Assembly (NCBI GenBank): GCA_028822935.1
Contig: JAPKCM010000006.1
Span: 1 to 64,000 of the forward strand
Direction: 5' to 3'
Length of the DNA: 64,000 bases
DNA from: Akkermansiaceae bacterium
GTDB lineage: Bacteria > Verrucomicrobiota > Verrucomicrobiia > Verrucomicrobiales > Akkermansiaceae
Shown here: positions 1-64,000 of the stretch, one piece after another
How the letters are laid out: the number at the start of each line of letters is the position of its first letter
How positions within the stretch are numbered: position 1 is the first letter of the stretch
Position numbers and translations under genes: made by a program
The notes under the pieces: generated by a model
Seen by the model: the letters and a program-made list of their open reading frames with translations, nothing else
Databases searched by the model: none
What the model was told of the DNA's origin: nothing

Positions 1-320
1 AGGCCTTCCGATTTAAATGCGAGCCAGCGCCGCAATGGTCGGCTGATTGTCTTTGGGCAAACGAGTAGCAGATTCGGGGATGCGCCTACTCCTTCCGGTG
101 GGCCGCTCGGGATGGCTACTTGGGTCTGTTTTCGCTCGTGATTTTTCCCGCTCCCTTGGCGTTGATCATTTCGATTATTGCGATACGAGACATTCAGAAA
201 AGTGATGGGGCGCTCAAGCAAAAGCATGGAATGGGGCGAGCGATCTTCGGCTTGATCATGGGATTCTTGGGTTCTTTAATTCTGGCGATCTTCGTCCTCG
301 CCTCCTTATCTGATAAATAA
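1..320 (+). pseudogene. Small membrane protein, apparently frameshifted; 5' end outside window
   Basis: Two reading frames look like parts of one protein. Frame 1 is open from base 1 and ends with a Pro/Gly-rich linker (GDAPTPSGGPLGMA), then runs into TGA at about 139. Another frame takes over at about 118 and encodes two hydrophobic helices (LGLFSLVIFPAPLALIISI and a second near residues 42-62 of that piece) separated by a basic loop, ending at 320. The two-helix part resembles DUF4190-type membrane domains that often follow a GYF-like N-terminus (family link is recall, not search). A one-base loss near 118-120 would join them. The only start in the second frame is a TTG at 120 with no clear ribosome site. 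It could also be a separate 66-residue protein. Confidence 0.4.
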
Positions 321-330
321 CGGTTGAGTT

Positions 331-606
331 TTATTCCTCGATCCTACCCACAAGATCATCGATCTCACGTTGGACGGGACGCGTGGAAATTGCGCGAATC
401 TCGAAGAGGAAGGGCTTTAAGATGGGGCCAAGCGGGGTGGGGGGCTTGAGAAGGTTCCAGAGCTTCTGGCTCGCCTTCATGGCGCGAGCTTCTTTGTGCG
501 AGGAGAGATCCTGAAGGAGTTTCTGGACGGAGCGGAATTCCTTTTCAGGTATGCCGGTATCGGACCAGTCGAGTTCGCGAACGCGTTTCCAAAGGGGAGG
601 ATCCAT
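331..606 (-). CDS. Hypothetical small protein, 91 aa
   Basis: A 91-residue soluble protein, mostly helical, rich in Lys, Arg and Glu, beginning MDPPLWKRVRELDW and ending DDLVGRIEE. No signal peptide, membrane segment or known motif is visible and I do not recognise a family. It lies just downstream of the pseudopilin gene on the same strand, but the strong hairpin at 639-667 separates them, so it probably has its own promoter. Codon use is like its neighbours. Confidence 0.55.
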   Translation of the reverse strand: MDPPLWKRVRELDWSDTGIPEKEFRSVQKLLQDLSSHKEARAMKASQKLWNLLKPPTPLGPILKPFLFEIRAISTRPVQREIDDLVGRIEE

Positions 607-631
607 ATCGGAACTCTAGGCGAAAACCGGG

Positions 632-667
632 AAAGAAAAAAGACGGACCTGCAAGAGGTCCGTCTTT
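632..667 (-). terminator. Intrinsic terminator of the pseudopilin gene
   Basis: A perfect 12-bp stem (639-650 with 656-667, AAAGACGGACCT and its complement) with a 5-base loop, followed on the minus strand by a T-rich run (about 632-640). It sits 41 bp past the stop of the pseudopilin gene. The stem's own A/T flanks make it potentially bidirectional. Confidence 0.85.
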
Positions 668-707
668 GTTTAAATGTTTATTCGAGTTTTCGGGAAACTC
701 CAGACTC

Positions 708-1424
708 TCATTCGATTCCGGTAGGTGCCTTAATCTCTGGCTCATCCTCTTCCCAGACGCTGTCCGGGCCAGGAGTGAAGAGGTTTGCACGGCCTTGTCC
801 CTTGAGGAGGGCTTTTCCGGAGCCGTCCTTCGAGATCTTTCCGGTGGCTACTGAGTTGTCACCACGAAGGTAGACATACTCACCCGCGTAGGGGTTGGAA
901 TCGAAGGTTGGATCCTGTCCGCCTGACTTGAGGGGGGCGACGGCGAGAGGAGTGGAGCTACGGGTGTAGCTTGAGGAGAGGGCTTGTGAGCCGGCGAGCA
1001 TCACGTAGCCGAATCCATTTTCACCCCGCTTGAGGACATCATCACGGTTCTTGGTCACATCGTCACCTTCTTTGGTTCCTTTGACACCCTTGGCGTAGAA
1101 GATTTTCTCACTGTCAGTCGAGAGACCGACGATGAGCTGGGCGAAGTAAGCATTGGCGTCGTCGCCGCTGGGTACTTCAGCGCCTTCTTCTTCGAGCTGG
1201 ATTCGAGTATCCTCGGAAGGATAGCTGTCGTAGCTGCTGTCGAACTCGTTCATGGCAATACCAATCTGCTTGGCATTGTTGATCGTTTTCGCTTTGTCAG
1301 CGTTCTTTTTGGCTTTGAGAATCGCCGGAGTCGCGAGTCCTGCAAGGACAGCGATGATGGCGATAACAACGAGGAGCTCCACGAGAGTGAAGCCCTTGCG
1401 CATCAGTTTTTTAGTTACTTTCAT
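708..1424 (-). CDS. Type II secretion/type IV pilus pseudopilin with prepilin N-terminal motif
   Basis: A 238-residue pseudopilin-like protein. Residues 9-28 carry the class III leader and prepilin peptidase/methylation site (RKGFTLVELLVVIAIIAVLA): cleavage is expected after the Gly before Phe, with Glu at position +5. A hydrophobic helix follows, then a soluble domain with a KTINNAKQIGIAMNEF segment typical of the GspG/H-like and DUF1559-type pseudopilins common in Verrucomicrobiota and Planctomycetota. The C-terminus is acidic. No secretion genes are adjacent, so it is an orphan pseudopilin; many are present per genome in this phylum. It is followed by a strong terminator. Confidence 0.9.
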   Translation of the reverse strand: MKVTKKLMRKGFTLVELLVVIAIIAVLAGLATPAILKAKKNADKAKTINNAKQIGIAMNEFDSSYDSYPSEDTRIQLEEEGAEVPSGDDANAYFAQLIVGLSTDSEKIFYAKGVKGTKEGDDVTKNRDDVLKRGENGFGYVMLAGSQALSSSYTRSSTPLAVAPLKSGGQDPTFDSNPYAGEYVYLRGDNSVATGKISKDGSGKALLKGQGRANLFTPGPDSVWEEDEPEIKAPTGIE

Positions 1425-1555
1425 TACTTTGGTATGGTTTGGCCTTTTTCCGAGGAATCGGGCCGGTTTTTTAAGTGGAGGAGGGCAAAAACCTAATTCC
1501 TCACAACTGGAAGTTACGCCGCAGGGATGTCACGGCAAGAGAAAAGGCCTCGGTC

Positions 1556-2365
1556 CTATTGAAAAGCGTCCTTGAGGCTATCGAGATCGGCCGGGCCGGC
1601 TTGGTCTGCTGCAATAATCGCTTCTTTCTGAAGGGTCACGAGGGTTTCGATCCCTTTTTGAGCGAGTTCCAGCATTGCGGTCATTTCAGCGGGGCTGAAA
1701 GTCGATTCCTCGCCGCTGCCCTGAAGTTCCACAAATTGCCCGTCTTCGGTCATGACGACATTGAAGTCGACTGCGGCGTCGCGGTCCTCAGGGTAATTCA
1801 GGTCGAGGATGGCTTCTCCTTGATAAATGCCTGCGCTGACGGCGGCGACGAGTTTCTTGATGGGGAAGTCTTTCAGCTTTCCTTCGCCCATGAGCTTATT
1901 GAGTGCGATGGCCACGGCGACCATTCCTCCGGTGATCGAGGCGGTTCGGGTGCCTCCATCGGCCTGGAGAACATCGCAGTCGACCCAGATCGTGCGTTGG
2001 CCGATTTTCTTGAGATCGACGACGGCACGGAGCGACCGACCGATGAGGCGCTGGATCTCGGAGGAGCGACCATCGAGCTTGCCGCGGGAGATGTCCCGTG
2101 ATTTGCGATCGTGGGTAGAATATGGGAGCATGGAGTACTCGGCGGTGAGCCAGCCGCCCTTGACTCCCTGCATTTTCATCCAGCGAGGAACATTTTCATC
2201 AACAGTTGCCGCGCAAATGACGCGGGTATTTCCAAAAGAAACGAGAACCGAGCCAGTGGCATGCGGGGCGACGTTGGGAGTGAAGGAAATAGGGCGAAGA
2301 TCAGTAACTGTGCGGCCATCAGGACGTTCCATGAGGTCGGGCATACGCTGGAGATGGGTCTTCAA
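1556..2365 (-). CDS. rph: Ribonuclease PH
   Basis: RNase PH is a phosphorolytic 3'-5' exoribonuclease that trims tRNA precursors. The 269-residue protein has the family's hallmarks: the RPDGRTVTDLRPI start, GSVLVSFGNTRVICAAT, the GGWLTAEYSMLPYSTH segment, the Arg-rich helix RSSEIQRLIGRSLRA and DCDVLQADGGTRTASITG. The length is slightly above the usual 240-260. The coordinates use the first ATG; an internal ATG seven codons later (MPDLMERPDG) is a plausible alternative. No partner gene is adjacent on this strand. Confidence 0.97.
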   Translation of the reverse strand: MKTHLQRMPDLMERPDGRTVTDLRPISFTPNVAPHATGSVLVSFGNTRVICAATVDENVPRWMKMQGVKGGWLTAEYSMLPYSTHDRKSRDISRGKLDGRSSEIQRLIGRSLRAVVDLKKIGQRTIWVDCDVLQADGGTRTASITGGMVAVAIALNKLMGEGKLKDFPIKKLVAAVSAGIYQGEAILDLNYPEDRDAAVDFNVVMTEDGQFVELQGSGEESTFSPAEMTAMLELAQKGIETLVTLQKEAIIAADQAGPADLDSLKDAFQ

Positions 2366-2447
2366 GCAATGTCAAAGCGGGTCTGAGTAAGAATAATTAC
2401 AATTGTGGCTTGCTTACGGGGCCGAAATCGATATTTCTTCCCGCCCC

Positions 2448-2717
2448 ATGGCAAGAAAATGCTGGATAGAGCGCAACAAGCGCAAAGCTAAGACCGTTGC
2501 AAAATATGCAGACCTTCGTCACCAGTTGAAGAAGGAGAAGGATTATGTCGGTCTCACTATGCTTCCTCGTGACGCTAGCCCGACTCGTTTGGTGAACCGT
2601 TGTGAGGTGACTGGACGTCGCCGTGGATTCCTCCGCCGCTTCCGTCTTTCTCGGATTGCCTTTCGTCAGATGGCTTCCCACGGCCTCATTCCTGGAGTGA
2701 CAAAGTCCTCCTGGTAG
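2448..2717 (+). CDS. rpsN: 30S ribosomal protein S14
   Basis: Small-subunit ribosomal protein S14, 89 residues, binding 16S rRNA in the 30S head. The start is the ATG giving [13 protein letters not shown]; the frame is open further upstream but that part is not S14-like. The C-terminal [20 protein letters not shown] and [11 protein letters not shown] are typical of the long, zinc-independent S14 form. It stands outside the main ribosomal protein operon, next to an FmdB-type zinc ribbon gene, which suggests a standalone copy. Confidence 0.95.
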
Positions 2718-2780
2718 AGTATCGCATGGGTCGTCAGGAAAAGTGATGTGACCTGCACGGCCATCGATCTGGCTCCGCCC

Positions 2781-3044
2781 ATGCCTATATACGAATACCT
2801 TTCTAAAAGTCCGGATGAGCCGGGCTCTAGTTGTCGGATCTGCTCAAAAGGCTTTGAGCTTTTCCGTCCCATTGATCGTGAGGCACTCGAGAACTGCCCA
2901 ATGTGCAAGAATGCGGTGCGCAAGGTGATCTCCAAGGTCAGTTCGCCTAGGACGGTTGCAAAACCTTTTTCTACTTCTGATGCCAAGAAGGCGGGCTTCA
3001 CGGTGCTTGAGAAGCGAGACACGGGTGTTTATGAAAAGATGTAA
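2781..3044 (+). CDS. FmdB-family zinc-ribbon protein
   Basis: An 87-residue protein starting MPIYEYL, the signature start of FmdB-type regulatory zinc ribbons. Two Cys pairs (CRIC near residue 19 and CPMC near residue 43) form the metal knuckles. The C-terminal half (KAGFTVLEKRDTGVYEKM) is less ordered. The upstream frame is open for 11 codons, but the conserved start is the internal ATG at 2781. It lies 63 bp after rpsN and 6 bp before the CorC-type gene, so these may be cotranscribed. The function of the family is poorly known. Confidence 0.8.
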   Translation: MPIYEYLSKSPDEPGSSCRICSKGFELFRPIDREALENCPMCKNAVRKVISKVSSPRTVAKPFSTSDAKKAGFTVLEKRDTGVYEKM

Positions 3045-3050
3045 TCGGCG

Positions 3051-4442
3051 ATGATGATCGATCTTCCTTTCATATTGGCTTCAGCGTCGTCTGAAATTCC
3101 GACGGAGTATCCCACCTGGGGAGAAGCTGGACTTTATCTTCTAGGGATCGCCTTTTTCCTGCTTCTCAATGCCTTCTTCGTGGCATCAGAGTTTGCCATC
3201 GTGAAGGTCCGGCCTGGCCAGATCGAAGGAGAGCTTGAGAGCAAACCGAAGAGGGCCGGGATTGCCAAGTTCGTGGTGGGGAACCTTGATGGTTACCTCT
3301 CGGCGAACCAACTCGGGATTACCATCGCTTCCTTGGCACTGCCATTTCTCGGAGAGCCCTTCATTAAGAGTTTGGTCGCACCCTCTTTGGTGTCGCTGGA
3401 CTTGTCAGAGAAGGTTATTAAAGGGATTTCTTATACAGTGGCGATGGGATCGTTCACTTTCCTTCATGTGGTGATTGGGGAGTTACTGCCGAAGTCGATT
3501 GCGATTCGTAAGTCACTTGGCACGACACTGGTGATCGCGAGACCGCTGCATATCTTCTACTGGATTTTCCGGCCGGTCATTTTTATTCTCAATGGCACTG
3601 CGAATTTCTTGCTGAAGAAGATTTTCAAGATCGATCCGGTCTCCGAGGGCGAAGCGGTCCACAGTTCCGAGGAGCTCGCGATGCTGGTGGAGCAAAGCGA
3701 GCGTGAGCAAGAGGTGACCGAAACCGAGCGTGAGATTCTCATCAATGCGCTTGAGCTCAACGACATTTCAGTCAAGGACGTGATGACACCCCGGAGCGAA
3801 GTGGTCTTTCTTGATATCGAGAAAAGATTTCCGGAGAACCTCGAGTTTGCCATCAAGGCGACGCATACCCGTTTCCCTCTGGTGAAGGGGCATCTCGATG
3901 AAACTTTGGGTCTCATTCACATCAAGGACGTGCTGAAGCTCATGAATGAGGACGACAAGGATCTTCTTCATATCAAGAGGGAGATCAAAGTGGTCCCTGA
4001 GATCATGAAGCTGGATGACCTTCTAAAGTTCTTCCTTACCGAGCGGGTTCATCTTGCGCTCGTGGTGGATGAGTTTGGCGATCCGGCGGGTCTTGTTTTC
4101 ATGGACAACATCATGACCGAATTGGTGGGGAATATTCAGGACGAATTCGATGTCGATGAAGCAACCGAATTCCGCCGCCATAATGCAGATGAATTTACAG
4201 TGGAAGGCGGACTCACCCTCAATGAACTTTCTGATCACGAACCAAGTCTCGATCTCGACAGTGGCGAGGTGAGCACCATCGCGGGCTACATCGTCCAGCA
4301 ATTGGGGCACCTTCCCGAAGCGGGAGAAAAGGTTGAGGTGGAAGGATTCGAAGCGACGGTGACCCGCGCAGACGACCGCCGGATCGAGGAATTGAACTTC
4401 GTGCGCCTCCCCGAGCCGGATAAAAAGGCAGAAGAGGCTTAG
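3051..4442 (+). CDS. CNNM/CorC-type transporter: DUF21, CBS pair, CorC/HlyC domain
   Basis: A 463-residue inner-membrane protein of the hemolysin-C/CNNM family, associated with Mg2+ or other divalent cation export. Residues about 20-200 form the DUF21 membrane domain with at least three hydrophobic helices and the motif NAFFVASEFAIVKVR. A CBS pair follows (VMTPRSEVVFLD near 245 and the LALVVDEFGDPAGLV region near 335), then a CorC/HlyC C-terminal domain (DEFTVEGGLTLNEL onwards). The start has two consecutive ATG codons. It follows the FmdB gene by 6 bp. Confidence 0.93.
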   Translation: MMIDLPFILASASSEIPTEYPTWGEAGLYLLGIAFFLLLNAFFVASEFAIVKVRPGQIEGELESKPKRAGIAKFVVGNLDGYLSANQLGITIASLALPFLGEPFIKSLVAPSLVSLDLSEKVIKGISYTVAMGSFTFLHVVIGELLPKSIAIRKSLGTTLVIARPLHIFYWIFRPVIFILNGTANFLLKKIFKIDPVSEGEAVHSSEELAMLVEQSEREQEVTETEREILINALELNDISVKDVMTPRSEVVFLDIEKRFPENLEFAIKATHTRFPLVKGHLDETLGLIHIKDVLKLMNEDDKDLLHIKREIKVVPEIMKLDDLLKFFLTERVHLALVVDEFGDPAGLVFMDNIMTELVGNIQDEFDVDEATEFRRHNADEFTVEGGLTLNELSDHEPSLDLDSGEVSTIAGYIVQQLGHLPEAGEKVEVEGFEATVTRADDRRIEELNFVRLPEPDKKAEEA

Positions 4443-4451
4443 TGGCTCAGG

Positions 4452-4973
4452 CTATTCTTTGTCCACCGAATCGGGGACGAACTTGAGCACGGTACCGTTG
4501 ATGCAGTAGCGCTTGTCGGTAGGCGTGTTGAATCCTTCGCCAAGAAAGACGTGGCCTAGGTGGCCATTACAGTTTTTACAGCGGACTTCGGTGCGAGCGT
4601 AGCCGAGGTCGAAGTCGGTGTCGGTGATGACATTTTTAGCGTCTGCAGGGTCGTAAAATGAAGGCCAGCCACACTTTGAATCGAATTTTTCATTCGAGGA
4701 GAAGAGCTTAGTGTCGCAGCCCGCGCAGAAGTAGGAGCCGGCTCCCTGAGCCTTGAATTCATGGTAGACTTCACCATTGGCTGCTTCCGTTCCTGCTTCG
4801 CGAAGAATGCGGTATTGCTCGGGGGTGAGCTTTTCCTTCCACTCTGCGTCGGTCAGTTCGACCTTTTCTTCAGGTTGCTCGGGAGGCGTTGATTGGGTGG
4901 CCATGGGATCTTGTTTTTTGCAGTTCACGAGGAGGAAAGGCGCGATTGCCGCGAGGAGGATTGCCATCTTCAT
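4452..4973 (-). CDS. msrB: Lipoprotein peptide-methionine (R)-S-oxide reductase
   Basis: MsrB reduces the R epimer of methionine sulfoxide in oxidised proteins. The 173-residue protein begins with a lipoprotein signal (MKMAILLAAIAPFLLVNC, lipobox LVNC) so it should act in the periplasm. The MsrB domain runs from about residue 45 (LTDAEWKEKLTPEQYRIL). It has both zinc Cys pairs (CAGC and CKNC), the GHLGHVF motif and the catalytic Cys in KRYCIN. The frame is open upstream, but only the 4973 start gives a sensible signal peptide. It is divergent from the M23-like gene with a 73-bp shared promoter region. The catalytic residue is ordinary Cys, unlike three other redox genes in this window. Confidence 0.93.
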   Translation of the reverse strand: MKMAILLAAIAPFLLVNCKKQDPMATQSTPPEQPEEKVELTDAEWKEKLTPEQYRILREAGTEAANGEVYHEFKAQGAGSYFCAGCDTKLFSSNEKFDSKCGWPSFYDPADAKNVITDTDFDLGYARTEVRCKNCNGHLGHVFLGEGFNTPTDKRYCINGTVLKFVPDSVDKE

Positions 4974-5046
4974 GATATTAAGAGGGTAGGGGGCAAATCT
5001 TGTTCCGTCAAATTTCGCAAGCTTGTCAAATTCTGAAAAATGGCCG

Positions 5047-5925
5047 ATGCTCGCTAGCGTGAGACTCACACGCGGAAAAGTCATCGTGGCAGGGATCGTT
5101 CTTCTGGGCCTGACCTTTTTAACGTTGGGAGTCATGATGACGAAGAAGCGCCCCAATTACTACGCTCACTCGCTACGAAACTGGCAGGAAGCGGACGCCG
5201 TGCCGGGCTATCCTATCGCGCTCAATGGCGAGGTGGAGCCAGAGCTGCAGGAGTTTGTCACAATGGAGTTTGCTCCGAATCTGAATCTGCTCAGCGGGAT
5301 TGACCTCTACTTATTACCGGTGGCAAGGGCGTTTGAGAATCCTCTCGGGGACTTCGCGATTGCGGAGGAGGGCTTTGGTTCGAAGGGTCTTTTGGGCGCG
5401 AAACTGAATCGCGCTGGAGGAGGAATTGCGGGAGTGGGTGATTCGGTTTCGGCGGCTGGGAATGGGCTCGTCCTTTTCGTGGGTCAGGCGGAGGGCTATC
5501 CTGGAAAAGTCATCGTGCTGGGTCATCGGCTTCCGGATGGAAAGATTGTCCAGAGTCTCTACGCCCGGGTGGGTGATGTTTCGGTGCGGGTTGGCAAAGT
5601 GGTGTCCCGCGGAGCTGAGATGGCCAAGCTCATTTCTCTCGAGAAGGAGGTTGGGCTTCATTTTGAGATTCGAGAATCGATAGGAATCGATGTCGTGCGG
5701 CAGGAGATTGCGGGAGTGGTTCTCAATGAGCTGCGCAGTGCGAATCATTTCAACCGGATTGATCCGATGGCTTTTCTAGAAGAGCACGAAGTTGCGAGCT
5801 GCTGGGCGGAGCCACTCGCGGTGATGCAGGAGGCCAAGGGAAAGAATTTCAGCGAAATTCTGGAAATGGATGCGGAAAGCGCAGCGAAGCTCAGCGAGAT
5901 TCTCGGCGGTGAAGAGAAAGAATGA
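5047..5925 (+). CDS. Membrane-anchored degenerate M23-type peptidase-like protein
   Basis: A 292-residue protein with one N-terminal membrane anchor (VIVAGIVLLGLTFLTLGVMM), then an M23/LytM-like beta domain (about residues 120-240). The fold markers GDSVSAAGNGLVLFVG, GKVIVLGH and GLHFEIRE are clear, but the catalytic set is damaged: the HxGxD metal motif is replaced by GLLGAKLN, the YAH motif reads YARV, and HLHFE reads GLHFE. It is thus likely an inactive relative acting as a regulator or binder, as for EnvC/NlpD-type proteins (inference). ATG 5047 is preferred over the TTG at 5023. The MbnP-MbnH gene starts 50 bp downstream. Confidence 0.7.
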   Translation: MLASVRLTRGKVIVAGIVLLGLTFLTLGVMMTKKRPNYYAHSLRNWQEADAVPGYPIALNGEVEPELQEFVTMEFAPNLNLLSGIDLYLLPVARAFENPLGDFAIAEEGFGSKGLLGAKLNRAGGGIAGVGDSVSAAGNGLVLFVGQAEGYPGKVIVLGHRLPDGKIVQSLYARVGDVSVRVGKVVSRGAEMAKLISLEKEVGLHFEIRESIGIDVVRQEIAGVVLNELRSANHFNRIDPMAFLEEHEVASCWAEPLAVMQEAKGKNFSEILEMDAESAAKLSEILGGEEKE

Positions 5926-5974
5926 TCTTAGCTTTGCGGATGCGGAGGGGAGTGTCTTGTGCTATCGACTATTC

Positions 5975-7687
5975 ATGATTCGACTTTTCCTCTTCCTCAT
6001 GGCGTTTCCGGCGATGGCTGGAAGCTTGCGGGTGGAGATTCTTCCTCGTTTCGCAGGGAAGCCGCTGGCGCTTGATGCCATCAAGTATCAGGGAGCCGAG
6101 ACCTTTTCGGTCACACGCTTGAGCTATCTCCTGAGTGAGTTTGCGGTCCAGAAGGAGGACAGTAGCTGGCTCGAACTTGGGGAGCAGTTCGCCTACCTCG
6201 ATGCGGGGAAGCGTCGGAGCAACTTCATGGTGAATGATGTCCCGGAGGGACGCTACCGGGCGATTCGTTTTTCCGTTGGAGTGCCTCAGCCTGCGAATCA
6301 TGCTGATCCGACGAAGCTCGCGGCGGATCATCCGCTGAATCCGAATCTCAATCAGCTCCACTGGGACTGGGCGAGCGGCTACATTTTTATGGCCGTCGAG
6401 GGGCGGTATCGCGCGGGGGATGATCTGAAGGGCTACGTCTATCACCTTGCGAATGACAATAATCTCAACCGGCTCCAACTCGCGGCAGACTTTCAGGTTA
6501 AGAAGATGACGGGTCTGGGCTTGTCGCTCGATGTGAAGCATCTCCTCCACGGGACCCGCTCGCTTTCTTTCGAGCAAGACGGTTCCTCGACTCACTCGCA
6601 TCCGGGCGATGCCATCGCCAGTGCCCTGGTGGCGAATGCCCAGAGCGCCTTCGCAGTCCTCGGCGTGACTTACCCGCCTGCCGAGCTTCCGCAGGAGGCG
6701 GTGAAGCCGCTTTATCTCCCGGCGAAGTATGAGAGCTATCCTTTTAAAACGAGCCGCCGCTTCCCGCTCCCGCTCCTGCCACGGGACAATCCTCTTTTAA
6801 AAGAACGGGTAGCACTCGGGGAAACGCTCTTTTTTGAGAGCCTCCTCTCGATCGATAACACCGTCTCTTGTGCGGCTTGTCACGCGCCGCACCTGGCCTT
6901 CACTGATCAGATTCCCATCGCGCGCGGGTTTGAGGGGCGCTACGGGAGACGCCACTCGATGCCGCTCTTTAATCTCGCTTGGAAGTCGTCCTTCTTTTGG
7001 GATGGGCGTGCGAAGTCGCTCCGCGAGCAAGTGTTGAAGCCGATCGAAGATCCCATGGAGATGGCGGCCCGGATGCCTTCCGTGCTTCGGAGATTGAACA
7101 ACCGAAAAAGCTACCGAGAGGGGTTCGAGTCGGCCTTTGGTCCCGGGGAAATCACCGAAGAAAAGATCGGGCTAGCGCTCGAAAACTACGTCCTCACCCT
7201 CACTAGCTATGGCTCGAAGTTCGATGATGCGATGGCAGGTAAGTTGGAGCTCAGCGCGGCCGAGAAGCGGGGGATGGAGCTATTTTTTACCGAGAACGAG
7301 CCCCGCAGCCAGCAGTTCGGAGCTGATTGTTTCCACTGCCACGGCGGGGCGAACTTCTCCGACCACCAGTTTCACAATAACGGACTCAAGCCGACCAAGG
7401 ATCACGGGCGATTTGAGGTCACGGGCGAGGAGCGGGACAGGCACGTCTTCTCGACCCCGAGCCTGCGGAATGTCGGACTCACCGGGCCATACATGCATGA
7501 TGGTCGCTTCGAGACTCTGGAAGAAGTGGTGGCTCATTACAGCGGCCCGATGCACCGGGGTCCGTCACTTTCTCCTAACTTGGCGAAGCATTCCAAGGAT
7601 GGGCTCAATCTGAGTAAGGAGGATCAAGCGGCACTTGTCGCCTTCCTCAAGACGCTCACCGATCCGAAATACGATCGGGACTTTTAA
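5975..7687 (+). CDS. Fused MbnP-like copper protein and MbnH-like di-heme peroxidase
   Basis: A 570-residue exported protein (signal peptide about 1-16). Residues 17-235 resemble the MbnP family (metallo-mystery pair), with the characteristic HWDWASGYIFMAVEG at 129-143 and a THSHPGD segment near 206-212. Residues about 255-570 are a di-heme cytochrome c peroxidase/MauG-type domain with two CxxCH heme sites (CAACH 299-303, CFHCH 452-456) plus FWDGRAKSLREQ and GPYMHDGRFETLEE. In known systems MbnP and MbnH are separate partners: MbnH oxidises a Trp of MbnP to kynurenine, helping copper binding. Here both are one chain, with no stop or frameshift between. The long upstream frame lacks a signal; the ATG at 5975 gives one. 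A terminator follows. Confidence 0.85.
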   Translation: MIRLFLFLMAFPAMAGSLRVEILPRFAGKPLALDAIKYQGAETFSVTRLSYLLSEFAVQKEDSSWLELGEQFAYLDAGKRRSNFMVNDVPEGRYRAIRFSVGVPQPANHADPTKLAADHPLNPNLNQLHWDWASGYIFMAVEGRYRAGDDLKGYVYHLANDNNLNRLQLAADFQVKKMTGLGLSLDVKHLLHGTRSLSFEQDGSSTHSHPGDAIASALVANAQSAFAVLGVTYPPAELPQEAVKPLYLPAKYESYPFKTSRRFPLPLLPRDNPLLKERVALGETLFFESLLSIDNTVSCAACHAPHLAFTDQIPIARGFEGRYGRRHSMPLFNLAWKSSFFWDGRAKSLREQVLKPIEDPMEMAARMPSVLRRLNNRKSYREGFESAFGPGEITEEKIGLALENYVLTLTSYGSKFDDAMAGKLELSAAEKRGMELFFTENEPRSQQFGADCFHCHGGANFSDHQFHNNGLKPTKDHGRFEVTGEERDRHVFSTPSLRNVGLTGPYMHDGRFETLEEVVAHYSGPMHRGPSLSPNLAKHSKDGLNLSKEDQAALVAFLKTLTDPKYDRDF

Positions 7688-7750
7688 ACTAATATAACTC
7701 TCCCTCATTTGTCTCTTCTCCTACTTGGGATGGGGGCGATAACAGATCAT

Positions 7751-7782
7751 AAAAAGCCCGTTACCGAAGTAACGGGCTTTTT
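7751..7782 (+). terminator. Intrinsic terminator after the MbnP-MbnH gene
   Basis: A 14-bp stem (AAAAAGCCCGTTAC, 7751-7764, with 7769-7782), CGAA loop and a T-run, 64 bp past the stop codon. The A-run on the other side allows bidirectional action. Confidence 0.88.
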
Positions 7783-8240
7783 GTTGGGGGCAGCAGAGCT
7801 ACCCTCATTGTGGTGTGTATAGTTGACGGATGTCTTGTAATAAAATGCAATTTTTCTGTCAATTATCTGATAAAATGAGGACTGAAAGTTCATCAACGTT
7901 GATTTATTTAACACAGCCATGGGCGATTCGGAGGCGATCAAGACTGCGTTTGGGGAGGGTTTGGGTTTCGAGGGGTTGCTTGCTCATCCTCTTTATGAAG
8001 TGGCCAACGCATGGGTTCGCCTTTCCTGAGGGAGATTCTTCCGATTAGTTAAGATTTGGGAGAGATTATTGGGAGGGGAGAAAGATTTTCTTTTTTGGGA
8101 GGATATTTTGGTTTCTCTGATTTTTAGGCTACTGGGGGCGATTTATTTAAGGAATATTGTTAATTAAGGAAAGAATTATCGAGCATTACAAAAAATCATT
8201 AAATTTATATAGATTGATTATAAATGTATATAGATTACCT
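7783..8240. other. AT-rich intergenic stretch with one short open frame
   Basis: About 450 bases without a convincing gene, visibly more AT-rich than the flanks, particularly from 8100. The only coding-like piece is a 36-codon frame at 7919-8029 (+), beginning MGDSEAIKTAFGEGLGF and ending NAWVRLS; it could be the surviving N-terminus of a deleted gene or a small protein. No tRNA, tandem repeat or IS end was seen. Confidence 0.35.
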
Positions 8241-8480
8241 ATGAATGAACAGATAAACTGTCCCGCCTGTAGCGGAGTTTTGAAGGCTGAATCAGGACTT
8301 TTGGAAGGCCCCTGCGTCTTTTGCGAAACAAATCTTCGCGTCAATGTTCAAATCGTAGTTCTCAACGAGCCGAGAGCAGTCAGTAGTAATGACAATTGGA
8401 GGGGTTGGTCAGAGGGGGCGCATAAAGGGCGTGGTCCAACTGCGAAGCTTACCAGGAGTGGAACATCATACCGCGTTTAG
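8241..8480 (+). CDS. Small zinc-ribbon protein, 79 aa
   Basis: A 79-residue protein starting MNEQINCPACSGVLKAESG. Two Cys pairs (CPAC near residue 7 and CVFC near 25) fit a zinc ribbon; the C-terminal half is Gly/Arg/Ser-rich and probably unstructured. The frame is open upstream to 8157 but that part is AT-rich and low-complexity, so the ATG at 8241 was chosen. It lies 88 bp before the adenylating-enzyme gene. Family and role unknown. Confidence 0.6.
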   Translation: MNEQINCPACSGVLKAESGLLEGPCVFCETNLRVNVQIVVLNEPRAVSSNDNWRGWSEGAHKGRGPTAKLTRSGTSYRV

Positions 8481-8567
8481 ACTGATTTCCCGAGAAAAGT
8501 CGGCTTGCGGTAATTTCTTCTTAGGCTAAATGTGCAGTGGCGTATTTTTTAGCGCACGCATTACCTT

Positions 8568-9638
8568 ATGAGTTCTACTTTGACTGTCGACGAAGCCCGG
8601 GAGCAACTGGATTCCCAGACCCGGGGAATGATGAACTGGCACTTTTCGCCAGAGACTGGATGTCCCTATTGGCTCGATTGGGCCAAGGAAGCGGGTTGGG
8701 ACCCTCGAAAAAAGGTGAAGAAGTTCGCTGACATGCTTCATTTCGATAATTTCGATGATGAAGTGCTGCGCAAAGAAGATCCGGCTAAGTTTATCCCGAA
8801 GGCCTTTGAGGGCCGTCCTTACAACGTTTTCGAAACGGGAGGCACCACGGGTATGCCCAAGCAGCGTATCGGTTGGGAGGACTACAAAACCGACTATACC
8901 GAGTTTTCTGAGCATTACGGGCCCGACTTTTTCCCGCAGGGTGCTAACTGGCTGATGGTCGGACCGACCGGGCCCCGACGTCTCCGGATGGCGATCGAGC
9001 ACCTCGCGAACATTCGTGGGGGAGCGTGCTACTTCATCGATCTTGATCCTCGTTGGGTAAAGCGCCTCATCGGGATGGGTGAGATGCAAATGGCGAAGGC
9101 CTACCAAGAGCACGTAATCGATCAAGCTGTCACCATCTTACGTCACCGTGACATTAAGTGCATCTTCACCACTCCGCGTCTTCTCGAGAGTCTCTCGCTG
9201 CGCATGTCCCTTGCCGATGCCGGCATCCGGGGCGTCTTTGCTGGAGGCACCACCATGACTCCGCAATATGTGAAGTTCATCCAGGAAGAAGTTCTCGAAG
9301 GAAAAATCAACTACGCGCCCACTTACGGAAATACCCTCATGGGCCTCGCCATTTCCAGAAAGCGCGAGCCCGGTGAGTATTCGCTGACCTACTATGCGCC
9401 TCAACCCCGCGCGACTTTGCGGGTCGTCGATCCGAAGGATTCCACCAAGATTGTCGACTACGGTGAATATGGACGCGTCGAGCTCACCACGATGACAAAG
9501 GAGTTTTTCGTTCCTCGTTTCCTTGAGCGCGACGAAGCAATCCGTCGCACCGAGTGCGACGAGTTTCCATGGGACGGTGTTGGCGATGTGCGTCCCTTCC
9601 AATCTGGTACCAAGGCAGTTATTGAAGGTGTTTATTAA
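8568..9638 (+). CDS. Short ANL-type adenylating enzyme (EhpF/PaaK-like) lacking the C-terminal domain
   Basis: A 356-residue protein of the acyl-adenylate-forming superfamily. The ATP-binding loop ETGGTTGMPKQR is at 89-100 and a second conserved region GGTTMTPQYVKF plus APTYGNTLMG follows around 225-260, then GEYGRVELTTMTKEFFVPR. It lacks the roughly 110-residue C-terminal domain of standard acyl-CoA ligases. From memory, the closest described architecture is EhpF of the griseoluteic acid pathway, which activates a phenazine carboxylate for reduction. With the aldehyde dehydrogenase and iron alcohol dehydrogenase downstream, a role in activating a carboxylic acid for two-step reduction is likely; the substrate is unknown. 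Confidence 0.85.
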   Translation: MSSTLTVDEAREQLDSQTRGMMNWHFSPETGCPYWLDWAKEAGWDPRKKVKKFADMLHFDNFDDEVLRKEDPAKFIPKAFEGRPYNVFETGGTTGMPKQRIGWEDYKTDYTEFSEHYGPDFFPQGANWLMVGPTGPRRLRMAIEHLANIRGGACYFIDLDPRWVKRLIGMGEMQMAKAYQEHVIDQAVTILRHRDIKCIFTTPRLLESLSLRMSLADAGIRGVFAGGTTMTPQYVKFIQEEVLEGKINYAPTYGNTLMGLAISRKREPGEYSLTYYAPQPRATLRVVDPKDSTKIVDYGEYGRVELTTMTKEFFVPRFLERDEAIRRTECDEFPWDGVGDVRPFQSGTKAVIEGVY

Positions 9639-9878
9639 CTAAAATGGTCTGAGGGGTTGGCAATTAGCTTTTAGCGATTAGCAGTTACTACGTCACACTA
9701 ATGATAGGGAATTTTCGTAAGCTTAATTTACAGGAAAAAGCGCATAAATTTACGCTTCTGCTGTAATAAAGAAGTACAGCCTCTTTAAAAATCGGAGCAG
9801 AAACTCCAAAAACGCTAGGGGCTCAAAGTTAAAACTCAATCGCCAGCTCCGCCCACCAAACCACTCACTTTTCCAAAG

Positions 9879-11291
9879 ATGCAAATTCCTATTCTCCGCC
9901 TTGGCGAAACTTACGAGTCCGCTGACCATGTCAAGCTGAACGAAGACCTCGTTACGCATACCGCGAACCCAGGGATCATCCGTCGCGATCTTCTCCGCAT
10001 TTCCGAGTCGAAAGCGGCTCTCGATGCCATCCCCGCAGAGGCGCTTGCAGATTACTGCGAGGCTGCTGCTGAACTCTTCTTGCACGCCGAACTTCCTTGT
10101 GGCGACTCGACGCAAGGCCCGCAGGACTACATTGAATCGCTCTCTGATCTCACGCGTCTTCCTCACACTTTGGTGAGGATGAATATGGGGAAAATCCATG
10201 CTGCGATGTCGCAGATTCGTACCGTGATTGGAGGCCTGACCCGTGGCATGCCTTTAGAAATTTTCGACCGTGGCATTACTTCCGTCGGTGACCTTGAGGT
10301 GAACTATTATCCCGCGACCACTTCGCTCGGCGTCGCTCTTCCCAGTAACGCTCCGGCGGTCAATTCACTCTGGCTTCCCGCGCTTGTGATGAAGATTCCT
10401 GTGCTGCTCAAGCCAGGACGCGAAGATCCCTTCACCCCACTGCGCATCGCGCAGGCCATGATCCAGGCTGGTTTTCCAAAGGAAGCCTTTGGTTATTATC
10501 CCACCACTCACGAAGGCGGCGACACCTTACTGACTTCCTGCGGAGCGGGCATTTCCTTCGGATCCGATGTCACCGTGCGGAAATATGCGCCCTTCAAAAC
10601 CATCCAGGTTCACGGGACTGGACGCTCCAAGATTCTCATCGGCGACGACTTCATTGACCGCTGGGAAGACTATCTCGACGTTCTCGTTACTTCCATTGCT
10701 GCCAATGGTGGCCGCAGTTGCATCAACACTTCAGCCATCTTGGTACCATCGCATGGGGCTGAAATTGCTGAAGCGCTTGCAGCCAAGCTTGCAGAAGTCA
10801 AACCGCTCGCGCGTGATGATTCCAATGCTCTTCTTTGTGGTTTCGCCAACACTGCGATGGCCGAAGGAATCGATGGTATGATCGAAGATCATCTCAAAGA
10901 AAAAGGCGCACGCGATGTCACCGCCGCTCATCGTTCCGGCGCTCGGAAGGCGGAGGCCTTTGATCAGACCTATCTCTGCCCGACGCTTATCGCCTGCGAT
11001 GACAAGGATCACCCACTTGCCAATACCGAGTTCATGTTCCCCTATGCGAGCATCGTCGAAATGCCACAGTCCGAGATGCTTGCTAACATCGGTGAGACTT
11101 TAGTCGTGAGTGCTTTCACCGGGAACAAAGAGTGGATCCAGGACCTCATGCTGAGCCCGAATATCGAGCGCCTCAACATCGGACCGTTCCCGACCAATCG
11201 CGTCCAGTGGGAGCAACCGCACGAAGGAAATCTCTTTGAGTTCCTCTACCACCGTCGCGCGATTCAGGGTGATCTTTCTGCGATCCAATAG
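9879..11291 (+). CDS. Aldehyde dehydrogenase-family acyl reductase
   Basis: A 470-residue aldehyde dehydrogenase-fold protein. The nucleophile is likely Cys281 in NGGRSCINTSAI; the cofactor region includes LGVALPSNAPAVNSLWLPAL and LLKPGREDPFTPLRIAQA. In the E. coli-type family a Glu general base precedes the Cys; here the usual ELGG segment is replaced by HGTGRSKILIGDD, as in reductases that run from activated acid to aldehyde (LuxC-like, EhpG-like; inference). It lies 240 bp after the adenylating enzyme, with no terminator seen between, and is followed 257 bp later by the iron alcohol dehydrogenase. Confidence 0.9.
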   Translation: MQIPILRLGETYESADHVKLNEDLVTHTANPGIIRRDLLRISESKAALDAIPAEALADYCEAAAELFLHAELPCGDSTQGPQDYIESLSDLTRLPHTLVRMNMGKIHAAMSQIRTVIGGLTRGMPLEIFDRGITSVGDLEVNYYPATTSLGVALPSNAPAVNSLWLPALVMKIPVLLKPGREDPFTPLRIAQAMIQAGFPKEAFGYYPTTHEGGDTLLTSCGAGISFGSDVTVRKYAPFKTIQVHGTGRSKILIGDDFIDRWEDYLDVLVTSIAANGGRSCINTSAILVPSHGAEIAEALAAKLAEVKPLARDDSNALLCGFANTAMAEGIDGMIEDHLKEKGARDVTAAHRSGARKAEAFDQTYLCPTLIACDDKDHPLANTEFMFPYASIVEMPQSEMLANIGETLVVSAFTGNKEWIQDLMLSPNIERLNIGPFPTNRVQWEQPHEGNLFEFLYHRRAIQGDLSAIQ

Positions 11292-11307
11292 GCATAGGTT
11301 TTTCTGA

Positions 11308-11502
11308 AATAGAATTCGAAGACGCCTTCCAAAAGGGCCTTGGAAGGACGCGGGTGAGGATAAATTATTTCTTTTGCTCAATGGCCTTCTGGTCACGGTA
11401 TCCGAGGAGGAAAAGTATCCTGATTATTTGAACCTCGCATCAGGCGAGCATAACGAGGAAAGCTTCGCCAAATGGTTGCGTGAAGTTACCGCCGAGATTT
11501 GA
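11308..11502 (+). pseudogene. Possible gene remnant between the dehydrogenase genes
   Basis: A 64-codon frame free of stops, with no ATG, encoding a protein-like C-terminus (LFLLLNGLLVTVSEEEKYPD, then AKWLREVTAEI before TGA). It has acidic and aliphatic composition unlike random translation. It starts right after the aldehyde dehydrogenase stop, so it may be a decayed small gene or a non-ATG (TTG 11374) small protein. No family recognised. Confidence 0.3.
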
Positions 11503-11548
11503 AAGAGCGGCCCTATTTCTTCGGTAGCCCATTGACTCCACTTTCTTT

Positions 11549-12604
11549 GTGACAAATCACCTTCAACTTATTCTCCATGGCCCGGGTTCTCTTGCGGAAC
11601 TTCCGAAACACGTATCGGGAAAAGTCCTCATCGTCACCGATCCCGGGATCGTGGCAGCGGGGCATCTCGAGTCGACGACCTCTCTCTTACATGATGTTGT
11701 TGTATACGATGCCGCCCACGAAAATCCCACGGAGTCCGATGTCGCGGCCTGCGCCGAGTTCGCCCGTTCGGTGAATCCCGATGTCATTATCGGTCTAGGC
11801 GGGGGAAGCTCGATGGACACCGCCAAGGGCACCCTTTTCCTCCTCAGTGGAGGCGGGATAATATCCGATTACCAAGGCCACGGAAAAGCAAAGGGGAAAA
11901 TGTTGCCCTTTATCGCCATCCCGACCACCGCAGGAACCGGAAGTGAGTGTCAGAGTTACGCCGTGCTCAGCCGTGATGGTTCCCATGAGAAAATGGCCTG
12001 TGGAGATCCGCGAGCCCTTGCGCAAACGGTCATCCTTGATCCGGAACTCACGGCTTCGATGCCCCTGCGAGTGGCGAGACTCACTGCCCTCGATGCTCTT
12101 TCCCATGCCCTCGAAAGCGCGGTCTGCACCAAGTCCACTCCCGAGTCCCGCGAGCTTTCTTTTGCCGCGTTCCAAAAAATCGAGCCTGTCATTGAGCCGA
12201 TTCTCAAGGGTGAGGCGACCACCGCACAGCGTGGCGACATGCTCCGTGGCGCGGCGCTTGCCGGCCAGGCCATCGAGTCCTCGATGCTCGGTGCCGCTCA
12301 CGCCACGGCGAACCCACTCACCGCGCACTTCGATGTTGTCCATGGCCGCGCCGTCCTCACCATGCTCCCCACGATCATGCGATGGAATTCCACGGTGGTG
12401 GGTGAAATCTATGAGGAACTCCGTCCCGATCTCATCGAGTGGGTCGAGGGCCTGCGAACGATTGCCGAATTGGAACCTGTCCAGGTCCCTGCGGAAATGA
12501 TTCCTCAATTGGCTGCCGAAGCAACCAAGCAATGGACTGGTCAATTCAACCCGCGCTCTTTCGATGAGGCAGATTTTGTGTCACTCTATCGCGACGCCTT
12601 ATGA
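11549..12604 (+). CDS. Iron-containing alcohol dehydrogenase
   Basis: A 351-residue group III (iron-type) alcohol dehydrogenase that reduces aldehydes with NAD(P)H. The nucleotide-binding glycine motif is GLGGGSSMDTAKG near residues 80-92 and PTTAGTGSECQSYAVLS follows. Metal ligands fit an Asp around residue 190 and His residues in ALDALSHALES and AAHATANPLTAHFDVVHG. The start is GTG. It is shorter than the usual 380-390, with a truncated C-terminal helical domain. The next gene overlaps it by four bases (ATGA), indicating coupled translation. Predicted last step of the carboxylate-to-alcohol cassette. Confidence 0.92.
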   Translation: MTNHLQLILHGPGSLAELPKHVSGKVLIVTDPGIVAAGHLESTTSLLHDVVVYDAAHENPTESDVAACAEFARSVNPDVIIGLGGGSSMDTAKGTLFLLSGGGIISDYQGHGKAKGKMLPFIAIPTTAGTGSECQSYAVLSRDGSHEKMACGDPRALAQTVILDPELTASMPLRVARLTALDALSHALESAVCTKSTPESRELSFAAFQKIEPVIEPILKGEATTAQRGDMLRGAALAGQAIESSMLGAAHATANPLTAHFDVVHGRAVLTMLPTIMRWNSTVVGEIYEELRPDLIEWVEGLRTIAELEPVQVPAEMIPQLAAEATKQWTGQFNPRSFDEADFVSLYRDAL

Positions 12605-13758
12605 AGCTTTCTTATTTTTCGCTACTCATTGTCCTCGCCTCATGCAAACCGGCAGAGGAAGACGAGAACGCCTCCGGAAAGAATCAAACAGAGTGGACCC
12701 GCACTTCATGGCCGGTGGCCCGGGGTGGTGCCGGGCTTTCCGGCACAACGGGGGACCCGCTTCCCGGAAAACCTGAGGTCGCGTGGACTTTCAAAACCGA
12801 TGGCCCCATTCTTGGAGAGGCGATCGTCTCCGGCTCCTCCGTGGTCTTTGGAAATGACATGGGCCTTCTCTACGTGCTCGATTTCGAGACGGGTGACCTT
12901 ATTTGGAAAAAGGAATACGAGGACGCCATCGAGGCCACGCCCGCCATCCACGAGGATACTCTTTTTGTGGGGTGCCAGGATTCCTTCCTCTATGCCCTCG
13001 ATCTCGCGACCGGTGACGAAAGGTGGAAGATCGAGACCGATGACAAAATCACCGCTGGCGTGAATCTCATCGGGAGTCCCGATGGAAAAGAAACCTGGGT
13101 TATTCTGAATGGCTACGATGGGGTCTGCCGAGCGCTCCGCACTGCCGATGGTAAGGAAATGTGGAGACACGAAACCCAGGAGTTCATCAATGGCAGCCCT
13201 GCGATTGTGGATGGAAAACAGATCGTCTTCGGCGGATGTGACCGGGTTCTCTATTCGCTCGATGTCGCAACGGGCAAGCCGAACGAGGCCATCGAGACCG
13301 ATGCGGAGATTGTCTCCACAGTTGCGACGTCCGGGACTTTTGTGGCTTGGGGAAATTACGGAAACGAAGTTCTTGCCGCGGATGTTGCCACCGGCCAAAA
13401 AGTCTGGACTTACACTGATCGCAAGTTCCCCTTCATGAGCGCTCCCGCGATCAATGAAACACAGGTCTTCATCGGTTGCCGCGATAAGAAACTACACGCC
13501 ATTTCAAGAGCCGATGGCTCCGCGCTTTGGCAGTATAAGACCGGCGGACGGGTCGAATCCTCTCCGCTTCTCTTCACCGATGCTGTCGTGGTGGGATCAT
13601 CCGACGGGCGGGTGTATGCCCTGGAGTTGGGTCAAGGGGAAGAACTCTGGAAGCTCGATCTCGGCGAGGCGATTGTCGCCGCTCCAAGCTTTGCCCGGGG
13701 CACGATCTTTGTTGGGGGAGAAGACGGGACCCTTTTCGCGATCAAGGAGAAGGAATGA
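12601..13758 (+). CDS. PQQ-repeat beta-propeller lipoprotein (BamB-like fold)
   Basis: A 385-residue lipoprotein: signal MKLSYFSLLIVLASC with lipobox LASC, then an acidic linker and a propeller of PQQ-like repeats (for example LYVLDFETGDLIWKKE, LYALDLATGDERWKIE, LYSLDVATGKPNEAIE, VYALELGQGEELWKLD). At least seven such blades are visible from residue 60 to the end. No dehydrogenase active site is seen, so a scaffold or sensor role is more likely than catalysis. It overlaps the alcohol dehydrogenase by four bases, which ties it to that cassette, perhaps as an envelope partner (inference). Confidence 0.88.
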   Translation: MKLSYFSLLIVLASCKPAEEDENASGKNQTEWTRTSWPVARGGAGLSGTTGDPLPGKPEVAWTFKTDGPILGEAIVSGSSVVFGNDMGLLYVLDFETGDLIWKKEYEDAIEATPAIHEDTLFVGCQDSFLYALDLATGDERWKIETDDKITAGVNLIGSPDGKETWVILNGYDGVCRALRTADGKEMWRHETQEFINGSPAIVDGKQIVFGGCDRVLYSLDVATGKPNEAIETDAEIVSTVATSGTFVAWGNYGNEVLAADVATGQKVWTYTDRKFPFMSAPAINETQVFIGCRDKKLHAISRADGSALWQYKTGGRVESSPLLFTDAVVVGSSDGRVYALELGQGEELWKLDLGEAIVAAPSFARGTIFVGGEDGTLFAIKEKE

Positions 13759-13827
13759 AATTTGCGAAACATTTGAATAAAAGAGGGACGGTTTCTGTTT
13801 CACTAGAATCGACCCGTCAGTCATCTC

Positions 13828-14820
13828 ATGAAGCTCTCACTTGCCCTGCCACTCCTCGGCCTCCTCTTTGTCTCCTGTCACCAAGATAAGGTTACCCAAG
13901 GTTCGCTGGCCGATCCTGATCAGATTCTTCGCTTGGAAGAGCGTCTCGGATCCATAGAGGATCACATTTCCCAGTTGAACCGCGCTCTGGATGACTCTCG
14001 CGTTCAGCAAAATAAGCTCGCCGAACTCCAATCCGAGATCTCCCGTCTTGAGGCTGCTGCGAAAAGATCGGAAACCAAGAATGCGGCGCCCAAGCCCTTA
14101 ACCCTGAAGCCGGACTCTGATGGAGAAATTGATCCACGGGTTGCTCGATTGACTGCCGTAGGAGAATCCCTGGGGACCGTTTACACCCTAGATGGCCGTA
14201 AGTTTTATGAGGCCCGCATCACCCGGGTCACTGACGTGGGAATCGAGATCCAGCACCGCGATGGTTCCGCACGTCTTCATTTCAGTGGTCTCGCTCCCGA
14301 CATCCGTCATCGTTTTCCCTACGTCCCGGAGATGGCCCAAAAAGCTCTCCAGCTCGAACGCATGCTTCAAGCTCAGCGGAATCAATCGACTCTTCAGCAC
14401 ACTCTGGCTCAGCTTGAGAACGAAAAGAAGCGTCGCTTGGTAGCGGAAAAACAGGCTCACGAGTTTCAGGCCCGGGTCGTCAACACTCCCGTTCACAACA
14501 CGATCCAAATCGTCGTGGATCCTCCGATCTATCGCGGCTCCTCTCATGTCGTGGTCAACCGTCCGATCATCGTGGATGAGCCTTACTGCCCACCCACGAC
14601 CACCATCGTGCGGCAGCCAACCGTGGTCACCACTCCAGTGGTTCGCCGTCCTCAGATTTCCCGTCCCTCACGTCCCACCACCACCGTTTCCAAGGTCACA
14701 CGACCGTCTCAAGTGACACGGCAACCCTCCGTTCCCCGCCCCGCCGTGGTGCGCCCGCGGACTCCTTCCCGTTCGATCTCTCCCATGCTCTCCCGCCCGG
14801 CTCCAAGTCGCAGAAGGTAG
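13828..14820 (+). CDS. Coiled-coil lipoprotein with Pro/Thr/Arg-rich tail
   Basis: A 330-residue lipoprotein (signal MKLSLALPLLGLLFVSC). Residues 30-75 form a coiled coil (ILRLEERLGSIEDHISQLNR and following heptads). Residues 105-160 form a small beta domain (VYTLDGRKFYEARITRVTD, then IEIQHRDGSARLHFSGLAPD), a type often seen in this phylum that reads like a short SH3/KOW-type fold. A second helical stretch (about 165-215) leads to a basic tail of PSRPTTTV-type repeats, theoretical pI very high. It may bind envelope polymers. No close known function. Confidence 0.75.
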   Translation: MKLSLALPLLGLLFVSCHQDKVTQGSLADPDQILRLEERLGSIEDHISQLNRALDDSRVQQNKLAELQSEISRLEAAAKRSETKNAAPKPLTLKPDSDGEIDPRVARLTAVGESLGTVYTLDGRKFYEARITRVTDVGIEIQHRDGSARLHFSGLAPDIRHRFPYVPEMAQKALQLERMLQAQRNQSTLQHTLAQLENEKKRRLVAEKQAHEFQARVVNTPVHNTIQIVVDPPIYRGSSHVVVNRPIIVDEPYCPPTTTIVRQPTVVTTPVVRRPQISRPSRPTTTVSKVTRPSQVTRQPSVPRPAVVRPRTPSRSISPMLSRPAPSRRR

Positions 14821-14857
14821 CAGTGGATTTTTTTCTGAAGCTCGCTAGTTTCCAGGG

Positions 14858-16210
14858 ATGCGTCAATCGGTCAAAAATCTCTTAAAGAGTCCTTCTGCTG
14901 AACCTGCGGTGGAAGTTTGCGGATGGGTCCGCACCCGTCGTGATTCCAAGGAGTTTTCCTTCATTGAAATCAATGACGGATCAAGCCTCCAGGGGATCCA
15001 AGCGATCATCGATCAAGGCATTCCCGGATCGGAACTCGTTTCTAGAATGACGACCGGTTCCTCCGTGCGCGTCCTCGGAGAACTCGTCGAGAGTCCCGGA
15101 AAAGGCCAAAGCTGGGAAGTTCGCGCCACCGAGGTGGAGCTCGTGGGCAAAGCGCCCGACGATTTTCCCCTTCAGAAAAAAGGTCACTCGCCCGAATTTC
15201 TTCGCTCCATCGCTCATCTTCGTCCCCGCACGAACCTCTACGGCGCCGTCTTCCGCATGCGCAGCCGCCTTTCCTATGCGGTGCATCGTTTCTTCAATGA
15301 ACGCGACTTCGTTCACATCCACACGCCCATCATCACCGCGAGCGATTGCGAGGGCGCCGGTGAGATGTTCCGCGTCACCACGAAAGAAGGAGGGAAAGCG
15401 GAGGAGGATTTCTTTGGTAAGAAGACCTACCTCACCGTGAGCGGCCAGCTGGAAGGGGAGAGCCACGCCTGCGCGCTTTCGAATATTTATACCTTCGGCC
15501 CGACCTTCCGGGCCGAGAACTCCAATACTACCCGACACGCCGCGGAGTTCTGGATGATCGAACCCGAAATGGCCTTTTGTAATCTGGAAGGGGACATGGA
15601 CCTCGCGGAGGAATTCATCAAATATCTCGTCAAAGACGTCCTCGATAATAACGAAGGCGATCTTAGCATCTTCGAAAAATTCGTGGATAAAGGCCTCCGT
15701 CCCCGCCTCGAAAAGCTGGCCTCCAGTGGTTTCGCCCGCATGAGCTACACCGAAGCGGTCGACAAACTCCTCAAGTCCGGCCGGAAGTTCGACTATCCGG
15801 TCGAGTGGGGTGTCAACCTCCAGTCCGAGCACGAGCGCTACCTCTGCGAAGAAGTGGTCGATGGACCGCTCACCGTTTACAACTACCCCAAGGAAATTAA
15901 GCCCTTCTACATGCGGGCCAATGACGATGGCAAAACGGCGACCGCGATGGACGTCCTCGTCCCTGGAGTCGGCGAAATCATCGGCGGGAGCCAGCGTGAA
16001 GAACGCCACGACCTCCTCAAAGCCCGCATGGAAGCGGATGGCCTCGATCTCAACGACTACGGCTGGTATCTCGACCTCCGGAAATACGGCACGGTGCCCC
16101 ACGCCGGCTTCGGAGCCGGCTTCGAGCGCCTCCTCATGTATGTCACGGGAATGCAAAATATCCGCGATGTCATTTCATTCGCGAGGACGCCTGGAAGCTG
16201 TGAGTTTTAG
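14858..16210 (+). CDS. asnS: Asparaginyl-tRNA synthetase
   Basis: Charges tRNA-Asn with asparagine. The 450-residue class IIb synthetase has an N-terminal OB-fold anticodon domain (residues 17-110, VCGWVRTRRDSKEFSFIEIN) and a catalytic domain with motif 2 (FRAENSNTTRHAAEFWMIE) and motif 3 (GAGFERLLMYVTGM). The EFWMIEPEMAF pattern and SNTTRH favour AsnRS over AspRS. Length is normal. It stands alone on the strand, with a possible decayed gene downstream. Confidence 0.97.
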   Translation: MRQSVKNLLKSPSAEPAVEVCGWVRTRRDSKEFSFIEINDGSSLQGIQAIIDQGIPGSELVSRMTTGSSVRVLGELVESPGKGQSWEVRATEVELVGKAPDDFPLQKKGHSPEFLRSIAHLRPRTNLYGAVFRMRSRLSYAVHRFFNERDFVHIHTPIITASDCEGAGEMFRVTTKEGGKAEEDFFGKKTYLTVSGQLEGESHACALSNIYTFGPTFRAENSNTTRHAAEFWMIEPEMAFCNLEGDMDLAEEFIKYLVKDVLDNNEGDLSIFEKFVDKGLRPRLEKLASSGFARMSYTEAVDKLLKSGRKFDYPVEWGVNLQSEHERYLCEEVVDGPLTVYNYPKEIKPFYMRANDDGKTATAMDVLVPGVGEIIGGSQREERHDLLKARMEADGLDLNDYGWYLDLRKYGTVPHAGFGAGFERLLMYVTGMQNIRDVISFARTPGSCEF

Positions 16211-16270
16211 GATTTGTCGGATACCGCGATTCTCCCTCTGCTGACCGCTCCTTGAGTTTGTCGAAGTGAT

Positions 16271-16568
16271 GTGTCACTTAAAGCTGTTCGGGCGTTCAAT
16301 GAGTATTACGGTTTGATCGCCGATCGGTTTCCGAACCTGCTTCAGGCAGGGTTCCACAATCGTCTCGGGACACGCAGGATCTTTTTTTGCCGCCGTCATC
16401 GAAGAATCGCCACTTTATATCAAGATTGGAATCGATGATCAGGAAGCACAAAAGGATAAATTTACTAAGATATTGATGATGCCTACGCAGCTGGATAGGG
16501 ATGGATTTGAAAGTGTTTCACCCACATTTTTCAAGATAAGGTGGCGTCCCGTCGTCGCTTACCTCCGC
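16271..16568 (+). pseudogene. Frameshifted gene, break at a T7 run
   Basis: Two protein-like frames join at seven T residues (16382-16388). The first, from a GTG at 16271, encodes LKAVRAFNEYYGLIADRFPN and reaches GTRRIFF. The second continues as FAAVIEESPLYIKIGIDDQE, then KFTKILMMPTQLDRDGFESV, in the frame of the next gene. Removing one T would give a single ORF of about 90 residues. Homopolymer slippage, a sequencing error or real decay are all possible. No family recognised. Confidence 0.4.
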
Positions 16569-17900
16569 ATGCTTTTTCAATTCGCTGTCTTTTTGTGCCT
16601 TACTGCTTCTTTGGCGGCGCAGGTTCCAGAGTTTGCGCAGCGCAGCGAGAGTAATCTGGGGCAGATCGTGGTTCATGGTGGGACGCCCTCGATTCGGGCG
16701 GAGATCATTCAAGACACTGAGGCCTTAATTCGTGATCTGGATGCGCTGGTGGACCCTGTTGAGGGTCGAGGGAGCCCGGTCGTGATGGAACTTTATCCTC
16801 CGGTGGATGGAAAACCGGGGGCGATCCGGCGTGAGTTGCTCACTTTGCCAGAGGACCAGAATCGCCTGCGTTTTCAAGTGAGCGTCCGCTTTGCCGCGCC
16901 TCAAATTTACCCGAAATTCGATCTTAAGAATACCCTTCTCGAAATCTTCCTCGTGGAACGCGGTATCCGCGGCGTGGCCACTGACGATCTGCCTGAGAGT
17001 TTTACGCTTTCGCCTTGGCTCATCGATGGCATCCAGGAAGCGATGGCTTGGAAGAGGAAGAAAGGGGAACGGGGTGTCTATGCTGCCCTTCGAGACAATG
17101 GGGGCTGGATGCCGGTATCGGAATTGATCGAGAAAAAAAAGGTGGCTGAGATGGATTCCCTCAGCCGTGAGCTCTTTCGAGCTTCATCCGGTGCGCTCAC
17201 GATGGCTCTTCTCGCCCAGCCCGGGGGGAAAAAATCGATGACGGCCTATCTTGCCGAAGCATCGGGTTTCGAGGGCGAGCCCTTTCAGCTTCTGAGTAAG
17301 CATTTCCCTGACGTGAATCTTGGTCGCGAAGGGCTCGAAAAGTGGTGGCTCTCCCAGGTGGCTGCGCTTGCTGAGCCAGGCCTCACCCAGACCATGACGA
17401 TTCCGGGGACGGACAAGGAACTCACGGACGCGCTCAAACTTTACCTGCCGTCCGAAACGGGCCAGCTCATGCCCTATGGTATCGAATCCTGGCCTCAGGT
17501 GATGGACCTGGAAGAAAATAGAGATCGACTGACGGCGATTCGTCAGGCCTCCGACCTCCTCACGGGGCTTTCATATCGCTGTTTTCCAACTTATCGAACT
17601 GTGGTGGGTGGCTACTTGAAAACTCTCTCCGATTTGACAGGAGAGGAACGCGGCCACATTGCGGAGGCGCTCGATAATTTGGAAATGTTTCGTGAAGCGG
17701 AGAAGCGCCGCTACGAGCGTCTTCTCGATCTTCTCGATTGGTATCACCTCTCCACCGTCCAGGAGGAAAGCGGCGAATTTGACGACTATCTCCTGATCAA
17801 AAAGGAGTTGGAAAAGGCCGAAGTTCCAGCCGATGACCCTATTCTAGATTATCTCGATAAGGCCCAGAAGCTCTTCGAAAAGCGGAAGAACGGCCCGTAA
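16569..17900 (+). CDS. Exported protein of unknown function, 443 aa
   Basis: Starts with a Sec signal peptide (MLFQFAVFLCLTASLAAQ). The frame is open upstream to 16473, but the ATG at 16569 gives the signal. Residues 20-135 are a mixed domain; 140-270 contain SPWLIDGIQEAMAWKRKK, reminiscent of the gluzincin-adjacent helices of peptidase MA-like proteins, but no HExxH is present. The C-terminus (from about 300) is helical and charged. It probably works outside the cytoplasm. No firm family. Confidence 0.75.
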   Translation: MLFQFAVFLCLTASLAAQVPEFAQRSESNLGQIVVHGGTPSIRAEIIQDTEALIRDLDALVDPVEGRGSPVVMELYPPVDGKPGAIRRELLTLPEDQNRLRFQVSVRFAAPQIYPKFDLKNTLLEIFLVERGIRGVATDDLPESFTLSPWLIDGIQEAMAWKRKKGERGVYAALRDNGGWMPVSELIEKKKVAEMDSLSRELFRASSGALTMALLAQPGGKKSMTAYLAEASGFEGEPFQLLSKHFPDVNLGREGLEKWWLSQVAALAEPGLTQTMTIPGTDKELTDALKLYLPSETGQLMPYGIESWPQVMDLEENRDRLTAIRQASDLLTGLSYRCFPTYRTVVGGYLKTLSDLTGEERGHIAEALDNLEMFREAEKRRYERLLDLLDWYHLSTVQEESGEFDDYLLIKKELEKAEVPADDPILDYLDKAQKLFEKRKNGP

Positions 17901-17965
17901 GGGGTTACAAAGCGCTGATTTCTTTATCATCGCTCCCGCTCTTTTAGGTGCTAATATTACGGCAA

Positions 17966-18586
17966 ATGGACCTTCTCACACAATTGGGCCTCGCCCTTGG
18001 ATTCGCGACTCTTTCGGGAGTGAATCTTTACCTCACTGTTTTCGTGACCGGGATCGCGGTGCGCTTTAATTGGGTCGATTTGGCGTCGGCCCATGAGCAG
18101 TTTGCCGTTCTTGGAGATCCTTGGATTTTGGGTGTTGCGGGGGCCTTGTTTTTGATTGAATTCTTTGCCGATAAGATTCCCTGGGTCGATTCGACTTGGG
18201 ACGTGCTCCACACGGTTGTGCGGCCGGCGGGTGGTATCATGCTGGCGCTTACGGCGCTGGGTGAGCTTGAACCCTCGATGAGCGTGGTAGCGGCTCTTCT
18301 TTCAGGAGGAGCTAGCTTGGCAATGCATAGTTTAAAGGCGGGTGGGCGTTTGCTCATCAACCTATCTCCTGAACCGGTTTCGAATGCGGTGGCCAGTGTG
18401 ACCGAGGACGGGCTTGTGCTGGGAGGACTCGGCTTAATGGCGTTTTCACCGGTGATCGGATTCTTTGTTTTCTTGCTCGTTTGTATCTTTGCGGTCTTTG
18501 TAATGTCGAAGATTTGGAAGAAGGTCACGAGAGGGATCGGAGTCTTGCGGGCGAGGTTTGGGAAGAAGGAACTTGCTCGAAGCTAA
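17966..18586 (+). CDS. DUF4126 membrane protein
   Basis: A 206-residue inner-membrane protein with about five hydrophobic segments, beginning MDLLTQLGLALGFATLSGVN. The motifs FADKIPWVDSTWD and ALLSGGASLAMHSLKAG are those of the DUF4126 family, whose function is unknown. GTG at 17948 is an alternative start but adds only six polar residues. It ends with a basic cytoplasmic tail (ARFGKKELARS). Confidence 0.85.
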   Translation: MDLLTQLGLALGFATLSGVNLYLTVFVTGIAVRFNWVDLASAHEQFAVLGDPWILGVAGALFLIEFFADKIPWVDSTWDVLHTVVRPAGGIMLALTALGELEPSMSVVAALLSGGASLAMHSLKAGGRLLINLSPEPVSNAVASVTEDGLVLGGLGLMAFSPVIGFFVFLLVCIFAVFVMSKIWKKVTRGIGVLRARFGKKELARS

Positions 18587-18753
18587 GGATGGGTTTGAAA
18601 CGATTCGTTGTTCGGTCTCGAAAACAACGTGGGGAGCGGACTAGGTCAGTCCAATCAAAAAATAGGCTCTGAGCATAAGAATAGAGGGATTGACTAAGCG
18701 CTTTGTGACGTGCCCATCGTAGGTGGTCCTATTGTCAGCAGGACCGATGTCGA

Positions 18754-19734
18754 TCAGCCAACCAGGAGGTCCCTCACTGCGGAACGCTTGAGGGCCAATT
18801 CCCGCCATTCGTTAACGAGGCGGGATTCTTCGATGACGCCGCAGCCGCTGGGGAGGACGTATTCGTCGCCCTTCCAGCCGATCATGCGGATTGCGACGAG
18901 CGCTTCGAACTCGCCATCGCGCATCATCCCGAAGGGAGCGCCGAATTCCGGGGGGCAGCCGAGCCGCTCACGCCATTCTTTTAAGAGGGCCATCGTTTCC
19001 GTGGTCCGTGGAAGGGGACCCAGCGCCGGCGTGGGATGCAGTCGCTTGATCAGTTTCTCAGTCTTCTCATGTTGATAGAGTTCGACTTCGATGAGGGTTT
19101 GAAAATGGATGAGCTTCCCGAGGTCGATGATTTCGCGTTCTTTTTTGCGCACCATTCCGAGGTCGGAAAGTTTGGCGATGAGGGTTTGGGCGACAAACTC
19201 GTGCTCGCGGATCTCCTTGTCATCCACCGCAAAAATTCCGGCTTCATCGCTGCGGGCGGTGCCAGCGAGGGCCATGGTATAAATGCGACCGTCGAAGGCT
19301 CGAAAAAGAACCTCGGGAGTGGCGCCTAAGAATCCCTCGTTCTCGCTGATCCAGCCGTAGGGACGGAGGGTTTCCGGGGCAGCGAAGAGTCGGTTGAGAA
19401 GAGCATCGGGTCCTCCGCTTTTAGCTTGCCCCTTGGCGGTGACCACGGGGACTGACTTTTCGATCACGCCGCGCGAGATGGCTTCGACGACCTCACGAAA
19501 GACTTCCGCGAAGGGTGCCGATTCGGGCTCGGTCCAATCGACTTCAAGGGCTGCGGCGTCCGATTGCTCGAGCACTTCCACTCGTGCGGGCACCAGCCAA
19601 GGTTCGGGCTCGTTGAGCGCGAAATCATTCTTGTAAAAAGCCACCCCGGAAAGAGGTGGCTCTGAAGAAGTCGTAAATGGTCCGTGTCCGACGTAAATAT
19701 CGCCTTCCTTCGTTCCAAATACTGCGCGGTCCAT
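18754..19734 (-). CDS. Isochorismate synthase-like chorismate-binding enzyme
   Basis: Chorismate-utilising enzyme, 326 residues, probably making isochorismate for menaquinone. It has YGWISENEGFLGATPEVLF, a conserved KEIREHEFVAQTLIAKL segment, and the C-terminal active-site loop (VLPSGCGVIEESRLVNEW), typical of MenF/EntC. MenF is about 430 residues, so the N-terminal domain is short; TrpE and PabB are less likely because the GxGIVxxSxPxxE motif is replaced by the MenF-type GCGVIEESRLVNEW. It starts 6 bp after tpiA on the same strand, so the two are cotranscribed. Confidence 0.85.
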   Translation of the reverse strand: MDRAVFGTKEGDIYVGHGPFTTSSEPPLSGVAFYKNDFALNEPEPWLVPARVEVLEQSDAAALEVDWTEPESAPFAEVFREVVEAISRGVIEKSVPVVTAKGQAKSGGPDALLNRLFAAPETLRPYGWISENEGFLGATPEVLFRAFDGRIYTMALAGTARSDEAGIFAVDDKEIREHEFVAQTLIAKLSDLGMVRKKEREIIDLGKLIHFQTLIEVELYQHEKTEKLIKRLHPTPALGPLPRTTETMALLKEWRERLGCPPEFGAPFGMMRDGEFEALVAIRMIGWKGDEYVLPSGCGVIEESRLVNEWRELALKRSAVRDLLVG

Positions 19735-19740
19735 CCTTTC

Positions 19741-20505
19741 TTACTCGGGCACGCCGTTCTTGATGAGATCGGCAAAAGAGTTAACTTCAAGAGCGGCCCC
19801 TCCGACGAGGGCGCCGTCGATGTCTTTCTGGCCGAGGAGTTCAGCGGCGTTGCCTGGCTTCACACTTCCGCCATACTGGATGCGGACTTTTTCCGAGACA
19901 GAGATGCCGTAGAGGTCGGTGATGACGGAGCGCACAAATGCGTGGGCGTCCTGAGCTTGCTGAGGAGAAGCGGTCACGCCGGTGCCGATGGCCCAGACGG
20001 GCTCGTAAGCGATGACGGTGTCGAGCATCTGCTTTTCGGTGACGTCCTTAAGGCCGTCGGTGATCTGGGTGCGGAGGACTTTCTCCAGCTTGCCGTCTTC
20101 GCGCTCTTGCAGAGTCTCGCCGATGCAGAAGATGGGCTTCAGTTCGACTTCGTGCGCCTTTAGAACCTTGGCGTTGATAATGGCATCCGTTTCACCGTAG
20201 ATCGAGCGGCGTTCGGAGTGGCCCAGGATGACATATTGCACAAAAATTTCCTTCAGCATGAAGGCGCTGATTTCACCGGTGTAAGCACCGTTGTCTTGCT
20301 CCGACATGTTCTGCGCTGAGACGCGGACGCGGGACTGGGAGAGAAGCTCGGTGGCCTTGACGAGGGAGACAAAAGGAGGAGCAAGGACAATGTCGACGCC
20401 CTTAGGAAGGTCGGCTAGCTTGTTTTCAAAACCACGGATGAAATCCTCGGTGTCAGATGGTCCTTTGTTCAGCTTCCAGTTGGCGGCAATAATAGGCTTC
20501 CTCAT
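19741..20505 (-). CDS. tpiA: Triosephosphate isomerase
   Basis: Interconverts dihydroxyacetone phosphate and glyceraldehyde 3-phosphate in glycolysis. The 254-residue protein starts MRKPIIAANWKLNKG (start set at 20505; the frame is open 13 codons upstream but the family start is here). Catalytic Lys is in NWKLN, His in ILGHSERR, Glu in AYEPVWAIGTG; the phosphate loop is YGGSVKPGNA. Length is normal. First gene of a two-gene unit with the isochorismate synthase. Confidence 0.97.
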   Translation of the reverse strand: MRKPIIAANWKLNKGPSDTEDFIRGFENKLADLPKGVDIVLAPPFVSLVKATELLSQSRVRVSAQNMSEQDNGAYTGEISAFMLKEIFVQYVILGHSERRSIYGETDAIINAKVLKAHEVELKPIFCIGETLQEREDGKLEKVLRTQITDGLKDVTEKQMLDTVIAYEPVWAIGTGVTASPQQAQDAHAFVRSVITDLYGISVSEKVRIQYGGSVKPGNAAELLGQKDIDGALVGGAALEVNSFADLIKNGVPE

Positions 20506-20786
20506 GTCGAGGACCGCATTAAGTGCTCTGGGGACTAAGGGCAAGAGGATTATTGGAGATCGATATTAGCGTGATTCCTGCTATCTGCCGTGCTATCCAT
20601 CTCGTATTTGACATGCTTTCGATCTTCATCGCTTTTTGTGGACTTAACTGTGCCTTTACCAGATGAATTTTTTCGGGCCTTTAATGAGCTTGTCGTGAGT
20701 TTGTTTCAGCCGTTTTTGGCAAAATAATTGAATAAAGTTGCATAAAGAAATCGAGGTGGTTTCTTGGCAGGAAACCTAATTAGATC

Positions 20787-22577
20787 ATGAAACGTATTTC
20801 ATTTCTTGCCAGTCAGATCGTTGCTTTGTCATTGGCCCTTCCGAGCCTTGCTGAAGAGTCTGCCGTGATGATTCAGCGAGAGGGGAGATCCGCCACCCTA
20901 TTGGTAGATGGAAAACCCTTTGAGGTGAAGGGAGTTGGAGGTGAAGGAGCGCTTGAGCTGCTCCGGGATTCTGGAGGAAACACCGTGAGAACCTGGGGAA
21001 TCGGGGAGACGACACCCGAGATGCTCGACGAAGCAGAGCGACTAGGGCTGAAGGTGGCCTTGGGATTCTGGATTGGGCACGAACGGCATGGCTTCAGTTA
21101 CACCGATTGGGGCTCGGTCACGGGACAAGCAGATGCTCTCTTTGCTGCGGTGCGGAAATTTAAGGATCACCCGGCGGTCTTGCTCTGGGGAATTGGCAAT
21201 GAGATGGAAGGGTTCGAGGCGACTTCGAATCCGGCGATCTACACCCAAATCGAGTATCTCGCGAAGAAAGTGAAGGAGATCGATCCAAATCATCCCGTGA
21301 TGACGGTTACCGCGGAGATTGGGAAGCGTCAGATTGAGGGATTGAATCGCTTCTGCCCGAGTGTCGATATTCACGGCATCAATTCTTATGGAGGAGTGGT
21401 TTCCCTTCCGAGGCGATACAAAGAGGGCGGGGGAGTGAAGCCCTACCTCATCACTGAATTTGGTCCTGCGGGGACCTGGGAAACGGAGGCGAACCAGTGG
21501 GGAATGCCAGATGAACTCTCGAGCACGGAGAAGGCTAAGTATTACCGCCGAGCTTACGAAACGGTGCATGCGGACCCTCTTTGCCTGGGGAGTTTTGCCT
21601 TCATGTGGGGATCGAAGCAAGAGGCTTCTGCGACTTGGTTTGGTCTTCTCCTGCCAAGTGGCGAGAAGCTTGCGGGGGTGGATGAGCTGACTCAGCTTTG
21701 GTCCGGGAAACCTGCTGGGAATCTCTGCCCGGTCATTCAATCGATTGCACTACAGGGGCCCAATCAGCTACTCGATAAAGGGGCGATCATTGAGGTGAAG
21801 CTTGAAGCTTCGGATCCGGAAGAGAAAGAGCTGAAGGTCACCTGGGTTCTCGCGGAGGATTGGAAAGAGACTGCCGAGGGCGGTGATGAGCGTCCGGCCC
21901 CCCCGACTTATCCGGAAGCCATTTTACCTGAATCAACGGCCTCGCATGCTCGCATCCAAATCCCTCAAAATGGGGGGACGTTCCGAGTTTATGCCTATGT
22001 TGTTGATCCCGCAGGTGGAGCGGCGACCGCGAATGTTTCGATCAAGGTAACGGGAGGGAGAGAGCTGATTTCGGCCAAGAAACTTCCGCTTCCTCTGACG
22101 GTTGCCGGGGCTGAAGGAGCGGGCCCGTGGGTTCCTAGTGGTTGGATGGGAGACACGGAAAAACTGACGCTGGAGGAGCTTTCCACGGAGAACCCGAAGG
22201 TGGGTAAGCACTGCATCAAGCTCGATTTCACAGCTGACTCGGGCTGGGCCGGAGTGGTTTGGCAGCATCCTTCAGGTGACTGGGGGGATGCGCCGGGCGG
22301 GATCGATGCCACGGGTGCCGAAGTGCTTTCTTTCTGGGCTAAAGGCAAAGAGGGAGGAGAGAAGCTCACAGTGGGAATTGGAGTTATCGGAGCCGATAAA
22401 CCCTATCACGATACCGTGAAGGAGAGCCTTGACCTGACCCTCACAAGCGAATGGGTGAAGCACGAGATTGATCTTAAAGGCAAAGACCTTTCCCGCGTAA
22501 AATCAGGGCTGTTTTTCTCTACCGCCTCGAATGGGAAGCCGGATACATTTTACCTCGACGAGGTCGTGATCAAGTAA
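20787..22577 (+). CDS. Exported glycoside hydrolase-like protein (GH2-type TIM barrel plus C-terminal beta domains)
   Basis: A 596-residue secreted protein with a signal peptide (MKRISFLASQIVALSLALPSLA). Residues 25-315 form a GH-A clan TIM barrel: VLLWGIGNEMEG carries the likely acid/base Glu near residue 134 and PYLITEFGPAGTWE the likely nucleophile near residue 224. It resembles the catalytic part of GH2-type enzymes that lack the usual N-terminal sandwich. Residues 320-425 are an Ig-like domain, and 430-596 a carbohydrate-binding-like beta-sandwich ending DTFYLDEVVIK. Substrate unknown. A 281-bp gap upstream to divergent tpiA probably holds its promoter. Confidence 0.85.
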   Translation: MKRISFLASQIVALSLALPSLAEESAVMIQREGRSATLLVDGKPFEVKGVGGEGALELLRDSGGNTVRTWGIGETTPEMLDEAERLGLKVALGFWIGHERHGFSYTDWGSVTGQADALFAAVRKFKDHPAVLLWGIGNEMEGFEATSNPAIYTQIEYLAKKVKEIDPNHPVMTVTAEIGKRQIEGLNRFCPSVDIHGINSYGGVVSLPRRYKEGGGVKPYLITEFGPAGTWETEANQWGMPDELSSTEKAKYYRRAYETVHADPLCLGSFAFMWGSKQEASATWFGLLLPSGEKLAGVDELTQLWSGKPAGNLCPVIQSIALQGPNQLLDKGAIIEVKLEASDPEEKELKVTWVLAEDWKETAEGGDERPAPPTYPEAILPESTASHARIQIPQNGGTFRVYAYVVDPAGGAATANVSIKVTGGRELISAKKLPLPLTVAGAEGAGPWVPSGWMGDTEKLTLEELSTENPKVGKHCIKLDFTADSGWAGVVWQHPSGDWGDAPGGIDATGAEVLSFWAKGKEGGEKLTVGIGVIGADKPYHDTVKESLDLTLTSEWVKHEIDLKGKDLSRVKSGLFFSTASNGKPDTFYLDEVVIK

Positions 22578-22810
22578 GGGAGGCGAACCTGATCGGCGGA
22601 TCGAGGAGGCTTGAGTTTTGTCCTTAAGATTCGCGGACTACGACCGCTATGAGGGAGAATAGGGGTTCGTGATGTTCGGAAAGCGATTGAGACGGGTAAG
22701 CTCCGTGGTCTCACGACGCATGCCTTCGCGATCGAGAAGCAGGCCAGCGAGACCTTTCCCTTAATGTTTACACGTTGTCCATTCTCCGGCGTCATCGACA
22801 AGGAGAGAGA
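22578..22810. other. Gap with a possible coding remnant
   Basis: About 230 bases downstream of the glycosidase. A frame around 22663-22800 (+) encodes DVRKAIETGKLRGLTTHAFA and EKQASETFPLMF, which looks protein-like but has a stop just upstream (TAG near 22652) and no clear start. It could be a relic of a deleted enzyme; nothing else is seen. Confidence 0.25.
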
Positions 22811-22840
22811 AAAAAGCCCCAGAAGAAAACTTCTGGGGCT
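22811..22840 (-). terminator. Intrinsic terminator of the UPLC selenoprotein gene
   Basis: An 11-bp stem (AGCCCCAGAAG, 22815-22825, with 22830-22840) with AAAA loop and a T-run on the minus strand at 22811-22815, 26 bp past the stop codon. Confidence 0.88.
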
Positions 22841-22865
22841 CGAGGAAATGATTGGGGAGAGATGC

Positions 22866-23264
22866 TTATTTCTTAGGCAGGAGTTTGGCCACGACGGCCT
22901 CAACTTCCTTCTTTCCGTAGGAGTGACCGTCGACGGTCTTAATGACCTTGCCCTTCTTGTCCTTGGCGATGATGCCGTGGCCCTTGAGTTTGGCTTTTTT
23001 GATTTCCTGGGTGCTCTTGCCCGCACCGACGAGGACGTTGTTGAAAGTGATTTCCTTACCTTTTGTCTTTTTGAGATCATTCACGATGACCGCGATTTTC
23101 GCGCACAACGGTCATCCGTCGTAGTAGTAGTAAGTGAGCGTCGGCTTTTTGGCTTCGACGGTTTTCTCGGCAGCGGGAGCGGATTTCGTCTCTTGGGCTG
23201 CGACGGTTTCGACAAGGAAGACGGGAGCGATTGCCGCAACGGTCCAGAGCATGATTTTTTTCAT
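22866..23264 (-). CDS. Exported thioredoxin-like selenoprotein with UPLC motif
   Basis: A 132-residue protein if the in-frame TGA at 23112-23114 is read as selenocysteine (residue 51). It begins with a signal peptide (MKKIMLWTVAAIAPVFL, to VAAQ), then a Lys/Ala linker, YYYYDG-U-PLC at 47-54, and a domain with KGHGIIAKDKKGKVIKTVDG that fits the last two strands of a thioredoxin fold. U-P-L-C is a CxxC redox motif with Sec in the first place. Translation before and after the TGA is in one frame, the signal lies only upstream, and the terminator is just after the far stop. Ordinary calling would give an 80-residue protein starting at TTG. Exact family unknown. Confidence 0.78.
23087..23114 (-). 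promoter_or_regulatory. Candidate SECIS-like hairpin at the UGA of the UPLC selenoprotein
   Basis: On the minus strand UGACCG (starting at the UGA) pairs with CGGUCA 22 bases downstream, enclosing a smaller GC helix (CGCG-AAAAU-CGCG as an alternative). The position right at the UGA suits a bacterial SECIS element, but the apical loop lacks the GGU seen in the other two candidates, so this one is weaker. Confidence 0.4.
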
Positions 23265-23484
23265 CACCTGAGGGTAGAGTTAATTTTTCAAGAATACAAT
23301 GAGAGATGATGGGGGATGGGAATGAATTCAGGCATTGGCCAAGGGTATCATTCGCGCTCTTTTAGAGAAACCTCCGGCAACCTTATTTCTGAGAATGAAG
23401 CCAGGTTGCGGCACTGTTTTTTCCGAATTGCTGAAGGTCTGCAATTCCTGCTTGCGGGTCGTAGAAGTTGGGCGAAGGTAACTT

Positions 23485-24726
23485 GTGAGCATTATTAGAA
23501 GCGTTCTTTTTCTATCGATCATTGGAATGGTTGCGCCTTTGGCTGCGTCGATCAATTGGGATGAGTGGCGGGGTCCGACAAGGGATGGAATGGTCCATAA
23601 AGGTGCTCAGGTTTGGCCGGAAAAGCTCAGCAAAGAGAATTTCAAGAAGGCGTGGACGGTTGAATTGGCTGAAGGCTATGCGAGTCCGATCGTTTTTGGC
23701 GAGCGGGTGTTTACGGTGGAGACGAAGGACAAGAAGGAGGAAATTGTTCGGGCTTTTGATCGAAAGTCGGGGAAGCAGCTGTGGGAGTCGTCTTGGGAAG
23801 GCTCGATGAAGGTGCCATTCTACGCCGCGCGGAATGGAAGCTGGGTCCGGAGTACTCCTGCTTGCGATGGAAAATTTCTCTATGTTGGAGGAATGAAGGA
23901 TGTTTTGGTGGCGCTGGATGTCACGACTGGAAAGGTGAAGTGGCGGGCTGATTTCCCTCAAGATGAGGGAACGCAGAAGCCGCAGTTTGGCTTCGTTTGC
24001 TCGCCTTTGTTGGGGAAAGACCATCTTTATGTGCAGGTAGGATCGGCACTTCGTAAGATCCGGAAATCGGATGGTAAAACAGTTTGGAAGACGCTGGAGG
24101 ACGGGCGGGCGATGTTTGGGGAGGCCTTTTCCTCGCCGACGAGGACAACGATTGGAGGGAAGGATCAGATTTTGGTGCAGACGAGAACTCTCCTGGCAGG
24201 AGTGAGTCCTAAAAATGGTAAGATTTTGTGGTCCACACCGGTGAAAGCTTTTCGGGGAATGAATATTCTGACTCCGACCCCGATTGGTGACCGTGTTTTT
24301 ACGGCGAGCTACGGTGGGGGGACGTTCTGGTATGAGGTGAAGGCAAGTGAAAAGGGGCAAGAGGTGACGGAGCTTTGGAATGACAAGGTGGAAGGAAATA
24401 TGTCTTCTCCGGTAGTGATCGACGGGAAGGTTTATCTTCATGGGAGGGACAAGCGCTTTCATTGTATTGATCCCGAGGCGAAGAAGATATTGTGGTCGAC
24501 GGATAAAAAGTATGGGGATTACTGGTCGATGGCGGTGAATGGGAATCGGATTTTGGCTTTGGACAACCGGGGAATTCTTTTGCTGATCGAGGCTGATCCG
24601 GGTGGTTTCAAGTTGGTCAGTGAGTTGGAGGTGACGGGAAGTCCCACCTGGGCTCACGTAACGATTTGTGGAGATGAGGTTTTTGTAAGAGATCTCAAGG
24701 GTTTGACATCGTATCGATGGAAATAA
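23485..24726 (+). CDS. Exported PQQ-repeat beta-propeller protein
   Basis: A 413-residue exported protein (GTG start, signal MSIIRSVLFLSIIGMVAPLAA). It then reads DEWRGPTRDGMV, the usual start of this Verrucomicrobiota/Planctomycetota propeller family. Blades are marked by LVALDVTTGKVKWRADF, LAGVSPKNGKILWSTPV and FHCIDPEAKKILWSTDK. No quinoprotein catalytic Asp pair or heme is visible. The nearest neighbour is katG, 144 bp downstream. Two more propellers of this type lie at 12.6 and 41 kb. Confidence 0.85.
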   Translation: MSIIRSVLFLSIIGMVAPLAASINWDEWRGPTRDGMVHKGAQVWPEKLSKENFKKAWTVELAEGYASPIVFGERVFTVETKDKKEEIVRAFDRKSGKQLWESSWEGSMKVPFYAARNGSWVRSTPACDGKFLYVGGMKDVLVALDVTTGKVKWRADFPQDEGTQKPQFGFVCSPLLGKDHLYVQVGSALRKIRKSDGKTVWKTLEDGRAMFGEAFSSPTRTTIGGKDQILVQTRTLLAGVSPKNGKILWSTPVKAFRGMNILTPTPIGDRVFTASYGGGTFWYEVKASEKGQEVTELWNDKVEGNMSSPVVIDGKVYLHGRDKRFHCIDPEAKKILWSTDKKYGDYWSMAVNGNRILALDNRGILLLIEADPGGFKLVSELEVTGSPTWAHVTICGDEVFVRDLKGLTSYRWK

Positions 24727-24864
24727 GTGCTTGCTGCTTTGGGATCAGTGGAATACGGGGCATATTCTGTTGGGAGAATTTTACTGATGGACACTCCAAG
24801 GAGATTGTTTTCAATAGTTCCGCAGAACCTTGGAAAAGGGCAAACTCTCAAAATTGTAGCTTAA

Positions 24865-27057
<2,193 letters not shown>

Positions 27058-27080
27058 TTCGGGTAACGATTTCGTTTTTT

Positions 27081-27118
27081 AAGCCCGCTTTGTGCTGAGT
27101 TACATTGCGGGCTTTTTT
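27081..27118 (+). terminator. Intrinsic terminator of katG
   Basis: An 8-bp GC-rich stem (AAGCCCGC 27081-27088 with 27107-27114), 18-base loop and a six-T run, 24 bp past the katG stop. Confidence 0.85.
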
Positions 27119-27181
27119 CATCTCGACGCCGGTATAAGAAATCCTCTTGCGTGATGGGAAAAATCTCCCAGCCTTTAAAAA

Positions 27182-27832
27182 ATGTCCGAAACGATTCCTC
27201 TTTGCTTCACGAGATTGTCTCCTGAAGAGATGAAAAAACGGGCCGGTGACTTGCTGCACTCGTTGAAAATGAGGCGCTCGGTGAGGGATTTTTCCTCTGA
27301 GGAAATTCCCGTCGGAGTGTTGGAAACTTGCATCGAGATCGCGGGGCGGGCTCCCTGTGGGGCGAACCAGCAAGGGTGGCACTTCGCGATCGTGAAGAGT
27401 GCGGAGGTGAAGCGTCAGATCCGAGAGGCGGCGGAAGCCGAGGAGCGTGAGTTTTATGATTCACGAGCTCCCCAGGAATGGCTCGATGCGCTCGATCATT
27501 TAGGGACGGATGCGCGGAAACCATTTTTAGAGTCGGCACCGGCGCTGGTGGCGATTTTTCAAAAATCACGGGTGAACGATGGAGAAGAGAAGGTCTACTA
27601 TCCGAAGGAATCGGTGGGGCTAGCGAGCGGCTTCCTCATTTCAGCTCTGCACCAAACGGGCTTGGCGAGTCTCACTCACACCCCGAGCCCCATGAAGTTT
27701 CTCAACGAGGTTCTGGAGCGACCGGCTACCGAGAAACCCTTTCTTTTACTGGTGGTGGGTTATCCTGCTGATGGGTGTCAGGTTCCGAAGATCAGCAAAC
27801 ATGCGGTGGCGGAAATATCGTCGTATCACTAG
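27182..27832 (+). CDS. Nitroreductase-fold flavoprotein, iodotyrosine deiodinase-like
   Basis: A 216-residue FMN protein of the nitroreductase fold. It starts the domain with MRRSVRDFSSEEIP (FMN phosphate contacts) and has GRAPCGANQQGWHF, like GTAPSGAHTEPWTF of human iodotyrosine deiodinase. The active-site lid residues of IYD appear at the right spacing: Glu88 and Tyr92 in EEREFY and Lys113 in DARKPF. This set is what separates IYD from other nitroreductases. It would reductively remove halogens from tyrosines, or act on a related halophenol (established family knowledge, activity inferred). It ends overlapping the convergent amidotransferase by 4 bp. Confidence 0.88.
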   Translation: MSETIPLCFTRLSPEEMKKRAGDLLHSLKMRRSVRDFSSEEIPVGVLETCIEIAGRAPCGANQQGWHFAIVKSAEVKRQIREAAEAEEREFYDSRAPQEWLDALDHLGTDARKPFLESAPALVAIFQKSRVNDGEEKVYYPKESVGLASGFLISALHQTGLASLTHTPSPMKFLNEVLERPATEKPFLLLVVGYPADGCQVPKISKHAVAEISSYH

Positions 27833-28638
27833 CGTTTTGCCCGCTGCTCTTTAGCGGCGTCGACGAAGGCTTTCAGGAGTTTGGCTTGGCGTTCGTCGTC
27901 GGCAACAAGCATTTCGGGGTGCCATTGCACGCCGATGAGGAAGCGGTTGGGGTCGGTTGTTTCGGTGGCTTCCACGACGCCATCGGGGCAATGGGCCACG
28001 ATACGGAGGCCGTCGCCTAATCTTTTGACCGCTTGGTGGTGGCGCGAGTTTACCTCCAGTTGAGAAGTGCCGAGGATTTTGCTGAGTCGTGAATCTGATT
28101 CCAGGGTAATTTGGTGGTCTCGATTCCGATGGTTCACTCCGAATTCGGTGGGGATGTCTTGAACGAGTGATCCTCCACTGGAGACGTTGATCCACTGGCT
28201 GCCGAGGCAGATGCCGAGAAGGGGTTTCTTTGATTCGAGAATCCAGGCTCTGCTGAGGGCCTTTTCAAACTGAAAGCGGGAGTCATCGAGGACTCTGACC
28301 GTTTCGTGTGCTTCCTCTCCATATTCCGAGGGAGGGATGTCGGCACCGCCTGGAAGCAGGAGCCCATCGAGTTCTTCGAGATAGTTGGCGATTCGTTCTG
28401 AGCTTCCATTAGTATTTGGAAGGACAACGGGGATGCCTCCGGCATCGCGGACCGCGCGGATGTAGCTATCGTTCGTGAGGCTGGCGATACCGATGAGGGG
28501 GGCGGGATCCAGCTCCCTAGAGGCAGAAGGAGGGAGGGGGTCGGTTCCCGAGAACTCTTGTCCAATTTGGAATCCAACGACTCCGGAGACCGCAGCGAAG
28601 AGGGAGAAGAGGATGGAGCGGCGCGAGGTCTTTTTCAT
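27829..28638 (-). CDS. Exported class I glutamine amidotransferase-like hydrolase (PuuD/C26 family)
   Basis: A 269-residue peptidase C26 enzyme, related to gamma-glutamyl-GABA hydrolase. The triad is visible: Cys in LGICLGSQWIN near residue 144, His and Glu in GVQWHPEM near residues 238-240. It starts with TSRRSILFSLFAAVSG, a twin-arginine-like signal ahead of a hydrophobic segment, unusual for a family normally cytoplasmic. A periplasmic or membrane-tethered role on gamma-glutamyl substrates is likely. Convergent with the IYD-like gene. Confidence 0.88.
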   Translation of the reverse strand: MKKTSRRSILFSLFAAVSGVVGFQIGQEFSGTDPLPPSASRELDPAPLIGIASLTNDSYIRAVRDAGGIPVVLPNTNGSSERIANYLEELDGLLLPGGADIPPSEYGEEAHETVRVLDDSRFQFEKALSRAWILESKKPLLGICLGSQWINVSSGGSLVQDIPTEFGVNHRNRDHQITLESDSRLSKILGTSQLEVNSRHHQAVKRLGDGLRIVAHCPDGVVEATETTDPNRFLIGVQWHPEMLVADDERQAKLLKAFVDAAKEQRAKR

Positions 28639-28709
28639 GATGAGTCGACCAGGAATTCGGCCAGCGAGGACTCAAACAATATCTCCTTGTCGAAAATGTT
28701 CCAGAAGAG

Positions 28710-29414
28710 ATGGTCTTCGTCGTGAAACCCTACGTGAAGCTTGCGGAGTCCAAGATGCCCGATGGCACCCATTATTCGCTCCATCAGCATGACGGGAAAA
28801 TTTACCTCAAATACAATGGCTTTGAGCTGATGAGCACGGCGCTCACGTTTTCGGAGCAGATGCTTGCGGATGTAGGATGCGGGGCCTTGCTTGCGGACTC
28901 GCCTTCCCGGCCCGCGCATCCAAAAGTATTGATCGGGGGCTTGGGACTTGGATTTACGCTAAAGAGAACTCTGGAGTTGGTTGGGAACCCGGCCACGGTG
29001 GATGTCGCCGAGCTGATGCCGCCGCTGATTGAATGGAATCGAACCTTCTTGGTGGAATACAATGGGCCGCTTTTGGAGGACCCTCGGACGAAGATCATTC
29101 AAGGAGACCTTTACGATATTGTTTCGGGGAAGAATTCTGGAAGTTACGATTCTCTCCTTTTGGATATCGATAACACGCCGGACGATCTGATTACTTCGGG
29201 GAATTCCCGTCTTTATACTCCGGAGTTTTTGCAGAAGTTGAAGAGAGTCATTACGCCGAAGGGCTGCATTGCTTATTGGCTGTCGGAGCCCGCACCAAAA
29301 TTTAAAAAGCTTTTGGCCAAGGCTGGGTTCTTGATCGAGGAGCATGCTTCCAAGCCGCACGAGAAATCGAAGCGCTCACGGCATTGTCTCCTGGTGGCGC
29401 GCAGGAAGTCCTAA
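28710..29414 (+). CDS. Spermidine synthase-like Rossmann protein
   Basis: A 234-residue protein with a class I methyltransferase/spermidine synthase fold. It has an N-terminal beta part (KPYVKLAESKMPDGTHYSLH), the nucleotide-binding loop KVLIGGLGLGFTLKRTLEL, an acidic VDVAELMPPLIEWNR strand and YDSLLLDIDNTPDD. It lacks the D-x-P amine-site signature of true spermidine synthases and so may be a methyltransferase-like relative. The family start is probably the GTG at 28722, which has an AGAAGAG site about 12 bases upstream; ATG 28710 lies directly on that site. Fold assigned with good confidence, function open. Confidence 0.75.
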   Translation: MVFVVKPYVKLAESKMPDGTHYSLHQHDGKIYLKYNGFELMSTALTFSEQMLADVGCGALLADSPSRPAHPKVLIGGLGLGFTLKRTLELVGNPATVDVAELMPPLIEWNRTFLVEYNGPLLEDPRTKIIQGDLYDIVSGKNSGSYDSLLLDIDNTPDDLITSGNSRLYTPEFLQKLKRVITPKGCIAYWLSEPAPKFKKLLAKAGFLIEEHASKPHEKSKRSRHCLLVARRKS

Positions 29415-29603
29415 GCTTCCTCGATCCGGATTTGGGAGGAGTGCCGTTCGGGGACATCGTTGGGTGTAGTTGACCGGGTTGTTTGTTCCCTCGAAAGCAT
29501 CGAGTGAGCCATCCAGTCCCTTGGATTCGACAGCACTGGTGACATTGAAGGCACCAAGGTAGGATGCGATGGAGGTCAGTTTCGTTTCCGGGGGGCCGGA
29601 GAC
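29415..29603. other. Intergenic piece with a minus-strand coding-like remnant
   Basis: A minus-strand frame from 29588 downward reads TKLTSIASYLGAFNVTSAVE, then LDGSLDAFEGTNNPVNYTQ, with no start and running into the spermidine synthase-like gene. It looks like a protein fragment but has no clear family; the terminator at 29604-29636 insulates it from the EF-hand gene. Confidence 0.25.
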
Positions 29604-29636
29604 AAAAAAGAACCGGAGGCATTGATCCCCCGGTCC
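29604..29636 (-). terminator. Intrinsic terminator of the EF-hand gene
   Basis: On the minus strand GGACCGG pairs with CCGGTTC (one G-T wobble, 7 bp), followed by CTTTTTT. It sits 16 bp past the distal stop at 29652, not past the premature TAA at 29781, which supports the longer gene. Confidence 0.82.
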
Positions 29637-29651
29637 TTGTCATGAAATCGC

Positions 29652-30167
29652 TTAGCGGCGGGGTCCTCTGCCTGGCGGAGGGCCGTTGCCTCCGCCTTGG
29701 GGGCGACCGCCGCGCTCGTCTTGACCTTGCTCCAGGCGCTTGAGGCCGGCTTTTTCGGAATCGAGTTTACCGTTCTCGTCTTAATCGAGCTTGGCAAGAG
29801 ATTCGGCGGCTGCCGTGAGTTCTTCTTCAGAAAGGTCGCCGCTGGAATCGGTATCGAGAGCGGAGAAGATGGCAGAAACGGGAGGTGCTGGTGGGCGTTG
29901 GTTCTCTTCCTCGTCGCGCTTGCGACGTTTGCGCTCCTTGGGTGGTTCGGGGCGTAGTTCGTCTTGGCTGAGAGTCTTGTCGCGGTTCTTGTCGAGTTTG
30001 AGGAGAGCTTTGGCCGCTCCACGAATTTCGCGAGAGGAGAGTTTTTGATCGTTATTCTTATCGATCGCCATGATGACGGGATCAGGTGGAGGACCTTCGG
30101 GACGTTGGGCCAGACTTGGGGCGGCGGCTCCTGCGAGGAGGAGGGCGATGAGGTGGCTGTTTTTCAT
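29652..30167 (-). pseudogene. EF-hand calcium-binding protein interrupted by an in-frame TAA
   Basis: A 171-codon exported EF-hand protein (signal MKNSHLIALLLAGAAAPSLAQ). Loops are recognisable: DKNNDQKLSSRE, DKNRDKTLSQDE and DTDSSGDLSEEE. A fourth loop is broken: LD, TAA (29781-29783), DENGKLDSEKAG, then LKRLEQGQDERGGRPQGGG to TAA at 29652. DKDENGKLDSEK would be a standard loop, so an AAA to TAA change in the Lys codon is the simplest cause. The stop is TAA, so this is not selenocysteine. The first 128 residues alone would still hold three EF-hands. A sequencing error is possible. Confidence 0.72.
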
Positions 30168-30335
30168 GCTTGTGTTTCGGTTACGAGAAAGACCTTGGCA
30201 CCCGATTGTTAAGGCCTGATGTGGAGCGTTCTCTTTTTTGTAAAGAGGTGGTTAAGGAAGAATTGAGCGAGATCGCCGAATTCTCCTCTTGATTCACGAT
30301 GGCAAATGGAGAGATGATTCTGGTAACCTACCTAA

Positions 30336-31058
30336 ATGATGAAATTACGACTGACTGCTCTGCTGGCTCCAGTTTCCCTGTTATTGGCAGCCTCGCTCTT
30401 GATCGGACAGGAAGCGACGAGTCCTGATGGAGAAAAGAGTGTGAAGCCAGGGATTAACCAAGGCTTTCTTGATCCTGAATTGAAGGTCGATGACTGGCTG
30501 AAGCGATTTGAAGTGGAGAGCCGTGAGACTTTCCACGAGCGACACAAGGTGGTCGAATCCTGCGGAATCAAAAAAGGGATGACGATTGCGGACATCGGGG
30601 CCGGAACCGGACTTTACACCCGACTTTTTTCAAAAGAAACCGGCCCCGACGGATGGGTCTACGCGGTTGATATTTCGGCCCCATTTTTGAAGCATATTGT
30701 GGCGCGCGCGCAGCAGGAGGATCAGCGAAATATTAGTGCCATTTTGAGCCCAGAGAACGTCACCCCACTCCCTCCTAACTCGCTTGATATGGCGTTTATT
30801 TGCGACACCTATCATCACTTCGAATTTCCCAAAGGGACGATGGGTTCCTTGCTGCGCGCTTTGAAAAAAGGAGGAACCTTGGTTGTGATCGACTTTGAGC
30901 GAATCGAGGGGAAAACCCAGAAATGGATTATGGGGCACGTGCGCGCTGGTAAGGAGGTTTTCCGTAAGGAAATCGAAGATGCGGGACTGACCTTTGTGGA
31001 AGAAGTAAAACTTGAGGGCTTGAAGGAGAACTACTTCCTTCGCTTTCGCAAAGAGTAA
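30336..31058 (+). CDS. Exported SAM-dependent methyltransferase
   Basis: A 240-residue class I methyltransferase with an N-terminal signal peptide (MMKLRLTALLAPVSLLLAASLLIG). The SAM motif is ADIGAGTGLYTRLFSKE, then AVDISAPFLKHIV, SPENVTPLPPNSLDMAFICD and a HHFEFPKGTM segment. Periplasmic localisation is odd because SAM is made in the cytoplasm; similar exported methyltransferases do occur in this phylum. The stop codon TAA shares one base with the ATG of the permease (TAATG), so they are translationally coupled. Substrate unknown. Confidence 0.85.
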   Translation: MMKLRLTALLAPVSLLLAASLLIGQEATSPDGEKSVKPGINQGFLDPELKVDDWLKRFEVESRETFHERHKVVESCGIKKGMTIADIGAGTGLYTRLFSKETGPDGWVYAVDISAPFLKHIVARAQQEDQRNISAILSPENVTPLPPNSLDMAFICDTYHHFEFPKGTMGSLLRALKKGGTLVVIDFERIEGKTQKWIMGHVRAGKEVFRKEIEDAGLTFVEEVKLEGLKENYFLRFRKE

Positions 31059-32293
31059 TGGCGCGAATCCCCGGGAAAGGCTTCGGCTTCTGGACGCTGA
31101 CCTTTCTGGTCGTGGCCAACATGATTGGGGCCGGGGTCTTTACCACTTCTGGTTTCACCTTGGCCTCGCTGGGTGATCCCTGGATGGTTTTGCTAGCTTG
31201 GCTCGTCGGGGGGTTGGTCGCGCTGTGCGGGGCATTTAGCTATGGAATTCTGATTCAGCGGATGCCGGTCTCGGGCGGCGAGTATGTCTTCCTGTCCAGG
31301 GCGGTGCATCCATTTGCGGGATTTATGGCAGGTTGGGTTTCGCTTCTGGCAGGATTCAGCGGAGCGATTGCCTTCGCCGCCGTGGCACTGGAGAGTTATC
31401 TGCCCGGTAATTTTCCCGCGAAACTTCCAGCAGTCGGTGTCGTTGTTTTGGGAGCCGCGCTTCACGGAGGAAGACGATGGCTTGGAGTGGGTGTTCAAAA
31501 TACGGCGGTGATCTTGAAGCTTCTTCTTCTCGTGATCTTTCTGGCTTGGGGGGCGACCTCAATCGATTGGGGGAGTGACTCCACGCGATCATTTCAAACG
31601 GATGGAGGTCTCCTCGCTTTCGCGCAAGCCTTGGTGTGGATTTCCCTGAGCTATTCTGGCTTCAATGCTGCCGTCTATGTTGCCGGTGAAGCGACTTCGC
31701 CCCGCATCGTGGCACGGGCGCTTGTCACGGGAACCGCGGTGGTGGTGTTTCTCTACCTCCTCCTAAACGCGGCCTTCGTCTTGGGCGCACCAGCAGCGGA
31801 GATCAGCGGACAAGCCGATGTGGCAGCGGTGGCCGCAAGGTGGATCGGCGGAGCGGGCTTCGAATTCTTCACGAGGGTCGTCATTTCAATTGCCCTCCTC
31901 ACCTCGGTTCTCAGCATGATGATGGCGGGACCCCGAGTTTATGGGAAGATGGCCGAGGATGGTGTGATTCCAAAGATTTTCGTCCTCCGCGAAGACCGCG
32001 TGTGGCCTGCGGTGCTCCTACAAATGGGGCTGGCGCTCTTACTTATTTTCGTAGGAACCTTGCAGGAGCTTCTGGCCTTCCTCGGGCTCATGCTGTCCCT
32101 GACTGCTGCCGTCACCGTAGGTTCGCTTTTCTTCGGTAAACGCATTCGCGGTTGGGCGGCCCTCCCTCCTGCCCTTTTCATCTTAGCAACCCTCACTGCT
32201 GCGTCCCTCCTGATCGTCCATGATCCGGGACAAGCCCTTGGGGCTTCAATTTCGTTGGTGCTCGGAGGGATCGCGTATCGTCTGACGCGGTGA
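31058..32293 (+). CDS. APC-superfamily amino acid permease
   Basis: A 411-residue inner-membrane transporter with about eleven to twelve hydrophobic helices. The start (GFGFWTLTFLVVANMIGAGVF) has the conserved helix 1 GAGVF of the APC family; WISLSYSGFNAAVYVAGE matches helix 6. It has a C-terminal region shorter than the usual 450-500. It overlaps the methyltransferase by one base. Amino acid or amine uptake is likely, substrate unknown. Confidence 0.93.
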   Translation: MARIPGKGFGFWTLTFLVVANMIGAGVFTTSGFTLASLGDPWMVLLAWLVGGLVALCGAFSYGILIQRMPVSGGEYVFLSRAVHPFAGFMAGWVSLLAGFSGAIAFAAVALESYLPGNFPAKLPAVGVVVLGAALHGGRRWLGVGVQNTAVILKLLLLVIFLAWGATSIDWGSDSTRSFQTDGGLLAFAQALVWISLSYSGFNAAVYVAGEATSPRIVARALVTGTAVVVFLYLLLNAAFVLGAPAAEISGQADVAAVAARWIGGAGFEFFTRVVISIALLTSVLSMMMAGPRVYGKMAEDGVIPKIFVLREDRVWPAVLLQMGLALLLIFVGTLQELLAFLGLMLSLTAAVTVGSLFFGKRIRGWAALPPALFILATLTAASLLIVHDPGQALGASISLVLGGIAYRLTR

Positions 32294-32309
32294 GAGGCGA
32301 ATCGCTCTA

Positions 32310-32672
32310 CTACGAGCGGCGGGCATTTCGGCCTTCGTCGATGAGATTCCAGAAGTGCTTGGAATCGGCGAGCGCTTCGTCTTCGCCCAGAGGGAGCTTG
32401 GAGCGGAAGAGGAAGTCGGAAAAGGTTCCCTTGTGAAGGACGCGGTGGACGATGACCTGTTCGGGGCCGGCTTCGAAATAGAAGCGCCAGTCGGCAGAGC
32501 GGAAGCGGTAAAGGGTGACGCCATTGCGCTCCATCTTTCCGAAGCGCTCGTCATCGAGATTATCCATGTCCTCCTCGGTGACCTTGAACTCATCGAGGAG
32601 TTCAAGTTGTTCGAGGGTCCCGAGCTGGGAAATTTCGGCAGCGGAGATTTCGTTGAAGACGATTTGGAGCAC
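32310..32672 (-). CDS. RelE-like domain protein, 120 aa
   Basis: A 120-residue soluble protein. The central part (YRFRSADWRFYFEAGPEQVI, VHRVLHKGTFSDF) has the RelE/ParE-type pattern: a Tyr-Arg strand, then DxR and a hydrophobic strand. The N-terminal helix-rich part is longer than usual, and no antitoxin gene is next to it. It might be a solitary RelE-fold protein or an unrelated hypothetical. Moderate confidence that it is a gene, low for its function. Confidence 0.5.
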   Translation of the reverse strand: MLQIVFNEISAAEISQLGTLEQLELLDEFKVTEEDMDNLDDERFGKMERNGVTLYRFRSADWRFYFEAGPEQVIVHRVLHKGTFSDFLFRSKLPLGEDEALADSKHFWNLIDEGRNARRS

Positions 32673-32759
32673 GGGGAGAGTGTAGCGGAGGATGGACGAT
32701 GGGAAAAGGTGGATTTGCCGTTGAGGTGAAGAAGTAGTTAGTGTTTGTTCTTAGGAAGG

Positions 32760-34751
32760 ATGACGGTTTGGAAAGAGGATCGACTTGAGCTAGCGCTGCG
32801 CGCCTCGAAGGAAGGGATCTGGGATTGGAGTCTTGAGCGTGGGACGATGGTTTATTCGGCCTGGGCGCTCCGCTTCTTGGACTATCGCCGGAAGGACATG
32901 CCGCATCTTATTGAAGACCGTGAGACGATCATGGATAAAGCTTCTGCGGCGGCGGTGGATGAGGCGCTGCAGGAGGTGATGGATGATGAAAGTGATCTTT
33001 TTTCCGCGGAACCCCGGGTGAAGACGCGCCGTGGAGAGTGGAAATGGCTCCGCCTGCGAGGAACGCCGGTCCGCGATGATGAGGGGAAGCTCATTCGTCT
33101 GGTGGGAAGTGTCATTGATATTTCGAAGCGCAAGACGGCGGAAAAAGCGCTGAAAGAGGAGCGGGCGTTTTTGCGAACGCTGATCGATAACATTCCCATG
33201 AATGTTTATTTTAAGGATCAGGATTCTCGCTTCGTGATGGCGAACACGCCGACGGCCCGGAAGATGGGCTTGTCGAGTTGGGAGGAGCTTACCGGGAAGG
33301 GCGATGCTGATTTTTTCTCGAAGGAACACGCGACGATTGCGGCGCAACGGGAGAAAGAAATCATGAATACGGGCGAGGCCCAGGTGGACATGATGGAGCA
33401 CGAAACCTGGGAAGGAAGAGCAGACACCTGGGTGATTAGCACGAAGAAGGCGTGGATGGATCGGGAAGGGAAAGTGAAGGGAACCTTCGGGGTGACCAAT
33501 GATGTTTCCGAGTTGGTGAGAGCGCAGAAGGCGCAAGAGGAGGTCTCGCTGAAGTTACAGGCACTGAATCAGGAAGCGGAGGAAGAACGCCACTTGATGC
33601 GCCTGCTGATCGACAATGTGCCTCTGAATGTTTATTATAAGGATTTGGATTCTCGCTTTGTCGTGGTGAACGACGCGATGGCGAAGTGGCTGGGAATGGA
33701 GAACCCTGCAGCTCTGCGGGGGAAGAGGGATCGTGACATTTTTTCAGAGGAGCACTGGAGTAAGGCGGAAGCGGATGAGCAGAGGATCATTGAAACCGGA
33801 GAGCCTCTGGTCGGGAGCTTGGAAAAGGAAACCTGGGGAGGAAAGCAAGACACCTGGGTGATGACGTCCAAGTATCCCTGGCGCAATGAGGCGGGTGAGA
33901 TTTTTGGGACTTTTGGGGTCTCCAGTGACGTGAGCAATCTGGTGAAGGCGCAGCGAGATTTGAATGAAGTAGCGACGAAGCTGGCGAAGAAGAACAAGGA
34001 GATGGAGGAAGAGCTGAGCCTCGCCCGCGAAGTGCAACAGGCGCTTATTCCCGAGACGCTGCCCTCATTTAAATCCGAGAAGTTTTCGCTTCGATTTAAG
34101 CATCTTTATCGGCCTGCGTCGGAACTGGCGGGTGATTTTTTTGAGGTGATTCCACTTTGCGATGACAAGGTGGGCTTCTTCGTTTGCGATGTCATGGGGC
34201 ATGGGGTTCGTTCTGCTTTGATCGTTTCAATGCTTCGTGGACTGATTGAAAAGCAGGCTGAGTCGAGCGGCGAAGTCAGCGAGTTTCTCACCGGGCTGAA
34301 TGACGGGCTCTGTCACTTATTGGAGGAAAGTGGGATCACGATATTTGCTACGGCGGTATTCGGGATCGTGGATTTGAACGATGAATCGGTGGAGCTTGGG
34401 TTGGCGGGGCATGCCAGCCCGGTGGCGGTCTTTGATGATGGGGTGCGCCAACTTAAGCCACCTAAGAAGGCTCGAGGGCCCGCTTTGGGGATGGTGCCCG
34501 GGGTCCAGTATGGCTCGGTGAAAGCTGAACTTACGGGACTAAAGAGGATGATCTGTTTCACCGATGGCTTGTTGGAAGCTGAAAACGAGAAAGGGGAGGA
34601 GTTCGGCTTGGAGCGCTTCATTGAGGTGGTGGAACGAGGTGGACGTATCGATGTTTTGTTGGAGCGACTGGTGAAGGCAGGAATTGAATTCTCCGGGGAA
34701 GAAGTGTTTGACGACGATGTCTGTTTATTGGGATTGGAGGTGAAGCGATGA
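32760..34751 (+). CDS. Triple-PAS PP2C-type phosphatase (RsbU/SpoIIE-like), copy 1
   Basis: A 663-residue cytoplasmic signalling protein. Three PAS/PAC domains lie at about residues 8-130, 135-262 and 280-405; the last two share NVYFKDQDSRFV / NVYYKDLDSRFV and TWVISTKK / TWVMTSKY. A coiled coil (405-430, AKKNKEMEEELSLAREVQQA) links to a SpoIIE-type PP2C domain with metal Asp in ELAGDFFEV, CDVMGHGVRSALIVSML, CFTDGLLEAEN and DDDVCLLG. It has no kinase or STAS domain. RsbU-like enzymes dephosphorylate an anti-sigma antagonist in a partner-switching cascade; no such partner is in the window. Start is the ATG at 32760. The next gene is a paralogue overlapping by four bases. Confidence 0.92.
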   Translation: MTVWKEDRLELALRASKEGIWDWSLERGTMVYSAWALRFLDYRRKDMPHLIEDRETIMDKASAAAVDEALQEVMDDESDLFSAEPRVKTRRGEWKWLRLRGTPVRDDEGKLIRLVGSVIDISKRKTAEKALKEERAFLRTLIDNIPMNVYFKDQDSRFVMANTPTARKMGLSSWEELTGKGDADFFSKEHATIAAQREKEIMNTGEAQVDMMEHETWEGRADTWVISTKKAWMDREGKVKGTFGVTNDVSELVRAQKAQEEVSLKLQALNQEAEEERHLMRLLIDNVPLNVYYKDLDSRFVVVNDAMAKWLGMENPAALRGKRDRDIFSEEHWSKAEADEQRIIETGEPLVGSLEKETWGGKQDTWVMTSKYPWRNEAGEIFGTFGVSSDVSNLVKAQRDLNEVATKLAKKNKEMEEELSLAREVQQALIPETLPSFKSEKFSLRFKHLYRPASELAGDFFEVIPLCDDKVGFFVCDVMGHGVRSALIVSMLRGLIEKQAESSGEVSEFLTGLNDGLCHLLEESGITIFATAVFGIVDLNDESVELGLAGHASPVAVFDDGVRQLKPPKKARGPALGMVPGVQYGSVKAELTGLKRMICFTDGLLEAENEKGEEFGLERFIEVVERGGRIDVLLERLVKAGIEFSGEEVFDDDVCLLGLEVKR

Positions 34752-36730
34752 GCGAAGAAGATGAGGTGAAGGACCGTTTGGAGTTGGCCTTGAAGGCGTC
34801 TAACGAGGGAGTTTGGGATTGGGATCTTCAGAAGGATGAAATCTTTTATTCGAATCGGGTGCTGCGGTTTCTTGGATACGGGCGCCATGATGTGCCGAAC
34901 ATTTTTTCAGATGCCGAGAGATTCGTGCACGCGGACGATCGTGAGGAATGGACCCGGTTGCTTGATTTAGCACTGAGCGGGAAAGACGAACTCTTCGCGA
35001 TGGAAGCGCGGATTCAAGTTGAGGGCGGCGCATGGTGTTGGTTCCGCATTCGTGGGGTGGTGCGACCAGACGACGAGGGAAAGATGGTTCGCATGGTCGG
35101 AAGCGTTATCGATATTTCCCAACGAAAGGAAGTGGAAGCGGCGCTCGAAGAGGAGCGCGCCCGGATTGATCTGCTTCTTGAGAGTGTTCCGGTAAACGTT
35201 TATGTTAAGGATCGGGAGTCTTGCTTTGTGAGGGCTAATCGGTCGACGGCAGAGCGCATGGGTGCTTCATCGGTTGAGGAGTTAATCGGAAAATCAGACC
35301 ACGATTTCTTCGGTTCCGAGCATGCTCAAGAGGCGCGCGACGTGGAGCTAAAGATCATGGAAACCCAGGAAGGTCAGGAGGACGTGATGGAGCACGAAGT
35401 CTGGGAGGATGGTCACGAAACCTGGGTGATGGTGACCAAAATGCCATGGATGGGCGTTGACGGCGAAGTGATGGGGACATTTGGGGTCACCAATGACGTT
35501 ACCGAATTGGTAGAGGTTCAGAATCGTTTGGCTGATGATACGGCCCAGCTTGCCGGGAGCAACCAAGTGATCGAGGAGGAGAGGCATCGGATTAGGCTGC
35601 TCATCGATAGCATCCCGATGTTCGTTTATTTTAAGGATTTGGATTCTCGGTTTAAGTTGGTGAACCAGGGAATGTCGAACCTGTTGGGCCTGCCCACTCC
35701 GGTGGATGTGGTGGGAAAGCATGACCGGGATTTCTTTGGGCAGGAACTGCATGAAATGGCGGATGGGGACGAGAAGCGCATTATTGAGACAGGGATGCCG
35801 ATGCCAACCAAGCTCGAAAAGCTTACCTGGAAGGACGGGCACTCTACTTGGTCTCTTGTTTCCAAGTTTCCTTGGTATGATCAATCAGGCGAGCTTGTGG
35901 GAACCTTTGGAGTTTCCGGGGACGTCACGGAATTGGTGCAGATTCGGGATCAAATGGCAGAGGTTGCCTTAATGTTGGGTCGGAAAAACGAGGCCATGGA
36001 AGAGGAGCTTCAGTTGGCAAGAGAAGTGCAGCAAGCGGCCATTCCAAGACGTGTTCCCACGATTCAAGGAGGGGGAGGCGAAGCGATCTTTTCCCATCGC
36101 TATGAACCGGCGACGGAGCTGGCGGGTGATTTTTTCGAAGTCCTTCCGCTCGAGAACGGTATGGCTGGGTTTCTGGTTTGCGACGTGATGGGACATGGGG
36201 TGCGCGCTGCGCTTATCGTCTCGATGTTGAGAGGTTTGTTGGAAAAGGGCCGCGAATTAAGAGGGGAACCTGGTCCCTTTTTGGAAGGATTGAACAAGGG
36301 ACTGTGCCATTTACTGGAGCGGACAGGATTGACGATGTTCGCGACGGCTGTTTATGGGGTGGTGGATACCGAGGCGAAGGAGATTCGTCTGGCGTCTGCG
36401 GGTCATCCCACGCCTCTTGTGCGTCGAAAGGAGAAAGTAGAGCTTCTTGAGTTTTCAAAGGGCTCGAAGGGACCGGCTCTTGGACTGATGTCCGCTGCGG
36501 TTTATGGGGAAACAGTTCTTTCCTTTGATGAAATGGATGGGATCTGGTGCTTTACTGATGGAATCTATGAGATTGAAAATGCAGATGGCGAGGATTTCGG
36601 CACGGAGAGGATGGCATCGCACTTGGCAAAAGGCGGCACGAGTGAATCCTTGGTAGAAGAAGCCCGCTCCTTCGCTATCGATCAGCGATTTGATGATGAT
36701 GTTTGTGTGCTCGGGCTTGAGCTTCGGTGA
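34748..36730 (+). CDS. Triple-PAS PP2C-type phosphatase (RsbU/SpoIIE-like), copy 2
   Basis: A 660-residue paralogue of the preceding protein, joined by an ATGA overlap. The same order is present: PAS 1 (8-130), PAS 2 (135-260, with NVYVKDRESCFVRANR), PAS 3 (280-405, with FVYFKDLDSRFKLVN), coiled coil, then PP2C with ELAGDFFEVLPL, CDVMGHGVRAALIVSMLRG, CFTDGIYEIEN and DDDVCVLG. Metal-binding Asp residues are all kept, so it should be active. The PAS sensors have drifted more than the phosphatase, suggesting that the duplicates sense different signals while feeding similar output (inference). Confidence 0.92.
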   Translation: MSEEDEVKDRLELALKASNEGVWDWDLQKDEIFYSNRVLRFLGYGRHDVPNIFSDAERFVHADDREEWTRLLDLALSGKDELFAMEARIQVEGGAWCWFRIRGVVRPDDEGKMVRMVGSVIDISQRKEVEAALEEERARIDLLLESVPVNVYVKDRESCFVRANRSTAERMGASSVEELIGKSDHDFFGSEHAQEARDVELKIMETQEGQEDVMEHEVWEDGHETWVMVTKMPWMGVDGEVMGTFGVTNDVTELVEVQNRLADDTAQLAGSNQVIEEERHRIRLLIDSIPMFVYFKDLDSRFKLVNQGMSNLLGLPTPVDVVGKHDRDFFGQELHEMADGDEKRIIETGMPMPTKLEKLTWKDGHSTWSLVSKFPWYDQSGELVGTFGVSGDVTELVQIRDQMAEVALMLGRKNEAMEEELQLAREVQQAAIPRRVPTIQGGGGEAIFSHRYEPATELAGDFFEVLPLENGMAGFLVCDVMGHGVRAALIVSMLRGLLEKGRELRGEPGPFLEGLNKGLCHLLERTGLTMFATAVYGVVDTEAKEIRLASAGHPTPLVRRKEKVELLEFSKGSKGPALGLMSAAVYGETVLSFDEMDGIWCFTDGIYEIENADGEDFGTERMASHLAKGGTSESLVEEARSFAIDQRFDDDVCVLGLELR

Positions 36731-36753
36731 TCCTATGATACAGAAACGGTGAC

Positions 36754-37719
36754 TTGAGCGAGAAAATTGCCATCATGACCTCCGGCGGAGATGCCGCCGG
36801 AATGAATCCAGCTATCAAATACGCGGCAACGTATGCTAAGAAGTGCGGGCTGAGCCCTTATCTTGTGGAGTGGGGACTCCGTGGACTAATTGAGGGCTGG
36901 GTTAAAGAGGCGACTCCGGATCGGCTTGCGGGAATTATTCACCGTGGGGGAACCGTTCTCGGGTCCTCGCGTTCTAAGCGTTTCTACGAATACGAGTTCC
37001 GCAAACAGGCATTTGAGAATTTGCAATATCATGGGATCACGAAGCTCATTGTGATTGGCGGCGATGGCTCGTTTAGTGCGCTCAATCAATTTTATGCGGA
37101 CTTTGAAGTCCCCTTCGCCGGGATTCCAGCGACGATCGACAACGATATTCCGGGGACTGACTACTGTCTTGGGGTTGATACGGCGCTCAATATGATCCGC
37201 CAAAGTGTCGATAGTATTCGTGATACGGCGTCATCTTTTTCAAGGGCTTTTGTGATTGAGACGATGGGTCGCCATTGCGGCTACCTCGCGATCACCTCGG
37301 CTCTAGCCAATGGTGCGGACGTTTGTCTGGTGCCTGAGGTAGCCTACGATCTTGATTCCATTGCGGAACGTCTGAGGCTGCAAAAGAAGCAGGGGCAGAA
37401 GTATGTTTTAGGAATTGTCGCCGAGGGCACCGGAATGGGGGACACGCTCACTCGCTGGATGAGTGACGCGCTGGGGATGGACGCCCGTCTCACGGTCCTT
37501 GGTCACGTGCAGCGTGGGGGGTCGCCGACGGTTTATGATCGTGTGATGGCACACAATTTTGCGACGGCAGCCATCGATGGCTTGCTGGCAGGCGAACGAA
37601 ACAAAGTGGTAACGTTTAAAGAGGGCCTCATTGGGAGCAGCTCGATCTCCGAGATTGCTGACGCGAAGCACATCGTGAATCCCTCGCTGGTGAAAATGTG
37701 CGAGGAATTAAGTAATTAA
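36754..37719 (+). CDS. pfkA: ATP-dependent 6-phosphofructokinase
   Basis: Phosphorylates fructose 6-phosphate in glycolysis. The 321-residue protein starts at TTG (SEKIAIMTSGGDAAGMNPAI). GGDGSFSAL carries Gly at the site where PPi-dependent enzymes have Asp, so ATP is the likely donor. Also seen: PATIDNDIPGTDYCLGVDTA with catalytic Asp, METMGRHCGYLA-type segment (ETMGRHCGYLA) and GHVQRGGSP. Normal length. Ends overlapping by four bases with the convergent prenyl synthase gene. Confidence 0.95.
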   Translation: MSEKIAIMTSGGDAAGMNPAIKYAATYAKKCGLSPYLVEWGLRGLIEGWVKEATPDRLAGIIHRGGTVLGSSRSKRFYEYEFRKQAFENLQYHGITKLIVIGGDGSFSALNQFYADFEVPFAGIPATIDNDIPGTDYCLGVDTALNMIRQSVDSIRDTASSFSRAFVIETMGRHCGYLAITSALANGADVCLVPEVAYDLDSIAERLRLQKKQGQKYVLGIVAEGTGMGDTLTRWMSDALGMDARLTVLGHVQRGGSPTVYDRVMAHNFATAAIDGLLAGERNKVVTFKEGLIGSSSISEIADAKHIVNPSLVKMCEELSN

Positions 37720-38600
37720 TACTCGCGATCCAAGAGGTAGTGGGCGATTTCTTCCAAACGGGAGGATTTTTTACCGAAAACAGAAAGTGAGGCGAGAGAC
37801 TTCTTGGTCAGGCGTTGGGCTTCTTTTTTTGATTTCTCGAGACCGATAATGGAAGGGTAGGTGGCCTTATCGACCGCTTCGTCTTTCCCCGCAGTTTTTC
37901 CAAGTTTCTCGGTGGATTGCGTGACGTCGAGGATGTCGTCGATCACTTGAAAGGCCAGGCCGAGATTGTAGCCGAAGTCCGTCAGGGCTTCTAGCTGCCG
38001 AGGGGTGGCATTGGCCGTCATTCCGCCAAGTCGCAGTGAGGTGGTGAGGAGAGCGGCTGTTTTATTTTCGTGAATCCGGACGAGCTGAGCTTTGCTGAGA
38101 TTCTTTCCTTCGCCTTCGAGATCGAGCACTTGTCCGCCGATGAGTTTTCTAGACCCTCCGCAGATGGAGAATTCCAGAAGGATCTCTTTTAGGGGGTAGC
38201 GCTTCGTGGGGGGAGTCTCGGCGAGAATGGTGAAGGCCTCGGTGAGCAGGGCGTCTCCGGTGAGGACGGCCATGCCTTCACCATAAACCTTGTGAGATGT
38301 GGGGCGTCCCCGGCGAAGGTCGTCGTCGTCCATCGACGGCAGGTCATCATGGACGAGGGAGTAGGTGTGCATGATCTCGACTGCGCAAGCGGGTGGCAAG
38401 GCGGCCTCTTCTTCTCCTCCGCAGGCCTCTGCTGCGGCGAGAGTAAGAATGGGGCGCAGTCGTTTTCCCCCCGCAAAAATCGAATAGCGCATCGCCTCGT
38501 GGATGGTGGCCGGTCGGACCTTGGCTCGAGGTAGAAAAGAATTCAGTGCAGTATCGACTGATTTTTGTTGGGCTTTCAGGTAATCTTTCAGATCGCTCAC
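37716..38600 (-). CDS. Geranyl/farnesyl-type polyprenyl diphosphate synthase
   Basis: A 294-residue trans-prenyl synthase making C15 or C20 isoprenoid diphosphates for quinones and carrier lipids. First Asp-rich motif: HDDLPSMDDDDLRRGRPT; second: FQVIDDILDVTQSTEKLGK. Residues KRLRPIL at the N-terminal and KTAALL before the second motif are standard. Length and motifs fit IspA-like short-chain synthases. Confidence 0.93.
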   Translation of the reverse strand: MSDLKDYLKAQQKSVDTALNSFLPRAKVRPATIHEAMRYSIFAGGKRLRPILTLAAAEACGGEEEAALPPACAVEIMHTYSLVHDDLPSMDDDDLRRGRPTSHKVYGEGMAVLTGDALLTEAFTILAETPPTKRYPLKEILLEFSICGGSRKLIGGQVLDLEGEGKNLSKAQLVRIHENKTAALLTTSLRLGGMTANATPRQLEALTDFGYNLGLAFQVIDDILDVTQSTEKLGKTAGKDEAVDKATYPSIIGLEKSKKEAQRLTKKSLASLSVFGKKSSRLEEIAHYLLDREY

Positions 38601-38692
38601 GTAAGTGTTCTAAAGGTAGACTTAAAAATACCAAACCTCGAAAGTTGGGAATCTTACTTGCGCCAAAATCAAGAGCCGCGAAGCTCGCAGAG

Positions 38693-39214
38693 ATGAAACT
38701 AAAAGCTATTCTCTTTTCCCTTCTGGCCACCGTGGGACTCCATGCGGATTCCTTGGACCTAGGCACGCCTCTTCCTGCAGTAAGTGGGAAAAATCAAGCA
38801 GGGGAGAAGGTGAAGCTTATACCAGCCAAGGATCACGAATGGCTTTTGGTATTTTTCTACCCAAAAGCGCTTACCGGCGGATGAACCAAGCAGGTTTGCT
38901 CGGTGCGGGACGCATTCGAAACATTGACAGAGAAAAAGGTGACGGTTTTTGGAATTTCCACTGATAAGGTAGAGAGCCAGAAGAAGTTCGTTGATCAAAA
39001 CAAGCTTTCTTACGATCTTATTGCTGATACCGAGGGAGATGTGGCCAAGGCATTTGGGGTCCCTCTTAGGTTTGGAGGTAAATTTGCAGCCCGCTCGGCA
39101 TTCTTGTTTAAGGACCAAAAACTGGTCTGGAAGGACGAAAAAGGGGCGACAGCGACTCAGGGTGAGGATGCTCTTGAGGCAATTAAGAATGTCGAAAAGG
39201 GCGTGGATAAGTGA
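38693..39214 (+). CDS. prxU: Exported selenocysteine peroxiredoxin (Bcp/PrxQ type)
   Basis: A 173-residue peroxiredoxin if TGA at 38882-38884 is selenocysteine 64. The signal peptide is MKLKAILFSLLATVGLHADS. The catalytic loop reads FFYPKALTGG-U-TKQVCSVRD, aligning with Bcp-type YPKAxTPGCTxQACxxRD: U replaces the peroxidatic Cys, and Cys69 (five residues on) is the resolving Cys. The downstream part (VTVFGISTDKVESQKKFVDQ, LSYDLIADTEGDVAKAFGV) is typical. The frame is unbroken by anything but the TGA. Sec peroxiredoxins are known in some bacteria and reduce peroxides faster than Cys forms. Unless read as Sec, the gene would be split in two. Confidence 0.88.
38882..38904 (+). promoter_or_regulatory. 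SECIS-like hairpin after the prxU UGA
   Basis: The UGA is at 38882-38884. Directly after it ACC-A-AGCA (38885-38892) pairs with UGCU-C-GGU (38897-38904) around a 4-base loop GGUU; one A-C mismatch interrupts 7 pairs. A GGU-type apical loop just 3' of UGA is characteristic of bacterial SECIS elements bound by SelB. Spacing is shorter than in E. coli fdhF. Confidence 0.62.
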
Positions 39215-39294
39215 TAAGAATTTGATAACCGTGTTGTTTCAGAGCTAGAAACTCAAAATTACGGGGTTTTAAGGCTGTAATATAAAGGTGTTGT

Positions 39295-39408
39295 AGGGCG
39301 TGTATCGAGATCCGAGCCTAGCTGTGGCCGTGCCGTTAAATGAAACTATGGACCGGATCTCGTCTCCTGCTCAGGCCCAGTAGGGAGATCGCGTAAACGC
39401 TCAGCCCT
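39295..39408 (+). ncRNA. Candidate structured RNA with three-way junction
   Basis: In the gap between prxU and a convergent gene, three helices fit one fold. P1: AGGGCGUGU (39295-39303) with ACGC-UCA-GCCCU (39397-39408, UCA bulge). P2: CGAGAUCCG (39306-39314) with CGGAUCUCG (39354-39362), perfect 9 bp, and extending with CCUAG/CUAUGG. P3: UCUCCUGCU (39363-39371) with AGUAG-G-GAGA (39379-39388). It is not recognised as 6S, SRP, tmRNA, RNase P, a tRNA or a familiar riboswitch, and no T-run follows. It could act on either strand; strand given is a guess. Confidence 0.42.
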
Positions 39409-39865
39409 AAAGACGGCCAGTAAGCACTTTTTCAAGCAACGAACGTTGCTTGGCTAGGATCGGCGAAAGAGAAACGATGATTCCAGATGTTTTTTCAGCG
39501 TCCCGATGGAGTTTTAGTATTTTTTGATCCTTATCGATTTCGAAGCTATCGATCTCCGTCCAGTAGATGAGATTGAGATTCGTCTCGGGCTTTCGAAGTG
39601 GAAAGATTTCCATCCCCATGGGAGTGCAAATCAAATAGGCGTGCCTCGTGCATCGAATCGCCAGACGGAGGAAAAGAAAGGCGAGGAGGAAGAGTGGTAG
39701 TGGCATCCACCATTGAAAGGATGGATGATCCAAGGCCCAGGTGACTGTGATAAGCAGACCGAAGGCAATAGAGGCAGCTCCTACTACAAAGAAACCCTGC
39801 GCCTGCCCGGCACGGGTAAAGCGGATTTCCTTGTGAGGTTCGGCGAGGTCTTTTGGGGAGGCCAT
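39407..39865 (-). CDS. Two-helix membrane protein with PH-like soluble part
   Basis: A 152-residue protein: a basic N-terminus, two membrane helices (FFVVGAASIAFGLLITVTW and PLPLFLLAFLFLRLAI, about residues 25-70), then a beta-rich C-terminal part (AYLICTPMGMEIFPLRKPE, IYWTEIDSFEIDKDQKILKL) that looks like a bacterial PH-type domain. Function unknown. Its stop codon lies at the edge of the candidate RNA. Downstream of fxsA on the same strand with 84 bp between. Confidence 0.7.
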   Translation of the reverse strand: MASPKDLAEPHKEIRFTRAGQAQGFFVVGAASIAFGLLITVTWALDHPSFQWWMPLPLFLLAFLFLRLAIRCTRHAYLICTPMGMEIFPLRKPETNLNLIYWTEIDSFEIDKDQKILKLHRDAEKTSGIIVSLSPILAKQRSLLEKVLTGRL

Positions 39866-39949
39866 GTTCGTTTAAAGGTCGTCGTCGTCCACCATCTTGC
39901 CTCGGCCTAATTCCTTCCAACGCATGGTATTATTTAACGGAGCTTGGGC

Positions 39950-40390
39950 TTAGACGTCGATGACATTTCCATCATCCAATTTTGAAGGAGGCTGTTCCTC
40001 GGGTGGTTGGAAACCCGGAGTGACGACCTTGATCCGTGATTTGAGCCCTTCGGCAAAGCGATCTCGAATAAGAGCCCGGACCGGCGGAATGAGGAGCAAG
40101 AAGCCCACGGTATCGGTCAAAAATCCCGGAGTCAGAAGAACGGCTCCGGCGATCAGGATGAGAATTCCATCCATCGCCTCCTTGTGAGGCATTCTTCCTT
40201 CGCCCGTGGCCTGCTTGAATTTTTGCATCGCGAGCCGCCCTTGGGATTTAGTCAACGCGGCCCCGATGAAGGCGGTGATGATGATGATCGCGATAGTTTT
40301 TGAGACGCCGAGCCAGTCACCCAGGGTCATGAAGAGATAAAGCTCTGCAATGGGCACTAGGATAAAAAGGAGCAAGAGACGTCCGAACAT
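39950..40390 (-). CDS. fxsA: FxsA-family membrane protein
   Basis: A 146-residue inner-membrane protein of the FxsA family (in E. coli affects exclusion of phage T7). Four hydrophobic segments; conserved N-terminal LLFILVPIAELYLFM, the cytoplasmic GAALTKSQGRLAMQ loop and the GAVLLTPGFLTDTVGFLL helix hairpin. The C-terminal tail is Pro-rich (FQPPEEQPPSKLDDG). It is next to the ArsC-like selenoprotein, 62 bp downstream. Confidence 0.9.
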   Translation of the reverse strand: MFGRLLLLFILVPIAELYLFMTLGDWLGVSKTIAIIIITAFIGAALTKSQGRLAMQKFKQATGEGRMPHKEAMDGILILIAGAVLLTPGFLTDTVGFLLLIPPVRALIRDRFAEGLKSRIKVVTPGFQPPEEQPPSKLDDGNVIDV

Positions 40391-40452
40391 GTCACGCGAA
40401 GAGTAAGCCCGCTCTGGAGCATTTCCACTGTTATTCCATCCCTAATTGAGGA

Positions 40453-40812
40453 CTAGCTTGAGAGGAACCCGGCGATGCGCGCTTTGGGGCGACCGATGAT
40501 GGCCTTGTCGCCTTTGACTAAAACAGGGCGTTGCAGGAGCTGCTTGTGCCTTACGAGAATGTTGACAACCGCCTTTGGATTGCCCACGTAGTCGTCGGGA
40601 TTGAGTTCCAGTTTCTTGAACTTCGAATCTTTTCGTACTAGATCCTCCACGGGATCTTCCAGTGCTTTGACGATTTTTGTGAGTTCCTCTTCCCCGGGAG
40701 GGGTCTTGATGTAGAGGATCACTTCGTGGTCCACTCCGAGTTCCTTGGCGACCGCCAGGGCATTATCAGAGGAGCCTCAATGGTTGAAATGGTAAATTGT
40801 TACTTTCGACAT
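40453..40812 (-). CDS. ArsC-like thioredoxin-fold selenoprotein
   Basis: A 119-residue ArsC/Spx-family protein if TGA at 40777-40779 is selenocysteine at residue 12. It reads MSKVTIYHFNH-U-GSSDNALAVAKELG. In E. coli ArsC the catalytic Cys is also residue 12 in the same place (IYHNPACGTS), so Sec replaces the nucleophile. Downstream it has DHEVILYIKTPPGEEELTKI and RKDSKFKKLELN, then GNPKAVVNILVRHKQLLQRP with the PV-type loop and KAIIGRPKARI. The usual third Arg of the ArsC active site is not obvious, so arsenate reduction is uncertain; it may act on another oxidised substrate. Ordinary calling would begin it at GTG 40734 and lose the active site. Confidence 0.85.
40743..40779 (-). promoter_or_regulatory. 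SECIS-like hairpin after the ArsC-type UGA
   Basis: UGA at 40777-40779 (minus strand). After 17 bases CCUGGC (40759-40754) pairs with GCCA-A-GG (40749-40743) with one bulged A; the loop is GGUC. A GGU-containing loop about 17 bases after UGA is close to the E. coli SECIS layout and shares the GGU of the prxU hairpin. Confidence 0.65.
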
Positions 40813-40983
40813 GACTGAGCTTTATGGAGGGGAGGAACGATGGTCAAGGGTCTCTAGCAAGCGAAGAGTCTCCATGAGCGGCATAGCCCGAAGCCGATTC
40901 AACCTCTGTCTTGATCCACCGGGCGACATAGGCCCTCTTCTTTTTCTCATCCCCAAGTGAACGCTCACCTGATAAAAGGAGTG

Positions 40984-42243
40984 ATGAAACGTTGGATTTT
41001 ACCGCTGGCCACCTTGTTAATAGCAATTCCCTTGATGGGACTCGAAACCTGGCCTCGTTTTCGGGGTGAGGATGGACGCGGGGTGTCGGATGCGAAGGTG
41101 CCCACGGAGTTTGGGCAGGACACTTTGAAATGGTCGGTGCCCTTGGCCGGGCCGGGATCTAGTTCTCCCGTGATTTGGGAAGACGCTTTATTTGTCACCG
41201 GAGAAGACCGTGAAAAAGGAACGGTTGCCCTGATTTGTCTCGATGCCAAATCGGGAAAGTCGCGCTGGTCTCAGTCCTTGCAGGTAGGCGATTATCATAT
41301 GCACCGCTTCAATAACACGGCGGCTGCGTCTCCGGCAGCCAACGCGGACGTGGTTGTCGCGAGCTGGTTCGATGGTGCGAAGAAAGTCGCGATGCTTACG
41401 GCCTTCGATCATGCCGGAAAGCGGCTTTGGGATTATAACGTGGGAGCCTTCAAAGGACAGCATGGCGTGAATATTCATGCCGAGATTAATGAGGGACGCG
41501 TCATTTTTGGTCACCTCCACCAAGGGGATGCTTATCTTGCAGCTCTCGATGCGAAGAGCGGCAAGGAGATCTGGAAGACGCCCTGTCCGGGGGATAAAAC
41601 AAGCTATGTCACACCCTTGGTCCGCAAGGTGAAGGTCGGAAAAGAAGTGGTTGTTTCGAGTCAAAGCATGGGAGTGGCCGGATTCGACTTTGCCACCGGA
41701 AAACAACGATGGGTTCTTCCCGGGGTGATGAAACAGCGGACCATCGTGTCGCCCATCAATGTTCTTAGTGGATCGGAAGGCGACGAGACCCTGATTGCGG
41801 TGGGATGTAAGACCGGAGTCTATTTTGCGATGCGACCTCCGGAGTCTGCCGAAGGTGAGATTACAAAATCAGCCATCGTCTGGAGCATGAAAGGCAATAC
41901 GCCCTACGTCCCCACGCCCGTTTCCAATGGCAAAACCGTTTTTGCCGTTTCCGACGGAGGCGTTTTGAGCGCGCTGAACGCAGCGGATGGGAAAGAGAAG
42001 TGGGAGGAAAAGCTGATGGGTAACTTTTATGCCTCTCCGTTGATCATTGGTGGGAATCTCTACTGTTTTTCACGGGAGGGAGAAATGATCGTTGCCTCAG
42101 TCGCTGATGGCTACAAGGAACTCTCCCGCAGTCGATTGGAGATTGGTCCGGAAGCGGAGTGGGCGGACGCCACCCCGGCGGTTGCGCACGATTGTCTCTT
42201 TGTTCGAATCGGTGCGCGGCTCGATTGCTACGGCAATCAATAA
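40984..42243 (+). CDS. Exported PQQ-repeat beta-propeller protein
   Basis: A 419-residue exported protein (signal MKRWILPLATLLIAIPLMG), with ETWPRFRGEDGRGV at the domain start, the family signature seen also at 23.5 kb. Blades: VALICLDAKSGKSRWSQSL, LAALDAKSGKEIWKTP, AGFDFATGKQRWVLPG and LSALNAADGKEKWEEKL. No catalytic metal or heme ligands are evident. The ATG at 40984 is used; the GTG at 40957 adds nine polar residues ahead of the signal. An AAGGAG site just precedes the ATG. Confidence 0.88.
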   Translation: MKRWILPLATLLIAIPLMGLETWPRFRGEDGRGVSDAKVPTEFGQDTLKWSVPLAGPGSSSPVIWEDALFVTGEDREKGTVALICLDAKSGKSRWSQSLQVGDYHMHRFNNTAAASPAANADVVVASWFDGAKKVAMLTAFDHAGKRLWDYNVGAFKGQHGVNIHAEINEGRVIFGHLHQGDAYLAALDAKSGKEIWKTPCPGDKTSYVTPLVRKVKVGKEVVVSSQSMGVAGFDFATGKQRWVLPGVMKQRTIVSPINVLSGSEGDETLIAVGCKTGVYFAMRPPESAEGEITKSAIVWSMKGNTPYVPTPVSNGKTVFAVSDGGVLSALNAADGKEKWEEKLMGNFYASPLIIGGNLYCFSREGEMIVASVADGYKELSRSRLEIGPEAEWADATPAVAHDCLFVRIGARLDCYGNQ

Positions 42244-42273
42244 ATTTTGACCGTTAGATCCCTAGATTAGAAT

Positions 42274-42297
42274 ATCAAATATCTTTGATTATTTTTG
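42274..42297 (+). terminator. Weak terminator-like hairpin
   Basis: A 6-bp AT-rich stem (ATCAAA 42274-42279 with TTTGAT 42284-42289), four-base loop and TATTTTT after it, 31 bp past the PQQ protein stop. Stability is low, so this is only a candidate. Confidence 0.3.
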
Positions 42298-42358
42298 GCG
42301 AAACTAAGATCGCGGCGCGCCGAAAGTAAGTTAATCATCCTCCCAATCTTTGAGAGAA

Positions 42359-44290
42359 ATGGGCCGACAGTCATGTTCTGAAATCACGCGATGGCGCAGA
42401 CTGCTTTATTGCTGTCTTCTATCCGCGAGTGTTTTCGTTTCGTCCTGTGATTCGAGGAGGCAGAAGGCGCTGAACCTGGTTGCAGACCGAGGGGTGATTG
42501 TTACCGAAGAGGCGCTTTTTGAGGCGATAGAGGGCAAGGACGTGGAACTAGTGAGCGCTCTTCTTGAATTGGACGTTCCGATTTCGACCCGCGATGATCT
42601 GGAGCGCACCCCCCTCATGATCGCGGCAGTGAGTGGCGAGAGCGCATCGGTCACGGGTCTTTTGGAGAGAGGAGCAGATGTTGAGGCGATGGATACGACT
42701 GGGCGCACCCCGATCAGCTACGCGGTGGAAGGAAATGATTCTCGAACCATCGCAGCCTTGTTGGATTTTGGTGCGAATGGCTGCGTGGAAGTGGACACGG
42801 GAGGAATGTTGGTGGCCCACGCATTGCGTAATGGACAAGTCGGAGCGGTAGAGCTGCTTCTGGAATCGGGAGTTGATCCTTATTCGAAGGGCGCTTTGGG
42901 AGAAAGCCTGGTTCAGTTGACGGTGAAAGGGGGGCACGTGGAGACCATGCGAAGACTGATTGCAAAAGGGTATAAATTTGAGAAAGAAGCCCATGTGGGA
43001 GGTGATCTGTTGCTTGTAGCCTGCGAAAATGCGCACCAAGAAATGCTCGAATTGTTGCTACAAAATGGTGTCGATCCTAGGATTCGAAATGATCGAGGAG
43101 AGAGTCTCGTGCACGTCGCCGTCAATCAGGGTCAGCGACAGTATCTCTCGATGCTCAAGAAATATGGAGCGTCGCTGGACGCGGTGGACTCGGAAGGTTG
43201 GAGGCCGATTCATTATGCAATTCTCGTGAGGGATAACGAATCCCTGCAGGAACTTTTGGCTAATGGAGCAGACCCAGATCTTCTTTCCGAAGGCGGAGAT
43301 GACCCGACCTCTGCTCTCCGGATCGCTTTTGAAAATCGTCTTTTTTCGATGGCGGGATTACTTCTTCGATTTGGCGCTGATCCGGGTGACGAAATCTATG
43401 AAGCGATCCGAAGAGGAGGAGTCGATGGACGTCATGCGGTGGAGCTTTTGTTAGAAGCGGGCGCTTCTCCGGCACCGTCGCGGTCGCCGCAAAGAGATTC
43501 CTCTTTTAATTTGGCAGTCCGCCAAGGCGAATGGGAGATCGCAAAGCTCCTGCTCGATGCGGGCGCTCCAGTCAACGGAGTGGGGCTCAGCGGACAATCG
43601 CCCCTTCATGTGGCGGTGGCTCGGGGTGATGCTCCCATGGTCGGTCTTCTTTTGGACAAGGGAGCCGATCCCGAGGCACCCCTAGCATATAAGCCTCCTG
43701 AGAGCTTTTTGAATTTAATTGAGACGAAGGGGATTGCGAAGTGGGCGCTCAATTATGCCAAGGGGATGACTCCCCTGATGCTCGCCGCAGATACTGGGAA
43801 TGTTGAAGTGGCCCAGCAGCTCATCGTGCATGGAGCCAATACCGCGAAGTCTACGGTGGTGCGCAGTAATCGGATGGGGCCTCTCACCTTTGCGACCCGC
43901 CGGAGTGACGTGCCCATGATGCAAGCAATTCTCGGACGGAAGCCCGGGAAAGAAGGTATTTGGGTGAAGGTCGACCTCTCAGAGCAGCGCGCTTACATTT
44001 TTGATGGGGAGAAGGAGATCTACCGCTCAACGATATCTTCCGGGAAGCGCGGCTACCCGACCCGCATTGGCAAGTTCGTCATCACCAACAAGTATCGCCA
44101 TTGGAATTCCACCATTTATGGCTCGTCCATGCCCTACTTTCAGCGCTTGAGTGCGAGCGATTTTGGCTTCCATGTCGGGAATTGCCCGGGCTATGCGGCA
44201 TCCCATGGGTGCATCCGTATGCCGAATTCGGCTGCGAAAAGGCTCTTTAGTCTGACAAAAACGGGTGACTATGTGGAGATTCAACCCTAA
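42359..44290 (+). CDS. Ankyrin-repeat lipoprotein fused to an L,D-transpeptidase
   Basis: A 643-residue lipoprotein (lipobox near VFVSSC). Residues about 45-490 are a long ankyrin array, roughly twelve repeats (for example RTPLMIAAVSGESASVTGLL, DTTGRTPISYAVEGNDSRTI, GQSPLHVAVARGDAPMVGLL, MTPLMLAADTGNVEVAQQLI). The end (about 525-643) is a YkuD-type L,D-transpeptidase domain with HVGNCPGYAASHGCIRMPNS; the catalytic Cys and the SHGC motif are intact. These enzymes cross-link peptidoglycan 3-3 or attach proteins to it. Ankyrins may guide it to partners. Start is ATG 42359 with GAGAG just ahead. The fusion is unusual. Confidence 0.9.
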   Translation: MGRQSCSEITRWRRLLYCCLLSASVFVSSCDSRRQKALNLVADRGVIVTEEALFEAIEGKDVELVSALLELDVPISTRDDLERTPLMIAAVSGESASVTGLLERGADVEAMDTTGRTPISYAVEGNDSRTIAALLDFGANGCVEVDTGGMLVAHALRNGQVGAVELLLESGVDPYSKGALGESLVQLTVKGGHVETMRRLIAKGYKFEKEAHVGGDLLLVACENAHQEMLELLLQNGVDPRIRNDRGESLVHVAVNQGQRQYLSMLKKYGASLDAVDSEGWRPIHYAILVRDNESLQELLANGADPDLLSEGGDDPTSALRIAFENRLFSMAGLLLRFGADPGDEIYEAIRRGGVDGRHAVELLLEAGASPAPSRSPQRDSSFNLAVRQGEWEIAKLLLDAGAPVNGVGLSGQSPLHVAVARGDAPMVGLLLDKGADPEAPLAYKPPESFLNLIETKGIAKWALNYAKGMTPLMLAADTGNVEVAQQLIVHGANTAKSTVVRSNRMGPLTFATRRSDVPMMQAILGRKPGKEGIWVKVDLSEQRAYIFDGEKEIYRSTISSGKRGYPTRIGKFVITNKYRHWNSTIYGSSMPYFQRLSASDFGFHVGNCPGYAASHGCIRMPNSAAKRLFSLTKTGDYVEIQP

Positions 44291-44341
44291 GGGAAAAGGC
44301 TGGAGATTCCGGGGCGGCCTGATAGCTTCAACCACTTCTGG

Positions 44342-46075
44342 ATGAAGCGCTTTCGCCCTTATTTTAAATACTTCCGCCCGGTGCGTCTGCACTTCATTGG
44401 CGGAATTTTAGCAGGCCTTCTTTATGCGGTCGCCACCGGAGCCGGTCTTCCGCTCGCAACCAAGGTCGTCTTTCCGATGCTCTTTCCGAGTAAAGAGGAA
44501 CCGAATAAGGACATCGGCGAATATCTTCAGACGATGAAAGACTGGCTCGGCGAACTGAGCCCGGACCACCTGCTTCTCGTCACTTGTATGTGGCTGCCTT
44601 TCGTATTCTTGCTTCGGGCGATTGGCGGCTATTTCAATGCGTACCTCATCAACTACGTCGGCTACCGCGTGGTCGAGGGCATCCGCCACCAGGCCTTCGC
44701 TCGCATTCAGGCGCTTCCTGTTTCCTTCTTCCACCGCTTCCGCTCCGGTGATCTCCTCGCCCGCCTGACTGGTGATGCCGAGATCCTCCGCCAAGTCGTT
44801 TCCCAGGTCAGCGCCGATATCATCAAGCAGCCGGTGACCCTCCTCGCGGCGGTCGCCTTTCTCGTCAACGAGGCCATTTCAAACGACGGTAACTTTGTCG
44901 TCATCATCGCCCTGATCACAGTGCCTCTTTGTGTTTTCCCAATCCGTCTCGCCGGTAGGAAGCTTGCCCGACGTGCGAAGGAGCTGCAAGACACTGCTGG
45001 CGATCTTAGTGGTCAGCTTGCGGAGAGCCTTCAGGCCCCGCTCGAGATCCGAGCCTACAATTTGCAGGAAATCACGCTCAATAAATTCAGCGAGAAGGTG
45101 AACGATCTCATCCACTACTCGATGAAGGTGATTAAGTATCGTCAGTTCATCTCTCCTGCGGTGGAGGTGGTCGCGGTCACCGGCTTCACGCTCGCTCTCT
45201 ATCTCGGAGTGGGGAAGAATCTCACGCTGGAGAGCTTCATGGCGATCGGAGTCGCGCTCTACATGACTTACGATCCGGTGAAAAAGCTGGGAAATGTCAA
45301 CAGCCTCCTCAAGCAGGGCGAGGCCGCACTAGATCGTATCGAGAGTATTTTTGAAGCAAAGGATGAGCTCGTCGAGAGCCCCTCAGCAAGTGTCCCTGCG
45401 AGTTTCGAGGGTTGTCTCGAGTTCAGCGATGTTCGTTTCGCCTACGGAAAAGACGAAATCCTCAAAGGCGTGACCACCTCGGTGAAAGCGGGCGAGTGCG
45501 TCGCACTCATCGGCCCCAGCGGCGCTGGTAAATCGACCTTCTTTCAGCTCATCCCACGCTTTTACGATGTCACCTCGGGTTCGGTCACGATCTCCGGTCT
45601 CGATGTGCGAGAGTGGAAAAAGAAGGAACTGCGGGACCATATCGCCGTCGTCTCGCAAACCCCGATCCTTTTCAGCGGAACAATCCGCGAGAACATCCTC
45701 CTCGGCCGCGCCGGTGCCACAGATGCTGAAGTCGAGGACGCCGCGCGCAAAGCGAATGCCCATGACTTCATCCTTGAGCAAGAGTCCGGCTACGATGCTG
45801 CTGTTTCAGAAAAAGGCACCAGCCTCTCCGGCGGCCAGCGGCAGCGTATTGCCATCGCAAGAGCCTTCCTCAAAGATGCCCCGATCCTGCTGCTCGATGA
45901 AGCGACCAGTGCGCTCGATAACGAGAGTGAAGCGAAGATCCAAGAAGCACTCAGTCAGCTAGTCAAAGGCCGCACGACTCTTCTCATCGCCCATCGTTTG
46001 AGCACGACCAAGATTGCAGATCGCGTGATCGAGTTCGACCGCGGGTTGATTATTTCCGAGCGTTCGGAAGCTTAA
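44342..46075 (+). CDS. MsbA-type ABC exporter (permease and ATPase fused)
   Basis: A 577-residue half-transporter. Residues 1-310 form a six-helix ABC exporter domain (VATGAGLPLATKVVF and YHRFRSGDLLARLTGDAE-type segments). The ATPase has Walker A GPSGAGKST, Q-loop VSQTPILFSG, signature LSGGQRQR and Walker B ILLLDEATSALD. Length matches MsbA. In the lipid A/LPS region it probably flips lipid A or another glycolipid across the inner membrane. It is followed by a flavin reductase-like relic and an OafA acyltransferase. Confidence 0.93.
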   Translation: MKRFRPYFKYFRPVRLHFIGGILAGLLYAVATGAGLPLATKVVFPMLFPSKEEPNKDIGEYLQTMKDWLGELSPDHLLLVTCMWLPFVFLLRAIGGYFNAYLINYVGYRVVEGIRHQAFARIQALPVSFFHRFRSGDLLARLTGDAEILRQVVSQVSADIIKQPVTLLAAVAFLVNEAISNDGNFVVIIALITVPLCVFPIRLAGRKLARRAKELQDTAGDLSGQLAESLQAPLEIRAYNLQEITLNKFSEKVNDLIHYSMKVIKYRQFISPAVEVVAVTGFTLALYLGVGKNLTLESFMAIGVALYMTYDPVKKLGNVNSLLKQGEAALDRIESIFEAKDELVESPSASVPASFEGCLEFSDVRFAYGKDEILKGVTTSVKAGECVALIGPSGAGKSTFFQLIPRFYDVTSGSVTISGLDVREWKKKELRDHIAVVSQTPILFSGTIRENILLGRAGATDAEVEDAARKANAHDFILEQESGYDAAVSEKGTSLSGGQRQRIAIARAFLKDAPILLLDEATSALDNESEAKIQEALSQLVKGRTTLLIAHRLSTTKIADRVIEFDRGLIISERSEA

Positions 46076-46149
46076 GCACCCAATAACTAGCCTTGACCGG
46101 GAGTCTTCGATTCCCTATCTCCCTATTGACTATAACAATCGTTGCGATA

Positions 46150-46245
46150 AAATTAAAATGGAAGGGCATCGATAATCAAGGTGATCACGAAGTCGTGTTT
46201 GGCAGGGTTTTGCATGTCGACTGTGCCGAAAGGCGCGCGCTTTAA
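46150..46245 (+). pseudogene. Possible flavin reductase-like relic
   Basis: A 32-codon frame with no start, reading KLKWKGIDNQGDHEVVFGRV and LHVDCAERRAL before TAA. GDHEVVFGRVLHVD resembles the last strand of FMN-binding flavin reductase domains (GDHxxxxGxV). This is recall, without a search. Nothing else of the gene is seen around it. Confidence 0.28.
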
Positions 46246-46289
46246 TCGGCGGTAAGAGTAGGATAAGTTTTTAAAATCGTAGGTCGCTG

Positions 46290-48206
46290 ATGTCTCTCGT
46301 TAAGGACTCTCCTTCAAAAGCGCTTGGGCGTGGTAAATTTTCTCCCGAAATCAATGGGTTGAGAGCGGTGGCCGTGATTGCGGTGATTATTTTTCACCTC
46401 GATGAGAGTTGGCTGCCTCTGGGTTACATCGGGGTAGATATCTTTTTTGTCCTCTCTGGCTTTCTAATTACCAAGATCATCTTGAGAGAGATTGATTTAG
46501 GGAAGTTTAAGCTGAGTAATTTCATTACGCGTAGAATTAAGAGGATTTTTCCGGCTCTCTTTGCCGTTCTCTTTGTCTCGTCACTTGTCGCGATCTTGGT
46601 GTTCTCGAGTGCGGATCATCGCTCCTACTTTAGATCCCTCCGCTATGCCGCGGCCCAAGGATCAAACTTCTTCTTTGCTGAAAATAGTGGGTATTTTGAT
46701 GTCTCTAATCAGTTTAAAGCACTCCTACACACTTGGTCACTGGGGGTTGAGGAGCAGTTTTACCTCTTTTGGCCGATTCTTCTGATGCTCATTACCAAGC
46801 TCAGATGTCCACGTGTTCTTTTCTTTGGGCTCACGATAGCCTCTTCGTTTGCGATCATGATTCATCTTCAGAAGGAAGAGGACTTTTCCGCCTTTTATAT
46901 GATCTATGCACGAGCGTGGCAGTTTGCGATGGGCGGGATCTTGACATCTCTTCTTCTCAAGAAAATATCGCGTAAGAGTTGTGAGATTCTGGCCTTCATT
47001 AGTCTAGCTTGCCTTGTGGGGCCCTCGCTTTTCTATTCCGCGGTAGAAGGCCAAGAGGTCTTGATGAGTATCATTATTTGCTTAGGAGTCTGCGGCATCA
47101 TCTACGCATCTCAACATCATGCGACGATGGTGGGGAGGGTGCTTTCTCTCAAGCCGATGCTCTTCATTGGCGCGATTTCTTATTCTCTCTACCTCTGGCA
47201 TTGGCCGGTCATCGTATTCTATAATTACATTCAGAATATTAGCTTAACGAGCAAAGGGATTCTTGAGGAGGCTTCACTGGGGGTGATGGATCTCACCTTG
47301 ATTTTGGGTCTATGTTTCGCCTTAGCGATTTTGTCCTATCGGCGTATCGAGAATCGTTTTCGCTATATCGAGTGTTCTCATAAAAAAGTCTTCATTTTCG
47401 CGTTTGTTTGCATCGGGAGCTTCGCTGGGTTTGCGAAATTCCAACAAGAGGAATCAAAGAGCGCTTGGCGGGTGAGCGCTTTTTCTGAGGGCATGAATCT
47501 GGGGGATCTCGAGATCGAGCTTTCGCGGACATTTGAGAATGAGGAAGAGCATGAGGACATTCTCTTGATTGGAGACTCTCACGCAGAGCACTTCAGTCCC
47601 ATGATTGAAGCGTGGGCTCAAGGGCATGGGCTTAAGCTAAAAACCCTCCATCGAGGAGGAACTCCACCCTTGATCTTAGCAAAAGATGATCACCCGTTTC
47701 TCTCTTCCCGGGAAGTTTATTTCCAAGAGAGGGTGATGAAATATCTCGAAAATAATCCGCATGTGGAGCACGTGATCTTAGCTGCGTGTCATGGGAGCTA
47801 CTTAGAAAATCCTTCATATGAGGAAGGCTTAGAGCAGGCCATTGCTTATCTCTTAGGGCAGAAAAAGAGAGTCTGTCTGATTGCTCAAGTGCCACCTCTT
47901 GAATCGTCTTTCTTAAAATACCTAGAGTTGACACATCTTATGAATCATTTTTTTCCGAGGTCGATCTCGGTTGAAGAGCTCCTGACTTATGATCAAGACT
48001 TTGTAGATGAGAAGCTTCAGCCGATGCGTTCTATTATCGAGCGACTCGAGTCAAAGTTTCCTGCACTCTACGTGTGGCACCCGGAGGATCACATCCACAC
48101 CGGAACGTATGAGGGAATTCCGTGCTACTCGGATGATAATCACCTTAATATCCAAGGGGCGCGCTATCTCACTCCTTACTTCGATTATCCACTCGAAGCT
48201 GAGTAG
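46290..48206 (+). CDS. OafA/YrhL-type acyltransferase with SGNH domain
   Basis: A 638-residue membrane O-acyltransferase. Residues 15-355 are an acyltransferase-3 domain (EINGLRAVAVIAVIIFHLDE and YIGVDIFFVLSGFLITKII; conserved His in the first helix and WSLGVEEQFYLFWP). After a linker the SGNH domain begins at DILLIGDSHAEHFSPMI, with catalytic Ser and a final DDNHLNIQGARY. These proteins acetylate O-antigen or other surface glycans; the SGNH part completes transfer in the periplasm. The gene looks slightly more AT-rich than the flanks. Confidence 0.92.
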   Translation: MSLVKDSPSKALGRGKFSPEINGLRAVAVIAVIIFHLDESWLPLGYIGVDIFFVLSGFLITKIILREIDLGKFKLSNFITRRIKRIFPALFAVLFVSSLVAILVFSSADHRSYFRSLRYAAAQGSNFFFAENSGYFDVSNQFKALLHTWSLGVEEQFYLFWPILLMLITKLRCPRVLFFGLTIASSFAIMIHLQKEEDFSAFYMIYARAWQFAMGGILTSLLLKKISRKSCEILAFISLACLVGPSLFYSAVEGQEVLMSIIICLGVCGIIYASQHHATMVGRVLSLKPMLFIGAISYSLYLWHWPVIVFYNYIQNISLTSKGILEEASLGVMDLTLILGLCFALAILSYRRIENRFRYIECSHKKVFIFAFVCIGSFAGFAKFQQEESKSAWRVSAFSEGMNLGDLEIELSRTFENEEEHEDILLIGDSHAEHFSPMIEAWAQGHGLKLKTLHRGGTPPLILAKDDHPFLSSREVYFQERVMKYLENNPHVEHVILAACHGSYLENPSYEEGLEQAIAYLLGQKKRVCLIAQVPPLESSFLKYLELTHLMNHFFPRSISVEELLTYDQDFVDEKLQPMRSIIERLESKFPALYVWHPEDHIHTGTYEGIPCYSDDNHLNIQGARYLTPYFDYPLEAE

Positions 48207-48390
48207 AATTAATACCACTCGGAGGTCAAAAAGAGTGGAATGTGATTTTTATGTCTTCCTTAAATGAGCGCTTCGCTCCGGTTCTCTGGCATTGATTAAA
48301 GGCTACCTTCACTTTGTTCTGGTTCCGCGCTTTTGAAGCTCTACTTGGTGTAAACAGACTTTTGAAGGTCTTTAGAAGTAGGCGTTCGGA

Positions 48391-49575
48391 TTATGTTGGG
48401 ACTTCCCCCAAAAGGTCTTTTGCCCAATGCTCACCTAAAAGCACTCTCAGCGTCTCTCCTGATTCCATCGCATTATCGGTAGCATGAAGCACGACACGGT
48501 CTTGATGATGCCCAAGCTGCGTGTTGACCGCTTTCCGGATGCTTCGCTTGATCAGTACATCCGTGTGCTCGACGTGAGGATATCGCTTTTTCAATTTCTG
48601 ACTGCTTAAGCCTCCAGGTACAGGGCCGGGAGATTCTCTGTTTTGACAAATTAATGCTTCTACTGGATGAATCAGATCACGTGTGTATTTTTCGATCCAG
48701 TCTCCCCCACGAGTATGATTAATCAAGGCCATTTGCTGGTCTTTCGTGAGTGGGAAATTTTGTAAAACGGAAAACCTCTCGCCCACGAGCTTCTTTACCA
48801 AATCCTTCATCTCCTGGCCCTCACAGTCGGAACGGATAATAAAAACAGTGAGGTGCTTGGCCAATTCTGAGTCTTTTGCCATTTTCTTAGCTCGTTTATG
48901 GATCAGGGACTTGAGGTAAGTGTGTTCGTCAGGCCAGCGGATCATTAGGTCATAGGGCATTCCCCAGCCATGATCTCTTAATAGCTGATCTAAGGAGGTG
49001 ATGGAGATCGGATCTGGCAGCTGAATCGAAGCTAGGGTAGCCAATCGAATCAACTCGGCGGTATAATCACGACTCGCTGTGGTTTGGTCTTCCTTAGGGT
49101 CAGATTCCAAGGGGATTCCAGACCGAGGCCCTTTGTGATAGCACATGTGGTAAGCGTAAGAATAAAAAGCATGTTTACCAATCAAATGGAAGTAGCCGTC
49201 TTCGTGCAAAATCGCATGATCAAGAAGCGCAAGTGCCTTTACCGGTGGATAGTAGGGCATTCCCTGATAAGATGATCCAGATTGGCCTGAGACAGAATAA
49301 AAGTCGCATTTGATTTTTCCTGGGAAACGCGCGGCAATAGTCCCGATTTTCTTAGCCTGATCATTTGAGATTAAATGATCCACATCATACTGGTAATTAT
49401 GCTCATCTTGCTGAGTAATTGGAGTTTCACGATCCCAGCGCAAGATCACAGGGTTGATTCCTTCGTCATACAGAGCTTTGTAGAATTCCTGAAGATTTCC
49501 ACAGTAGTATCTGACTGTTCCGCCACGGGCTGATGCAGCTGTATATCTAACTAGATTCGTTAAAGTTCGGATCAT
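48391..49575 (-). CDS. Conserved-type protein of unknown function, 394 aa
   Basis: A 394-residue soluble protein beginning MIRTLTNLVRYTAASARGG. No signal peptide, membrane helix or recognisable catalytic motif is visible. Notable parts are DVDHLISNDQAKKIGTI, SGQSGSSYQGMPYYPP and YAYHMCYHKGPRSG. It is 15 bp downstream of the WaaP-like kinase gene on the same strand and so likely works with it in cell-surface polysaccharide synthesis (context inference). It may be a glycosyl- or phosphotransferase of an unlisted family. Confidence 0.72.
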   Translation of the reverse strand: MIRTLTNLVRYTAASARGGTVRYYCGNLQEFYKALYDEGINPVILRWDRETPITQQDEHNYQYDVDHLISNDQAKKIGTIAARFPGKIKCDFYSVSGQSGSSYQGMPYYPPVKALALLDHAILHEDGYFHLIGKHAFYSYAYHMCYHKGPRSGIPLESDPKEDQTTASRDYTAELIRLATLASIQLPDPISITSLDQLLRDHGWGMPYDLMIRWPDEHTYLKSLIHKRAKKMAKDSELAKHLTVFIIRSDCEGQEMKDLVKKLVGERFSVLQNFPLTKDQQMALINHTRGGDWIEKYTRDLIHPVEALICQNRESPGPVPGGLSSQKLKKRYPHVEHTDVLIKRSIRKAVNTQLGHHQDRVVLHATDNAMESGETLRVLLGEHWAKDLLGEVPT

Positions 49576-49590
49576 ATGATAAATAAAATA

Positions 49591-50367
49591 TTAGCAAGGA
49601 CGTAGGTTTTTTCGAGCACGCATGCCTTGGTGTTTTAAAAGTAATCGTAATACCCGTGAATGGAATGACTCAAAATCCAGATGATGATCAGAGGATGCGT
49701 GTAATTTTTTCAGCCAGTTTCCTGTCAGGGATTCTTGCTCGGAATGTGGGGCTTTTTTAATAAAGAATGCTGCGAGGTGTTCCAAAAGCCATTCTTCGCG
49801 AGGGCTTACAAATTTTGCATATTGCCAGTCGATGATAAACCATTCCCTTTCTGTTAGTAAGATGTTTTCTTCTCGAGCGTCAAGATGATGTGCGCCTTTA
49901 TTATATAAAAGGGAAAGTGCGGGGAGGCATTTTTCTGCAGCTAACTCATAGGATGTAGACTGGCTCATGTTAAGCGCGTTGGAGGCGTTGAGAATATCAT
50001 CAAGGATAATTCCAGAGCGATATACTAAGCCGAATTTTCGCTGCTCGATTAAGCCAAAGCATGCAGGAGTGGGGGTTTCTAGTTCGCTCGCTTTAACATA
50101 ATTTAAGAATTCTCGATGCGCAAATTTCTTATGCCTGAGACGGGAGGTGATTTTTTGAAGTGGAAATAATTTAAAGATGATCGGTGAGTCCTCAGTCTCG
50201 ATGCGAACGACAAGACGTTGTCTGGCTTTCTTGAGAATATGGGCCTTCTCAAATTCTTTTCTCAAAGAATCACGAGTAATACGAATCAGCTTCTCTACTT
50301 GTTCAGGTTTCGTGCTTGGGAAAGGGGTAAAATAGGTCTCCTTATCTATTTTTTGTGAGATCAACAT
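49591..50367 (-). CDS. WaaP/Kdo-kinase-like small-molecule kinase
   Basis: A 258-residue protein-kinase-fold enzyme. GAHHLDAREENILL has the catalytic Asp of the HxDxxxxN loop, and WFIIDWQYAKF carries the metal-binding Asp of the DFG-like motif. The N-terminal lobe has RQRLVVRIETEDSPIIFKLF with a Lys typical of the beta-3 strand. This suits WaaP/KdkA kinases that phosphorylate lipopolysaccharide core sugars. First gene of a two-gene minus-strand unit. Confidence 0.8.
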   Translation of the reverse strand: MLISQKIDKETYFTPFPSTKPEQVEKLIRITRDSLRKEFEKAHILKKARQRLVVRIETEDSPIIFKLFPLQKITSRLRHKKFAHREFLNYVKASELETPTPACFGLIEQRKFGLVYRSGIILDDILNASNALNMSQSTSYELAAEKCLPALSLLYNKGAHHLDAREENILLTEREWFIIDWQYAKFVSPREEWLLEHLAAFFIKKAPHSEQESLTGNWLKKLHASSDHHLDFESFHSRVLRLLLKHQGMRARKNLRPC

Positions 50368-50591
50368 AGGGGTCAGGAGGGAAGAGAATCGGAGGTGGAG
50401 AGGGCTGCTGCTTGGGGTTTCATCTCACTGAGGGTTGCTGTCTCGCGAGAGGTCTGAAGTGGCTGACAGCTTTTGCCGTCTGGAAGATTCTATCCTATCT
50501 TTAATCTGTGAGGCAAGCAATGGCTGGGGGCACTCTGACTTAGTCGCTAAAAAAAATTGTCATCTAAGTGCGATCTCATACTCTTCGCCTC

Positions 50592-52730
50592 ATGGCGGAA
50601 TGCGAAATTAAGGAGCAAGATTTTACAGGGGGTGCAGCAGAATCCTTTGGGAATTTTTTTGGTCCGGACGCAATCCGTGAATTAAGAGAAAAGATTTTCA
50701 GCAAGGAGAGTCAGGTGCTCTCAGAGGGGAGGCACCGTGTGGTCGCGATCGATCTGGAGCATGATGGGCAGAGCTTGCCGGTGGTGGTCAAGGTCTTCGG
50801 GAAGCAAGGGGGCTGGAAAGATCGCTATGATCGCTCACGTGGGACAAAGGCCGCGCGCTCTTATCGCGCCGCCCGCTTTCTGCAAAAGCATGATGTGGGG
50901 ACTCCTGAGCCGATTGCTTATTTGGATCGGTGGGAGGGGTCTCGCTTGGTGGAGAGTTATTACTTTTCCCGTTACGTGACGGGTTTGCGGAGTTTTAAGG
51001 ATCACTTGTTACAGATTTATCGTGATCAGCCAGAGTGTGATCATTTTGTGGCGCTGATCACGCATGTCGCTCAGGCAATGCGGCGGATGCATGATGCTGG
51101 ATTTGTGCATCATGACTTAGGGAATCAGAATATGGAATTTCGGCAGGGTTCAGGCTCTTATTGGGATCCCGTGCAGATTCTCGATCTGAACCGTGGGAGA
51201 ATTTATGAGGAGCTCTCTGATGCGCAGCGCGCGCTGGATTTTGCTAGGCTTCGCCTTCCTAGTAAATTTCTGGTGATTCTCTACCTGATGTATTGGGGGG
51301 AGAAGAAGCCTCCTGCGGCATTTGTGCGGGCGCTGGAGAAGCATCGCAGCCGCTTCCGGTGGTGGGCCATGAGTCGTAAGATGAGGCACCCTTCTAGAGC
51401 TCCGCCAAACCATGGCTACCCTGAGGTGCAGGATATTTGGATTTGGGACTCACAGTCTGCTCAGGCGGCGATCACGATGATGCGTCCTGAGCGCAAAAAG
51501 CATTACCCCGGCGGGAGGCACTTGGCGGTTGTGGCGGCGACGCTAAAATCTGGGTTTGGGATTTGGAAAAAGTATCAGGAGGTTCTTCCGGAGGCATTTC
51601 AGAAAGAGGTGTCTCTTTCGGGTAAGATCGGGATGTCGCTGGAGGCGTGTGATCTCGATGTCGATCGTCAGCTCGAATATTTAGAGCCTCTGGGAAAGAT
51701 TCCAGTCTTGGTGAGATTTTGCCATCACGAGAGTGAAGATGTTTGGCTGAAGACGAGTGCGCTTGTTTCTGATCTACATGAGAAAGGGCATGATGTGATG
51801 CTCGCTCTTTTACAGGATCGGAAGGCGGTCACGGACCCAGCTTCTTGGGCGCATTTTCTGAAATTTGTGATCTCTCGGACTGCGGGAAAAGTCTCGCTCA
51901 TCGAGGTCTCGCACGCGGTGAATCGGATGAAGTGGGGCGTGCATTCTGCGAAGGAGCAAGGGCAGCTATGGGAGCCTCTCGTCCCGCTGATGAAGGAGTA
52001 TCCGCAGCTTAAGATCTCTGGTCCTAGTTGTATCGATTTCGAGTATCACTATATCCTTTCAGCTTTGGAGGAGGTGCCAGAAGGGCTTCACTTCTCGGCT
52101 CTTTCTCATCATCTCTATGTCGATCGCCGCGGTGCTCCTGAGAATTTACAGGGGAAGTTTGGGACGGTAGAAAAGTGTGCGCTTTTAAAAGCGATCGCGA
52201 TCCGTGCCAAGACGTGTGATTCGCGGGTTGTCATCTCGGAGGTGAATTGGCCTCTCGAAGGGACTGGGATTTACTCGCCGGTCACTGCTTCTTTTCCGCG
52301 GCCAAATGAGCCGGAGCATCATCTCCATGTCTCAGCTGAGGACTACGGCTACTTCATGTTGCGCTACCTTGTCCTGACGCTTTGCTCAGGTTACGTGGAT
52401 CAAGTGTTTTGGTGGCGGTTGGTGGCGCATGGATTTGGGCTGGTGGATGAGCGCGCGGAGGGCGGCTGGCGAGGGCGGCCGGGATTTGAGATGTTAGGTC
52501 ACTTTTTGAAGCTTTTGGGATCGGCGAGGTTCGTGGAGAAGCTGGAGACGAGGGAGGATGTTTATGCGCTGCGCTTTGAGGCGGAAGGGAAGGAGGTGGT
52601 GATGGCGTGGTGCAATGGGGGCACGGACGCGGGTGAACTGGGCTTCGAGTTCAGCAAGGTTCTCGATGTTTATGGTGATCGGTCGGCGGATTTTGTGCTG
52701 AGCGATGCTCCGGTTTATTTGGTGCGGTAG
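50592..52730 (+). CDS. WaaP-type kinase fused to a glycosidase-like TIM barrel
   Basis: A 712-residue protein. Residues 1-300 are a WaaP/Kdo-kinase domain: HRVVAIDLEHDGQSLPVVVK contains the beta-3 Lys, HDAGFVHHDLGNQNMEF the catalytic Asp, and VQILDLNRGRIY the metal Asp. Residues about 310-712 look like a clan-A glycoside hydrolase, with VSLIEVSHAVNRMKWG as possible acid/base Glu and VVISEVNWPLEGTG as possible nucleophile, plus a terminal beta part (YALRFEAEGKEVVMAWCNGG). No signal peptide, so both act in the cytoplasm. The start is ATG 50592. This domain pair is not one I know. Divergent from the other kinase gene. Confidence 0.82.
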   Translation: MAECEIKEQDFTGGAAESFGNFFGPDAIRELREKIFSKESQVLSEGRHRVVAIDLEHDGQSLPVVVKVFGKQGGWKDRYDRSRGTKAARSYRAARFLQKHDVGTPEPIAYLDRWEGSRLVESYYFSRYVTGLRSFKDHLLQIYRDQPECDHFVALITHVAQAMRRMHDAGFVHHDLGNQNMEFRQGSGSYWDPVQILDLNRGRIYEELSDAQRALDFARLRLPSKFLVILYLMYWGEKKPPAAFVRALEKHRSRFRWWAMSRKMRHPSRAPPNHGYPEVQDIWIWDSQSAQAAITMMRPERKKHYPGGRHLAVVAATLKSGFGIWKKYQEVLPEAFQKEVSLSGKIGMSLEACDLDVDRQLEYLEPLGKIPVLVRFCHHESEDVWLKTSALVSDLHEKGHDVMLALLQDRKAVTDPASWAHFLKFVISRTAGKVSLIEVSHAVNRMKWGVHSAKEQGQLWEPLVPLMKEYPQLKISGPSCIDFEYHYILSALEEVPEGLHFSALSHHLYVDRRGAPENLQGKFGTVEKCALLKAIAIRAKTCDSRVVISEVNWPLEGTGIYSPVTASFPRPNEPEHHLHVSAEDYGYFMLRYLVLTLCSGYVDQVFWWRLVAHGFGLVDERAEGGWRGRPGFEMLGHFLKLLGSARFVEKLETREDVYALRFEAEGKEVVMAWCNGGTDAGELGFEFSKVLDVYGDRSADFVLSDAPVYLVR

Positions 52731-52890
52731 CGGTTTCTTAAGAGCATTTTTTCTGCTCCTATATTGCGCTTTGTTGTCAGTATGTCAGTCCGGAATAGGA
52801 TGCGGCCTTGGACGCAACACCGGTGGTGTTGAGAGGTGAAGCGATCGTTGGGATGGAGGGCGCCCGGGGTGGTGGAGGCGGCTTCTGCTT

Positions 52891-52941
52891 GAAGAGATCG
52901 GAGAGGTGGTAGACGGGTTCTGTTAGAAGAGATCGGAGAGG
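52891..52941. repeat. Short direct repeat at the 3' end of the LpxL-type gene
   Basis: GAAGAGATCGGAGAGG occurs at 52891-52906 and 52926-52941, offset 35 bp. The second copy codes for the last residues (SDLF) of the LpxL-like protein. Downstream on the minus strand another frame encodes VYHLSDLFKQKPPPPPRAPS, so the repeat links two alternative C-termini, suggesting a local duplication or rearrangement. Confidence 0.6.
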
Positions 52942-54065
52942 GGACAGAGGCGGCCTTTGAGGGATTTCTGGACGGATCTAGGAGGGGTGATTCCGGGGGT
53001 GGTGACGAGGAGATCTAGGAGGGGAAGTTTGTCGGGAGTAAACTTGCTTTGAGGGCAGAGCTGCCAGGTGACTTGGCCATTGAGCTGGGGAAGGTCGTGG
53101 AGTGGGGGTGCCTTTTCATCGGGGTGAAGGAGGAGTAGGCGGAGAGGGTTGGTAATTTCCCGGGGGTTGATTTGGTTTTTCTTTTTAAGGAAAGCGAGGG
53201 GACGTCGGCAAGGGAGGCGCCATCGATCCTGGAACCAGAAGACGTCGGCGGGTGAACTTCTCCAGGCTGCTTCCAGGCTGTCGGCACATGCTTGGGTGTT
53301 GAGTTCCGGGACAGAGGTGATGTGGATGTCCCAGTGATCGGGGCCCGTGGTGGTGCAGTGCAAGCCGATGACTGAGGACTTGGCTCTTTTCGCGAGAACT
53401 GGAGGAAGGGGGGAAAAGGTCGTGGGTTTCCCAAAAAAAACGCAGGCCTTCCCTCGATTACCAACTCTTTGGTCCGCCAAAATTCCGAGGACCCCGTTTC
53501 CGCGAAGGAAGGTGGTGAGGGCGTGGCTGGAGGAGTGCTTTGCGAAGAGCTTGAGTCCTTTGCGGCTTCGTCGATCTTGAATGAGTCGATCCATGAGAGG
53601 ATTGTTAAGCTTGCGGTAGAAGGCTCCGGTAGTGACCGAGGCATCGACGAGAGGAATTGTTTGGGCGAGGAGTTCCCAGTTTCCCATGTGAGGGGCCAGG
53701 ATGATCATTCCTTTTCCTTCTTTAATCGTCTTCAAAGCGAGTTCGACGTTGTGAAACGTGACATGCTTGCGGAGTTCTGCCGTGCTGAGAAATGGAAGGC
53801 GAATCGATGAGAGGAGGTTGCCGCCATTGCGCTCGAAGACTTCGAGGACTAAGTCGTTGATTTCTTGCGCGGATTTTTCCTGTCCGTAGGCGAAGCTTAA
53901 ATTCCGCAAGATGATGTGGCGATACTTGGGAAGAATGTGGAAGGCGATTCGACCGAGGAATTCTCCGAGGGAAACTGTGGTGCGCACCGAGAGTAAACGT
54001 AGGCCACTCTCGATCAGTTGATAAGCGCCATATTCGAGGCGGTGAGTGAATTTTGGGCGCGGCAC
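52923..54065 (-). CDS. LpxL/LpxM-type lipid A acyltransferase with extra C-terminal region
   Basis: A 380-residue lysophospholipid acyltransferase-family protein that adds a secondary acyl chain to lipid A precursors at the inner membrane. The catalytic HxxxxE is in ILAPHMGNWELL; also TTGAFYRKLNNPLMDRLI and LADQRVGNRGKACVFFGKP. LpxL homologues are about 300 residues; here about 75 extra residues follow position 300 (LRLLLLHPDEKAPPLHDLPQ, then LDLLVTTPGITPP), which I do not recognise. 12 bp after the GT4 gene on the same strand. The end lies in the direct repeat. Confidence 0.9.
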   Translation of the reverse strand: MPRPKFTHRLEYGAYQLIESGLRLLSVRTTVSLGEFLGRIAFHILPKYRHIILRNLSFAYGQEKSAQEINDLVLEVFERNGGNLLSSIRLPFLSTAELRKHVTFHNVELALKTIKEGKGMIILAPHMGNWELLAQTIPLVDASVTTGAFYRKLNNPLMDRLIQDRRSRKGLKLFAKHSSSHALTTFLRGNGVLGILADQRVGNRGKACVFFGKPTTFSPLPPVLAKRAKSSVIGLHCTTTGPDHWDIHITSVPELNTQACADSLEAAWRSSPADVFWFQDRWRLPCRRPLAFLKKKNQINPREITNPLRLLLLHPDEKAPPLHDLPQLNGQVTWQLCPQSKFTPDKLPLLDLLVTTPGITPPRSVQKSLKGRLCPLSDLF

Positions 54066-54077
54066 GGAGAAGGAGGA

Positions 54078-55133
54078 TTAGGATTTTTGAACGATACGGT
54101 AATATGCGCACAGGGCGCTCGCTTCACGTTCGATGGTGTAGTGGGTCTCGACGTGCTTTCGTCCCGCCCGACCCATTCCTAACAGACTGTCGTGATCCGC
54201 GATGAGGGTGGCAAGCTTTTCGCGCGTGGCATTCAAGTCATCACAGGGAACGGAGGCCCCGTGAATGCCATCTGAAACGATGTCTTTCCAGGCTCCGGCA
54301 TGGGAGGCGAGGACGGCCGCGCCGGTGGCCATGGCTTCGGGAACGGTGAGGCCGAAGCCTTCGTTCCGGCTGAGGGCTGCTACAAGGGACATGCCTTGAA
54401 AGAGGGCGGGGAGTTCAGAGCCGGGGCGTTTACCGTGGAAGATGATGCGCTTGCTGAGGCCCGCCGCGGTAATTTTTTCTTCGAGGGCCCGTTGGTAATC
54501 GCGGAACTTGGGCGTGGTTTCGCCGACGATGACGATGGTGGGAGCGGGATTCTTTTTCAAAAGAGGAAGGGCGGAGTCGACGAGGAGGTCGATTCCTTTT
54601 TGAGGACGCACGCGGCCGAAGATGCCGATGCCGTAGTCGCCCGGGAAGCCTAGCTTTTTCCAGGCTTCAGATTTACTGGAGGGCGGTTGAAAGCGCTCCA
54701 AATCAATTCCGTGGGGAATGGTGACGTCAGCTGGTTTTTCTAAATACGAACCGGCGGCTGAGCAGGTGGTGATGATTCCGTCCATCCTGCGGATGAGGGC
54801 TTTGGTGAAGCGGGAGTGGTTGCGCTGGGCGGTGGAGGTGAAGATAATTTTGATCTTTGCTCCGAAGAGTTTTTTGGCGCTGAGAGCCTGGATCATTTCG
54901 TCATTCCGACGGGCATGGAAGACGCGCGGAAGTCCATCTGGTAACGGTTTACGACAGAGGCGGGTGAATTCGCGAAAGGTGAGGACAGGGACTCCTTCAG
55001 GAAGGTGGTGCGGTCCGAGAACGGCAAGAGAAACGCGGGCGCTAACCTCGGGGAATGTTTGAAGCATCGTCGACGTGACACCCGAGAATCGCCGATTCGA
55101 GTTGCCGAGGATGACTTCGGGAGTGGGCGTCAT
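54078..55133 (-). CDS. Glycosyltransferase family 4
   Basis: A 351-residue GT-B glycosyltransferase. The C-terminal donor domain has IGIFGRVRPQKGIDLLVDSA, IIFHGKRPGSELPALFQG and the EGFGLTVPEAMATG motif (E-x7-E) that binds the nucleotide sugar. Start MTPTPEVILGNSNRRFSG is like family members that begin with a donor-loop GNSxRRFSG. With lpxL downstream (12 bp), it most likely adds a sugar to the lipopolysaccharide core. Confidence 0.92.
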   Translation of the reverse strand: MTPTPEVILGNSNRRFSGVTSTMLQTFPEVSARVSLAVLGPHHLPEGVPVLTFREFTRLCRKPLPDGLPRVFHARRNDEMIQALSAKKLFGAKIKIIFTSTAQRNHSRFTKALIRRMDGIITTCSAAGSYLEKPADVTIPHGIDLERFQPPSSKSEAWKKLGFPGDYGIGIFGRVRPQKGIDLLVDSALPLLKKNPAPTIVIVGETTPKFRDYQRALEEKITAAGLSKRIIFHGKRPGSELPALFQGMSLVAALSRNEGFGLTVPEAMATGAAVLASHAGAWKDIVSDGIHGASVPCDDLNATREKLATLIADHDSLLGMGRAGRKHVETHYTIEREASALCAYYRIVQKS

Positions 55134-55319
55134 TTTGCTGACAATGAGCTATCGGGAATTAGCAGGGGAAGCAAGTCATCCCTCTAGTCTGCCTTTCACG
55201 CCCGGAAGATTGGCGTGAATGAGCATGCGGTAAGCTTTGTTCAGAAAGACTCTTGGGATCAGTTGAGATGGCCCCCGCCGTTCCAGATTGTTGGAAAGAG
55301 GGGAAGGTGTGAGAGGCTT

Positions 55320-57215
55320 TCATTCAGCGGCTTTAGCGCTGTGGATAACTTGGGCCGGGGTCACGATATCCAAGATGCCTTTTCGGAAAGTCGAGCGGGT
55401 CGGATGACCGCCGTAGTGGAGGGCGGCTTGGATGAGGGTGGCGCAGGTGTATTCCGGGGCAATGTCTTCAATTGTCTTTGGGGTGGTGGAGCGATTGTGG
55501 AGACCGAGGGCGCCGGTGTAATCGTAGGCTTTTTTAGGGTGGGAGAGCTTTGCCAGAGCGGTTATCACGAATTGGTCGAGCCGCGCTTCATCGATTTCGC
55601 TGGTGGGGCGATAGAGAGTCCAATTCTTGTCATGGAGATACGTGAAGTCGTCGTCGATATTGGCGGCCTGTTTCATGGCGAGCTGGAGAAGTCTTTTCTC
55701 TCCGTGATCGTCGACCACGAGAGCGAGGTGCCCGTGCGAGAAGAGTTCGTAGGGGATTTTTTGGATCTTCCCCTTGCGAAGATGTTTCCAGGCTTCTTGA
55801 TGGGGCATGTGGAAGGCGATGACGTCGCCGATCCGGATATCTTGCGGCAAGGTTTCCCCGGGGGAGAAGCGCTCTAGTTGGGTAAAGGCGGCATCAGCTT
55901 TGTTTAAATGGCTCCCTCCGGGTGGGCGATCCATGAGGGAGAAGGGGAAGCGGCCCTTGTGGACGGGTGTGGTGCTGCAGCTGACGAGGAAGTTCGCTGC
56001 GATGAAAAAGACCATACCAAGGACGAGATTTGTGGGAAATGGAGTCCTGGGAGCCGGAGGAAGCGTGGCGAGAGCGGGAGCGAGACGTTGGGTGACTGTA
56101 TTTGAAGGAAGTGGGCACGCGTCATTTTTCGTGAAGCGATGACGGTTGCGGGCAATGACGCGGTAGGCGAAATCCCGGATGGGGAGCGGGATGAGATAGC
56201 CGAGGAGGCCGATTCCTTTCCAGTGCCCGCCGAGGCTCATGAGGAGTTGGAGGAAGGCGGTTGAGCGGTGGAAGTGCTTTTCTCCGCGGGTTACGATCAT
56301 AGTTTCCTGAGGGGCACCCTTTGGAAGGGGGGCGAAGCTGAGGACGCCGGCTTGATCCTGAGAGGCGAGGAAGTGGATGAAACGATTGCACATCATGCAG
56401 TCGCTATCGAAGGCGAGGCTGGTGGCTTTTTTTCTCGCAGGCAACCATTTCGGATTAAAGGTGAAGAGGTGGATCATGACCATGCCGAGGGAGAGATCGG
56501 CGAAATCGATGAGGACGATGAGCCCAAGATGCATCGCGAGAAGAGCGAACCAAATCCAGGGGCGGGTTTTGCGAAGGAGAGTGAGGGGAAGGTAAAGGAG
56601 TTCGGCGAGGAGGGCTCCCCAAGTCATGATGCTGAGAAGCCCTTCGGGGAGACTGAGGATGAGATCCCGGAATGAACTGGGGCGGGCGAGGGGGTTATTC
56701 AGGATATGGGTGATTGCGGAGCCATCGATCCAGCTGGGCGAAGCAAGCTTGGTCCATCCGCTGAAGCTATAGCCAAGAGCGAGGAGGAGGGTGGCTCCGG
56801 GAATGATGTAGGGTGGGAGTTTCCAATCGGACTTCCTTTTCGCGATGCTGAAGGGTTCGCCGAGGGGAATGAGGGTGGTGAGGACGAGGATGAGTCCGAC
56901 GTAGGGGAGCGAGGGGTTTGAGATGAGGTTATTTTTTAAGAAGAGAAAAGTGAGCGAGAACCAGAGGAAGAGTGCGGCAGTTCTGCGAAGGAAGCCGGCC
57001 GCGAAAGAGAGCGAAGCGGCGAGAGATCCGGCGAGGAGCGAAAGGATCGCAGCCGGGGTGGTGAGGAAGTTTACTTGAGGAGTAAAATTGAGCGAGCCGT
57101 CTCCGAGGAGGCCTTGGTCCGAGAAGAGTTCGGTGCCGTAGGGGAGGAGTGCGAGGAAGTGGCAGAAAAGGTAGCTGCCGAAGAGAATGCGGAAGATCGT
57201 GAATTGGTAGTTCAT
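55320..57215 (-). CDS. HTTM membrane domain, DUF393 and YiiX-type papain-like domain in one chain
   Basis: A 631-residue three-part protein. Residues 1-265 form an HTTM-type membrane region (vitamin K carboxylase-like fold) with about eight helices. Residues 270-390 are a DUF393 domain beginning FDSDCMMCNRFIHF with a CxxC pair (thiol-disulfide type). After a helix ending ANFLVSC (lipobox-like) near residue 410 comes a YiiX/permuted NlpC-type hydrolase: IGDVIAFHMPHQ, FSHGHLALVVDD with His and YTCATLIQAALHYGG with the Cys. The lipobox at the junction hints that a separate lipoprotein became joined. It overlaps its upstream gene by four bases. Role unknown; redox or lipid modification of envelope proteins is plausible. 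Confidence 0.85.
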   Translation of the reverse strand: MNYQFTIFRILFGSYLFCHFLALLPYGTELFSDQGLLGDGSLNFTPQVNFLTTPAAILSLLAGSLAASLSFAAGFLRRTAALFLWFSLTFLFLKNNLISNPSLPYVGLILVLTTLIPLGEPFSIAKRKSDWKLPPYIIPGATLLLALGYSFSGWTKLASPSWIDGSAITHILNNPLARPSSFRDLILSLPEGLLSIMTWGALLAELLYLPLTLLRKTRPWIWFALLAMHLGLIVLIDFADLSLGMVMIHLFTFNPKWLPARKKATSLAFDSDCMMCNRFIHFLASQDQAGVLSFAPLPKGAPQETMIVTRGEKHFHRSTAFLQLLMSLGGHWKGIGLLGYLIPLPIRDFAYRVIARNRHRFTKNDACPLPSNTVTQRLAPALATLPPAPRTPFPTNLVLGMVFFIAANFLVSCSTTPVHKGRFPFSLMDRPPGGSHLNKADAAFTQLERFSPGETLPQDIRIGDVIAFHMPHQEAWKHLRKGKIQKIPYELFSHGHLALVVDDHGEKRLLQLAMKQAANIDDDFTYLHDKNWTLYRPTSEIDEARLDQFVITALAKLSHPKKAYDYTGALGLHNRSTTPKTIEDIAPEYTCATLIQAALHYGGHPTRSTFRKGILDIVTPAQVIHSAKAAE

Positions 57216-57664
57216 TGCGCGATGGAGTAGAGATATTCGGTGGTGGCCTCACCGGAGCGTGGCTCGATGAGGATGCGGGTGTTCTGCAAGGGAGGGAGAT
57301 TGAGCTCTTTGAAAAGAGGATCGAGTTGGGTGAAAAGGTGCGCGCGGAGGTCGTCGGGAAGACGGGGGGCATAAGCGAGAGCGGCGCCGTAGACGTTTCG
57401 GCGGTTGTAGGGGCCGGCGAGCTGGGAATAGCGCTCGGCGGTGAGGGGGATCTCGATGGTGGTTCCGTCGGAGTCCTCGCCGATGAGGGTGAACTTAGCG
57501 GCGAAGGGCTCGTAGCCCTTGGCTTCGCAAAAGACTTTTGGGTAAGGGGAGATGCCCGAGAGAAGGCCGATTCCGCGGAGGGTTTTCGAGCTGGTGGCGT
57601 GGCCCAGCATTTGGAGCAAAGCGATTCCGAGGATGACGAAGGTGGCGATATTTCGTTTTTTCAT
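57212..57664 (-). CDS. Exported/anchored small protein of the HTTM operon, 150 aa
   Basis: A 150-residue protein with an N-terminal hydrophobic segment (NIATFVILGIALLQMLGHA) that is a signal or anchor, then a beta domain (ISPYPKVFCEAKGYEPFAAK, TTIEIPLTAERYSQLAGPYN). It carries one Cys. Four-base ATGA overlaps on both sides (with the hydroxylase upstream and the HTTM gene downstream) make it a firm operon member, so it probably partners the HTTM protein. Family not recognised. Confidence 0.78.
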   Translation of the reverse strand: MKKRNIATFVILGIALLQMLGHATSSKTLRGIGLLSGISPYPKVFCEAKGYEPFAAKFTLIGEDSDGTTIEIPLTAERYSQLAGPYNRRNVYGAALAYAPRLPDDLRAHLFTQLDPLFKELNLPPLQNTRILIEPRSGEATTEYLYSIAQ

Positions 57665-58440
57665 GACTGTAGTTTTTGTGAGTAGCAGGCGCTGCGCTTG
57701 CGGCAGCCGAAGCAGGTGTGTGGGATTTCGTGGACGTCTCTGAAGGTGAGTATCGCTCCCATGCTCTTTTCCCTTTCTTCATCGAAACCACAGCGCTTCG
57801 GAGAACCCTTGGGGTTGTGATAGGTTCCAAAGAGGAGGTCCCAGATTGGGAGGTCGGCGTAGTTCTGCGTGTGGTGCTGGTAGGCGTGGTGCACGCGGTG
57901 GGACTCGGGGCGTTGGAAGATGGGGCCGAGCCAGCGCGGGGTGCGGATGTTCCAATGGTAGAAGTATTCCGCGATTGCGGTGAAGACGGTGTAGAGCGCA
58001 GCGGCTTCGACGGTGATCCCCAGAATGAGGTAGGTCAGGGTGGCGGAGATGACCGAATTGATCGTGATTTCCACTGGGTGCTTATAGAAGCTGGCGAGCA
58101 CTTCGATGCGCCGCGGTGAATGATGGAGCTGGTGACAAAGCCGCCAGAAGAATTGCGACTCATGGCGGACGCGATGCCACCAGTAGTAGATGAAGGTGGA
58201 AATGAAGTAGGCGATTACTGCGCTCCAAAAAGTGGAGACATGCTCACTCAGCTGAAAGAGTGACCACGATTGGCACCATCGGTCCCAGGTCAGCCCGGCG
58301 AGAATGACGATCACGACCTGAGCGGCGTTGATCAGGGCGATGCGGGTCCACCAGCCCTTCGAGACGGGGAGTTTGTTAGCGGGCCAAACCTTTTCAATCA
58401 GGAGAAAGAGAGCCGCGATGCCAGCGAGCAGGAGAATCAT
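57661..58440 (-). CDS. Fatty acid hydroxylase/sterol desaturase-family membrane enzyme
   Basis: A 259-residue integral membrane di-iron oxygenase. Histidine clusters: HRVRHE, HQLHH, and HRVHHAYQHH, with four hydrophobic segments. Such enzymes hydroxylate or desaturate fatty acids, sterols or carotenoids. The C-terminal tail has an extra Cys-rich stretch (HTCFGCRKRSAC), unusual for the family and possibly metal binding. First gene of the three-gene operon reading leftwards. Confidence 0.9.
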   Translation of the reverse strand: MILLLAGIAALFLLIEKVWPANKLPVSKGWWTRIALINAAQVVIVILAGLTWDRWCQSWSLFQLSEHVSTFWSAVIAYFISTFIYYWWHRVRHESQFFWRLCHQLHHSPRRIEVLASFYKHPVEITINSVISATLTYLILGITVEAAALYTVFTAIAEYFYHWNIRTPRWLGPIFQRPESHRVHHAYQHHTQNYADLPIWDLLFGTYHNPKGSPKRCGFDEEREKSMGAILTFRDVHEIPHTCFGCRKRSACYSQKLQS

Positions 58441-58662
58441 TCTCCCAGCGTCAGGCGAGACGCGTGATATTGGAAATCGATAGGTAGTATATAAACATCG
58501 AAATAAGCGATGAGTGAACTCGTCGGCTTTTTACAATCCGATGGCGAGGACTCATGAGGGTTAAAAAGTTCTTCTCCCTTTCCTAGCGCCCTGACTACAG
58601 CCGAACTGGATCAATTCACATTCGCTTTGATTCTCTAGTTCATTTGTCTCGTTCCATCCTAG
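58441..58662. other. Intergenic stretch upstream of the hydroxylase operon
   Basis: About 220 bases that should hold the promoter of the leftward hydroxylase operon. No gene is seen. It merges into the discoidin fragment at 58663. Confidence 0.5.
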
Positions 58663-58974
58663 CAATATCGGAAGCCGAAGCCGCTGGAGATTCTGATTGA
58701 AATGAAGAAAGTGGCCTCCCTGTCCCGCCTCGTCGTTTATGAGCGGGCGGTTGGAAAGAGCTGGGAACAGTATGAAATCCTTGTTTCGGCCGATGGAACC
58801 ATCTTTCAATCAGTCGGGAAGACGGAAAAGGAGACCCGAGGGAGCGAAAATCACGCCATTCATCGATTTGACCCGAAGGAGGTGAAGTTCATCAAAATCG
58901 TCACCGAAGGTTGCCAAGACCTTACCTTTCCCAGCTTTAGTCGCCTGAGTGAAGTGATGGCCTTCACGGAGTAG
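58663..58974 (+). pseudogene. Orphan discoidin (F5/8 type C) domain fragment
   Basis: A frame open from the TAG at 58660, encoding YRKPKPLEILIEMKKVASLS, then WEQYEILVSADGTIFQSVGK and ending GCQDLTFPSFSRLSEVMAF. This is the C-terminal half of a discoidin-type beta-sandwich, of the type found in large exported proteins of this phylum. The N-terminal half and any signal are missing, the only ATG (58702) lies inside the domain, so it is probably a remnant. The next gene also begins with a discoidin domain. Confidence 0.5.
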
Positions 58975-59033
58975 GGAGGCAGTTTGACACCTTTGTGAAC
59001 TTATTCAATTTTCTCGCTAAGTTTTGCGGCGTG

Positions 59034-59060
59034 ATGTGCGTAACAGTAACATACGCATAT
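59034..59060 (+). promoter_or_regulatory. Inverted repeat over the ribosome-binding region of the large exported protein
   Basis: TGCGTA (59037-59042) and TACGCA (59052-59057) are perfect inverted arms, 9 bases apart, extended imperfectly to ATGTGCGTA and TACGCATAT. The ATG begins at 59059, two bases after the second arm, and no purine-rich ribosome site is present. It could be an operator or a translation-blocking hairpin. Confidence 0.5.
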
Positions 59061-62000
59061 GAAGATAGTTTCAACGATCCTTCTCCTTTCCTCCCTGATT
59101 TCTGCGGCCGCGCCGTCGATTGATGCCCGCTATGTTCGAATCGAACTTCCGGGCAAAAATCGCGTTCTGACACTCGCCGAAGTCGAAGTTCTATCAGGGG
59201 GTAAAAATATTGCCCGTTCTGGTAAAGCGACCCAATCCAGCGATTCGAATAGCGGCACGGCAGATCGTGCGATCGATGGCAATAAGAGCCCAAGTTTCAG
59301 CAGCAATGGTCAAACCCACACCCAGCAAAACTCGAAAAACCCTTGGTGGGAGCTCGATCTAGGGAAGAGTTCGAAGATCGATTTAGTTACGATCTGGAAT
59401 CGCGGTGAAAGCCTTGGGGAGCGACTCGACGGCTTTACCTTCACGCTCCTTGATGCAAAACGGAAGAAAGTCTTCCAAAAGAAGGGGATTAAAGCGCCCG
59501 AATTCTCAGCGAATGTTGATTTTAGCACCGGAGGAGAGGTCAGCTATCGTGATGCCAATGGAAAGGCCGCCAAGGTGGTGCAGGTTCCAGCCGACTACCG
59601 CGACCCTTCTCCCTTCGAGTTTCAAAAAGGCGACACCATCGCGATCATCGGAAACAGCCTCGCCGAGCGCATGCAGCACGACGGATGGCTGGAGGCTCTT
59701 ATCCAATCCGAGGTTCCCGGAATGGATCTCAGCTTCCGAAATATGAGCCTCAGTGGCGACCGGGCGAACAAGTATCCCCGTTCCAGTGGCTTCACTCCTA
59801 TGCCCGCCTATCTTCAAGAGGTCGGAGCGGATGTCGTGATCGCGATGTTTGGATACAACGAATCCTTTGACACCAAGCCTGAGGACTACGCCAAGCAGCT
59901 GGCTGAACTCGTGAAGGAGTTACGCAAGGCCCAGCCCAATGGCGAAAGTCTCCCGCGCATTGTTCTTGCGAGTCCGATTGCCCACGAAAACCTCAAGGAT
60001 AAAAACCTTCCCAATGGCCGGGCCAACAACAAACGCCTCCTTGCCATCACCGAAGCAACCCGCCTGGCCGCTCTGCAAAATGGCGTCGCCTTCCTCGACC
60101 TGTTCAACCCTTCTCTGAAACTATACTCCACCAGCACGATTCCGCTGACCTTGAATGGCATCCATTTGAATCAGGATGGAAATCGCATGATCGGCGAGGT
60201 GATTGCCAAAGCTCTTTTAAAGAAAGAAGTGAATGCTTCACCGAGTCATCAGGCGCTCCGCAAGGCAGTGACCGACAAGAACTGGCACTGGTATAACCGC
60301 TATCGTGCGGCCGATGGAAACGACGTCTGGGGCGGTCGTTCTGGATTGAGCTTCGTCAATGGTCAGACCAACAAGGACGTGCTGGGGCACGAACTTAAGA
60401 TGCTCGACGTGACCACTGCGAATCGCGACAAAAAGATCTGGGCGCGCGCTGCTGGAAAGGACCTCAAGGTTGATGATTCGAATGTCCCCGCTCCGATTCC
60501 CGTCATTTCAAACGTGGGTGGTGGTTCCCGCAGCTCAAGCGCGGCGAAAGAGGGCAACCTCAAGTATCTCGATGGCAAAGAAGCCATTTCGAAAATGCAC
60601 CTGGCCAAGGGATTCAAGATGAACCTTTTTGCCGATGAGAAAAAGTTCCCTCAAATGGCCAACCCGGTTCAGATGCAGGTCGATACCAAAGGACGCCTCT
60701 GGGCTGCCGCTTGGGCGACGTATCCCAAGTGGGAGCCACTCAAGGAAATGAACGATGCTCTGCTCATCTTTGAAGATGACGACAATGATGGTGTGGCAGA
60801 CCGTGTGATTGAATTCGCGAAGGTCCACAACCCGCTCGGTTTTGAATTCTGGAATGGTGGAGTGATTGTGACTTCCCAGCCTGATATCCTTTTCCTGAAA
60901 GACACCGATGGCGACGATGTCGCGGATGTGCGTTACGTCATCATGCAGGGAGTGGGCTCATCCGACACGCACCACGCTGCCAACAATCTCATCTTCGGCC
61001 CTGACGGAGGAATTTACTGGCAGAGCGGAATCTTCCTCCACCACAATCATGAAACTCCTTGGGGTCCATCGTTGAGCACGGGAGCTTCCGGAATGTATCG
61101 CTTTGATCCACGTCGTTTCACGATTACTTTCCACGCTGGGAACAGTCCAAATCCTCATGGAACCAGCTTTGATCAGTGGGGATACCTATATGCCAATGAC
61201 GGAACCGGTGGGCGCTCCTATCAGGTGCGTCCTGAAGGGAAGGGCTTCAAAATGTTCCCGCTCTTGAACAAAGAAGTCCGCCCGGTCTCTGCTGATGAGA
61301 TCGTTTCCAGCAGCCACTTCCCCGAGGAGATGCAGCAAAACTTCCTCGTCTGCAACACCATCGGCTATCTCGGTCTCAAGCAGTATAAGCTTCACCGCGA
61401 CGGCTTTGAGGATAAGAAATACAAGTTTGGTGAAGTCTGGGGAACTCCTGCTGAGGAATTGCTCTACAGCGACGACAAGAACTTCCGACCTACGGATGCG
61501 ATCTTCGGTGGAGACGGCGCACTCTATGTTGCTGACTGGCACAACGTCATCATCGGTCACATGCAGCACAACGTGCGCGACCCCAATCGTGATAAGAAGC
61601 ACGGTCGTATCTATCGCATGACCTACGAAGGACGCCCGCTGCAGAAGCCTGTGAAGATCGATGGTGCGTCCATCACCGCACTCCTTAATAACTTCAAGCA
61701 CCCTGTCATGGGTGTGCGTCACCGCACGCGGGTTGAAATCAGTGAGCGCGATACCGATAAGGTTATTGCCGCGACCCAGGAGTGGGTGAAGCAATTTGAT
61801 CCCGCCAAGAAAGAAGACGGCATCCCGCTTCTCGAAGCGCTTTGGGTTCACCAGCAGCACAATGTCAAAAACAACGATCTCTTGGCTAAGGTTCTCAGCT
61901 CAGCTGACAAACATGCGGCTCAAGGAGCTGCTACGGTGAAGCACTTCTGGGAAGTGGCTGACCCGACGTTGGGAACGCAGCAGATCGAAGAAGAAGTGAA

Positions 62001-62412
62001 GATGGTCACCTTCAAAGGAGGCATCGAATCCAACACTGCTGATCTCACGACCGTGCGCGTGAATACCATCGTCGAGAAGATCCAGTTCGATGTGAAGGAG
62101 TTCAAACTGAAAGTGGGCAAGAAGGTGAAGCTCATCTTCGTGAATCCCGACTACATGCCGCACAACTTTGTCATCGTGAAGCCTGGAACCGCTGATGCCG
62201 TCGGAAACGCCGCGATCGCTCTCGGTGCCGAAGGATTCAAAAAGGGATGGCTTCCGGAGTCTCCTGATATTCTTCATGCCACCAAGCTTTTGGAAAAAGG
62301 GGAAACCCAGGAACTGGAATTCACCGCGCCTACCGAGGCCGGAGACTATCCCTTCATCTGCACCTTCCCTGGTCACGCCGGCATCATGCGCGGAGTGATC
62401 GAGGTGAGGTAG
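59059..62412 (+). CDS. Large exported discoidin, SGNH, PVC-type dehydrogenase and cupredoxin protein
   Basis: A 1117-residue secreted protein (signal [18 protein letters not shown]). Order: discoidin F5/8C (about 22-150), SGNH/GDSL hydrolase (about 185-400, with [12 protein letters not shown] and Ser200), then a beta-propeller of the PVC-type membrane-bound dehydrogenase family (about 505-870, [43 protein letters not shown]). The C-terminus (about 995-1117) is an azurin/plastocyanin-like cupredoxin with type 1 copper ligands in [22 protein letters not shown] (His, Cys, His, Met). No CxxCH heme is present, whereas relatives often carry a cytochrome c. It may be a sugar/acyl-processing redox enzyme passing electrons to copper (inference). 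Confidence 0.92.
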
Positions 62413-62436
62413 AATCAGGAAGTCCTGTTAGAATTT

Positions 62437-62475
62437 AGAGAGGAGTTTCCCGTGTTGGGATGCTCCTCTTTTTTG
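62437..62475 (+). terminator. Intrinsic terminator of the large exported protein
   Basis: GAGGAG (62440-62445) with CTCCTC (62463-62468) and inner TCCC/GGGA pairs around a GTGTT loop, followed by a six-T run, 28 bp past the stop. Confidence 0.85.
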
Positions 62476-62563
62476 TGAGGAGATGATTCTCCGCGAACTA
62501 GCCTGTTGCTCAATCCAGAAGGCATCTTTCCCTGCGATATCGGCTTACAAAGCCGCGCTCACT

Positions 62564-62597
62564 CAAAAAGCCCGCCTCTTTTGAGACGGGCTTTTTG
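62564..62597 (-). terminator. Intrinsic terminator of pgk
   Basis: An 11-bp stem (CAAAAAGCCCG, 62564-62574, with 62587-62597) and inner CTC/GAG pairs, with T-run on the minus strand. It is 21 bp past the pgk stop and could also serve the plus strand. Confidence 0.85.
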
Positions 62598-62617
62598 AAA
62601 GGTGGATGATTGTTCCC

Positions 62618-63817
62618 TTACTTGTCGCTGAGGGCGGCGACTCCGGGGAGGGGCTTGCCTTCGAGGAGTTCGAGGGAGGCGCCGCCGCCGGTGGAGATGA
62701 AGGAGACTTTGTCCGCGACGCCGAATTTGACGGCTGCGGTAACGGAGTCTCCTCCGCCCACGATGCTGAGGGAACCGCTGTCTGCGATGGCGTTTGCGAT
62801 GGCGTCGGTTCCTTTTGAGAAGCAGTCTTTTTCGAAGACGCCCATGGGTCCGTTCCAGAGGATGGTCTTGGCTCCGGCGATCACTTCTTTGAATTCTTCG
62901 ATGGCGACGTCGCCGATGTCGATGCCTTCTTTATCGGCGGGGATGGTGCCGCCTTGTCCGTAGATTTCGGTGTTCCAGGTTTCGGCTCCTTCTTTGAATT
63001 CCTTGGTGATGCGGGTGTCGGCAGGGAGGAGGAAGTTGACGCCTTTTGCCTTAGCGGACTCGAGGATCTCGAGGGCGAGTGCCTGCTTGTCGTTTTCGAC
63101 GAGGCTCATGCCGATCTCGTAGCCCTGCGCTTTGCGGAAGGTGTAGGCCATGGCGCCACCGATGAGGATGGTGTCGGCTTTGTCGAGGAGGGAGGAGATG
63201 ACTTCGATCTTATCGGATACTTTTGCGCCGCCCATGATGACGACGAAGGGGCGCTCGGGGCTGTCGAGTTTGACCTGAAGGAATTCGAGTTCCTTTTCGA
63301 TAAGGAAGCCCATGGCGGACTGGGAAACGTGGTGGGTGACTCCTTCGGTAGAGGCGTGGGCGCGGTGTGCGGTGCCGAAGGCGTCGTTGACGAAGAGTTC
63401 GGCATCGCCAGCGAGGGCTTCGGCGAAGGTGGCGTCGTTTGCCTTTTCCTCCGAATAGTAGCGGGTGTTCTCGAGGAGAATAATGTCGCCCTTTGAAAGA
63501 GAGGCGCGTGCGGCTTCGGCGTCATCGCCAATGCAGTCTGGGGCGAAGGCGATGTCGCATCCGAGGAGTTTTCCAAGGTGCTCGGCAGCAGGAGCGAGGG
63601 AGTATTTTACTTCCTTCTCAGCAGAAGGGCGTCCCATGTGGGAGCAGAGAACGATCTTGGCACCAGCGGACCTGAGGTGCTCGATGGTGGGGAGAGCGGC
63701 ACGGATGCGGGTGTCATCAGTGATTTCGAGGGCGTCGTTTTTTGGGACGTTAAAGTCGACTCGGACGAGGACTTCTTTTCCGGCAACATCGAGATCACGG
63801 ACAGTGAGTTTATTCAT
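62618..63817 (-). CDS. pgk: Phosphoglycerate kinase
   Basis: Transfers phosphate from 1,3-bisphosphoglycerate to ADP in glycolysis. The 399-residue protein starts [25 protein letters not shown]; substrate residues lie in VDFNVPKND and [22 protein letters not shown] and the C-terminal [28 protein letters not shown] bind nucleotide. Length is normal. It stands alone here; tpiA and pfkA are elsewhere in the window. The 180 bp up to the window end should carry its promoter. Confidence 0.97.
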
Positions 63818-64000
63818 AATAGGAGGGCGGTTGAGTGCCTGATGAAGCTGAGAGTGTCAAGAATTGAGGAAACCACGGATTAATGGAATAGATGGGATTT
63901 TCTTGGTTGGGGGGGATTGAGATTTGAGAGCTTGGTTGAGTGGGAGTGAACGCGCATCTTGCGAATGGGGCTAATCTTGCTTGAGGGACTTGGCCTGTTG

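Follow-up and report, generated by a model that had tools for sequence, protein, structure and literature searches.

Is the TGA triplet at 23112-23114 of the window, i.e. of the whole 64,000-nt stretch of Akkermansiaceae DNA analysed here, a stop codon or a selenocysteine (Sec) codon, and what kind of protein does the frame around it encode? A first-pass annotation had proposed an exported selenoprotein with an in-frame TGA in the context YYYYDG-U-PLC. Translation of 23264..22866 on the minus strand confirmed the frame: 50 codons are followed by the TGA, 81 further codons and a terminal TAA (22868-22866, minus strand). The part behind the TGA, previously given as a domain of 78 residues, has 81; the figure of 78 applies behind the second Cys. 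The features of the gene are located as follows:

22866..23264, minus strand: putative UPLC selenoprotein gene, 132 codons plus stop with a single in-frame TGA (translation and homologues of the same architecture)
23196..23264, minus strand: predicted signal peptide, residues 1-23, cleavage between VAA and QE (inspection by eye)
22869..23144, minus strand: predicted thioredoxin-fold domain, residues 41-132 (AlphaFold2 model, Foldseek, VIA-align)
23112..23114, minus strand: predicted Sec codon TGA, codon 51 (U51), in YYYYDG-U-PLC (homologue comparison)
23103..23105, minus strand: Cys54 of UxxC, the presumed resolving Cys (identical in 56/56 aligned rows)
23075..23091, minus strand: hairpin of bacterial SECIS type, GGUCAU-CGUGA-AUGAUC, its apical loop 26 nt past the TGA (pairing, synonymous variation, folds, hairpin scan)
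22974..22979, minus strand: invariant His96-Gly97, with Gly at the cis-proline position (hhalign, HMMER, 56/56 rows)
22923..22925, minus strand: invariant His114, directly behind the final Gly of strand 4 (56/56 rows, hhalign)
22814..22841, minus strand: terminator-like hairpin of 12 pairs with a T run (pattern match only)

By eye, the N-terminus resembles a Sec-type signal peptide (KK, a hydrophobic stretch, then VAA before Q), in line with the signal peptide annotated earlier; this part of the AlphaFold2 model has low confidence. The frame had also been described as ending just before a terminator. A 12-pair hairpin with a T run does begin 24 nt past the stop (22841-22814, minus strand), but such matches are not more frequent than in shuffled sequence (one in the searched stretch against a shuffle mean of 1.3). 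A scan for a promoter-like site of the gene found none. Both flanking ORFs lie on the plus strand, one ending at 22577 and the other starting at 23485. A plus-strand ORF of 181 aa (22764..23309), antisense to the gene, is taken as mechanical. Searches of the 64-kb window for tRNA genes and for Rfam families at gathering scores found neither. ORFs of at least 90 aa without profile annotation were clustered around 42 loci (the window and the 41 named loci described below); no cluster occurred at more than 10/42, so that no recurring partner gene emerged, and the clusters vary in distance and strand.

Conservation of the TGA was followed through several genome collections. Homologues were present at 23 places in 22/58 related genomes (own genome included), and 22 of the 23 carry exactly one in-frame TGA; the match in genome G050 has no in-frame stop and Cys instead. 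A profile of 18 members matched 47/386 sampled genomes of the order at 48 places: 43 have one TGA, four have Cys and no stop, and one is truncated near a contig end. This last match (L128, in G629), which lacks the TGA-bearing half and begins 131 nt from the contig end, was dropped. The collection genome_contigs, which represents 84,980 species by a single genome each, was scanned with two peptide patterns. Of the 42 loci obtained, 41 have TGA; the remaining one, the Bacteriovoracaceae locus L085 (CPFC; 46% over 26 residues, glutaredoxin-like by eye), was set aside. In a phylum sample of 387 genomes a single-protein query, which is a weak kind of query, returned the own gene only. Because the collections overlap, the count to use is that of the 52 distinct TGA-type genes, obtained from an examination of 106 loci. 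Their terminal stops vary (TAG 26, TAA 21, TGA 5). TAA or TAG at the internal position, named in the first-pass annotation as evidence that would count against Sec, occurred in none of the homologues found in the 58 relatives, the 386 genomes of the order or genome_contigs. With terminal stops this variable and internal TAA or TAG never found, the internal TGA is conserved beyond chance.

The codons behind the TGA evolve as protein under purifying selection. Over 77 such codons in the 19 genes of the nearest group, median dN was 0.120 and dS 0.934, a ratio of 0.107, with a maximum of 0.22 over 146 usable pairs; the other 25 of the 171 pairs were excluded for undefined or large dS. Beyond the SECIS region the ratio was 0.092 (126 pairs). 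Mismatches after the TGA were frequent at third positions (0.42) and rare at second positions (0.05). For the 24 codons upstream of the TGA, dN/dS was 0.21 with a maximum of 1.3 (86 pairs).

The hairpin downstream of the TGA was analysed in a numbering in which the T of TGA is 0; bases 23-28 pair with 39-34 and bases 29-33 form the loop. Among 45 distinct sequences, standard pairs form in 39 (23-39), 44 (24-38), 45 (25-37), 44 (26-36), 45 (27-35) and 45 (28-34), pair 23-39 being broken in six. The pairs just below (22-40, 21-41 and 20-42) form in 11, 3 and 23 of the 45, so the stem is taken to end at 23-39. Compensatory changes occur within it. Pair 25-37 changes from U-A to C-G in three sequences (L117, L118 and L119), where two amino acids are altered together, Val becoming Ala and Asp becoming Gly; the protein sequence there seems to be shaped by the SECIS. 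Pair 23-39 changes from G-C to A-U in one sequence, and the loop-internal 29-32 from C-G to A-U in six, both changes being silent in the protein. These are few events: the three sequences form a single clade, and the six belong to one seven-member group. Synonymous variation, calculated for 49 genes (three of the 52 TGA genes contain ambiguous residues and were left out), drops to 0.15, 0.54, 0.54 and 0 bits at codons +8 to +11, against mostly 1.2-2.1 bits at surrounding four- and six-fold codons. Other codons of low variation are the Gly before the TGA (0.54 bits, mostly GGA), Thr +7 (0.71) and Thr +16 (0).

Folding was examined in 48 genes, the four with ambiguous bases being left out. The 24-nt segment has a mean energy of -5.7 kcal/mol against -2.8 kcal/mol for synonymous shuffles. 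Single genes are often unexceptional: the fold energy of the own gene was equalled by 19/200 synonymous shuffles. Published rules for bacterial SECIS elements ask for a stem of 4-16 bp, a loop of 3-9 nt, a G in the first two loop positions, a location 16-37 nt after the UGA and a minimum free energy of at most -7.5 kcal/mol (PMC13188914). The geometry agrees with these rules (6-bp stem, loop CGUGA with G at the second position, 26 nt spacing). In energy the hairpin is modest; -7.5 kcal/mol or lower is reached in 4, 22 and 43 of the 48 genes for segments of 24, 48 and 60 nt. The own gene gave -4.5, -10.5 and -11.7 kcal/mol for the same lengths; the 48-nt minimum is a competing fold in which the UGA itself is paired, and the 60-nt minimum includes the hairpin. 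Across genes, the hairpin core lies within the 60-nt minimum in 37/48.

Absence of the Sec machinery had been the other finding expected to speak against Sec decoding. The own genome encodes tRNA-Sec (53.9 bits, cut-off 47), SelB (278, cut-off 242), SelA (486, cut-off 268) and SelD (387, cut-off 125), all above their curated cut-offs, and ARAGORN also calls a tRNA-SeC with anticodon TCA. Weak matches are unspecific, since tRNA-Sec, SelB and SelD each give some match in 14/14 control genomes. The cut-offs do discriminate: few of the 14 control genomes exceed them (tRNA-Sec 5, SelB 2, SelA 1, SelD 2). In the set of 58 related genomes, SelA was present in 20/21 genomes with the TGA gene and in 17/37 without it (Fisher p 1.4e-4, uncorrected for kinship). 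The exception is G022, a genome 72% complete, which has the TGA gene and in which no SelA was found. The own SelD gene itself contains an in-frame TGA (SCGG-U-ASKLG). Its hairpin has the loop CGUGC, of which CGUG is common to the hairpin loop of the UPLC gene.

The protein was modelled with AlphaFold2 from 18 sequences, with C substituted for U. Mean pLDDT was 78, with ten-residue means of 91-95 for residues 41-110 and 86-88 for residues 111-130. The modelled order is strand-helix-strand-helix-strand-strand-helix, and residue 51 sits just before helix 52-68. One thioredoxin fold thus spans the TGA in the model, with strand 1 encoded upstream and the remainder downstream. The best Foldseek match (E 3e-6) was to thioredoxins. 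In VIA-align a designed thioredoxin scored best (Z 13.7; 87 residues at rmsd 1.6), and many natural ones reached a Z of about 12. The matches listed by both programs are almost only thioredoxins, which says nothing on other families. A thioredoxin fold, the prediction of which had been proposed as a check, has the support of the model. The reading of the Cys three residues after U as part of a CxxC-type pair is supported as well: Cys54 is identical in 56/56 rows, and UxxC lies at the start of helix 1 in the model.

Y46, U/C51, C54, H96, G97, G105 and H114 are identical in the 52 Sec and four Cys rows; two of the latter (L110 and L112) had escaped the gene-extraction pattern and were added by hand to the alignment and tree. 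An hhalign comparison with the TrxA of the own genome (E 3e-4, probability 42%) aligns U51 with the leading Cys of CGPC, G97 with the cis-proline and H96 with the residue preceding that proline; H114 falls directly behind the Gly of strand 4. A HMMER alignment to 8xyw concurs on H96 and G97. Because Gly97 fills the cis-proline position, ahead of strand 3, in 56/56 rows, cis-proline is absent throughout. Sequence evidence supports Sec decoding, the fold, the invariant U, C, H and H and the loss of cis-proline alike.

By record title, the 41 named loci belong to Akkermansiaceae, Verrucomicrobiales, Verrucomicrobiaceae, Roseibacillus, Rubritalea and the like, with one titled only 'Bacterium' and one Lentisphaerales. 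The relatives found are therefore Verrucomicrobiota by title or kinship, plus one Lentisphaerales record. This record (L079) is the only match so titled and may reflect transfer, old presence or mis-binning. Isolate names (ALOHA, FRAM, TMED) suggest that many carriers are marine. As Cys counterparts, only four very divergent sequences of one related genus were found (L110-L113). They have the motif CFLC, N-termini that look lipobox-like by eye and no TGA. They share the His-Gly and His positions of the UPLC protein and have Cys at the Sec position, but identity is 26% (one measured) and they form a separate side of the tree, set off by a very long branch (about 4.4 changes per column in all) in an analysis for which the program warns of few columns and long branches. 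One bin (G505, contamination estimated at 4%) carries both a Cys-type lipoprotein-like copy (L112) and a Sec-type copy (L114). No close Cys orthologue was found in the 58 relatives, the 386 genomes of the order or genome_contigs, where the scan detects one only if it matches one of the two peptide patterns.

Judged from the sequence, the UPLC protein is almost certainly a selenoprotein. If the TGA were an ordinary stop, the locus would hold a gene for a 50-residue exported peptide and, behind it, a second gene of 80 codons with an internal TTG or GTG as start; the ORF list does contain a TTG-started frame of 80 codons at 22866..23108. This reading is highly improbable: 52 distinct genes with differing terminal stops keep the TGA in place, strand 1 of the modelled fold precedes it, four Cys forms continue through without a stop, and a SECIS-type hairpin with compensatory changes lies downstream. 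That the TGA specifies another amino acid in an alternative code, or reflects an assembly error or a pseudogene, is more improbable still. In its favour, most records are metagenome-assembled genomes by title. Against it stand the recurrence of the TGA in many separate assemblies, the 5/52 genes that end in a TGA stop, the tRNA-SeC with anticodon TCA, the finding that Cys, not Trp, substitutes for U in relatives, and the median dN/dS of 0.11.

The cis-proline of thioredoxin-fold proteins is conserved more than CxxC and may prevent metal binding (PMC2757866). Among enzymes of this fold it has been termed a universal catalytic lock (PMC13269488, 2026), and its substitution in DsbA is reported to abolish turnover (PMC13269488). 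With cis-proline absent and two His fixed, the family may either carry out a different redox reaction or hold a metal. We regard a periplasmic Sec-Cys redox protein as the best explanation and as a reasonably probable one; export, redox chemistry, a substrate and an electron donor are what we infer for it. The hairpin 26 nt downstream would direct SelB and tRNA-Sec to insert selenocysteine at UGA51, and the signal peptide would carry the protein over the inner membrane. There the thioredoxin domain would fold, Sec51 coming to lie at the helix 1 tip, a turn ahead of Cys54. Sec51 could then attack a substrate in oxidised form, such as a disulfide or peroxide, and Cys54 could resolve the intermediate as a selenenylsulfide, in an active site that His96, the residue before the usual cis-proline position, and His114 would shape. 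Ordinary thiol-disulfide exchange is disfavoured because cis-proline is lost. Alternatively, Sec51, Cys54, His96 and His114 might serve as periplasmic ligands of a soft metal or cluster in trapping, delivery or sensing. This idea is rather unlikely. In its favour, four residues of ligand type (U/C, C, H, H) align with thioredoxin active-site positions and are identical in Sec and divergent Cys forms, and a review suggests metal-linked roles for several selenoproteins (PMC13188914). However, the recurring neighbour ORFs (at least 90 aa, without profile annotation) included none recognised as metal-handling, and the His may rather serve as an acid/base group or to modify a pKa, like the Arg of peroxiredoxins (PMC2757866). 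A doubtful extension, slightly less likely again, is that of an almost exclusively Sec-based exported family of Verrucomicrobiota in which loss of cis-proline opened the site to a periplasmic Sec-Cys-His-His soft-metal centre. Of the two readings of the active site, we prefer redox chemistry over metal binding.

Discovery of bacterial selenoproteins relies on Sec/Cys pairing in homologues. A family with only Sec among the close orthologues found is easily overlooked by this approach. It would provide a natural test of the role of selenium in the absence of the cis-proline "universal catalytic lock" (PMC13269488), and it indicates use of Sec in the cell envelope of Verrucomicrobiota, which a word search of the review PMC13188914 did not find named.

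Further in-frame TGA codons were seen on the same contig. One lies at 38882-38884 (plus strand) in a peroxiredoxin-like gene at about 38693-39214 (YPKALTGG-U-TKQVC), with a signal-like N-terminus, an AhpC-TSA match of 94.8 bits (cut-off 26) and a hairpin, ggugcg-GGA-cgcauu, whose loop is 23 nt downstream of the TGA; Table 1 of PMC13188914 contains peroxiredoxin selenoproteins (TxxU). Another, at 40777-40779 (minus strand, start at about 40812), reads MSKVTIYHFNH-U-GSSDNALAVAKELG with UxxS and belongs to the ArsC family (PF03960, 46 bits, cut-off 24); an arsenate reductase with UxxS is found in the same table (PMC13188914). Outside the window, near 91504-91707, a TlpA/thioredoxin-like locus (L131) has W-TGA-GPC in frame and matches AhpC-TSA (37 bits) and Thioredoxin (33 bits), both above cut-off. 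With this further Sec candidate, the own genome looks rich in selenoproteins.

The UPLC selenoprotein exceeded no Pfam or NCBIfam cut-off. Thioredoxin (PF00085) reached 18.0 bits against a gathering cut-off of 23.5; of 18 rows compared with this profile, 11 match at E <= 0.1, the UPLC protein itself best (E 0.0029). PF13098 gave 13.5 bits against 27. NCBIfam TrxA matched weakly (21.8 bits, cut-off 140), with 14/18 members at E <= 0.01 and a best E of 3e-6. No NCBIfam UxxC selenoprotein family matched at E <= 10 for the protein or E <= 0.01 for the 18 members, and the GOS_C model NF045500 (Omp28-type), tested directly, gave nothing better than E 7 in the own genome. Compared by name and motif, the protein was not recognised in the 119 entries of Table 1 of the 2026 catalogue PMC13188914. 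Mainly open-access literature on selenoproteins and selenoproteomes of Verrucomicrobia, Akkermansiaceae and Roseibacillus yielded no published description. Within this scope the suggestion of an undescribed family held up, and the UPLC protein apparently represents one. We file it as a selenoprotein and a thioredoxin-fold protein and not as a thioredoxin, since the PF00085 cut-off and cis-proline were both tested and the protein has neither the score nor the residue.

With thioredoxins (PF00085, including Sec-containing Trx with UxxC) the protein has the fold in common, as well as a CxxC-type motif where helix 1 begins. It differs from them in having no WCGPC, a Gly after an invariant His in place of cis-proline, a predicted signal peptide, and Sec in nearly all members found. 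UxxC occurs likewise in SaoT (NF040730), HUIPC (NF047660), GOS_C (NF045500), DsbG-like and PF13098 thiol:disulfide interchange proteins, most of them thioredoxin-like (PMC13188914). Peroxiredoxins have TxxC or TxxU where the UPLC protein has UxxC, and no peroxiredoxin family was among its Pfam matches. They also use an Arg, in contrast to His-Gly here (PMC2757866). A Sco-like register for His96 was considered and dropped, as hhalign sets Gly97 and not His96 at the cis-proline position. The Sco1/SenC copper proteins share the Trx fold and two Cys; the profile match to Bacillus Sco1 is very weak (E 0.76) and not significant. Sco1/SenC proteins have a copper-binding His. Their motif is CxxxC (PMC2757866), as opposed to the UxxC of the UPLC selenoprotein, and their chain is longer.
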